NCBI GenBank assembly: GCA_014804775.1 | Contig: JAAUZB010000020.1 | Coordinates: 22,060 to 55,375, forward strand | From: Roseburia sp. | Lineage (GTDB): Bacteria; Bacillota; Clostridia; Lachnospirales; Lachnospiraceae | Direction: 5' to 3' | Length of the DNA stretch: 33,316 nucleotides | Shown: positions 1 through 33,316 of the stretch, in pieces | Numbering within the stretch: position 1 is the stretch's first letter | How the letters are laid out: every line of letters starts with the position of its first letter | Translations under genes and position numbers: made by a program | Notes under the pieces: model-generated | Told to the model about the DNA's origin: nothing | The model's database searches: none | Seen by the model: only the letters and a program-made list of their open reading frames with translations

Positions 1-504
1 AGATACAGAAGCAGGGGAAGATGGTTAGCAAGAAGAACACTCTATATCATAGGAGGAATGGCTGCTTATGTGACCTTACATATGGGGATTATTTTTTGCG
101 TCAGCGAAAAATGGACTGTAATGGATGCGACTGCGGATGAATGTGTCAGGATACTTTGGGCTGCCTGCTGTTGGCTTATTTATCTGTGTATCTATGTATT
201 GATACTTGCTAATATTAAGTTGTTTTGCCCGGATGAGGTCATGGTATTGTTGGGAATCGGCATTCCGGTCTTTGAAGTCACAATGATCTGTGCGAAAATA
301 AAATTGTGCTGCAATGTGTCACTGGTATATGAGATACTTCGTGTGCTGCAAAAGGAGCCTCTGAATATCAGTCTGCTGTGCAGTTATCTGATTGTGTGCT
401 TAGCGGCGTATTTTCTGCTCTGGAATTTGGTATGCAGGAAGGATATCGGCATAAATAAAGGAAAGAAGGATGAATTGGAGGCAGAAAAGAGGAGTATAAT
501 TTAA
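1..504 (+). CDS. C-terminal part of a multi-spanning membrane protein (partial)
   Basis: The reading frame is open from the first base of the window, so this is the 3' end of a longer gene (167 codons visible). At least three hydrophobic segments are visible, near codons 13-35, 50-72 and 135-155, and the tail is hydrophilic and charged (KGKKDELEAEKR). An ATG at 58 follows AGGAGG at 51-56, but only one base separates them and the upstream frame is coding-like, so I read this as Ile-Gly-Gly-Met inside the protein and not as a start. The family is not recognised; an ABC-2-type or other polytopic permease subunit is possible. The lipoprotein gene follows 30 bases downstream on the same strand, so the two are probably in one operon. 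Confidence 0.6.
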   Translation, partial: RYRSRGRWLARRTLYIIGGMAAYVTLHMGIIFCVSEKWTVMDATADECVRILWAACCWLIYLCIYVLILANIKLFCPDEVMVLLGIGIPVFEVTMICAKIKLCCNVSLVYEILRVLQKEPLNISLLCSYLIVCLAAYFLLWNLVCRKDIGINKGKKDELEAEKRSII

Positions 505-534
505 AACACAAAAAAAGCAAGGGGAAAAGACACT

Positions 535-2217
535 ATGAAGAAAGGGTTTCATGCCGGCATAATGGTCGCTGCAATGACAATCGGAGCATTCTGTCTGCCG
601 GCTGGATGCGGGAAAAAAGATGCAGCAATGCATCTGGAATGGGAATCGGTCAATGAGCGAGTGCAGGATGCATCCAAAATAGCGGATTATGATACAGCGG
701 AGCAGAACGGTATTTCCTATTATTTTGAAGCCGGCGTGTTGAGCGAAGGGGACAGAACAGAATTTGTAAATAAGACAGATGCGTTTTACCGCAAAATATG
801 GGAGCTGCAGGCGGATGGAGAGAATACGGAAACGGATTATTCTGTGTATGTGGGGGACTCTCTGACAACGCAGGGGACGTTTGGCAAAGCATTTATTCAG
901 ACGCAGGATGTGCAGTCTTACAGTGGCATGACGGCGGTTCTGTGTTCTGCGATGACAGAGACGGTAAATTACGGTCAGGCGTATGGCATTGCAGCATTTT
1001 TATGTGAGGACATAAAAATGACCGATTTGACAGGTCAGCCTGCTTATTCCGATGAGGAACTGGCAGAGTACTATGAGAATGAGGAAAACTTATGCCTGTT
1101 GGATTTCTTCCTGCCGGTTTTTGAACCGGTCTATGTGGATGAGACGACAGTCGCATACGCACAGGCAGCGGCAGTTTCTTTTGAAAAATATTATATCAAC
1201 AGGGTGGGACTGGAAACTGCGTTTGAAATGTGCGCAGAGTCCGCGAAAGCAGGAGAAGACATACCGCTTGAAAAAGAAAAAAATGAATGGCTTGAAGAGA
1301 TCGGTGCAAATGTGTCTTACTGTGCCGCGCAGTGTGTCATACCGTTTGTGCACAATCTGAGCGATGACCGGGCTGTATACCCATACCTTGTTTTTACGGA
1401 TGATACAATATGGTATCCTGCCTTGGCAGATGTGGAACTGATCGGATATTCTGATTTTGTGTCCGGTTTTGCGGACGTACTGCAATATCAGGAGACAGAT
1501 TTTGCCGAGGCGAAGGAAGCGCTGCGCGGCTATATTGACAGTGAGATTCCCCCTGTTGCAATCTACACAGACTTTGCGGACGATTCCGACACATCGCAGA
1601 CTGTGGGGGCATTTTATATGGCAAATCATATCAAGCTTTTTCATGGCTGGACAATTTCTCAGGCAAACCTGCTGCATGAATATGTCCATTATCTGACCAT
1701 GAAGCACGGACTGTTCGAGACAGGCACCGGTTTTTTTGCGGAAGGGATTGCCGATGAGATCGCTTATATGGAGTGTGACAACCAACTGATGGATTTGTAC
1801 TGGGATGATGTCCTGACGGAGGAGGATGAGGCTCTCTGGCAGCAATATCAGATGTGGGATGACGAATATGACACGGTCAATGATAAGTTGAGGGAGATGC
1901 TTGAGGGAGTAGAGATGTATCTCGGCTATACGCCGGAAAGGGAATACCTCAGCACGGATCAGACCGTGCTGACGAGGAGCGCCGAAATGGCGGAGACACT
2001 GAAGCCTAATCAGCTGACATATGCGGAAGCGGCAGGGATGATCGCTTATCTAATTGAGACTTACGGTAAGGACACAGTGTATGCGAACAGCAGGGATACC
2101 AATGGACTGGAGACCGTATACGGAAAGACATTTCTGGAGCTCTACGATGAGTGGGGTGAATGGAATATCAGAAAATGTGAGGAAGCAGGCATTGATATTG
2201 AAGTTTTGAAGAAATGA
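535..2217 (+). CDS. Lipoprotein with gluzincin-type HExxH metalloprotease motif
   Basis: 560-residue predicted surface lipoprotein. The N-terminus is a lipoprotein signal peptide: basic MKK, a hydrophobic stretch, then LPAGC with the lipid-accepting Cys at residue 25. A zinc-metallopeptidase signature HEYVH is at 381-385. Eighteen residues later comes FAEGIADE with Glu403, the spacing and context expected for the third zinc ligand of MA-clan gluzincins. The rest is acidic and gives no further recognisable domain; the first 350 residues look like a separate extracytoplasmic region. The start ATG at 535 is preceded by an AAGGGG-type ribosome site around 519-524. It lies between a membrane protein and a small kinase on the same strand. 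An extracellular protease or peptidase anchored to the membrane is inferred; the substrate is unknown. Confidence 0.75.
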   Translation: MKKGFHAGIMVAAMTIGAFCLPAGCGKKDAAMHLEWESVNERVQDASKIADYDTAEQNGISYYFEAGVLSEGDRTEFVNKTDAFYRKIWELQADGENTETDYSVYVGDSLTTQGTFGKAFIQTQDVQSYSGMTAVLCSAMTETVNYGQAYGIAAFLCEDIKMTDLTGQPAYSDEELAEYYENEENLCLLDFFLPVFEPVYVDETTVAYAQAAAVSFEKYYINRVGLETAFEMCAESAKAGEDIPLEKEKNEWLEEIGANVSYCAAQCVIPFVHNLSDDRAVYPYLVFTDDTIWYPALADVELIGYSDFVSGFADVLQYQETDFAEAKEALRGYIDSEIPPVAIYTDFADDSDTSQTVGAFYMANHIKLFHGWTISQANLLHEYVHYLTMKHGLFETGTGFFAEGIADEIAYMECDNQLMDLYWDDVLTEEDEALWQQYQMWDDEYDTVNDKLREMLEGVEMYLGYTPEREYLSTDQTVLTRSAEMAETLKPNQLTYAEAAGMIAYLIETYGKDTVYANSRDTNGLETVYGKTFLELYDEWGEWNIRKCEEAGIDIEVLKK

Positions 2218-2235
2218 AAAATACAGGAGGTTTCA

Positions 2236-2829
2236 ATGATTTTATCTTTACAGGGCTGCATGGCAGTTGGAAAGACAACAGCGGTAAAATATTTGCAGGA
2301 GCATGCGCCGTACATCAATATCAGCTATGAGATAAACAGTGATATTGTGGAGGAAGTAAAAAGGCGTCAGCTGGATAAAAACAAGTATGAAGATTATCTG
2401 GAGATTCAAAAGCTATGGCTGAGAAAAGAAGTGGTCCGATGGGAAAAAACCATAAAATTTCCGTGCAGTGTCATGGATTTCGGAGCGGAGGAGATTGAAT
2501 TTTATACGCTGAATTATCCGAAAACAATAGGGGCGGATTGGGAGATAGAAGAAGCCTTGGCGCCGGAGCTTGCGGCTGTGAGAAAATGTATGCCCGCAAG
2601 GATCTTGTTTTTGGATGCATCGGATGATGTGCTGCGCAGGCATAAGGAAAATGACGCCACGCGTTCCAGAAATTTTTTTGAACACCATCTACAGCATCTG
2701 CTGCCGCTAAAAAGAGACTGGTTTTATGGCAGGGACAATGTGGATATTTTGCGTGTGGATGATCTTGACAGGGAAGAAGTGGGAGTGCGGGTAAAGGAAT
2801 GGTGTGACCTGTGCATAAAAAATCTGTAA
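2236..2829 (+). CDS. P-loop nucleoside/nucleotide kinase-like protein
   Basis: 197-residue soluble protein opening directly into a P-loop, GCMAVGKT at residues 7-14. The short size, the DxG-like motif in the middle (MDFGAEE near 80) and an Arg-rich lid-like stretch (RRHKENDATRSR near 134-145) resemble deoxynucleoside kinases and thymidylate-kinase-like AAA proteins. The substrate cannot be assigned from sequence alone. The start is well supported: AGGAGG at 2225-2230, five bases before the ATG. It begins 18 bases after the lipoprotein gene, suggesting co-transcription. No clear terminator hairpin follows; the next feature is the tRNA promoter. Confidence 0.7.
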   Translation: MILSLQGCMAVGKTTAVKYLQEHAPYINISYEINSDIVEEVKRRQLDKNKYEDYLEIQKLWLRKEVVRWEKTIKFPCSVMDFGAEEIEFYTLNYPKTIGADWEIEEALAPELAAVRKCMPARILFLDASDDVLRRHKENDATRSRNFFEHHLQHLLPLKRDWFYGRDNVDILRVDDLDREEVGVRVKEWCDLCIKNL

Positions 2830-2848
2830 AATCATTTTATTTTTTTGA

Positions 2849-2877
2849 TTGACAAGCCTGGTTTGTTATGATAATAT
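2849..2877 (+). promoter_or_regulatory. Sigma-A promoter of the tRNA cluster
   Basis: Perfect -35 TTGACA at 2849-2854, 17-base spacer, -10 TAATAT at 2872-2877 inside an AT-rich run (a TATAAT at 2875-2880 would give a 20-base spacer). Transcription would start around 2884, exactly at the 5' leader hairpin and about 35 bases before tRNA-Gly. Confidence 0.8.
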
Positions 2878-2883
2878 AATTTT

Positions 2884-2900
2884 CGTGCTGAATCAGCACG
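2884..2900 (+). other. 5' leader hairpin of the tRNA transcript
   Basis: Perfect 7-base-pair stem CGTGCTG / CAGCACG with a 3-base loop (AAT), located at the predicted transcription start and 17 bases before tRNA-Gly. There is no T-run, so it is not a terminator. A role in protecting or processing the primary transcript is inference. Confidence 0.6.
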
Positions 2901-2917
2901 GCTTAAAATGGTTTTAT

Positions 2918-2988
2918 GCGGGTGTAGTTCAATGGTAGAACACTAGCCTTCCAAGCTAGATACGTGGGTTCGATTCCCATCACCCGCT
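2918..2988 (+). tRNA. tRNA-Gly (anticodon TCC)
   Basis: 71-base cloverleaf. The acceptor stem GCGGGTG pairs with CACCCGC, discriminator T2988. The anticodon stem CTAGC/GCTAG encloses loop CTTCCAA with anticodon TCC at 2950-2952. The T arm contains GGTTCGATTCC. CCA is not encoded. It is the first tRNA after the promoter. Confidence 0.97.
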
Positions 2989-2993
2989 CTTTG

Positions 2994-3015
2994 CTCATAG
3001 TGGATTTACTGTGAG
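2994..3015 (+). other. Hairpin in the tRNA-Gly / tRNA-Arg spacer
   Basis: 8-base-pair stem CTCATAGT (2994-3001) / ACTGTGAG (3008-3015) with one T-G pair and a 6-base loop. It fills most of the 33-base spacer. No T-run follows. Confidence 0.5.
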
Positions 3016-3021
3016 ACAAAT

Positions 3022-3095
<74 letters not shown>

Positions 3096-3101
3096 TTGTG
3101 T

Positions 3102-3176
3102 GGTGGGTATAGCGCAGTTGGTTAGCGCGCCAGATTGTGGCTCTGGAGGTCCAGGGTTCGAATCCCTGTATCCACC
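3102..3176 (+). tRNA. tRNA-His (anticodon GTG)
   Basis: 75 bases counting the encoded G-1 (3102), which faces C73 (3176), the hallmark identity pair of bacterial tRNA-His. The acceptor stem is 3103-3109 / 3169-3175; the anticodon is GTG in loop TTGTGGC; the T arm is CAGGG/CCCTG. CCA is not encoded. Confidence 0.97.
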
Positions 3177-3180
3177 CTTT

Positions 3181-3199
3181 TGTTGCGATAGGCGCAACA
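3181..3199 (+). other. Hairpin in the tRNA-His / tRNA-Gln spacer
   Basis: Perfect 7-base-pair stem TGTTGCG / CGCAACA with a 5-base loop ATAGG. No T-run follows, so termination is unlikely. It is the third hairpin of this kind between or before tRNAs in this cluster. Confidence 0.5.
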
Positions 3200-3211
3200 G
3201 CTATGTTTTGT

Positions 3212-3283
3212 TGGGCTATCGCCAAGCGGTAAGGCACTGGATTTTGATTCCAGCATTCGCAGGTTCGAATCCTGCTAGCCCAG
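3212..3283 (+). tRNA. tRNA-Gln (anticodon TTG)
   Basis: 72-base cloverleaf. The acceptor stem TGGGCTA/TAGCCCA has the U1-A72 pair typical of tRNA-Gln, discriminator G3283. The anticodon stem CTGGA/TCCAG encloses loop TTTTGAT with anticodon TTG at 3244-3246. CCA is not encoded. Confidence 0.97.
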
Positions 3284-3320
3284 CTTGTTTGGCCAAATTC
3301 CGTTTAGAACAAATCATTAT

Positions 3321-3393
3321 GGGGTATTAGCTCAGGTGGTAGAGCACTTGACTTTTAATCAAGTTGTCCGGGGTTCGAATCCCCGATGCCTCA
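3321..3393 (+). tRNA. tRNA-Lys (anticodon TTT)
   Basis: 73-base cloverleaf. Acceptor 3321-3327 pairs with 3386-3392 (two G-T pairs), discriminator A3393. The anticodon stem CTTGA/TCAAG encloses loop CTTTTAA with anticodon TTT at 3354-3356. The T stem CGGGG/CCCCG is complete. It is the last tRNA of the cluster. No convincing terminator follows before the riboswitch 44 bases downstream. Confidence 0.96.
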
Positions 3394-3403
3394 TTCGTTG
3401 TAC

Positions 3404-3432
3404 GGTACAAGCCGTGTGGTCAAAAATAAAAT
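3404..3432 (+). promoter_or_regulatory. Weak candidate promoter for the folT operon
   Basis: -35-like GGTACA at 3404-3409 (only the last three bases match consensus), 17-base spacer, -10-like TAAAAT at 3427-3432. If used, transcription would begin around 3439, at the first base of the riboswitch aptamer, which is the main argument for it. Read-through from the tRNA promoter is the alternative. Confidence 0.35.
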
Positions 3433-3437
3433 ATTAC

Positions 3438-3587
3438 GCAGAGTAGACCCATGTGCGTTAAGTGCCTGCTGAACAGGGAGTTGTCAGCGGGACGAAAAGA
3501 TTTTCTTGCGGTACATGAGTCGCATCCCGCTGCATCAGAGGATTTTCTTGTTATCTCCGATTGTGGTAGAAGTCTGCAAAGGAGGTA
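3438..3587 (+). promoter_or_regulatory. THF (tetrahydrofolate) riboswitch, aptamer plus SD-sequestering hairpin
   Basis: The aptamer (3438-3533) matches the folT-motif THF riboswitch: GAGTAGA at 3441-3447, GCGTTAAGTG at 3455-3464, and a closing P1 of GCAG (3438-3441) with CTGC (3530-3533). P3 is an 8-base-pair stem, 3465-3472 with 3484-3491; its loop carries GGGA, which can pair with TCCC at 3525-3528 to form the known pseudoknot. P2 includes CATGT (3450-3454) with ACATG (3513-3517). Downstream, TATCTCC (3552-3558) can pair over 7 bases with GGAGGTA (3581-3587), masking the folT ribosome binding site. I infer control of translation, with folate repressing uptake. Confidence 0.9.
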
Positions 3588-3594
3588 TTTTTTT

Positions 3595-4149
3595 ATGAAA
3601 AAATTCGTCACTTTGTTCACCGACTCATCGAAAGAACTGAAATCTGTAAGGACAGTTACGGTCTGTGCCATGCTGGCAGCTCTCGCTGTGATACTTGGCA
3701 TGTTTTCCATTCAAATCGGCAATTATATACGGATTGGATTTGCAACTATTCCGAATGGCGTGGTATCCTGCCTGTTCGGTCCGGTAGTTGGCGGTCTTTT
3801 TGCCGGCATGCTGGATGTGCTGAAATACATCGTGAAGCCAACGGGGGCATTTTACCCTCCGATGACTCTGGTGGTGGTTCTGGCGGGAGTACTGTACGGT
3901 CTGTTTTACTATAAGAAGCCGCTCACACTGCCGCGCATATTGGTGGCAAAATTTACTGTCATGCTGATCTGCAACGTGATCTTGAACACGCTTTGCCTTT
4001 CTGATCTTTACGGCAATGCTTTTTTTGCGCTGCTTCCGGCGAGAGCACTCAAAAATCTGATCATGTGGCCGATTGATTCCGTGATTTTTTATACTGTGAC
4101 AAAGATGTTGGGCGGTCGGATATTTGTGAAAAAGGTGGAGATGAAATGA
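3595..4149 (+). CDS. folT: Folate ECF transporter S component FolT
   Basis: 184-residue integral membrane protein that would bind folate and dock to a shared ECF energizing module (EcfA/A'/T, not encoded here). Sequence features of the FolT family are visible: IQIGNYIRIGFATIPN around residues 40-55, LFGPVVGG around 62-69 and VKPTGAFYPP around 81-90, with about five or six hydrophobic segments. I place the start at ATG 3595, which has AAAGGAGG at 3578-3585; a longer in-frame opening from 3451 would run through the riboswitch and is rejected. The upstream THF riboswitch independently supports the folate assignment. The stop codon overlaps the start of the following permease gene (ATGA), so translation is probably coupled. 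Confidence 0.93.
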   Translation: MKKFVTLFTDSSKELKSVRTVTVCAMLAALAVILGMFSIQIGNYIRIGFATIPNGVVSCLFGPVVGGLFAGMLDVLKYIVKPTGAFYPPMTLVVVLAGVLYGLFYYKKPLTLPRILVAKFTVMLICNVILNTLCLSDLYGNAFFALLPARALKNLIMWPIDSVIFYTVTKMLGGRIFVKKVEMK

Positions 4150-7130
4150 TTTTACGAAACAGCATAACCAGCATTTTGCGAACAAAAAAGAAAACGGCAC
4201 TGTTCTTTCTACTCATTTTTCTTCTGAGTATTTTTCTGGGATTGGGCATCAGTGTGTGGACGGCAAACCGGGCAATGATGGCAGAGTGTGAAGAGAACTA
4301 TGATACGATTGCTGTGTTTTCCTATATGGGAGCAGGATATCCGGACGAGACGGACCTTAATGAGGAGATGGCCTCAAATCTGAAGTATCTGGACAGACTG
4401 CAGGAGACGGAAACATGGACAGGAATTGAGAGGAAGGTGCTTTTTGCAGCGCCCTCCAGCCGCTGCCTGGGCTGGGTGGAAGGATATCAGCCGAAAAATA
4501 TGTCGGCGCCTTATGAGGATGCAGGAATTTACATTTTAAAAAATGTTTATGCTACCGAGGTGTTTCAAAGGGAGGACGGTCCGCTGGAGTACATGGGAGA
4601 GGTGGCAACAAGCATTTATAGCTACGTAACACATGAGAAGCTGCTTGTTCATTTTTGCATGGAGGAGGGGAGCTTTCAGCCGGAGCATGACAAACAGTAT
4701 CTGGTACACGGAAACTGGTACGGCGATGTGTTCAGTGTTTCGGAGCTGGAAGAGGTCATGGAGGGAGAGGAGCTTCCTGGCGAGGACAGTGTTTACGGAA
4801 AGCAGGCGGCATTTTACGAGGGTGCAAACCGTTTGCTTCCAATCCGCCTGATGAACCTGCCGGAATATGCCAAAGTGTTCCAGCAAGGTGAGGTGGAGCT
4901 GGCAGAGGGAGAATTCTATGAGGCCGAGCAGGGAGAACGGGTATGTCTGGTGACCAGGGATATTGCGAAGGCTCTAAGCATTGGGGTAGGGGATGCGCTT
5001 CCCCTGCATTTGGTGCCGGTGGAGTCGGGAAATATTTATGAGAGCTACCGGACAGAAGAGGATTATCCTGCGGTGGACTATCGGATCACGGGAGTCATAG
5101 AAACCACGGCGACATTTAAAAACAACATCTACATACCGCTTCAGGAGGAAATTGACGGAACCTACGGTTTTGAAGCGGGCTGGGTTCTGCTGAAAAACGG
5201 CTCCGGAGACGATTTTTTGTCTCAGGTGGAACCGGAACTGCCCAGCCGTATGGTGGTAGATATATACGACCAGGGATATACACAGGTTATGGATTCCATG
5301 GAGTCCCTGCAGCAGATCACGTCGATCATTCTTGGAATCTGCGTGCTTGCGGCGGTAACGGTTCTGATTCTGTTTGGATACCTCTTTGTGTACAAGCAGC
5401 AGGAAACCGTTGTTATCATGAAAAATCTGGGGACGGAGCGCAGTAAAATATATGCATATCTTGTGATCAGCAGCGGTGTGCTTGCAGCGGCGGCATCTTT
5501 TCTGGGTGCGATGGCAGGCTATGGAGTGGGTGGGCTTTTTCAAAAGCAGGTTATGGAGTTTCTTGAGACTGGTATCGGAAACGGGATTGATAACCGTTAC
5601 AGCTATCTGGCAGAGGGACTTGTGAAGGAGTATGGCAGACAAGGCGGAACATCTGTGAGCTATTTTCTCGCGGCGGCGGTTTGCCTTACACTCGCGGCGG
5701 TAGGGATCTGCCTGGCTTTTGCGCAAAACAGTATCCGCCCACCCAGAGTAAAAAAGCCGGAAAAGGAACGCGCACCAAAGAGAGAGCGGAGATCCTCCGC
5801 ACAAAACGGGGTGATTTTGCGCTTTGCACTGTTGTCTATCCAAAGGGGAGGCATTCGAACCTTTGTGGTATGTATGGTGAGCGGCGTACTTATGCTGGTA
5901 TTCTGTGTGTTGTCCTATACGGGTAAGCATTATGAATTGGAAAGGCAGACGCTTACTGAGAACACAAAGATTGAGGGATATTTTACCAATATGACAGGAA
6001 ATCGCATCAGTAACCTCGGGGTCGATGCCGCCTATCTGCATCAATTGGAGGATTCCGGCTATATCGAGAATGCAGAGACAACGCTCTACCGGGAATATTT
6101 CCACTATTATTATCAGGGAATCCCGGTACATGCGGATGGCAGGACGGAGACGGTCGCGGAGATAGAACTGCCGGACCCTCAAAGCCAGCCGTTTGCTTAC
6201 GAGAAATTTATCAATGCGTCCAAAGAACAGCCCTGTCTTCTGTACACCACTGATTTTTCTGCTGTGGGAGAGTTGTTTTACAGCGACAGACCGAAGGTGG
6301 AATGGAAAGATGGGTACGATGAGTCCGTGTTTGCAAAGAGATACGGACAGGGTGCGGTGACACCCTGCCTGATCTCGGAGCAGATGAAGGAGGAGCAGGG
6401 GATTAGTCTCGGCGATAAGATACGGGTCACTGTGGTCTTGGGGAGCGTGTACACTATGAACTATACCCAGATGGACTTTACGGTGGTGGGAGCATATGCC
6501 GGCGACGGAGCAGGGAATCATATCCTGCTTCCCTTTGAGGCATTCCGCCCGTGGGTTCTCTCGGAGGCATACAGTGACGGGAATAAGTTTGAGATAGAGA
6601 TGAAGGAGTATGAACTGGATACGATACGCTTTACCGTGGCAGATGCGGGGAAACTGATTGAGTTTAAAGACTATCTGCAAAGTGAGGGGTTCAGCCAGCT
6701 GCGGGAGAGGAAAGAAATACGCAATGTCATTGTGCTAAAGGACACTCAGTATCAGAAGACGAAAAAACAGTTGGAAGAAAAGATCAAATATATGAATCTG
6801 TTGTACCCGGTGCTCTATGTGCTGACCGGCATCATTGGTTTTTTGGTCGCCTATCTGCTGATGCGTAATCGGAAGGGAGAACTGGCGCTGATGCAGAGCA
6901 TGGGCACAGAGCGCTGGAAGGTGTTCTGCTGCTTTTTCTTAGAGCAGGCAATGTTGAGCCTGACAGGAATTGGCATAGTCTGGCTGGTATGGGGACTTGC
7001 GGCAGGATTTACGGCAGGGCAGTTAATCTGTATGGCGGTATGCCTTGGCTGTTATCTGGCGGGTTGCGGCTTGTTGGTAGGATTGTTAAATCGGAGCAGT
7101 GTGCTGATGCTTTTACGGGATAAGGAATAG
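4146..7130 (+). CDS. Large FtsX/MacB-type ABC transporter permease, two fused modules
   Basis: 994-residue membrane protein built of two similar halves. Each half has a membrane segment, a large extracytoplasmic domain and an FtsX-like membrane region. The first segment is near residues 18-38. The first FtsX region spans about 388-530 and ends in a basic linker (KKPEKERAPKRERR). A new segment at about 563-590 starts the second extracytoplasmic domain, and a final FtsX region covers about 875-990. The two FtsX regions carry related motifs (MKNLGTERSKIYAY and MQSMGTERWKVFCC). Such proteins work with a MacB/LolD-like ATPase, which is the next gene. Substrate unknown: antimicrobial peptide efflux, lipoprotein or envelope functions are all possible. 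The start overlaps the folT stop by four bases. A long reverse-strand open frame inside it is a shadow. Confidence 0.85.
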   Translation: MILRNSITSILRTKKKTALFFLLIFLLSIFLGLGISVWTANRAMMAECEENYDTIAVFSYMGAGYPDETDLNEEMASNLKYLDRLQETETWTGIERKVLFAAPSSRCLGWVEGYQPKNMSAPYEDAGIYILKNVYATEVFQREDGPLEYMGEVATSIYSYVTHEKLLVHFCMEEGSFQPEHDKQYLVHGNWYGDVFSVSELEEVMEGEELPGEDSVYGKQAAFYEGANRLLPIRLMNLPEYAKVFQQGEVELAEGEFYEAEQGERVCLVTRDIAKALSIGVGDALPLHLVPVESGNIYESYRTEEDYPAVDYRITGVIETTATFKNNIYIPLQEEIDGTYGFEAGWVLLKNGSGDDFLSQVEPELPSRMVVDIYDQGYTQVMDSMESLQQITSIILGICVLAAVTVLILFGYLFVYKQQETVVIMKNLGTERSKIYAYLVISSGVLAAAASFLGAMAGYGVGGLFQKQVMEFLETGIGNGIDNRYSYLAEGLVKEYGRQGGTSVSYFLAAAVCLTLAAVGICLAFAQNSIRPPRVKKPEKERAPKRERRSSAQNGVILRFALLSIQRGGIRTFVVCMVSGVLMLVFCVLSYTGKHYELERQTLTENTKIEGYFTNMTGNRISNLGVDAAYLHQLEDSGYIENAETTLYREYFHYYYQGIPVHADGRTETVAEIELPDPQSQPFAYEKFINASKEQPCLLYTTDFSAVGELFYSDRPKVEWKDGYDESVFAKRYGQGAVTPCLISEQMKEEQGISLGDKIRVTVVLGSVYTMNYTQMDFTVVGAYAGDGAGNHILLPFEAFRPWVLSEAYSDGNKFEIEMKEYELDTIRFTVADAGKLIEFKDYLQSEGFSQLRERKEIRNVIVLKDTQYQKTKKQLEEKIKYMNLLYPVLYVLTGIIGFLVAYLLMRNRKGELALMQSMGTERWKVFCCFFLEQAMLSLTGIGIVWLVWGLAAGFTAGQLICMAVCLGCYLAGCGLLVGLLNRSSVLMLLRDKE

Positions 7131-7150
7131 GATGGTTCGGAGGATAGATC

Positions 7151-7822
7151 ATGAGTATATTACAGTTGCGGGATGTGCGCTACAGCTATGAAAATAAATA
7201 CCAGAAAAACGAGGTGCTGCGGGGGATTTCGGCAGAGTTTGAGCAGGGAAAGGTCTATGCGCTCATTGGCAAATCCGGTTCAGGAAAAAGTACGGCACTG
7301 ACTCTAATGGCCGGGTTGGAGCTGCCGGATGCCGGAGATATTTTATATGAGGGAACCTCTACGAAGGAGATGGATTTGAACAGCTACCGCAGGGAAAAGG
7401 CGGCGGTGATCTATCAGAGCTTTCAGCTTTTTCCGCTTCTGACGGCGGTGGAGAACGTTATGTACCCCATGGAGCTTAGGGGGATGAAGGGGAAGGAAGC
7501 CATGGAGAAGGCAAAGGATTTTATCCGTCAGGTGGGGCTTCCGGAGGAGATATTTCACCGTTTCCCGAATATGATAAGCGGTGGTGAGCAACAGCGGGTT
7601 GCCATTGCCCGGGCGTTAGCGATGAATACCCGTCTGCTCCTCGCAGATGAGCCGACAGGTAATTTGGATACGGCTAACAGCCAAAATGTGATCGATATTT
7701 TGGTGCGTCTGGCTCATGAGGAGAATTATTGTGTGATCATTGTGACCCATGATATGGGACTGCTGGAGAAAATGGATGTGGTCTATCGGATGCAGGACGG
7801 AATGCTCTGTGACTGTACATGA
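7151..7822 (+). CDS. ABC transporter ATP-binding protein (MacB/LolD-like)
   Basis: 223-residue cytoplasmic ATPase, the usual length for partners of FtsX-type permeases. Walker [10 protein letters not shown] is at 40-48, the Q-loop at YQSFQLF (88-94), signature ISGGEQQ at 142-148, Walker B LLLADEP at 162-168 followed by TGNLD, and the switch His200. TGNLD and SGGEQQRV are typical of the MacB/LolD/BceA class. It starts 20 bases after the permease stop, with GGAGGATAGATC between them, so the two should form one transporter. Being downstream of the THF riboswitch and coupled to folT, it may be part of a folate-regulated transcript; that functional link is inference. No hairpin terminator is seen after it. 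Confidence 0.92.
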
Positions 7823-7830
7823 AAAAATGA

Positions 7831-7859
7831 TTTCCAATTTCTGGGGACTGTGGTATAAT
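7831..7859 (+). promoter_or_regulatory. Extended -10 promoter for the PGDYG-like gene and tRNA-Leu
   Basis: TATAAT at 7854-7859 preceded by TG at 7851-7852 (extended -10), with a weaker -35 TTTCCA at 7831-7836 and a 17-base spacer. It lies just after the ABC ATPase stop. Confidence 0.65.
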
Positions 7860-7924
7860 AGCAATAGAAGTAAAAGGATGTGCGGCAATAGATACATATA
7901 TCGGCAGTCTGAATGGAGGCACTT

Positions 7925-8212
7925 ATGAAAACTAGAAGAACAGCTTTAACAGCAGATATAGAGAAATACGAAGTCGGCAAAGGATTAGAGGACGGTTTTG
8001 AACTGTGGTCTGACGTAGTGACCAAAGGATGGATCGTCACTGATTTCCTGATCAAGATAGAGAGGGAAGACGGACAGATTGTCTGTCCTTATATCAAGCA
8101 CCGGAGAGGCCGGACGTTTATCGGAGAAGGTGATTATGTGGTGGTTGATGAAGACGGGACCAAGCATGTCTGCGGGGAAAACAAAGTCTGGAAGCGTTAT
8201 GAGAAGGAATGA
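7925..8212 (+). CDS. Small PGDYG-like protein of unknown function
   Basis: 95-residue soluble protein. The C-terminal half contains GEGDYVVVDEDGT, resembling the PGDYG domain found in small bacterial and phage proteins; no enzymatic role is known to me. The start at ATG 7925 is chosen because GGAGG (7915-7919) sits five bases upstream; an earlier ATG at 7913 overlaps that ribosome site. The charged C-terminus ends 20 bases before tRNA-Leu, with no terminator between them and no room for a promoter in the gap, so gene and tRNA probably share one primary transcript. Confidence 0.7.
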   Translation: MKTRRTALTADIEKYEVGKGLEDGFELWSDVVTKGWIVTDFLIKIEREDGQIVCPYIKHRRGRTFIGEGDYVVVDEDGTKHVCGENKVWKRYEKE

Positions 8213-8232
8213 GAATAAATTCATAACAGTAT

Positions 8233-8312
<80 letters not shown>

Positions 8313-8318
8313 TTTGTG

Positions 8319-8353
8319 ATTCGGTTGTCAAGGTTTTTGGCAGCCGAATTTTT
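8319..8353 (+). terminator. Rho-independent terminator after tRNA-Leu
   Basis: 11-base-pair stem 8319-8329 / 8339-8349 (ATTCGGTTGTC with GGCAGCCGAAT, two G-T pairs), 9-base loop, then TTTT. On the reverse strand no T-run follows the stem, so it serves only the + strand transcript. Confidence 0.9.
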
Positions 8354-8371
8354 ATGTAAAAACAGAGGGGT

Positions 8372-8662
8372 TCAGCGGGAGGGCCACTCCTGTTTTCTGG
8401 TGCTCCACTGCTCATTCATCCAGTCAACAACCTGCTGCTTTCCCTCCGGTGTGAACGGAAAGACAGAGGTTGTCTTTTTTTCGTTTTCGGTAGACGCGAA
8501 GTTATACGGGCCCGGCCATATATAGACACGGAAAACTTCGGTATCGTCTTCACATTCTTTCTGAATGAGGTAGCGCATGCCCAGATAGCTTCCGGTAAAT
8601 TTTTCTTTTTTGTAGAAATTCATGTTTAAAATATCTTCATTTTTGATCATTCCGCTCTTCAT
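8372..8662 (-). CDS. Small conserved-looking hypothetical protein
   Basis: 96-residue soluble protein. It has an aromatic-rich middle (FRVYIWPGPYNF around 44-55) and a C-terminal helix-like stretch (GKQQVVDWMNEQW), with no family I recognise. The start is taken at the ATG whose complement is 8660-8662, preceded on its strand by AGAGGAAAGG; the much longer open frame extending to 9016 has no ribosome site and runs into the opp leader. It is convergent with the tRNA-Leu unit and divergent from the opp operon. Confidence 0.7.
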   Translation of the reverse strand: MKSGMIKNEDILNMNFYKKEKFTGSYLGMRYLIQKECEDDTEVFRVYIWPGPYNFASTENEKKTTSVFPFTPEGKQQVVDWMNEQWSTRKQEWPSR

Positions 8663-8680
8663 GTCCTTTCCTCTGAAGAC

Positions 8681-8689
8681 AGTATAGCA
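8681..8689 (-). promoter_or_regulatory. Candidate extended -10 promoter for the hypothetical gene
   Basis: On the reverse strand TATACT (8681-8686) is preceded by TGC (extended -10), 18 bases before the predicted start codon. No good -35 is visible, so confidence is modest. Confidence 0.4.
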
Positions 8690-8874
8690 GATGAGAGTGA
8701 AAAAATATAGAAGGCGTACCGAAAAAAATACAATGTGTCCAATATAGATTCTCATAGGGAAAAATGTTGGAATATGCCAAAAATGTGCTCTGTCTGTGAA
8801 AGAAATTGCACACATATTAGAAAAACAAGGGAAATATGGGAATATTTCTTTGAAAAATATCGAAATAGAGAGTA

Positions 8875-8902
8875 TTGACAAATTGACGGTCACATGTATA
8901 AT
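8875..8902 (+). promoter_or_regulatory. Promoter of the oppABCDF operon
   Basis: Perfect -35 TTGACA (8875-8880) and perfect -10 TATAAT (8897-8902) separated by 16 bases. A start near 8909 gives a leader of about 160 bases before oppA. Confidence 0.85.
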
Positions 8903-8920
8903 AAGAAAAGTACAAAACGT

Positions 8921-8985
8921 TCGCGTACGGCATACAGTTGTTTGCCACGGAGTGCGATGAGCAAAGAGCCCGTTGCACTTTTTTT
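8921..8985 (+). promoter_or_regulatory. opp leader with mutually exclusive antiterminator and terminator helices
   Basis: Terminator: AGTGCGATG (8951-8959) pairs with CGTTGCACT (8971-8979) over nine bases including two G-T pairs, 11-base loop, followed by an unbroken T-run to 8985. Competing helix: TCGCGT (8921-8926) pairs with GTGCGA (8952-8957), with an inner GGCA (8929-8932) / TGCC (8943-8946) stem. The two share the terminator's 5' arm, so only one can form. This is typical of transcription attenuation. No T-box or known riboswitch consensus is recognised, so the signal is unknown. Confidence 0.6.
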
Positions 8986-9040
8986 GGTATTTCAAGATTT
9001 GTATGACAATAAGCAAAGGTATGAACGCATTTTGCGTTGA
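8957..9040 (+). CDS. Possible 27-codon leader ORF in the opp leader
   Basis: ATG at 8957 has GGAG (8949-8952) four bases upstream and runs to TGA at 9038-9040. It starts inside the 5' arm of the leader terminator and reads through the T-run (Leu-Phe-Leu). It ends in a small hairpin, AACGCA (9024-9029) / TGCGTT (9033-9038). Translation would melt the terminator. It may be chance: codon usage cannot be judged at this length and no homologue is known to me. Confidence 0.3.
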   Translation: MSKEPVALFLVFQDLYDNKQRYERILR

Positions 9041-9068
9041 TATAAATTTTTATAAGGAGGAAAATTTT

Positions 9069-11111
9069 ATGAAAAAGAAACTCATTTCTCTTTTATTGGT
9101 TGCAGCTATGACAGCCGGTCTGGCAGCAGGCTGCGGCAACAATGATGGAGGATCAAACAACGGTACTGAGAACGTTGGCTCAGGAAATGCTTCGTCAAGC
9201 GGATACGATACACTTGTTATCGGTACACAGTCTTTAGACGGCGTATTCAGCCCGTTCTTCTACACCAGCGCATACGACAATCAGGTATTTACTCCGGTGT
9301 TCTCACAGGTTTGTGATCTGGATCCGGACGGTGTGCTTGTGGACAGTGCAGGTCACATTGAGGTTGAGGAAGTGACCGCTGACGACGGAAGCACAAAGTA
9401 TGTGTATACCATCACGATTAAGGAAGGCATGAAATTCTCCGACGGAGAAGATGTCACAATCGATGACCTTCTTTTCAATTATTATGTATGCTCTGATCCG
9501 GCTTACGACGGAGTGAGCACATTCGGAACACTTGACATTGAAGGTATGCAGGAGTACAGAAACTCTGAAGCTCCGCTCTGGAAGCTGCTTGGCGCTGCAG
9601 GTGCAGACAATACCGACTTTACATTATGGACAGAAGAGCAGCAGACGGCATTCTTCGAGACAGATCTTCCGGCAGCAGGAGAGGCATTCGTACAGGAGAT
9701 CGTTGACTACTGTGTGGCAGAGGGATATGCTGAAGAAGGTGACGTGGCGTCTGCGGTAGCCGCATGGGGCTTTGAGGGTTCTACTTTGGGCGAAGCTTTT
9801 GACGCAATGGTAGCTGCATACGAAGGAGATCTGCCTACATTATCCGATACAGAGAGTGCAGGTTCTTCACTTGCAGATCTGTTGCCGGAGAGCTACTCAG
9901 AGATGGTCGAGATCGAGCAGGTTGACAGCATTTCCGGTATCGTGAGAGTGGATGATTATACCTGTACGGTAACATTCAACTCCGCAAATATTTCCGGAGA
10001 CATGCAGCTTGCATTGATGCCTTTGACACCGGAGCACTACTACGGCAAAGACTTTGAGAAAGGTAATTTGGCGGGAGTAAAGGCATTGAATACAGTTCCG
10101 ATGGGATCTGGTCCGTATGTCTTTGAAAGCTATGAGAACAACATTGTTACATTAACAGCAAATGAGAACTACTACAAAGGCGCACCGAAGATTCCTACCA
10201 TTAAATTCCAGGTGGTTAACGAGGAAGATAAGGTTGACCTTGTGTTAAACGGTGAGATCGATATCACAGACCCGAGCGCTTCTCTCGAGATTGTGAAAAA
10301 CCTGGATGAGAACACGGATATTGCTTCTTACTCTCTGGTAGATAACCCGGGTTACGGTTACATCGGTATCAACGCAGAGCGTGTGCCGGATGTCAATGTA
10401 CGTAAGGGTCTGATGTGCCTGATGAACAGAGAGCCGGCGATCCAGTCCTACTACGGCGTGTTGGGAACAGTAATTGAGCGTCCGATGACACCGACTCTGG
10501 CAGAGTATCCGGATGATGCAGAGCCGTATTACAGCTATGACCCGGATAAGGCGCTTGAGTATTTTGAGGCGGCAGGATATTCACAGGTTGATGGCAAGCT
10601 GGTTAACGCAGACGGTGAGCAGCTGAGGATTACCTGTGCGATCGGTGACGCAAGCACACATCCGTCTACACCGATCCTGACTCAGATGGCAAACGATATG
10701 ACAAACCTCGGAGCAGAGCTTGTTGTAAATGATCTTGAGTTCAGTGTACTTTCTACTCAGGTAATGGGTGGCGAAGTTGATATGTGGGTAATGGCATGGG
10801 GTAATTCCCTTGACTGCGACCTGACTCAGATTTTCGGAAGCCAGGGTGGTTCCAACTATCAGCATTACTATGATCCTGAAATTGATGCAATTCAGGCTAA
10901 GATCCTTCAGACAGTAGATTTCGATGAGAGATGCAAGCTGGTTGCAGAAGAGCTTGACATGATCATGGAAGCAGCTGTTTACATGCCTGTATATCAGCGT
11001 ATGAACATGGAAATTTATAACGAGCAGACTGTCAATACAGATACACTTCCGGAAAGAACAACAACATTCTACAACTATGTGAATGAGATTGAGAAGCTTG
11101 AGATGAGATAG
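9069..11111 (+). CDS. oppA: Oligopeptide ABC transporter substrate-binding lipoprotein OppA
   Basis: 680-residue extracellular solute-binding protein, family 5, anchored by lipid. The signal peptide MKKKLISLLLVAAM is followed by lipobox LAAGC with Cys22, then a Gly/Asn/Ser-rich linker. Family features include TLVIGTQSLDGVFSPFF near the mature N-terminus, GMKFSDGEDVTIDDL around 120-134, and GSGPYVFESY plus a later NVRKGLMCLMNRE region. It is longer than the usual 520-550 residues; much of the excess is an acidic segment at about 160-285 within the first lobe. The start is ATG 9069 with AAGGAGG at 9054-9060; the frame opens further upstream but there is no ribosome site there. First gene of oppABCDF. 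Peptide specificity is inferred from operon class only; other family 5 substrates are possible. Confidence 0.92.
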   Translation: MKKKLISLLLVAAMTAGLAAGCGNNDGGSNNGTENVGSGNASSSGYDTLVIGTQSLDGVFSPFFYTSAYDNQVFTPVFSQVCDLDPDGVLVDSAGHIEVEEVTADDGSTKYVYTITIKEGMKFSDGEDVTIDDLLFNYYVCSDPAYDGVSTFGTLDIEGMQEYRNSEAPLWKLLGAAGADNTDFTLWTEEQQTAFFETDLPAAGEAFVQEIVDYCVAEGYAEEGDVASAVAAWGFEGSTLGEAFDAMVAAYEGDLPTLSDTESAGSSLADLLPESYSEMVEIEQVDSISGIVRVDDYTCTVTFNSANISGDMQLALMPLTPEHYYGKDFEKGNLAGVKALNTVPMGSGPYVFESYENNIVTLTANENYYKGAPKIPTIKFQVVNEEDKVDLVLNGEIDITDPSASLEIVKNLDENTDIASYSLVDNPGYGYIGINAERVPDVNVRKGLMCLMNREPAIQSYYGVLGTVIERPMTPTLAEYPDDAEPYYSYDPDKALEYFEAAGYSQVDGKLVNADGEQLRITCAIGDASTHPSTPILTQMANDMTNLGAELVVNDLEFSVLSTQVMGGEVDMWVMAWGNSLDCDLTQIFGSQGGSNYQHYYDPEIDAIQAKILQTVDFDERCKLVAEELDMIMEAAVYMPVYQRMNMEIYNEQTVNTDTLPERTTTFYNYVNEIEKLEMR

Positions 11112-11130
11112 GATATGCTATTTATATGCA

Positions 11131-11161
11131 GGAGCTGTTTCCACTTATGTGGAACAGCTCC
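11131..11161 (+). other. Strong hairpin between oppA and oppB without T-run
   Basis: GGAGCTGTTTCCAC (11131-11144) pairs with GTGGAACAGCTCC (11149-11161), with one bulged T and loop TTAT. No T-run follows. In other binding-protein operons such hairpins stabilise the upstream message and lower expression of the permease genes; that role is inferred here. Confidence 0.65.
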
Positions 11162-11226
11162 CGCTATTACAATAGCCATGTTCTGGAATAGGTGATTAAC
11201 AGTACCAATTTAGAAAAGGGGCGGAC

Positions 11227-12192
11227 ATGAAACAGTATATTTTAAAGCGTATATTAATTAGTTTCGTTGTTCTCTTTGGTGTATCTGTTCTGCTGTATGG
11301 AATTGCAAGATCGGTACCGGGTGATTACGTTGCCAATATTACAGCAGGAAACCAGAATATTACACCGGAAATGGAACAGCGCATGAGGGAACTGTACGGT
11401 TTGGACAAGGGCATTGTGGAAGGATATATTTCATGGCTTTCCGATGCGCTCCACGGGGATTTTGGAACCTCTTTTGTCTATCAGAAGCCGGTAGTTGAGA
11501 TTATAAAAAATAATATGGCACCGACCCTTGCGTTGGCTGGCATTTCCATGCTTCTGGAAATTATTCTGGCGATACCGCTTGGTATCATAGCGGCGAGAAA
11601 ACAGTATTCAGTTACGGATTACACGATTGTTGCGATTGCGCTTATGGGTATTTCGCTGCCGTCTTTCTTTTTTGCATCTGTCCTTCGTAGAGTATTCAGC
11701 ATCGGTCTCGGCGTATTACCGCTGTCCGGTATGATCACGGCGAGGGCAAATTATCAGGGATGGGATCTGTTTGTGGATTATGCGAAGCATTTTACACTGC
11801 CGATCATTGTGTTTGTTATCACAGGTGTGGGAGGTCTGCTCCGTTATGTGCGTACCAATATGCTTGAGGTACTCAGCGCGGATTATGTACGTACGGCAAG
11901 GGCAAAAGGTCTTCCTGAAGTAAAGGTAATCGGAAAACATGCATTCCGAAATACATTGATTCCCATTGTGACCATGGTTGGAGGTATGATTCCGGGATTG
12001 TTCTCGGGTGCAGTCATCACAGAGGGTATTTTCTCCTTGGAAGGTCTGGGAAACATTGCACTGAAAGCAGTTTATAACGGTGATATCCCTTATCTGATGG
12101 GATTTAATATGTTTATTGCGGTTTTGACACTGATTGGAACGTTGGTTTCTGATATTCTGTACGCAGTTGTCGACCCACGAGTTCGTTACTAG
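11227..12192 (+). CDS. oppB: Peptide ABC transporter permease OppB
   Basis: 321-residue inner-membrane permease. It has the typical N-terminus (YILKRILISFVVLFGVS), the GLDKGIVEGYISWL region, a short extracytoplasmic stretch and five further membrane segments. The EAA loop is recognisable around residues 218-250 (DYVRTARAKGLPEVKVIGKH), which contacts the ATPases, and the family C-terminal DPRVRY is present. The ATG at 11227 follows AAAAGGGG. It lies 115 bases after oppA behind the hairpin and 12 bases before oppC. It should form the translocation pore with OppC. Confidence 0.95.
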   Translation: MKQYILKRILISFVVLFGVSVLLYGIARSVPGDYVANITAGNQNITPEMEQRMRELYGLDKGIVEGYISWLSDALHGDFGTSFVYQKPVVEIIKNNMAPTLALAGISMLLEIILAIPLGIIAARKQYSVTDYTIVAIALMGISLPSFFFASVLRRVFSIGLGVLPLSGMITARANYQGWDLFVDYAKHFTLPIIVFVITGVGGLLRYVRTNMLEVLSADYVRTARAKGLPEVKVIGKHAFRNTLIPIVTMVGGMIPGLFSGAVITEGIFSLEGLGNIALKAVYNGDIPYLMGFNMFIAVLTLIGTLVSDILYAVVDPRVRY

Positions 12193-12204
12193 GAGGTGGA
12201 TCGT

Positions 12205-13209
12205 ATGGATGAAAATAAGGATTTAAAACAGAGAAATCAACAGGAACAGGATGAATTCGAAAAAAATCAGGTAATAATGTCTCCGGGACAGCTTGTCGCG
12301 AAACGGTTCTTTCGGAATAAGCTGGCTTGTGTGGGACTTGCCATTATCATTATCATGGCATTGTTCTGTATTATCGGACCGATCATCAGTCCGTATGGAG
12401 AATATGAAATCTTTTACATAGATATGGAAACAGGTCAGGAGTATCGTATGCAGGATCAGGGGCTTGGAGCAGCGACGATGGGAGTCAACGTAAAAGCGCC
12501 GATCTCTTCCGCACACTGGCTTGGAACAGATGCAGACGGACGTGATGTTCTGACGCGTCTGATGTATGGAGGAAGAATTTCACTTACGGTAGGATTTGTG
12601 GTGGTGGCCATTGAGTTGATCATCGGTGTGATCCTCGGTGGTATCGCGGGTTATTACGGGGGTGCCATTGATATGTTTATCATGCGTATGGTGGAGGTAT
12701 TTTACTGCCTGCCGTTCGTGCCGTTGATGCTGATTTTGTCCTCAATGTTTTTGGGATACGGTATCTCACCGAGATACAAAATATATTTTATTATGATTGT
12801 CATGGGTGTTCTCTACTGGGCAGGTGTGGCGCGAAATGTCCGTGCCCAGATCCTTTCGCTGCGCGAGATGGAGTATATGCAGGCGGCAGAGGCTACAGGT
12901 ATTAAAACCTGGAGAAAGATTTTCAAGCATCTGATCCCTAACACGGTTCCGATCATTATTTTGATGGCTACTATGGACGTGGGCGGTGTGATCTTGACAG
13001 AATCCGTCTTGAGCTTCCTTGGAGTAGGTATTTCGTGGCCGTACGCTTCCTGGGGAAATATGGCAAATACTGTAACACAGTCTGTGATTCTGAAGAATTA
13101 TCCGAATATCTGGGCACCGCCCGGACTGCTGATTCTTCTGACGGTGCTCGCATTTAACTTTATCGGTGACGGTATGCGAGACGCCTTTGACCCAAGAATG
13201 AAAAGGTAG
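12205..13209 (+). CDS. oppC: Peptide ABC transporter permease OppC
   Basis: 334-residue permease of the OppC/DppC class. It has a cytoplasmic N-terminal tail (MDENKDLKQ...), a first membrane segment near 45-65, then the conserved HWLGTDADGRDVLTRLMYG region near residues 109-127. The EAA loop EYMQAAEATGIKTWRKIFKH is around 223-242, and the C-terminus is FDPRMKR. I use ATG 12205, eight bases after AGGAGG (12191-12196); a GTG at 12196 overlaps that site and is less likely. The stop is followed immediately by the start region of oppD. Confidence 0.95.
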   Translation: MDENKDLKQRNQQEQDEFEKNQVIMSPGQLVAKRFFRNKLACVGLAIIIIMALFCIIGPIISPYGEYEIFYIDMETGQEYRMQDQGLGAATMGVNVKAPISSAHWLGTDADGRDVLTRLMYGGRISLTVGFVVVAIELIIGVILGGIAGYYGGAIDMFIMRMVEVFYCLPFVPLMLILSSMFLGYGISPRYKIYFIMIVMGVLYWAGVARNVRAQILSLREMEYMQAAEATGIKTWRKIFKHLIPNTVPIIILMATMDVGGVILTESVLSFLGVGISWPYASWGNMANTVTQSVILKNYPNIWAPPGLLILLTVLAFNFIGDGMRDAFDPRMKR

Positions 13210-13218
13210 GTGAGAACT

Positions 13219-14349
13219 TTGGCAGAAAAAGATCAGAAAGCGCGTTTAAAAGAGATAAAGAAATTTAACAGCGGTAAGTATAAAGAATTTAACAAGCGGT
13301 CGAAGCGCAAGAGAATTCCGGAGTCAGAGTATCTCGCAGAAATGAAAGATTCAAATAATGTTCTGGAATTTGATGAGCTGAAGACATATTTTTATACAGA
13401 TACAGGTACGGTGAAAGCGGTAGACGGGGTGACATTTGAAATTCCGAGTGGCGCTACGATCGGAGTGGTGGGAGAGTCCGGCTGCGGTAAATCCGTGACC
13501 AGTCTTTCAGTCATGGGACTGCTTCAGGGACCGGTCGGTCAGATCGCAGGCGGAAGCATCCGGTATAATCAGGGCAGCCGTGCGGTTGACTTGACAAAGA
13601 TACCAAGGAAGGAACTGGAAAAGATCCGCGGAAATGAAATTTCCATGATTTTTCAGGAGCCGATGACTACGCTGAATCCGGTGTTTACGATTGGAAATCA
13701 GCTGTGCGAGTGTATCAGCCTGCACAATAAAGACATGAAGAAAAAAGACGTGGAGGCACGTGCGCTTGAGACACTTGAACTGGTAGGTATTAAGCGAGAG
13801 GGTATTCTCAATAATTATCCTCATGAATTATCCGGCGGTATGCGTCAGCGTGTCGTGATTGCTATGGCCTTGGCATGTAATCCGAGACTGATCATCGCAG
13901 ATGAGCCGACAACGGCACTTGATGTTACGATACAGGCGCAGATCCTTGATCTGCTCCGCGATCTGAAGGATAAGATCAATGCATCCATTATGCTGATCAC
14001 GCATGATCTTGGCGTGGTAGCCGAGATGGCGGATTATGTTGTTGTTATGTATGCGGGACGTGTGATCGAGCAGGGAACTGCGGAGGATATTTTCCACCAT
14101 CCGGCGCATCCTTACACAATCGGTCTGATGAAATCAAAGCCGATGATCAATGAGAGAGTGGAGCGTCTCTATTCGATTCCGGGAAATGTTCCGAATCCGA
14201 TCAACCTGCCGGAGCACTGTTATTTTAAAAACCGCTGTGAGTCATGTACGGAGAAATGCGAGGGCGGATATCCGGAGCTGATTTCTCTGACAAAGACGCA
14301 TAAAGTAAGCTGCCACCTGCATTCAGCAGCACAGAAGGGGGGAAATTAG
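13219..14349 (+). CDS. oppD: Peptide ABC transporter ATPase OppD
   Basis: 376-residue ATPase energising OppBC. Walker A GESGCGKS is at 85-92, followed by a Q-loop (MIFQEPMTTLNP), signature LSGGMRQR, Walker B LIIADEPTTALD and the switch His in THDLG. It has an unusually long basic N-terminal extension of about 45 residues before the ATPase fold. The C-terminal oligopeptide-transporter domain carries a Cys cluster (CYFKNRCESCTEKC) of the kind proposed to bind an Fe-S cluster in some Dpp/Opp ATPases. Start choice is uncertain: TTG 13219 with AGGTGAG (13208-13214) is preferred over GTG 13210, which abuts the oppC stop. It pairs with OppF. Confidence 0.93.
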   Translation: MAEKDQKARLKEIKKFNSGKYKEFNKRSKRKRIPESEYLAEMKDSNNVLEFDELKTYFYTDTGTVKAVDGVTFEIPSGATIGVVGESGCGKSVTSLSVMGLLQGPVGQIAGGSIRYNQGSRAVDLTKIPRKELEKIRGNEISMIFQEPMTTLNPVFTIGNQLCECISLHNKDMKKKDVEARALETLELVGIKREGILNNYPHELSGGMRQRVVIAMALACNPRLIIADEPTTALDVTIQAQILDLLRDLKDKINASIMLITHDLGVVAEMADYVVVMYAGRVIEQGTAEDIFHHPAHPYTIGLMKSKPMINERVERLYSIPGNVPNPINLPEHCYFKNRCESCTEKCEGGYPELISLTKTHKVSCHLHSAAQKGGN

Positions 14350-14353
14350 GAAA

Positions 14354-15328
14354 ATGGCAAACAACGAAGTTGTAGTTGATGTACAGAATCTGAAAAAATA
14401 TTTCCCCATTAAATCGGGTGTGCTGCAGCGCACGGTTGGACATGTGCGTGCGGTGGACGGAGTGAGTTTCCAGATTAGGAAGGGGCAGACGTTCGGTCTT
14501 GTTGGAGAGTCCGGCTGCGGAAAGTCCACTCTGGGACGTACTCTGCTTCGGCTGATCGAGCCGACAGAGGGGTCGGTAAAAATAAACGGAAAAGATATGT
14601 GCGGTCTGAAAAGAAGTGAGCTTCGCCCTTTAAGACCGTCGATGCAGATGATCTTTCAGGACCCGTTTTCTTCGCTTGACCCGCGTATGCCGGTAGGTGA
14701 GATCATAGGAGAGGCTGTCAGGGAACATGGAATTGTTCCGAAGTCGGAATATAAGGATTATATTCTGAAGGTTATGGACGACTGCGGACTGAGACCGTAT
14801 TATATCGACCGTTATCCGCATGAGTTTTCCGGCGGCCAGAGACAGCGTATCTGTATTGCGAGAGCGCTTGCGTTAAACCCGTCGTTTATCGTCTGTGATG
14901 AGCCAGTGTCGGCACTGGATGTTTCCATTCAGGCGCAGATCATCAACCTGATGAAAGATCTGCAGGATGAACGCCAGCTGACATATCTGTTCATCTCGCA
15001 TGATCTGTCTGTTGTGGAGCATATTTCTGATGCGATCGGTGTCATGTACCTGGGGACGATGATGGAGACGGGCACGAAGGATGATATTTTCCGCGAGCCG
15101 CTTCATCCTTATACCAAAGCTCTCTTCAGTGCGGTTCCGGTGGCGGACCCGGATGTAAAGATGAACCGTATTCTGTTGGAGGGAGATATTCCTTCACCGG
15201 CAAATCCCCCGAAGGGATGTAAATTCCACACAAGATGTAGTGAGTGCATGGAAATCTGCAAGCAGCAGGAGCCGGCAGAAAAAGATATGGGCAATGGACA
15301 TGTCGTAAAATGCCACCTATATAAATAA
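14354..15328 (+). CDS. oppF: Peptide ABC transporter ATPase OppF
   Basis: 324-residue second ATPase of the importer. The N-terminus VQNLKKYFPIKSGVLQRTVG is characteristic of OppF/DppF. Walker A GESGCGKST is at 51-59, a Q-loop at MIFQDPFSSLDP, signature FSGGQRQR, Walker B FIVCDEPVSALD, the switch His in SHDLS, and a C-terminal Cys-rich motif (CKFHTRCSECMEIC) parallel to that in OppD. It begins four bases after the oppD stop (ATG 14354), so the genes are translationally close. Last gene of the operon; a hairpin follows. Confidence 0.95.
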   Translation: MANNEVVVDVQNLKKYFPIKSGVLQRTVGHVRAVDGVSFQIRKGQTFGLVGESGCGKSTLGRTLLRLIEPTEGSVKINGKDMCGLKRSELRPLRPSMQMIFQDPFSSLDPRMPVGEIIGEAVREHGIVPKSEYKDYILKVMDDCGLRPYYIDRYPHEFSGGQRQRICIARALALNPSFIVCDEPVSALDVSIQAQIINLMKDLQDERQLTYLFISHDLSVVEHISDAIGVMYLGTMMETGTKDDIFREPLHPYTKALFSAVPVADPDVKMNRILLEGDIPSPANPPKGCKFHTRCSECMEICKQQEPAEKDMGNGHVVKCHLYK

Positions 15329-15355
15329 TTGAGAACGGATTTGGATTAATTTTAA

Positions 15356-15388
15356 AACACCGGTTGTACATTGTGTGCAGCCGGTGTT
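15356..15388 (+). terminator. Probable terminator after oppF
   Basis: 13-base-pair stem, 15356-15368 with 15376-15388 (AACACCGGTTGTA / TGCAGCCGGTGTT), 7-base loop. The following T-run is poor (ATACTTTG), so termination may be partial. TTTTAAAA precedes it. Confidence 0.6.
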
Positions 15389-15438
15389 ATACTTTGTTCA
15401 TGACATTCGCTGTTTTGTAGATTGCAGGGGGGACCGAG

Positions 15439-16125
15439 ATGAATTTGAGTGAGCTGGCAGCGGCGCGCAGGAAGACGAAAGATCTGAGAAATGAATTAAA
15501 GCAGCTTAAGAAGGAACTTTTGGCGGCAGGGGGACAGAAGGCAGAAGTGACTGCAGAGGTAAAGGAACTTGAGAGTGCGATGGAGCTTGGGGATACGCTG
15601 CAGACAGATTATGTGACAGCCGGACAGCATCTGGAAAAAGCCTGCAGAACCATTCCGATCCTGTTGGAAAATATGGAGTCGTATTCCGATGAACGGATGA
15701 AGGAGAGGCTGAACTACCTATTGGAAGATTTAGATCAGGTGTATCACGAATGTTCGATCCGCAGAGATGACCCGGACTTTTCTTCCACGGTACAATGCTT
15801 GAAACAGATGGCGACGGGTGCGGGGGCAAAAAATGTCGCAGACGCGAGGGGAATGTCATCTGTTATGCTGCGCAGCGAGCTGGAAAATGTTGCGGCAGTG
15901 TTAAAAGATGCGGCAGGATGGAGCGCGCCTGACTTTCTGGCATTGGCATATTACTTTCTGCACGAGGACAGAGAGGGTGTTAAAGAGATGGAGAACGGTC
16001 AGCGAAATGCCCTGGTGCGCGAATATTTTGAAATGCGGTTTTTAAAGAAGTTTCAGGCGGAATGTGAGAGTGCGGGGCAGGGAGAAAAGCTGAAGGAACT
16101 GATACAGATATATGTATATGAATAA
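15439..16125 (+). CDS. Coiled-coil protein of unknown function
   Basis: 228-residue soluble protein. Residues 1-50 are a strongly charged helix with heptad-like spacing (KTKDLRNELKQLKKELL... EVTAEVKELESAMELG), predicted to form a coiled coil. The remainder is helical and acidic with no signal peptide or membrane segment and no motif I can assign. The ribosome site GGGGGGACCGAG directly precedes ATG 15439. It lies 36 bases before pepF on the same strand, so the two are probably co-transcribed; function not inferred. Confidence 0.75.
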   Translation: MNLSELAAARRKTKDLRNELKQLKKELLAAGGQKAEVTAEVKELESAMELGDTLQTDYVTAGQHLEKACRTIPILLENMESYSDERMKERLNYLLEDLDQVYHECSIRRDDPDFSSTVQCLKQMATGAGAKNVADARGMSSVMLRSELENVAAVLKDAAGWSAPDFLALAYYFLHEDREGVKEMENGQRNALVREYFEMRFLKKFQAECESAGQGEKLKELIQIYVYE

Positions 16126-16160
16126 AATAAATAGTTTATAAGCAAAGGAGAGGATTTAAG

Positions 16161-17909
16161 ATGAACACAGAATGGTCATTGGACGGTATCTATCGGGGGA
16201 TGGAAGATCCTGCTTATGAGGCGGATATTGCTGCACTGGAAAAGAGTGTAGGGGACATGAAGGCACTGGCCGCTCAGACAGAGGGTGGAACAGAATGCGC
16301 TCATGTGGAAGAGCTGCTCTTGGCGGAAGAAAAATTTACGGAGCTTGTGAGCAGACTTTATTCTTATCTGTCGCTGAGGCAGTCAGTCAACACTGAAGAT
16401 GGCGAGATCATGGCGCAGATAGGCAGGATAGAAAGCATCCTTTCGGCTGCTGCCGCAGCCCAGGCGGCGATCAAGAAGCAGTTGGCACAAATTGAGGATG
16501 TTGACGCGTTGGCGGCAAAGAGCGAGGTGATCAAGGCTTATTCCTTCAAACTGAAGGAGAATAAAAAAGAGGCAAAACATCTGTTTTCAGATGAGGTGGA
16601 GGAAATGGCTGCCGCTATGAATATGAGCGGAGGAGCTGCGTGGAGCAAGCTGTTTTCCTATCTGACATCTACGGTCAAAGTGGATTATGACGGAGGAGAA
16701 GTCACACTCTCTGAAGTCCGTAACCTTGCACACAGTCCAAATGCTGCTGTGAGAAAGGCTGCTTATGAGGCAGAACTTGCGGCTTATGAAAAGATAGAAG
16801 ATGCACTTGCGTTCTCACTGAATAATATCAAGGCACAGGTGCGTATGCTATGCAAAAAGCGCGGTTACGAATCGCCGCTTCAGATGACGCTGGAGCAATC
16901 GTGCATGAGCAGAGAGACGCTTGATGCAATGATGGAAGCAATTCAGGAATATCTGCCTGTGTTCCGTAAATATCTCCGCAAAAAAGCAACGCTGCTTGGC
17001 TACAATAACGGTCTGCCGTGGCATGAGCTGTTCGCGCCTATGGGCAAGTCGGGTAAAACTTTTTCGCTGGAAGAGGCGAGGGACTGCCTGATCCGCACTT
17101 TTGAAGAGTTTACACCTGATATGGCGGATATGATGAAAGAGGCTTTTGAGAATGAGTGGATTGATTTTTATCCGAAAAAGGGAAAACAGGGAGGCGCTTT
17201 CTGCGCAGGAGTTCCCAGCTTAAAGGAGAGCCGTATACTGACAAATTATGATGGGCATTTTGGTTCGATTGACACATTGGCACATGAGCTTGGTCATGCG
17301 TTTCACAATAGACAGTTGGAGCAGGAACGCCCCATGAATCAGGACTATCCTATGCCGGTGGCAGAGACGGCATCCACCTTCAATGAGATCCATCTGGTGC
17401 GCACGGCGCTAAAGACGGCAGAAGGAGCAGAAAAACTCAATCTGCTGGAAAGCGATCTGAAAGAGCAGACGCAGTGCATCGTGGATATCTATTCCAGATA
17501 TCTGTTCGAGACAGCGGTGTTTGAGGAAGGCGGAAACAAGTTCCTGATGGCAGAGGACTGCAAGGAGCTGATGAAGAAGGCACAGCAGGAAGCATACGGA
17601 GACGGACTGGATCCGGCGTATATGCATCCTTATATGTGGGCTTGTAAGTCCCATTACTACAGTGAAGATTTAAGTTTTTATAATTTCCCGTATGCATTCG
17701 GTACACTGTTCGCGACGGGACTATACAGCCGTTTTCTGGCTGAGGGAGAACCGTTCGTACAGAAATATAAGGCAATGCTGGCTGCAACGCCGTGCTGCAC
17801 GATTGAAGAAGCAGGGGCGATGATGGGGATCGATCTGACCAAACCGGATTTCTGGAGAGAAAGCCTCTCGCAGATTGCGAAGACGGTCGAGGAATTCTGT
17901 GAGATGTAA
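16161..17909 (+). CDS. pepF: Oligoendopeptidase F family metallopeptidase (M3B)
   Basis: 582-residue cytoplasmic zinc peptidase, normal length for PepF (about 560-600), cleaving peptides of roughly 7-20 residues. The zinc motif HELGH is at 375-379 with catalytic Glu376. The third ligand is Glu402 in the family motif VAETASTFNE. Other M3 features are visible: GAFCAGVPSLKESRILTNYDG just before the active site, and the C-terminal YYSEDLSFYNFPYAFGTL, which supplies the conserved Tyr and substrate-binding residues. No signal peptide. The ATG at 16161 is preceded by AAAGGAGAGG. Its position shortly after the opp peptide importer suggests a role in degrading imported peptides, which is inference. 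Confidence 0.95.
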   Translation: MNTEWSLDGIYRGMEDPAYEADIAALEKSVGDMKALAAQTEGGTECAHVEELLLAEEKFTELVSRLYSYLSLRQSVNTEDGEIMAQIGRIESILSAAAAAQAAIKKQLAQIEDVDALAAKSEVIKAYSFKLKENKKEAKHLFSDEVEEMAAAMNMSGGAAWSKLFSYLTSTVKVDYDGGEVTLSEVRNLAHSPNAAVRKAAYEAELAAYEKIEDALAFSLNNIKAQVRMLCKKRGYESPLQMTLEQSCMSRETLDAMMEAIQEYLPVFRKYLRKKATLLGYNNGLPWHELFAPMGKSGKTFSLEEARDCLIRTFEEFTPDMADMMKEAFENEWIDFYPKKGKQGGAFCAGVPSLKESRILTNYDGHFGSIDTLAHELGHAFHNRQLEQERPMNQDYPMPVAETASTFNEIHLVRTALKTAEGAEKLNLLESDLKEQTQCIVDIYSRYLFETAVFEEGGNKFLMAEDCKELMKKAQQEAYGDGLDPAYMHPYMWACKSHYYSEDLSFYNFPYAFGTLFATGLYSRFLAEGEPFVQKYKAMLAATPCCTIEEAGAMMGIDLTKPDFWRESLSQIAKTVEEFCEM

Positions 17910-17932
17910 ACAGACGGGAAAGGGAGAATGTT

Positions 17933-19060
17933 GTGAACAATCTGAATGAAATCGTATCGAAAAAACTGGGATTTGGGTGTATGAGACTTCCCGTATTGGA
18001 TGGAAACACAGAAAATATTGATGATGAGGCATTCTGCAGAATGATCGATTCATATCTTACGCAGGGGTTCCGCTATTTTGACACGGCTTATCCGTATCAC
18101 AACGGGAATTCCGAAAAAGCGGTCAAACGTTGTCTGGTGAACAGATACGACAGAGAAAAGTTCCTGCTGGCAGACAAAATGCCAGTATGGCTTGTCAAAG
18201 AGAATCCGGATTATGAAAAGCTGCTTGATGAGCAGTTAGACCGTTGCGGAGTGTCTTATTTTGACTTTTATCTGCTCCACGCGATGAATAAGGAGCGTGC
18301 TGCGGAGGTGGAGGAGAAGGGCGGATTTGCCTTTATGCAGAAGATGAAAGCGGAGGGGAAAGTACGCCATATCGGTTTTTCATTTCATGACACAGCAGAG
18401 GTACTTGACGAGATTCTGACCAATCATCCGGAGATGGAATTTGTACAGCTGCAGATCAATTATTATGACTGGGATTCCGAAAACGTGCAGTCCGGCAAAT
18501 GTTATGAGACGGCTGTCCGGCACGGAGTGCCTGTGATCGTCATGGAGCCGGTGAAAGGAGGAACGCTCGCAGACATTGCGGGGGAGGCAGGCAGAGCACT
18601 CAGGGAATTGGACGAAGATGCATCTTTTGCATCCTATGCGATCCGGTTTGCGGCATCGTTAGACAATGTCCTGCTCGTGCTCAGCGGGATGTCAGACGAA
18701 AAGCAGCTCGCGGACAACACCTCCTATATGAGAGAATTCAAACCTTTGACCGACAGCGAACAGGCAGCTGTTGCAAACGTGGTGGAGGAGCTCAAAAAAC
18801 TTCCGACGATAGCCTGCACGAAATGCCGGTACTGCGTGGAAGGATGCCCAAAGAAGATTGCAATCCCGGAACTATTTGACGATTACAATATGGCAGTACA
18901 GTTTGGCGTGAATCATTTGACAAAAAGCAGCTATGGCAGACATACGGCAGAACGCGGAAAAGCAGATGACTGCATTCGGTGCGGGAAATGCGAAGGACAG
19001 TGTCCGCAGCATCTCGAAATCCGAAGTCTGCTCGAACAGGTTGCGAACACCTTTGCATAA
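17933..19060 (+). CDS. Aldo/keto reductase with C-terminal 4Fe-4S domain
   Basis: 375-residue cytoplasmic oxidoreductase. The aldo/keto reductase barrel occupies about 1-280 and has the full catalytic tetrad: Asp50, Tyr55 (in [11 protein letters not shown]), Lys82 (LADKMP) and His116 (LLHAM). The C-terminal domain carries two ferredoxin-type clusters. One motif is Cys295, 298, 301 and 305 ([12 protein letters not shown]); the other is Cys347, 350, 353 and 357 ([12 protein letters not shown]). This architecture is common in anaerobes and implies electron exchange with ferredoxin as well as, or instead of, NAD(P)H. Start: GTG 17933 with AAAGGGAG about seven bases upstream. It begins 23 bases after pepF and is probably in the same operon. 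Substrate unknown. Confidence 0.92.
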
Positions 19061-19110
19061 CGAAAGACGGTTTCATAACGGAAAAGGTGAAGAAAGGAAG
19101 GACATACGTG

Positions 19111-19632
19111 ATGGACAGAGAACCAAAAAGCGGTGAGGTGTACCGCCATTTTAAAAACAGGCTGTATCAGATCATCGCAGTTGCAGTACATTCGGAGACG
19201 GCAGAGAAACTGGTGATTTATCAGGCAATGTACGGAGACTTTCAGGTGTATGCAAGACCGCTTGAAATGTTTCTGAGCGAGGTGGATCGCAGAAAGTATC
19301 CACACACGCTGCAGAGGTACCGTTTTGAACGGGTGGACCGTAGCACACTCTCAGGAGAGAGGGAGGCATTTGATGCGGCGCCACGGGACGATTTGTCCAA
19401 AGAACTGGGATCGGTGGATGCAAAGCTCATGGCATTTCTCGACACGGACGACTGGGAAATGAAATACAATATCGTAGTTTCCATGCGGGATGATATCACA
19501 GACCATATGATCAATAATCTGGCAGTTTCCATAGATGTTGTGATCCCGGAGGGAGACTTGAGCGAACGCTATGAGCAGCTTAAGTCGTGTATTCGGACAA
19601 AACAGCGCTATGAGAGAGAACGTATGCGGTAG
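19111..19632 (+). CDS. DUF1653 domain-containing protein
   Basis: 173-residue soluble protein. The N-terminal 65 residues match the DUF1653 family: [40 protein letters not shown] and SEVDRRKYP. The C-terminal part is a charged helical extension of about 90 residues that I do not recognise. The biochemical role of DUF1653 is unknown. The start is ATG 19111, preceded by AAAGGAAGG (19093-19101); the longer frame from 18979 overlaps the reductase gene and lacks a ribosome site. It follows the reductase by 50 bases and is convergent with the CYTH gene. Confidence 0.88.
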
Positions 19633-19663
19633 TGTCGGGGAATCCGTAAAAATACTGTATGGT

Positions 19664-20107
19664 TTACAGCTGGCTTAACGAACTGTTGTGATACTTTGTG
19701 GAGAAGGTGACATCCTCACCGAACCATTCCGGAGGAATAAAGGCATTGGCCTCTTCTTCCGTTTCGAACTCCACTTCTGCCAGCTGCAGCGGGGATAAAC
19801 TGCCGTCAAAGATGTCGAGTTCAACGGTTAGTTTTTCGTTGTAGGGAATCAGATAACGGTGCTTGGTGATGAGTCTTCCGTCAATTTTTTCCTTCAAATG
19901 AGAAAATGCATCTGCAGTCAGCGGCAGATTATATTCTTCCCGGACCATAAGACCGCTTCCCTTGTATGTCAGCGTATACTTATCATCCGAACGGCGGATA
20001 CGTACGACGGGAGCAATATTCAGGTAGCCCTGCTCGATTTCTTTGCAGGGATACTGTGACAGATTTTCCGGTAAGTATCTGACAAGAAATTTGCGTTCAA
20101 TTTCCAT
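19664..20107 (-). CDS. CYTH-domain (triphosphate tunnel metalloenzyme) protein
   Basis: 147-residue soluble protein, single CYTH domain. It opens with the diagnostic ExExK motif (MEIERK: Glu2, Glu4, Lys6). Further conserved tunnel residues follow: VVRIRR near 34-39, YTLTYKG near 44-50, ITKHRY near 80-85, VELDIFDG and the acidic AEVEFETEEEA. The family hydrolyses inorganic or thiamine triphosphate, or acts as a class IV adenylate cyclase; which applies cannot be told, although stand-alone short bacterial members are often tripolyphosphatases. On its strand AAAGGAGAG precedes the ATG at 20107. It is divergent from the DJ-1 gene. Confidence 0.9.
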   Translation of the reverse strand: MEIERKFLVRYLPENLSQYPCKEIEQGYLNIAPVVRIRRSDDKYTLTYKGSGLMVREEYNLPLTADAFSHLKEKIDGRLITKHRYLIPYNEKLTVELDIFDGSLSPLQLAEVEFETEEEANAFIPPEWFGEDVTFSTKYHNSSLSQL

Positions 20108-20153
20108 TTGATATCTCTCCTTTGCGATGAACGATAGTTTTTTGATTGTTACT

Positions 20154-20181
20154 ATTATAGCCTATGGAGAGAAAATTACAA
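20154..20181 (-). promoter_or_regulatory. Promoter of the CYTH gene
   Basis: Read on the reverse strand: -35 TTGTAA (20176-20181), 16-base spacer, perfect -10 TATAAT (20154-20159), about 47 bases before the start codon. Confidence 0.65.
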
Positions 20182-20210
20182 TAAATAAAGGATAGAAAGG
20201 CAGGGTTTTT

Positions 20211-20756
20211 ATGGGTAAATTAGGAATTTTCATGGCGGACGGCTGCGAGGAGATTGAGGGACTGACCGTGGTAGATATTGTGCGCCGCGCTAAGATGGAT
20301 ATCGTTATGATCTCTGTCACTGGCAAAAAAGAAGTGACGGGTTCGCATGAGATCACATTTCACACGGATGCGCTTGCGGAGGAGACCGACTTTTCGGAGC
20401 TTGACGGGATCGTTCTTCCGGGAGGGATGCCCGGAACACTGAAACTTGGAGAGAATGCGACAGTCAATGAAGTCATCCAAAAATTTGCAGCAGAGGGAAA
20501 GCTGGTCTGTGCGATTTGTGCAGCGCCGAGCGTGCTGGGTGCCGCGGGAATCCTGCAGGGCAGGGATGCGACCTGTCATCCTGGATTTGAGGAGAAGCTG
20601 TGCGGTGCCAATGTAAAGGAGCTGCCGGTTGTGACAGACAAAAATATCATTACCAGCCGCGGTATGGGGACTGCCATACCGTTTGCGCTTGAGATCGTCC
20701 GTTACTTTTCCGATGATGAAACGGTAGAGCAGATAAAAAAAGGTCTTGTATACTAA
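20211..20756 (+). CDS. DJ-1/PfpI family protein (ThiJ/YajL-like)
   Basis: 181-residue cytoplasmic protein of the DJ-1 superfamily. The nucleophile elbow Cys103 is in VCAICAAPSVLG. The acidic partner is Glu16 in DGCEEIEG, in the position corresponding to Glu18 of human DJ-1. LPGGMPGT (69-76) supplies the oxyanion side. Members act as chaperone, deglycase-like or stress-response proteins; the exact activity is debated in the family and cannot be fixed here. The ribosome site GAAAGGCAGG precedes ATG 20211. It is a single gene closed by a strong symmetrical terminator. Confidence 0.93.
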   Translation: MGKLGIFMADGCEEIEGLTVVDIVRRAKMDIVMISVTGKKEVTGSHEITFHTDALAEETDFSELDGIVLPGGMPGTLKLGENATVNEVIQKFAAEGKLVCAICAAPSVLGAAGILQGRDATCHPGFEEKLCGANVKELPVVTDKNIITSRGMGTAIPFALEIVRYFSDDETVEQIKKGLVY

Positions 20757-20759
20757 GTA

Positions 20760-20801
20760 AAAAGCTCATGTGGCATTTATTCGAATGCCACATGAGCTTT
20801 T
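20760..20801. terminator. Bidirectional terminator between DJ-1 and SASP genes
   Basis: Perfect 18-base-pair inverted repeat, 20760-20777 with 20784-20801, 6-base loop, with A-run on the left and T-run on the right, so it can stop transcription from both convergent genes. Confidence 0.95.
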
Positions 20802-20814
20802 ATGAGATACCGGC

Positions 20815-21030
20815 TTATTTGCCTGACATCTGCTGTTCCTGCTTCATGATCATCTTCTTGACCATTTCACCGCCGATGCTGCCCGCCTGAGCGGAAGTCA
20901 GATCACCGTTGTATCCTTCTTTTAAAGGTACACCGATCTCACTTGCAACTTCCTGCTTGAAACGGTTCATTGCTTCCTTTGCCTGCGGCACTGCCATCTG
21001 GCTAGAATTAGAACTGTTAGATCCTGCCAT
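20815..21030 (-). CDS. Alpha/beta-type small acid-soluble spore protein
   Basis: 71-residue DNA-binding spore protein that coats and protects DNA in the dormant spore. Family marks are the germination-protease cleavage region (VASEIGVPL), NGDLTSAQAGSIGGEMVKKMI and a Gln/Lys-rich tail; the N-terminus is Ser/Asn-rich. The start is the ATG whose complement is 21028-21030, preceded by TGGAGGTGA; an upstream ATG eight codons earlier has no site. Expression should depend on sigma-G in the forespore; I could not identify a convincing sigma-G promoter. Its presence shows the organism has spore genes. Monocistronic, ending at the shared terminator. Confidence 0.95.
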   Translation of the reverse strand: MAGSNSSNSSQMAVPQAKEAMNRFKQEVASEIGVPLKEGYNGDLTSAQAGSIGGEMVKKMIMKQEQQMSGK

Positions 21031-21154
21031 GGTTTTCACCTCCAAAATGTTCACTTGTTTTTTTTCTTAGGAATACAATCATTAGTACTGTATGTCCTAA
21101 TCCTATTATTTACAAGGGAAAAGATATTATGTTTGGTAAATTATGAGAATTTTC

Positions 21155-21183
21155 TTGACAATAAGTATCGCGGTGAATATACT
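21155..21183 (+). promoter_or_regulatory. Promoter of the ABC exporter leader
   Basis: Perfect -35 TTGACA (21155-21160), 17-base spacer, -10 TATACT (21178-21183). Start near 21190, about 50 bases before the leader ORF and 270 bases before the first transporter gene. Confidence 0.88.
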
Positions 21184-21238
21184 AGGGGATGTGAAATATA
21201 TTTTGATCTAAAATTTTAAAGAAAGAGAGGTAAAAATT

Positions 21239-21373
21239 ATGATTAGACTGGATAAGCATTTCACTTTGACACATAAGATGGATCATAGGATTACCTCGGT
21301 GAGGTCTGTCAGCAGGCATGGACGGTCTGTAGCTTTTTGTGCAGCAGTGCCAGAGCAGAGAGGCGCTATATAG
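21239..21373 (+). CDS. 44-codon leader peptide of the ABC exporter operon
   Basis: ATG 21239 to TAG 21371-21373, preceded by AAAGAGAGG eight bases upstream, and placed between a strong promoter and an intrinsic terminator. The peptide is basic, with many His and Arg (MIRLDKHFTLTHKMDH...), has no membrane segment, and ends PEQRGAI. Its last three codons overlap one arm of a predicted antiterminator (21362-21371). The arrangement resembles bmrB, the leader of the Bacillus bmrCD exporter, although the sequence is not obviously related. Function as a translation sensor is inference. Confidence 0.6.
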   Translation: MIRLDKHFTLTHKMDHRITSVRSVSRHGRSVAFCAAVPEQRGAI

Positions 21374-21410
21374 AGCCAAAAGACAGATTATTTTCTTTGG
21401 ATATGCAGCC
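21362..21410 (+). promoter_or_regulatory. Predicted antiterminator hairpin of the exporter leader
   Basis: GGCGCTATAT (21362-21371) pairs with ATATGCAGCC (21401-21410) apart from a central two-base mismatch, and the stem continues with CCAAA (21376-21380) / TTTGG (21396-21400). The 3' arm shares GCC (21408-21410) with the base of the terminator stem, and the 5' arm includes the end of the leader ORF. A ribosome finishing the ORF would block it; one stalled earlier would not. Confidence 0.5.
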
Positions 21411-21441
21411 CGTGGTGATCGATGATCACCGCGGGCTTTTT
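21408..21441 (+). terminator. Intrinsic terminator (attenuator) before the exporter genes
   Basis: 13-base-pair GC-rich stem, 21408-21420 with 21424-21436, 3-base loop GAT, followed by TTTTT (21437-21441). It lies 20 bases before the first exporter start codon and downstream of the operon's only visible promoter, so expression requires read-through. Confidence 0.9.
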
Positions 21442-21461
21442 GAATTGAAATGGAGGGAAAA

Positions 21462-23180
21462 ATGAAAAAGTTACATACCTATATTGGACGTTACTGGTAC
21501 GGATATCTGTTTGCGATAGGCTCAATGGTAACGGCGATCGTTTTGGACATGATCTATCCGGTCATCACGCAAAAAATTGTGGATGACGTTATTTTAGAAG
21601 GAAAGCTTGAACTTTTGACAAAGCTTTTGGCAGGAATTGTTGCGGTAGGGGTTGGACGTTGTATTTTTGGCTACTGCAAAGAGTATACGTTTGACCGGTT
21701 GGCCTGCGGCATAGGAACACAGATGAGGAAGGATCTGTTTGACCATGTGCAGTCACTGTCTATGAATTATTTTGACAATACCAATACGGGTGAGCTGATG
21801 GCAAGAATCAAGGACGATGTGGATAAGGTCTGGAATGCGCTTGGTTATGTGGGAATGCTCGTGATCGAAGTGGTCATACACGTCAGCTGTGTGCTTTACT
21901 GTATGTTTACGCTGAACTGGAAACTGGCGCTGATACCGGTAGGCACGATGATCGTCTGCGGTGCGGTTGCGATCGTCATGGAGCGGAAGCTGGATAAGAT
22001 TTACGAGGATATCAGTGAGGAGAATGCTGTGCTGACAACGGTTGCAGAGGAAAACCTCGCAGGCGTGCGCACGGTAAAGGCGTTTGCCAGAGAGAAGCAT
22101 GAGATAGAAAAATTTTTATCTCACAATAACCGCTATTATGAACTTAACATTTCCCAGTCCAGGGTACTTGTAAAATATTATCCGCTGTTTCAGTTTGTGG
22201 GAAAGGCGTTGCCGGTGTGTATGACTGTGATAGGCGGGATCGCCGTTATGAATCAGAATATGACGCTGGGTGCGCTGGTGGCATTTGTGGAATACAGCAG
22301 AAATTGTACATGGCCGATGGAGATGCTGGGCTGGCTGACGAACGACGTATCTTCTGCCGTTGCCTCCTACCGGAAAATACGAAAGATCTACGGAGAGCAG
22401 GCACAGATCCGGGATCAGGAAAAACCGATTCTCATTGACAGCGTGGAAGGAGAAATCCGGTTTGAGAATGTGTCTTTTGCGCTGGAAGGAAAAGAGATTC
22501 TGCACGACATCAGTTTTACGGTTCCTGCGGGAGGAACGCTGGGAATTATGGGAGCGACAGGTTCCGGCAAATCTTCCATGATCAATCTGCTACAGCGTTT
22601 TTACGATGTGACGGAGGGGACGGTTGCGGTAGATGGCGTGGATGTGCGGAAGATGTCGTTAAAGCAGCTTAGGAGCAGCATTGCCGTGGTATTGCAGGAC
22701 GTGTTTTTGTTTTCCGACACGATAGAGGAGAATATAAAGATGGGGCAGCGCACGAGCCTGCCGATGGAAGAGGTGCGGCTGGCAGCAGAGCATGCACAGG
22801 CGAGAGGGTTTATTGAAAAGATGGATGAGCAGTATAAGACGGTCATAGGGGAGCGCGGTGTCGGCCTGTCCGGCGGGCAGAAACAGAGGATCAGCATTGC
22901 ACGCGCCATGGCAAAACACAGTCCGATCCTTGTGCTGGATGACTCCACCTCTGCGCTTGACATGGAGACGGAGCACGAGATTCAAAAGACGTTAAATGAG
23001 TTGTCCGGCACGACAAAGGTGATCATTGCACACCGTATTTCTGCGGTTCGGCATGCGGATGAGATCATATATCTGGAGGACGGAAAGATTGCGGAGCGCG
23101 GAACGCATGAAGAATTGCTTGCGCGAAAGGGATTGTATTATGACACCTATATGGCACAGTACGGCTCTTTTTCCGCCTAA
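21462..23180 (+). CDS. Heterodimeric ABC exporter half-transporter, degenerate-site subunit
   Basis: 572-residue half-transporter: six-helix membrane domain (about 1-310) and nucleotide-binding domain (about 335-565). Walker A GATGSGKS is at 364-371, signature LSGGQ at 469-473. Walker B ends in LDDSTSALD, with Asp494 where the catalytic Glu normally sits. That substitution is the hallmark of the non-hydrolysing site in heterodimeric exporters such as BmrC, LmrC and TM287. The start is ATG 21462, five bases after GGAGG; an ATG at 21450 overlaps the site. It is followed 21 bases later by the partner subunit. Multidrug or toxic-compound export is inferred from class and from the attenuated leader. 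Confidence 0.93.
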   Translation: MKKLHTYIGRYWYGYLFAIGSMVTAIVLDMIYPVITQKIVDDVILEGKLELLTKLLAGIVAVGVGRCIFGYCKEYTFDRLACGIGTQMRKDLFDHVQSLSMNYFDNTNTGELMARIKDDVDKVWNALGYVGMLVIEVVIHVSCVLYCMFTLNWKLALIPVGTMIVCGAVAIVMERKLDKIYEDISEENAVLTTVAEENLAGVRTVKAFAREKHEIEKFLSHNNRYYELNISQSRVLVKYYPLFQFVGKALPVCMTVIGGIAVMNQNMTLGALVAFVEYSRNCTWPMEMLGWLTNDVSSAVASYRKIRKIYGEQAQIRDQEKPILIDSVEGEIRFENVSFALEGKEILHDISFTVPAGGTLGIMGATGSGKSSMINLLQRFYDVTEGTVAVDGVDVRKMSLKQLRSSIAVVLQDVFLFSDTIEENIKMGQRTSLPMEEVRLAAEHAQARGFIEKMDEQYKTVIGERGVGLSGGQKQRISIARAMAKHSPILVLDDSTSALDMETEHEIQKTLNELSGTTKVIIAHRISAVRHADEIIYLEDGKIAERGTHEELLARKGLYYDTYMAQYGSFSA

Positions 23181-23201
23181 AGAATATCAATGGAGGTTAG
23201 T

Positions 23202-24992
23202 ATGGCAGTCAATTCATTTCGTGAAGACGAATTTATGGAGAATACCGACAAAAAGAAGATTTTGCGCCGGCTATTGTCCTATTTAATGAAATATAAGGGG
23301 ACTCTTGCGGCAGTTCTTTTGTGTATGGGAGTGACGGTCGCAATTTCGCTTGTCAATCCTCTACTGATCGAGGAGGCGATCGATCACTATATTGCAGAGT
23401 CTGATTTCTACGGTCTGGCAAGGCTCGGTGTATTTGCGCTGGCGCTGAATATTATTTTTATCATTATGGTAAAGGTCAGAATGTATGTGATGTCAGTAGT
23501 GTCAAATAAGATATTGCTGCAGATCCGTCAGGATCTGTACGAACACATCCAGACGCTGTCATTTTCCTTTTTTGACAGCAGACCGACAGGAAAAATCCTT
23601 GCGAGGATCATCGGGGACGTCAACTCCCTGAAGGATGTGCTGGTCAATACGGTAACGACTCTGATACCGGAGTTTGTGACGGTTGCCGGGGTAATGTGCA
23701 TTATGTTTATCAAAGATGCAAGGCTTGCCGCGGCGTCGCTGTCCACGATCCCGATCATGATGGCGGGCATCTGGCTTGTGCAGAGGGCATCGCACAGGCG
23801 ATGGCAGATTTTTCGCAAAAAATCGTCCAATTTAAATGCCTATGTGCACGAGGATGTTGCGGGGATTAATGTCGTGCAGAGTTTTGGCGCGGAGGATGAG
23901 ACAAAGGAGGTTTTTGGAAAGCTGGCGGATGAGCACAGGGATGCATTTGCGGATGCGGTTTTGTATGCCGATATGTTTGGACCGGTCATTGATTTTTGCT
24001 GGGGAATCGGCGCTATGATGCTTTATCTGGTCGGCGTCCGTTTTCTGGGTGTCGAAAAAGTCTCAGTAGGTCTTTTGGTGGCATTTGGAACCTATATCAA
24101 TATGTTCTGGAACCCGATCATGAATCTGAGCAACTTTTACAATAATCTGGTGACGAATTTGACGGCTGCGGAGCGGATCTTTGATATTCTGGATACAGAA
24201 GCCGATATTGTGGATGCCGACGACGTGCAGGAACTGCCGGAGATTCTCGGGAAGGTAGAATTTTCACATGTCAGTTTTACTTATGATAGGGGAACTTCTG
24301 CAGAGACAAAGGTGCTTGAGGATGTGAGCTTTTCGGTGCAGCCCGGCGAAACGGTCGCGCTTGTGGGACCGACCGGGGCGGGAAAGACAACGATCGTAAA
24401 TCTGCTCAGTCGCTTTTATGATATTGAGGACGGTCAGATTCTGGTGGATGGGTACGATTTGACGAAGGTGTCCATGCACAGCTTAAGAAGACAGATGGGT
24501 GTCATGACGCAGGACAATTTTATTTTCCACGGAACGGTCCGGGACAATATCCTTTACGGAAAACTGGATGCAACAGAGGAAGAGATGATCGCTGCTGCAA
24601 AGGCAGTGAATGCGCATGATTTTATCATGAAGATGGAAAAGGGTTACGATACTGAGCTAAAGGAGCACGGCGCGGGACTTTCCATCGGACAGCGCCAGCT
24701 GATCGCATTTGCGAGGACGATGATCTCTATGCCCAAAATCCTTATTCTGGATGAGGCGACATCAAGTATTGACACGCATACTGAGATCCTGGTGCAGAAG
24801 GGAATCGAGGCGCTGCTTTCCGGCAGAACCAGTTTTGCCATTGCCCACAGACTCTCCACGATCCAGAATGCAGACCGCATTTTTGTCATTGACGAGGGCG
24901 GCATTTTGGAGCAGGGAAGCCCTAAAGAATTGATGGAGAGAAAGGGCGCATATTACAGACTATATATGAAGCAGTTTGAGGGCGTGCAGTAG
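23202..24992 (+). CDS. Heterodimeric ABC exporter half-transporter, catalytic subunit
   Basis: 596-residue partner half-transporter with a cytoplasmic N-terminal extension (about 40 residues), a six-helix membrane domain and a nucleotide-binding domain. Walker A GPTGAGKT is at 389-396; Walker B is canonical, LILDE with catalytic Glu518. The signature is LSIGQ at 493-497, slightly off the LSGGQ consensus. This combination (normal Walker B, weakened signature) is what the catalytic subunit of BmrD/LmrD/TM288-type heterodimers shows. The start is ATG 23202 with TGGAGG (23191-23196) five bases upstream; an earlier ATG at 23190 overlaps the site. No hairpin terminator follows before the pullulanase promoter. 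Confidence 0.93.
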   Translation: MAVNSFREDEFMENTDKKKILRRLLSYLMKYKGTLAAVLLCMGVTVAISLVNPLLIEEAIDHYIAESDFYGLARLGVFALALNIIFIIMVKVRMYVMSVVSNKILLQIRQDLYEHIQTLSFSFFDSRPTGKILARIIGDVNSLKDVLVNTVTTLIPEFVTVAGVMCIMFIKDARLAAASLSTIPIMMAGIWLVQRASHRRWQIFRKKSSNLNAYVHEDVAGINVVQSFGAEDETKEVFGKLADEHRDAFADAVLYADMFGPVIDFCWGIGAMMLYLVGVRFLGVEKVSVGLLVAFGTYINMFWNPIMNLSNFYNNLVTNLTAAERIFDILDTEADIVDADDVQELPEILGKVEFSHVSFTYDRGTSAETKVLEDVSFSVQPGETVALVGPTGAGKTTIVNLLSRFYDIEDGQILVDGYDLTKVSMHSLRRQMGVMTQDNFIFHGTVRDNILYGKLDATEEEMIAAAKAVNAHDFIMKMEKGYDTELKEHGAGLSIGQRQLIAFARTMISMPKILILDEATSSIDTHTEILVQKGIEALLSGRTSFAIAHRLSTIQNADRIFVIDEGGILEQGSPKELMERKGAYYRLYMKQFEGVQ

Positions 24993-25012
24993 GTATTTTT
25001 TTCCAATTTTTA

Positions 25013-25041
25013 TTTCATAATCCCGGTATCTGTGATACAAT
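25013..25041 (+). promoter_or_regulatory. Candidate extended -10 promoter for pullulanase
   Basis: TACAAT (25036-25041) preceded by TGA (extended -10). The -35 at 25013-25018 (TTTCAT) is weak, 17-base spacer. It lies within an apparent in-frame upstream extension of the gene, supporting the later start codon. Confidence 0.5.
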
Positions 25042-25082
25042 TTGAAAAGATACGATATCGCAGAAGGGGAACAAATAAAATT

Positions 25083-27029
25083 ATGATGCACGTGCAATAT
25101 TCTACCAATGAATTTGAGCAAAAATACACTTATGACGGAGAGGATCTCGGCGCGGTATATACGCCGGAACGGACCGTGTTCCGTGTGTGGGCGCCGCTGG
25201 CGGATTCAGTAACGGTGAATCTTTATACATCCGGCAATGCGGGAGAGGACGATCTGATCGACAGGCTTGTCATGAAGCCTGATGTCAATGGGACGTGGAC
25301 AGCAGAGAAGGCGGATGACCTAAACGGTGTCTACTATACTTATCTGGTGAGCAGAAATGGAGAAACGCAGGAGGCGTGTGATCCATATGCGAGAACGACA
25401 GGGGTGAACGGAGAGCGTGCGATGGTTATTGATCTTGCACTGACAAATCCGAAAGGTTGGGACAAAGACTGTGACCCGCATGGAGAAGAGCGGATCACCG
25501 ATGCGGTGATCTATGAACTGCACATCAGGGATATTTCCTCCGACCGCAGTGCAGGCATCCGCAACGTCGGAAAATTTCTTGGACTGGTGGAGACGGGAAC
25601 TGTTACGCCGTCGGGAATACCTACCGGATTAGATCACATGAAAGAGCTGGGGATCACGCATGTGCATCTGCTCCCGGTAGCAGATTACGGCTCTGTAGAT
25701 GAGAAGAGACTTGAGGAAGCGCAGTTTAACTGGGGATATGACCCGGTCAACTATAATGTGCCGGAGGGGTCCTATTCCACGGACCCTTATCACGGTGAAG
25801 TGCGTGTGAGGGAAATGAAGCAGATGGTAAAGACGCTGCATGACAACGGGATCAGCGTGGTCCTGGATGTGGTATACAATCATGTCTATGATGCGGACGA
25901 ATTCTGCTTTAATAAAATCGTGCCGGGATATTTTTCGAGGATCGATGCCGAGGGAAATTATTCCGCCGGTTCCGGATGTGAGAATGACAATGCCACAGAG
26001 CGCTCGATGGTCCGGAAATATATCGTGGATTCTGTGGCATATTGGGCGGATGAGTACCATATTGACGGCTTCCGGTTTGATCTGGTGGGACTGATCGATA
26101 TAGAGACGGTTCGCGCCGTGATGGAAAAAGTGAGCCGGAAGCACCCGAATGTCATTTTTTATGGGGAAGGATGGACCATGGGTACCGGACTGACGAAGGA
26201 AGGCGTTCTGCTCGCGACGCAGAATAACTCGGCCGAACTGCCGGGATTTGCATTTTTCAGCGACACGATGCGCGATGGGCTTCGGGGACATGTATTCTAT
26301 TATTCGCAGCGCGGCTACATATCCGGAGGCAAGGGACTTGCGAATGTCATAGAGCAGTGCTTTTTGGGGAAGGCGCCGGACTGGTGTAAGACTCCTTCAC
26401 AGTCGGTCAATTATGCTTCCTGCCATGATAATTATACGCTGATGGACCGCATCACGCTCGCAGCGCCTGAGGCATCGTGGGAAGAGTGGGTCCGCATGAA
26501 CAATCTGGCCGCGGTGATCTATATGACGGCAGAGGGGATTCCGTTCCTGCAGGCGGGAGAAGAAATGCTCCGACGTAAGCTGGATGCGGACGGTAATATT
26601 GTGGAGAACAGCTTTAAATCTCCCGATTTTATCAACGGATTGAAATGGGACTGCCTGAATGAGAAAACTTATCAGGATGTATATGCTTATTACCGGGGAC
26701 TGATCGCATTCCGAAAGGCGCACCGACAGCTGCGTCTGACAACACCGGAGGAAGTGGAACGCTATGTCACACCGGTAGAAGGCCTGCCCAAAGACGTGGT
26801 GGCAATGCGGATTGCCGGGGATGAGGGAGACAAAAAGACGGATGGCATTTTTGCCATTTTTAATCCAAATCGGACGGCGGTTGAAATCAACCTTCCTGAG
26901 GGTGTGTGGAGCGTGTGTATCAACGCGGAACGCGCAGGCACGGACCCGATTGAGATGATTACGGGAGAAAAAGTGAAGGTCGAACCGATTTCAGCCACGG
27001 TGCTTGTAAAGTTGCGAAAAAAAGGCTAG
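25083..27029 (+). CDS. pulA: Type I pullulanase (GH13), alpha-1,6 debranching enzyme
   Basis: 648-residue enzyme hydrolysing alpha-1,6 branches in pullulan, glycogen or starch-derived dextrins. The N-terminal CBM48-like module is at about 25-115 (TVFRVWAPLADSVTVNLY). The type I pullulanase signature FNWGYDP is at 215-221. GH13 catalytic regions: VVLDVVYNH; GFRFD with nucleophile Asp333; YGEGW with acid/base Glu362; and SCHDN with Asp449. The C-terminus has a beta domain. No signal peptide, so it probably acts in the cytoplasm on stored glycogen or imported dextrins. The start is ATG 25083 (or the adjacent 25086), downstream of AGAAGGGGA; an upstream GTG at 25032 lies over the promoter. It is monocistronic as far as can be seen. 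Confidence 0.93.
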   Translation: MMHVQYSTNEFEQKYTYDGEDLGAVYTPERTVFRVWAPLADSVTVNLYTSGNAGEDDLIDRLVMKPDVNGTWTAEKADDLNGVYYTYLVSRNGETQEACDPYARTTGVNGERAMVIDLALTNPKGWDKDCDPHGEERITDAVIYELHIRDISSDRSAGIRNVGKFLGLVETGTVTPSGIPTGLDHMKELGITHVHLLPVADYGSVDEKRLEEAQFNWGYDPVNYNVPEGSYSTDPYHGEVRVREMKQMVKTLHDNGISVVLDVVYNHVYDADEFCFNKIVPGYFSRIDAEGNYSAGSGCENDNATERSMVRKYIVDSVAYWADEYHIDGFRFDLVGLIDIETVRAVMEKVSRKHPNVIFYGEGWTMGTGLTKEGVLLATQNNSAELPGFAFFSDTMRDGLRGHVFYYSQRGYISGGKGLANVIEQCFLGKAPDWCKTPSQSVNYASCHDNYTLMDRITLAAPEASWEEWVRMNNLAAVIYMTAEGIPFLQAGEEMLRRKLDADGNIVENSFKSPDFINGLKWDCLNEKTYQDVYAYYRGLIAFRKAHRQLRLTTPEEVERYVTPVEGLPKDVVAMRIAGDEGDKKTDGIFAIFNPNRTAVEINLPEGVWSVCINAERAGTDPIEMITGEKVKVEPISATVLVKLRKKG

Positions 27030-27046
27030 TATTTTCCGCATGGTTG

Positions 27047-27055
27047 TGCTATAAT
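27047..27055 (+). promoter_or_regulatory. Extended -10 promoter before tig
   Basis: TATAAT (27050-27055) preceded by TGC (extended -10). No clear -35 is visible 17 bases upstream. It is about 70 bases before the trigger factor start. Confidence 0.55.
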
Positions 27056-27125
27056 CCTAAAATGACTGTGATGTGAAAATGGAAAGTGTACATTGACATA
27101 TATTTGAAGGAGGAAAACAGTTATA

Positions 27126-28460
27126 ATGAGTGTACAGGTAGAAAACTTAGAAAAGAATATGGCCAAACTTACCGTTGAGGTTGCGGCGGAGGAAGTTGAG
27201 AAAGCGCTTCAGGCTGCCTATATGAAAGAAAAAGGCAAGATCAGTCTTCCGGGATTCCGTAAGGGCAAGGTGCCGAGAAATATGATCGAGAAGATGTACG
27301 GACCGGCAATATTTTATGAGGATGCGGTAAACACCATGCTTCAGGAGCACTATCCGTCAGCAGCAGATGAGAGCGGTCTTGATATTGTGTCCAGACCGAC
27401 TGTTGATGTGGTGCAGATCGAGAAGGGAAAGCCGTTTATCTTTACTGCAGAGGTCGCAGTAAAGCCGGAGGTGAAGCTTGGCAAATATCTTGGCGTACAG
27501 GTGACTAAGATTGATACCGCGGTATCTGACGAGGAGCTTGACGAGGCGTTAGAGAAGGAAAGAGAGAAAAATTCCAGAACCATCACTGTGACAGACAGAC
27601 CGGTTCAGAACGGTGATACGGCAGTGATTGATTTTGAAGGATTTGTAGACGGCGTGGCGTTTGAAGGCGGCAAGGGAGAGAATCATCCCCTGGAGATCGG
27701 TTCCCACTCTTTCATTGATACGTTTGAAGATCAGCTGATCGGAAAGAATGCAGGGGATGAGGTCGATGTCAACGTTACTTTCCCAGAGCAGTATCAGGCA
27801 AAGGAGCTTGCCGGCAAGCCTGCACTGTTCAAGGTTAAGATCCATGAAATCAAGACAAAAGAGCTTCCGGAGCTGAACGATGAGTTTGCGCAGGACTGCT
27901 CTGAATTTGAGACGCTTGCAGAGTACAAAGAGGATCTAAGAAAGCAGCTTGAGCAGACGAAAGAGAACGATGCAAAGCGCGCTAAAGAGGATGAGGCGAT
28001 CCAGAAAATTATCGATAAATCAGAGATGGAGATTCCGGAGGCCATGATCGAGACGCAGTGCGAGAACATGGTTGAGGAGTTTGCTCAGAGAATTGCACAG
28101 AGCGGACTTTCGATGGAGCAGTATATGCAGTTCTCCGGACTGACGATCGACAAATTAAAAGAGCAGGTTCGTCCGGAAGCTGAGACACGCATTAAGAGCA
28201 GCTTAGTGCTGGAGCAGATTGCAAAGGATGAGAACATCGAGGTGACGGACGAAGAGATTGATGCAGAAGTTGCAAAGATGGCGGCTCAGTATGGAATGGA
28301 AGCTGACAAACTCAAAGAATTTATGGGAGATGCCGAGAAGAAATCCATGAAGCGCGATCTGGCGGTAACCAAGGCTGTTGATCTGATTATGGAGAATGTC
28401 AAAGAGAGAGCTAAGGCTAAGACAAAGAAAGACAAAGACGCAGAGACAACAGAGGAATAG
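27126..28460 (+). CDS. tig: Trigger factor, ribosome-associated chaperone and prolyl isomerase
   Basis: 444-residue protein binding near the ribosome exit tunnel and folding nascent chains. The N-terminal ribosome-binding domain contains the family signature GFRKGKVPRNMIEKMYG (around 41-57). A central FKBP-type domain (about 150-245) has VQNGDTAVIDFEGFVDG and the DTFEDQLIG motif. The C-terminal helical domain is followed by a Lys/Glu-rich tail that makes it slightly longer than the usual 430. GAAGGAGG lies 12 bases before the ATG, a rather long spacing. It is first in tig-clpP-clpX-lon-engB, a gene order common in Firmicutes. Confidence 0.97.
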   Translation: MSVQVENLEKNMAKLTVEVAAEEVEKALQAAYMKEKGKISLPGFRKGKVPRNMIEKMYGPAIFYEDAVNTMLQEHYPSAADESGLDIVSRPTVDVVQIEKGKPFIFTAEVAVKPEVKLGKYLGVQVTKIDTAVSDEELDEALEKEREKNSRTITVTDRPVQNGDTAVIDFEGFVDGVAFEGGKGENHPLEIGSHSFIDTFEDQLIGKNAGDEVDVNVTFPEQYQAKELAGKPALFKVKIHEIKTKELPELNDEFAQDCSEFETLAEYKEDLRKQLEQTKENDAKRAKEDEAIQKIIDKSEMEIPEAMIETQCENMVEEFAQRIAQSGLSMEQYMQFSGLTIDKLKEQVRPEAETRIKSSLVLEQIAKDENIEVTDEEIDAEVAKMAAQYGMEADKLKEFMGDAEKKSMKRDLAVTKAVDLIMENVKERAKAKTKKDKDAETTEE

Positions 28461-28487
28461 AATCTGTTCGGAAGCAGACAGATAAAG

Positions 28488-28517
28488 ACAGACTGGCTCA
28501 TTCGGGCCGGTCTGTTT
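28488..28517 (+). terminator. Hairpin after tig, possible weak terminator
   Basis: 10-base-pair stem, 28488-28497 with 28506-28515 (ACAGACTGGC / GCCGGTCTGT, one T-G pair), 8-base loop, followed only by TT then AAGC. Partial termination or RNA processing between tig and clpP is possible. A second small hairpin, CTCCGG / CCGGAG, lies at 28550-28568. Confidence 0.45.
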
Positions 28518-28594
28518 AAGCTTATAAATATGTGTAAATTTTTTATAAACTCCGGGTATTTGCCGGAGAAAATCAAGAAAATGGAGGAACCGTT

Positions 28595-29182
28595 ATGAGT
28601 TTAGTACCTTATGTCATTGAACAGACCAGCAGAGGCGAGCGCAGCTATGATATTTATTCTCGCCTGTTGAAAGACAGAATTATTTTCCTTGGAGAGGAAG
28701 TCAATGAGACAACGGCAAGCCTTACCGTTGCGCAGCTCCTTTTCCTGGAATCGGAGGACCCGGGCAAGGACATCCAGCTCTATATTAATTCCCCTGGAGG
28801 AATGGTAACTGCGGGGCTGGCGATTTACGACACGATGCAGTATATCAAGTGCGACGTTTCTACAATCTGCATCGGACTTGCGGCAAGCATGGGTGCATTT
28901 TTGCTCGCCGGAGGTACAAAAGGCAAACGGTATGCGCTGCCGAATGCAGAAGTGATGATCCATCAGCCGTCCGGAGGTGCAAAAGGACAGGCGACTGAGA
29001 TCCAGATCGTAGCGGAAAATATTTTAAAGACAAAGAAGAAGTTAAATGAAATGTTGGCTGCCAATACCGGAAAACCGTATGAGGTGGTCGCGGCGGACAC
29101 AGAGCGCGACTACTTTATGTCGGCAGAAGAGGCGAAGGCATACGGTCTGATCGATGAGGTTATCACAGCGAACAGAAAGTAA
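28595..29182 (+). CDS. clpP: ATP-dependent Clp protease proteolytic subunit ClpP
   Basis: 195-residue serine peptidase forming the tetradecameric proteolytic chamber used with ClpX (next gene). The catalytic triad is visible: Ser98 (GLAASMGAF), His123 (MIHQPSGG) and Asp172 (TERDYFMS). The N-terminus [20 protein letters not shown] is typical, as is YINSPGG at 63-69. Its length is standard. Ribosome site GGAGG before ATG 28595. It is separated from tig by 134 bases containing hairpins; I see no CtsR operator. Confidence 0.98.
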
Positions 29183-29211
29183 TATAAATCTATCACATGG
29201 AGAAAACAATC

Positions 29212-30471
29212 ATGGCAGGAAGAAATGACGACAGATTCCGCTGTTCTTTTTGCGGAAAATCCCAGGATCAGGTCCGTAAGCTGATCGCGGGACCCAATGG
29301 GGCATATATCTGCGACGAGTGTGTGGATATCTGCGCCGAGATCATCGAAGAAGAATTTGAGGAGGAAGAATATGCCGGGACAGCACAGGAGACCGAGCAG
29401 ATCAATCTGTTAAAGCCGGAGGAGCTGAAGGCTTTTCTGGATGAATACGTCATCGGGCAGGAGCAGGCGAAGAAGGTATTGTCTGTGGCTGTCTATAATC
29501 ACTATAAAAGAATCATGGCGGGGAAAGACCTCGGAGTCGAACTGCAGAAGAGCAATATTCTGATGCTTGGACCTACCGGTTCCGGAAAAACACTGCTGGC
29601 GCAGACACTTGCAAGGGTTTTGAATGTCCCCTTTGCTATCGCGGATGCGACGACATTGACGGAAGCAGGATATGTCGGGGAGGATGTAGAGAACATTCTT
29701 TTGAAGATCATTCAGGCTGCAGACTACAATATTGAGCGCGCGCAGCACGGTATTATCTATATTGACGAGATCGACAAGATCTCCAAAAAATCCGAGAATG
29801 TTTCCATTACCAGAGACGTATCCGGTGAAGGAGTGCAGCAGGCGCTTTTGAAAATCCTTGAGGGAACAATGGCATCCGTTCCGCCGCAGGGAGGCAGAAA
29901 GCATCCTCAGCAGGAGCTGATCCAGATTGATACCACCGATATCCTGTTTATCTGCGGAGGCGCATTTGACGGGCTCGAAAAAATTATCGAGACGCGTATG
30001 GATGCCAAAGCGATTGGATTTAACGCAGATATCAGGGCAAAAAATGAGTACAATATCGGTGATGTTTTGAAGCATGTGCTTCCGCAGGACTTTGTCAAAT
30101 TTGGTCTGATCCCGGAATTTATCGGACGTGTGCCCGTCACCGTATCACTGGATATGCTGGATCGGGATGCATTGATCCGTATTCTGCAGGAGCCGAAAAA
30201 TGCCCTGACCAAGCAATACAGTAAGTTGTTCGAACTGGACGGTGTGGCTCTTGAATTTGACCGGGATGCATTGGAGGCAATCGCGGACAAGGCGCTTGAG
30301 CGAAAGACGGGAGCGCGCGGCTTAAGAGCAATTATGGAGGCAGTGGCGCTTGACATGATGTATCATATCCCATCGGATGAGAGCATCACCGTCTGCCGGA
30401 TCACCAAAGCGCTGGTAGAGGAAAAGCTGGCGATCGAGACTCGCCAATTAAAGAGAATAGAAGAAAAATAG
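29212..30471 (+). CDS. clpX: ATP-dependent Clp protease ATP-binding subunit ClpX
   Basis: 419-residue AAA+ unfoldase that recognises, unfolds and feeds substrates to ClpP. The N-terminal zinc-binding domain has Cys11, 14, 34 and 37 (CSFCGKS ... CDECVDIC). Walker A GPTGSGKT is at 120-127; Walker [11 protein letters not shown] follows, with the GYVGEDV pore loop between them. The sensor regions [12 protein letters not shown] and [12 protein letters not shown] are present. I choose ATG 29212 because GGAG (29199-29202) lies nine bases upstream; the in-frame ATG at 29197 has no ribosome site. It sits 29 bases after clpP and 10 bases before lon. Confidence 0.97.
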
Positions 30472-30481
30472 GTGTTAGACT

Positions 30482-32806
30482 TTGGATACTATGATTTTGA
30501 AAATGCCTGCGGTAGCGCTCCGGGGGATGGTGATTTTGCCGGGGATGATCGCACATTTTGATGTGAGCCGTGAGAAATCCATCAAGGCAGTGGAGAATTG
30601 CATGATGGATGCGCAGAAGATCTTTCTGGTGGCGCAGCGCGATGTGGAGCAGGACGAACCGTCCGTAGGAGATCTGTATAAGATCGGCGTGATCGCGGAG
30701 GTGAAGCAGGTAATAAAATTACAGAATAATATTGTTAGGATCCTGGTGGAGGGCTTAGAGCGGGCAGAGCTGTATTCGCTTGCATGGACAGAACCGTATC
30801 TGCTGGCAGAGATCATCCGGTTTGACGATGCGATGGATGAAGGACTGTCCGATGAGGCAAAGACCGCTATGCTCCGCAGCATTCAGGAGACATACCGGAA
30901 ATATCAGACCGTCAATCCGAGAGCGGGAAAGGAACTGCTCCGGCAGCTTGGCGAACTTACAGATCTGGAGAGACTGATAGATCAGGTGGCGCACAACCTT
31001 CCGGTCGGTTACGATGAAAAACAGAAGGTTCTGGAAGCAGTTTCTATCACGGAACGCTATGAGGTACTGATGGCGATCCTGCTAAAAGAGATAGAGATCA
31101 CTGCTATCAAGAACGAGTTCCAGGCAAAGGTAAAGGAACGCGTGGATCAGAATCAGAAGGAATATATCCTGAGGGAACAGATGAAGCTGATCCGCGAGGA
31201 ACTCGGTGAGGACAATACGGAATCGGATGCGGACGGTTATCTGCAGACGCTCGGAAAGCTGAAAGCGGGAAAGGAAGTAAAGGAGCGTATTAAAAAGGAG
31301 ATCGACCGTTTTCGGAATATCAGTCCAAATTCCTCGGAGAGTACGGTAAGCCGCGGCTATATTGAGACACTGCTGGAGCTCCCGTGGAATAAGGCGTCAG
31401 TGGATAATAAAGACATCAAAAACGCAGAGCGTATCCTTGAGGAAGATCATTACGGATTGGAAAAGGTAAAAGAGCGTATGCTTGAGTTTCTTGCGGTCCG
31501 CAACCTGACAAAAAAGGGTGAGAGCCCGATCATTTGTCTGGTAGGACCGCCCGGAACCGGAAAGACCAGTATCGCCCGTTCCGTGGCGAGAGCGTTGGAC
31601 AAAAAGTATGTCCGTATCTGTCTGGGCGGTGTGAGGGACGAGGCGGAGATCCGCGGACACCGAAGGACGTATGTGGGAGCGATGCCCGGGCGGATCGTAA
31701 ACGGCATAAAGAGTGCAGGGGTAAAGAATCCGCTGATGCTGCTGGACGAGATAGATAAGATGAGCAGCGATTATAAGGGAGATACGGCTTCAGCGCTGCT
31801 GGAGGTATTGGATTCGGAACAAAACAGCAAATTCCGCGACCATTATGTGGAGATTCCGATCGATCTGTCAGAGGTTCTGTTTATCGCAACAGCCAATTCC
31901 GTACAGACGATTCCGCGGCCGCTGTTAGACCGTATGGAGCTGATCGAGGTCAGCAGCTATACCGAGAATGAAAAGGTGCATATTGCGAAGGAACATTTGA
32001 TGGAGAAGCAGCTGGAGCGCAACGGTCTGGAAGCGAAGCAGCTTACAGTCAGCGACAGCGCACTTCAGAAGATCATCAGCTCATATGTAAAGGAAGCCGG
32101 TGTCCGCAGCCTGGAGCGAAAGCTGGGAGAGATCGCAAGAAAAGCGGCGAGGGAAATCTACGAGGGAAATAAGACCTGCGTCAAGATTACGGCGCAGAAC
32201 CTGGAGAAATACCTCGGCAAGGAAAAATACAGCTTTGACAGAAAGAACGACACGGATGAGATCGGCATTGTACGCGGTCTTGCGTGGACAAGTGTCGGCG
32301 GAGATACATTGGAGATCGAAGTAAATGTTATGCCGGGAAAGGGTGAGTTTCAGCTGACAGGACAGCTGGGAGACGTGATGAAAGAGTCGGCACAGACCGG
32401 CATCAGCTATATCCGCTCCATCAGCGAGGAATACCAGATCCCGAAAAAGTTTTTTAAAGAGAACGATATCCATATCCATATCCCAGAGGGGGCTGTACCG
32501 AAAGACGGACCGTCCGCCGGAATCACGATGGCGACGGCAATGCTTTCTGCAATCACAAAAACGCCGGTGAGAGCCGATGTCGCTATGACAGGAGAGATCA
32601 CACTGCGCGGGCGTGTATTACCGATCGGCGGTCTGAAGGAAAAGATCCTGGCAGCAAAAAATGCAGGAATAAAAACGGTCTGTGTGCCGAAGAAAAATGA
32701 AAAGGATATCGAGGAGATTTCGCAGGAGATACGGAAGGGAATCGAGATCATTTTCGTGGAGAATCTGCAGCAGGTGCTGGACATTGCATTTGTTCGGGGC
32801 GAGTAA
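30482..32806 (+). CDS. lon: ATP-dependent Lon protease
   Basis: 774-residue homohexameric AAA+ serine protease degrading misfolded and regulatory proteins. The N-terminal LON domain (about 5-205) includes LRGMVILPGM, followed by a helical linker. Walker A GPPGTGKT is at 355-362. The C-terminal protease domain has catalytic Ser678 (PKDGPSAG) and Lys721 (GGLKEKIL), with the same 43-residue spacing as in E. coli Lon. Start: TTG at 30482 preceded by TAGGTG seven bases upstream; an ATG three codons later (30491) would be too far from that site. The ribosome site overlaps the clpX stop, so coupling is likely. Confidence 0.97.
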   Translation: MDTMILKMPAVALRGMVILPGMIAHFDVSREKSIKAVENCMMDAQKIFLVAQRDVEQDEPSVGDLYKIGVIAEVKQVIKLQNNIVRILVEGLERAELYSLAWTEPYLLAEIIRFDDAMDEGLSDEAKTAMLRSIQETYRKYQTVNPRAGKELLRQLGELTDLERLIDQVAHNLPVGYDEKQKVLEAVSITERYEVLMAILLKEIEITAIKNEFQAKVKERVDQNQKEYILREQMKLIREELGEDNTESDADGYLQTLGKLKAGKEVKERIKKEIDRFRNISPNSSESTVSRGYIETLLELPWNKASVDNKDIKNAERILEEDHYGLEKVKERMLEFLAVRNLTKKGESPIICLVGPPGTGKTSIARSVARALDKKYVRICLGGVRDEAEIRGHRRTYVGAMPGRIVNGIKSAGVKNPLMLLDEIDKMSSDYKGDTASALLEVLDSEQNSKFRDHYVEIPIDLSEVLFIATANSVQTIPRPLLDRMELIEVSSYTENEKVHIAKEHLMEKQLERNGLEAKQLTVSDSALQKIISSYVKEAGVRSLERKLGEIARKAAREIYEGNKTCVKITAQNLEKYLGKEKYSFDRKNDTDEIGIVRGLAWTSVGGDTLEIEVNVMPGKGEFQLTGQLGDVMKESAQTGISYIRSISEEYQIPKKFFKENDIHIHIPEGAVPKDGPSAGITMATAMLSAITKTPVRADVAMTGEITLRGRVLPIGGLKEKILAAKNAGIKTVCVPKKNEKDIEEISQEIRKGIEIIFVENLQQVLDIAFVRGE

Positions 32807-32833
32807 CAGTGAAAAACAACAGAGGGGATTGCC

Positions 32834-33316
32834 ATGGTAATAAAAAATGTCAGTCTGGAGACAGTCTGCGGGATCACAAGTAAGATACCGGAAAATCCGT
32901 ATTACGAGGTGGCCTTTGCCGGAAAATCAAACGTGGGAAAATCATCGCTGATCAACGCACTGATGAACCGCAAATCTCTGGCAAGGACTTCATCACAGCC
33001 GGGAAAGACGCAGACGATTAATTTTTACAATATCAACGACGCAATGTATCTGGTAGATCTGCCGGGATACGGTTATGCGAAGGCATCGGAAGAGGTCCGG
33101 GCAAAATGGGGGAAGATGGTGGAGCATTATCTGCACAAGTCCCAAAAACTTCGGGCTGTGTTTCTTCTCATTGACATCCGCCATGAGCCGTCGGCAAATG
33201 ACAGGATGATGTATGAGTGGATGACGCATCAGGGATATGCTCCTATCGTCATTGCCACTAAGCTGGATAAGATCAAACGGAGTCAGATACAGAAAAATAT
33301 CAAGATTATTCGCGAG
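32834..33316 (+). CDS. engB: Ribosome-biogenesis GTP-binding protein EngB (YsxC), partial
   Basis: First 161 codons of a GTPase of about 200 residues needed for 50S subunit assembly; it runs off the window end with no stop. G1 is AGKSNVGKSS around 29-38, the switch region SQPGKTQTINFY contains the conserved Thr, G3 is DLPGYGYA and G4 is TKLDK near 141-145. ATG 32834 is preceded by AGAGGGGAT. It begins 27 bases after lon, the usual Firmicute neighbour. Confidence 0.95.
   Translation, partial: MVIKNVSLETVCGITSKIPENPYYEVAFAGKSNVGKSSLINALMNRKSLARTSSQPGKTQTINFYNINDAMYLVDLPGYGYAKASEEVRAKWGKMVEHYLHKSQKLRAVFLLIDIRHEPSANDRMMYEWMTHQGYAPIVIATKLDKIKRSQIQKNIKIIRE

Follow-up and report, generated by a model that had tools for sequence, protein, structure and literature searches.

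A leader Shine-Dalgarno sequence as a candidate switch arm in a proposed attenuator preceding a heterodimeric ABC exporter in Roseburia and relatives

Results

We analysed a stretch of 33,316 nt from Roseburia sp. (Lachnospiraceae; assembly GCA_014804775.1, contig JAAUZB010000020.1, positions 22,060-55,375 of the forward strand), which is called the window throughout. All coordinates are positions within it, position 1 being its first letter. A promoter is followed by a leader ORF (21239-21373), a terminator and two half-transporter genes, with the following features:

21155-21183, + strand: sigma-70-type promoter TTGACA-17-TATACT, 11 of 12 consensus matches
21227-21233, + strand: segment 1, the leader's Shine-Dalgarno (SD) sequence GAGGUAA; 5' arm of the anti-antiterminator 1:2, its core pairing with segment 2
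21237-21244, + strand: extension of this 5' arm over the start codon (UUAUGAUU), pairing with 21281-21288 in the minimum free energy (MFE) fold of the free leader (window alone)
21239-21373, + strand: leader ORF of 44 codons (MIRLDKHFTLTHKMDHRITSVRSV...) behind GAGGTAA
21291-21297, + strand: segment 2, the anti-SD UUACCUC in codons Ile18-Thr19-Ser20, serving both as 3' arm of 1:2 and as 5' arm of the antiterminator 2:3
21304-21383, + strand: intervening structure between segments 2 and 3 (GGUCUGUC...GACAGAUU), in the predicted 2:3 folds with segment 1 removed (window alone)
21407-21441, + strand: intrinsic terminator (segments 3:4) and T tract; stem 21407-21437, 14 pairs
21410-21420, + strand: segment 3, within the terminator's 5' arm; as antiterminator, CCG.GGUGAUC pairs with GAUUACC.CGG (21289-21299)
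21450 (or 21462, behind GGAGGG)-23180, + strand: ABC half-transporter A; degenerate Walker B LDDS, signature LSGGQ
23190-24992, + strand: ABC half-transporter B; Walker B LDEA, altered signature LSIGQ

A sequence-only reading of this DNA had already named the promoter, the 44-codon ORF with a good ribosome site and the two genes of a heterodimeric ABC exporter, and all were found as described. The terminator, which it had given as 13 base pairs with T5 at 21408-21441, is likewise present and has a computed energy of -26.0 kcal/mol; none of 200 shuffles of 21380-21445 was equally stable. The half-transporters are of the TM287/288 or BmrCD kind, being adjacent, with Asp for Glu in the Walker B motif of A and an altered signature in B, and their motifs predict a heterodimer in which one ATP site is degenerate. 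Among the best 60 PDB matches listed were TM_0288, for both halves, and YheH, for half B. The leader (21190-21445) folds more stably than 200 of 200 shuffles (z -4.28). No Rfam covariance model matched the window stretch at the gathering threshold, and a search of 21150-21460 returned nothing up to E 10. No second copy of the element was found in the same genome, either by a DNA search or by the model search, which gave a single match there.

Codons 18-20 of the leader read AUU ACC UCG and are complementary both to the leader's own SD GAGGUAA and to segment 3 in the terminator's 5' arm. In the computed pairing of the window, 1:2 forms in the free RNA and gives way to 2:3 once segment 1 is masked, and the terminator is 3:4; the three pairings are thus mutually exclusive in the predicted folds. 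The 2:3 duplex has a computed energy of -15.6 kcal/mol and is the MFE structure of the free RNA to 21425 with a ribosome placed at codons 3, 6, 9 or 12. These arms agree with the logic of the sequence-only reading, in which a stalled ribosome would favour read-through. As the full-length MFEs contain the terminator, the antiterminator would have to win kinetically. The leader of the window continues for 24 codons past Ser20, so that a ribosome at the stop codon leaves segment 2 uncovered, and the off state would therefore depend on 1:2 closing again.

The antiterminator had been placed elsewhere, in a hairpin of 21362-21371 with 21401-21410 (plus CCAAA/UUUGG) that a ribosome at the stop codon would block. 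This pairing exists, can form (-8.0 kcal/mol, 21362-21410) and overlaps the terminator base as well as the stop codon, but it is weaker than the 2:3 duplex. Moreover, the stretch that holds it (21340-21412) folds no better than chance, 43 of 200 shuffles being at least equally stable (z -0.85), and has a different structure as its MFE. Among the leaders described below, the ORF tail past segment 2 ranges from 5 to 35 codons, and the tails look unrelated by eye. We therefore regard a switch over the stop codon as improbable; the alternative pairing that is conserved is that of codons 17-20 with the terminator's 5' arm. The pairing of codons 17-20 with the leader's SD, the anti-antiterminator, was missed in the earlier reading.

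To the 80 exporter loci collected the window was added, and six were dropped for insufficient upstream sequence (L056 with a truncated gene; L037, L044, L049, L055 and L085 with short upstream regions), leaving 75 usable loci. SD, short ORF, segment 2 and terminator were present in 65 of them, the window included. In kind, the sequence-only reading was right to propose a leader-ORF attenuator before a heterodimeric exporter. The other ten have no recognisable leader, including the closest relative, L032 (85% identity), and two loci with unclear arms that were counted with them (L063, L069). Three nested leader sets were used, with duplicates of loci already included removed. The 56 leaders are raw picks by SD and peptide motif (57 less the spurious L087); the 73 include 9 chosen by DNA match and 8 by pattern, and the 91 include 18 from pattern or model R1 matches, so that the 1:2 pairing of these additions is partly by construction. 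L187, whose arm the pattern missed, and L193 and L178, recognised late, lie outside the 91.

In the 73 leaders, the start of segment 2 lies between codons 13 and 54 (median 21), the ORF closing a median of 6 codons further on, stop counted. In 72 of the 73, the window among them, the leader stop codon precedes the start of the terminator, and a hairpin of -8 kcal/mol or lower with a T-rich tail follows all 73 (a raw count). Promoter sites with at least 10 of 12 matches lie upstream of 43 of 72 leaders, compared with 4 of 72 in one base shuffle. By this layout of promoter, short SD-led ORF and intrinsic terminator before a gene, seen in the window and the 73 leaders, the element is a probable member of the class of ribosome-mediated transcription attenuators (trp/bmrB).

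Core 1:2 pairs are kept in 391 of 392 cells over the 56 leaders and in 629 of 637 over the 91, with double changes at three of the seven pairs (8 cells); pairs were also counted with a counting tool on 40 leaders. The sequence-only reading had suggested looking for conserved codons and covariation among relatives: codons 18-20 are indeed kept and 1:2 carries the double changes, but the conserved pairing is not the stop-codon hairpin.

Leader peptides of the ErmCL type stall ribosomes when a drug is present, and an xITS motif could act in this way, with the amino acids as the conserved entity. Segment 2 is in the ITS frame in 65 of 73 leaders (ITS, FTS, VTS, IAS, IIS and alike), and 39 of them carry K, N or R at position 3 of the peptide, out of the same 73. 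However, synonymous codons are never used: in the 56 leaders Ile is ATT in 44 of 44 cases, Thr is ACC in 39 of 39 and Ser is TCN in 55 of 55, compared with 46%, 33% and 67%, respectively, in their exporter genes. Twelve of the 91 leaders carry the same nucleotides in another frame (ELPP, AYLP, FLPR and alike), and L038, with ITP and the SD GGGGUAA, keeps the pairing and gives up the Ser. All three frames are used (79/7/5 of the 91), with at least eight frame changes on a tree of 86 exporter halves (L116, L123, L128, L133 and L173 left out), and elsewhere in the peptide no conserved stretch was apparent among the leaders. In place of the conserved peptide of the drug-dependent arrest class (erm, msr kind), the leaders share nucleotides in three frames, which makes an arrest peptide hardly probable. 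Judged by codon use, the conserved entity at segment 2 is the nucleotides and not the amino acids.

Segment 1 finds its best complement in segment 2 in 72 of 73 leaders, and segment 3 does so in 51 (chance about 11%); for segment 2, another partner beats segment 3 in the remaining 22. When the 73 leaders were folded, the probability of 2:1 was 0.83 with the 5' end free and fell to 0.21 with segment 2 scrambled; that of 2:3 was 0.66 with segment 1 masked and 0.25 after scrambling. Mean own pairing exceeded that of partners permuted among loci for 1:2 and 2:3 alike (0 of 2000 permutations each). In the swap test the own pair did better than the average of the other pairs in no more than 49 of 73 leaders for 1:2 and 52 for 2:3. 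The 2:3 hexamer pairs six of six in 48 of 73, but since both arms are conserved, swapped partners already average 36. Phylogenetically independent pairs mostly point in the right direction, but number only three to five (median p 0.5).

As 1:2 is better supported than 2:3, one might suppose that segment 2 merely closes the leader's SD in translational self-repression, with the terminator ending a short RNA and read-through being constitutive. This is very improbable, since 2:3 exceeds its scrambled and swapped controls, leader, terminator and exporter occur together at most loci, and the promoter scan listed no promoter-like site on the + strand in 21244-21700.

The trp attenuator has the layout 1:2/2:3/3:4, as does the present element, and a shortage of one amino acid might be sensed through the codons before segment 2. 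Asn is the commonest residue there (14.9%), and the window has three His in its first 16 codons. At positions 2-8, however, the commonest residue at any position is held by at most 20 of the 73 leaders, and the genes found behind the element encode exporters and an RsgA paralog, none of them being a biosynthesis gene. We consider this reading very unlikely and rejected amino-acid sensing for want of a fixed residue among leaders.

The same element also precedes a second RsgA GTPase gene, a paralog of the ribosome-assembly GTPase, in three genera. A leader-peptide search of 299 genomes gave matches at E up to 1 in 58, own genome included; the best non-self match had E 0.0043. The best few (L003, L006, L011) resemble the window weakly in its ORF tail (VRSV...CAAVP) and not in the switch arms. 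The DNA pattern SD-ATG-TTACCTC occurred in 31 of the 299 genomes (38 places) and its reversed control gave 40, so lone pattern matches were used only with an adjoining terminator and gene. Model matches were judged by their arms and by the opening residues of the next ORF. The model search gave at least 30 loci, plus 11 further places, some of them repeats of loci already counted. Of the 30, 26 stand before exporter-like ORFs (L168 was assigned through a leader identical to that of L103), one before RsgA (L173) and one before an unclear ORF (L164); L177 and L184 look like chance. Among 391 genomes of the class, at least 20 further places were found, of which L171 and L187, from the same family, and L193 and L194, each from another family, precede exporter-like ORFs and 16 look like chance. 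Both counts are lower bounds because 10-14 candidates were scored per genome.

Discussion

Sequence comparison and computation establish the arms, their conservation, their independence of reading frame and their mutual exclusion in computed folds. We consider it likely that the element is a ribosome-controlled transcription attenuator of the 1:2/2:3/3:4 kind, in which arm 1 is the leader's SD with the start codon and arm 2 is the anti-SD in codons 17-20. With no ribosome on the leader, arm 2 would pair with arm 1, the terminator would form and the exporter would be off. Under normal ribosome flow arm 2 would be traversed, and 1:2 would close again or arm 2 would stay covered, again leading to termination. 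A ribosome slowed or stalled between the start codon and about codon 12 would cover arm 1 and leave arm 2 free to pair with the emerging arm 3, pre-empting the terminator so that the exporter genes are transcribed. As arm 2 can either cover the SD or disrupt the terminator, slowed ribosomes should turn the exporter on. The switch would read the position of the ribosome, the peptide being of little importance, and most likely it would sense translation-inhibiting drugs. Within this model we infer termination in vivo, the ribosome stall and the inducer.

The element works like the bmrBCD, vmlR and cplR systems, but its arrangement is distinct. B. subtilis bmrB is a 53-codon ORF with a GTG start that holds the terminator and three predicted structures inside the ORF (nt 60-162), and bmrBCD is induced by chloramphenicol, erythromycin and lincomycin (PMC4191407). 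Common to both are a translated leader ORF, a predicted terminator, antiterminator and anti-antiterminator, and a heterodimeric multidrug ABC exporter downstream (PMC4191407). Without its start codon bmrB is low and uninducible (PMC4191407), the outcome that our model predicts for the ribosome-free state, and we count this as a bench precedent. The role of the bmrB anti-antiterminator was called unclear in that account (PMC4191407). Compared by description, the present element differs in having its terminator downstream of the stop codon and in using the leader SD itself as a switch arm. The label bmrB-like given by the sequence-only reading thus fits the kind of mechanism, but not the anatomy.

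In vmlR of B. subtilis (uORF Met-Ile-Asn), an antibiotic-stalled ribosome similarly prevents the anti-antiterminator and favours the antiterminator; its tripeptide uORF, however, lies in a hairpin bulge, its SD is described as single-stranded before the hairpin and its target is an ABC-F protein (PMC9226507). Among the systems compared, the nearest in logic is cplR of Clostridioides difficile (uORF Met-Arg-Ile), which is also clostridial, has a 5' hairpin sequestering the uORF and loses lincomycin and retapamulin induction with the start codon (PMC10201436). It differs in its three-codon uORF and ABC-F target; one figure legend mentions an anti-SD element, and the text places the SD of the cplR gene itself in the terminator hairpin (PMC10201436). 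The Listeria rli80-hflXr leader (PMC6310831) and uORFC-6-1 before hflX (PMC8632094) also combine an attenuator and a small ORF before an HflX-type factor, but are described with a 14-codon ORF and the macrolide-leader motif RLR (PMC6310831, PMC8632094), whereas no fixed peptide motif occurs here. For patAB of Streptococcus pneumoniae, a three-hairpin attenuator is predicted before an ABC transporter gene pair; the inducers are fluoroquinolones, and the main text does not use the words ORF or open reading frame (PMC4319486). Listeria hflXr is a drug-induced second copy (PMC6310831), and in parallel to HflXr the RsgA paralog downstream of this element may have a role in ribosome protection.

One might speculate further that the element is a peptide-blind gauge of ribosome flow that works in any frame, responds alike to any inhibitor or stress slowing early elongation, and governs a small translation-stress regulon of a BmrCD-type exporter in Lachnospiraceae and beyond and a second RsgA in some genera; we put this forward tentatively, the odds falling slightly short of even. 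If it holds, unrelated genes share one sensor. Already on the main reading, the conserved 'peptide' motif is an RNA arm in disguise, and arrest-peptide searches that rely on amino-acid conservation would misinterpret the leader. For a large gut family, the attenuator model offers a concrete and testable way in which drugs acting on the ribosome might turn on a multidrug-type exporter.

Results

Leader and exporter genes

The sequence-only reading had placed a promoter, a leader ORF and a terminator in front of two half-transporter genes, and all of these were recovered:

21155-21183, promoter TTGACA-17-TATACT (11/12 matches in the promoter scan)
21227-21233, segment 1, the leader Shine-Dalgarno (SD) sequence GAGGUAA
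21239-21373, leader ORF, sequence MIRLDKHFTLTHKMDHRITSVRSVSRHGRSVAFCAAVPEQRGAI
21291-21297, segment 2, an anti-SD in codons 18-20
21407-21437, terminator (14 pairs and T tract)
21410-21420, segment 3, within the 5' arm of the terminator
21450 (or 21462)-23180, exporter half A
23190-24992, exporter half B

None of 200 shuffles of 21380-21445 gave a fold as stable as the terminator, and the leader (21190-21445) folded better than 200/200 shuffles. The proposed competing hairpin, 21362-21371 with 21401-21410, can form (-8.0 kcal/mol), but 43/200 shuffles matched or beat the stretch 21340-21412. The tail of the window ORF (21299-21370, VRSV...CAAVP) bears a weak likeness to short frames of three other genomes (L003, L006 and L011), which are mutually alike.

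Both downstream ORFs carry ABC_membrane and ABC_tran domains. Half A has the Walker B motif LDDS instead of LDE and a canonical LSGGQ signature, and half B combines LDEA with a signature altered to LSIGQ. This Walker B/signature pattern characterises heterodimeric exporters in which one ATP site is degenerate, and by motif the window exporter is of this type. TM_0288 is among the best 60 PDB matches listed for both halves, and YheH (BmrD) among those for half B only. For half A, the start codon may lie at 21462, preceded by GGAGGG, and not at 21450. Elsewhere in the window, five tRNA genes (2918-3393) precede a THF riboswitch (RF01831, 90.4 bits; 3437-3534), located at the beginning of ORF 3451-4149.

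The leader is widespread but not universal

Relatives were the best 80 loci from a half A scan of genome contigs (61-85% identity), by title mostly Lachnospiraceae, including Roseburia, Eisenbergiella and Lachnotalea. With the window this gave 81 loci; in six the upstream region was too short (L037, L044, L049, L055, L056, L085), leaving 75. The leader element is present in 65/75: in 56 an SD is followed by a short ORF encoding the searched motif [IVFLA]-[TAIV]-[SPA] (L087 was dropped), and a further nine have this DNA either out of that frame or with a base variant. No recognisable leader was found in 10/75 (L032, L043, L046, L048, L063, L069, L071, L086, L087, L094). L032, the nearest exporter relative (85%), has none within 650 upstream bases, where another coding frame reaches the gene; the element can thus be missing. 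A pattern search added eight more, giving 73 leaders, all followed by a hairpin of <= -8 kcal/mol and a T-rich tail (73/73, without shuffled control).

Segment 2 is conserved as RNA

The leaders of homologous exporters were compared for conserved codons, as the sequence-only reading had suggested. The Ile-Thr-Ser (ITS) motif, AUU ACC UCN, complements both the SD, GAGGUAA(U), and the terminator 5' arm, commonest form CCGUGGUAAU. In the 56 leaders that were chosen by their SD and motif, the SD/motif core pairs in 391/392 cells; Ile is ATT in 44/44, Thr ACC in 39/39 and Ser TCN in 55/55, against 46%, 33% and 67% in the exporter genes of those loci, although binomial values for this bias are too small because the leaders share descent. 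As selection on the peptide would not shun synonymous codons, the invariance speaks for the RNA.

The same nucleotides are also read in other frames, as xELPPx or similar (L076, L089, L090, L104) and as AYLP or ACLP (L096, L097, L107). When 18 leaders from pattern and model hits are added to the 73, the resulting 91 divide by frame into 79, 7 and 5, and the core 1:2 helix pairs in 629/637 cells. Three of its seven pairs show double changes (A-U to G-C once, U-A to C-G four times, two of them in sister loci, and A-U to G-C three times). In a set of 40 leaders, 99.3% of cells are paired, versus at most 57% when slid by 1-3 columns; 1/500 shuffles reached the observed paired percentage, double-change number and covariation score, and 82/500 reached the pair-type number. 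A tree of 86 exporter halves requires at least eight frame changes of segment 2. Independent pairs on it mostly came out as predicted (2.2 vs 0.2, 1.7 vs 0, 1.7 vs 0), with just 3-5 pairs, too few for significance.

Segment 2 ranks first as complement to the SD region in 72/73 leaders, and as complement to the terminator 5' arm in 51/73 (about 11% expected). Mean own pairing exceeded all 2000 partner permutations for both 1:2 and 2:3, with the own partner better than the mean of the others in just 49/73 and 52/73 leaders, respectively. The 2:3 hexamer pairs 6/6 in 48/73 leaders, compared with 4.1 when the hexamers were scrambled and 36 (maximum 44) when partners were swapped among loci; since swapped partners already reach 36/73, the signal is mostly shared conservation, with a smaller locus-specific part. 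The base opposite the first position of segment 2 is A in 7/14 loci with an initial T (TTTACC; otherwise T 2, C 1, unreadable 4) and T in 44/59 loci with an initial A (ATTACC and similar; otherwise A 4, C 3, G 1, unreadable 7). In L065, ATTGC pairs with GCAAT. The terminators of L179 and L186 have AGTCTGTGTGACT loops, unlike the usual GGTAAT form, and in L179 the partner of segment 2 may be the terminator 3' arm instead.

Computed switching

To represent the stage before the terminator 3' arm is made, the 73 leaders were folded with the RNA ending at the terminator loop. A free 5' end lets segment 2 pair with segment 1 at a mean P of 0.83 (>0.5 in 62/73) and with segment 3 at just 0.08. Removal of the RNA through a ribosome at codon 6 gives 2:3 a mean P of 0.66 (>0.5 in 63/73), and scrambling segment 2 lowers the values to 0.21 (13/73) for 1:2 and 0.25 (15/73) for 2:3. 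In the window, 1:2 (P 0.96) consists of 21227-21233/21291-21297 and 21237-21244/21281-21288, with the start codon inside, and 2:3 (P 0.85) of 21289-21295/21414-21420 and 21297-21299/21410-21412. With RNA to 21425, 2:3 is in the MFE with a ribosome at codons 3, 6, 9 or 12 and is missing at codon 15. The MFEs of RNA to 21445 contain the terminator, so the choice of fold would have to be kinetic, as in trp. In the 73 leaders, the residues before segment 2 are rich in Asn (14.9%) and Lys (10.3%) and poor in Pro (0.6%) and Trp (0.4%), which perhaps reflects an A-rich unstructured loop.

Other target genes and wider reach

In three genomes (G042, G047, G129) an anti-SD leader and terminator (L116, L123, L138) precede a second RsgA GTPase gene with a frame of 333-352 aa, longer than the other RsgA gene (295-297 aa) that each genome carries elsewhere. 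PF03193 matched all three second copies; the domain search covered L123 only. A scan found no such leader before the second RsgA copies of two other genomes, G144 and G024. The L128 leader (G285), whose anti-SD is read in another frame (MKGLNIAGKLNILPRESDR), lies before a gene for a PF09818 P-loop ATPase; a stretch at G073:C39:60819-60879 looks similar to this leader.

R1, a model of the 1:2 pairing, matches 37/299 Lachnospiraceae genomes (E <=0.01) and 21/391 class-wide genomes, the window included, both lower bounds as 10-14 candidates were scored per genome. Of 30 Lachnospiraceae loci inspected, 26 lie upstream of exporter-like ORFs and one lies upstream of RsgA. Among the 20 other class-wide places, four lie before exporter-like ORFs, L193 and L194 being two of these; the remaining 16 look like chance. 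L193 (SD GGAGGUAGG, segment 2 CCUAUCUC, ITS frame, NPIS) and L178 count as members. L193 and L194, from two other families, are divergent, with the SD GAGGUAGG and an arm 2 that matches it. Training a model on these two would thus probably reveal further members beyond Lachnospiraceae.

Discussion

We propose that the element is an attenuator, in which a ribosome slowed before segment 2 would allow 2:3 to form and the exporter to be expressed, whereas 1:2 and the terminator would otherwise keep it off. An untranslated leader would also leave the switch off, in agreement with bmrB and cplR, for which PMC4191407 and PMC10201436 describe a loss of induction upon start-codon loss.

This mechanism class is already known from bmrB, vmlR, cplR and hflXr. 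The Rfam search returned no matching family, and we found no account of the element among the open-access titles and abstracts listed for BmrB and leader peptides, Lachnospiraceae attenuators, SD/antiterminator combinations, PatAB, or RsgA with leader peptides. A 2010 list contains different 'ABC-leaders', including one in front of a multidrug export operon of lactobacilli (PMC2965389). What we take to be new is the SD/anti-SD layout, in which segment 2 is not tied to a frame, and the link to RsgA. Since no fixed peptide is required, we think that the switch would read any ribosome slowing before segment 2, and drugs would be its signal; the target genes support both this peptide-blind reading and the putative drug signal.
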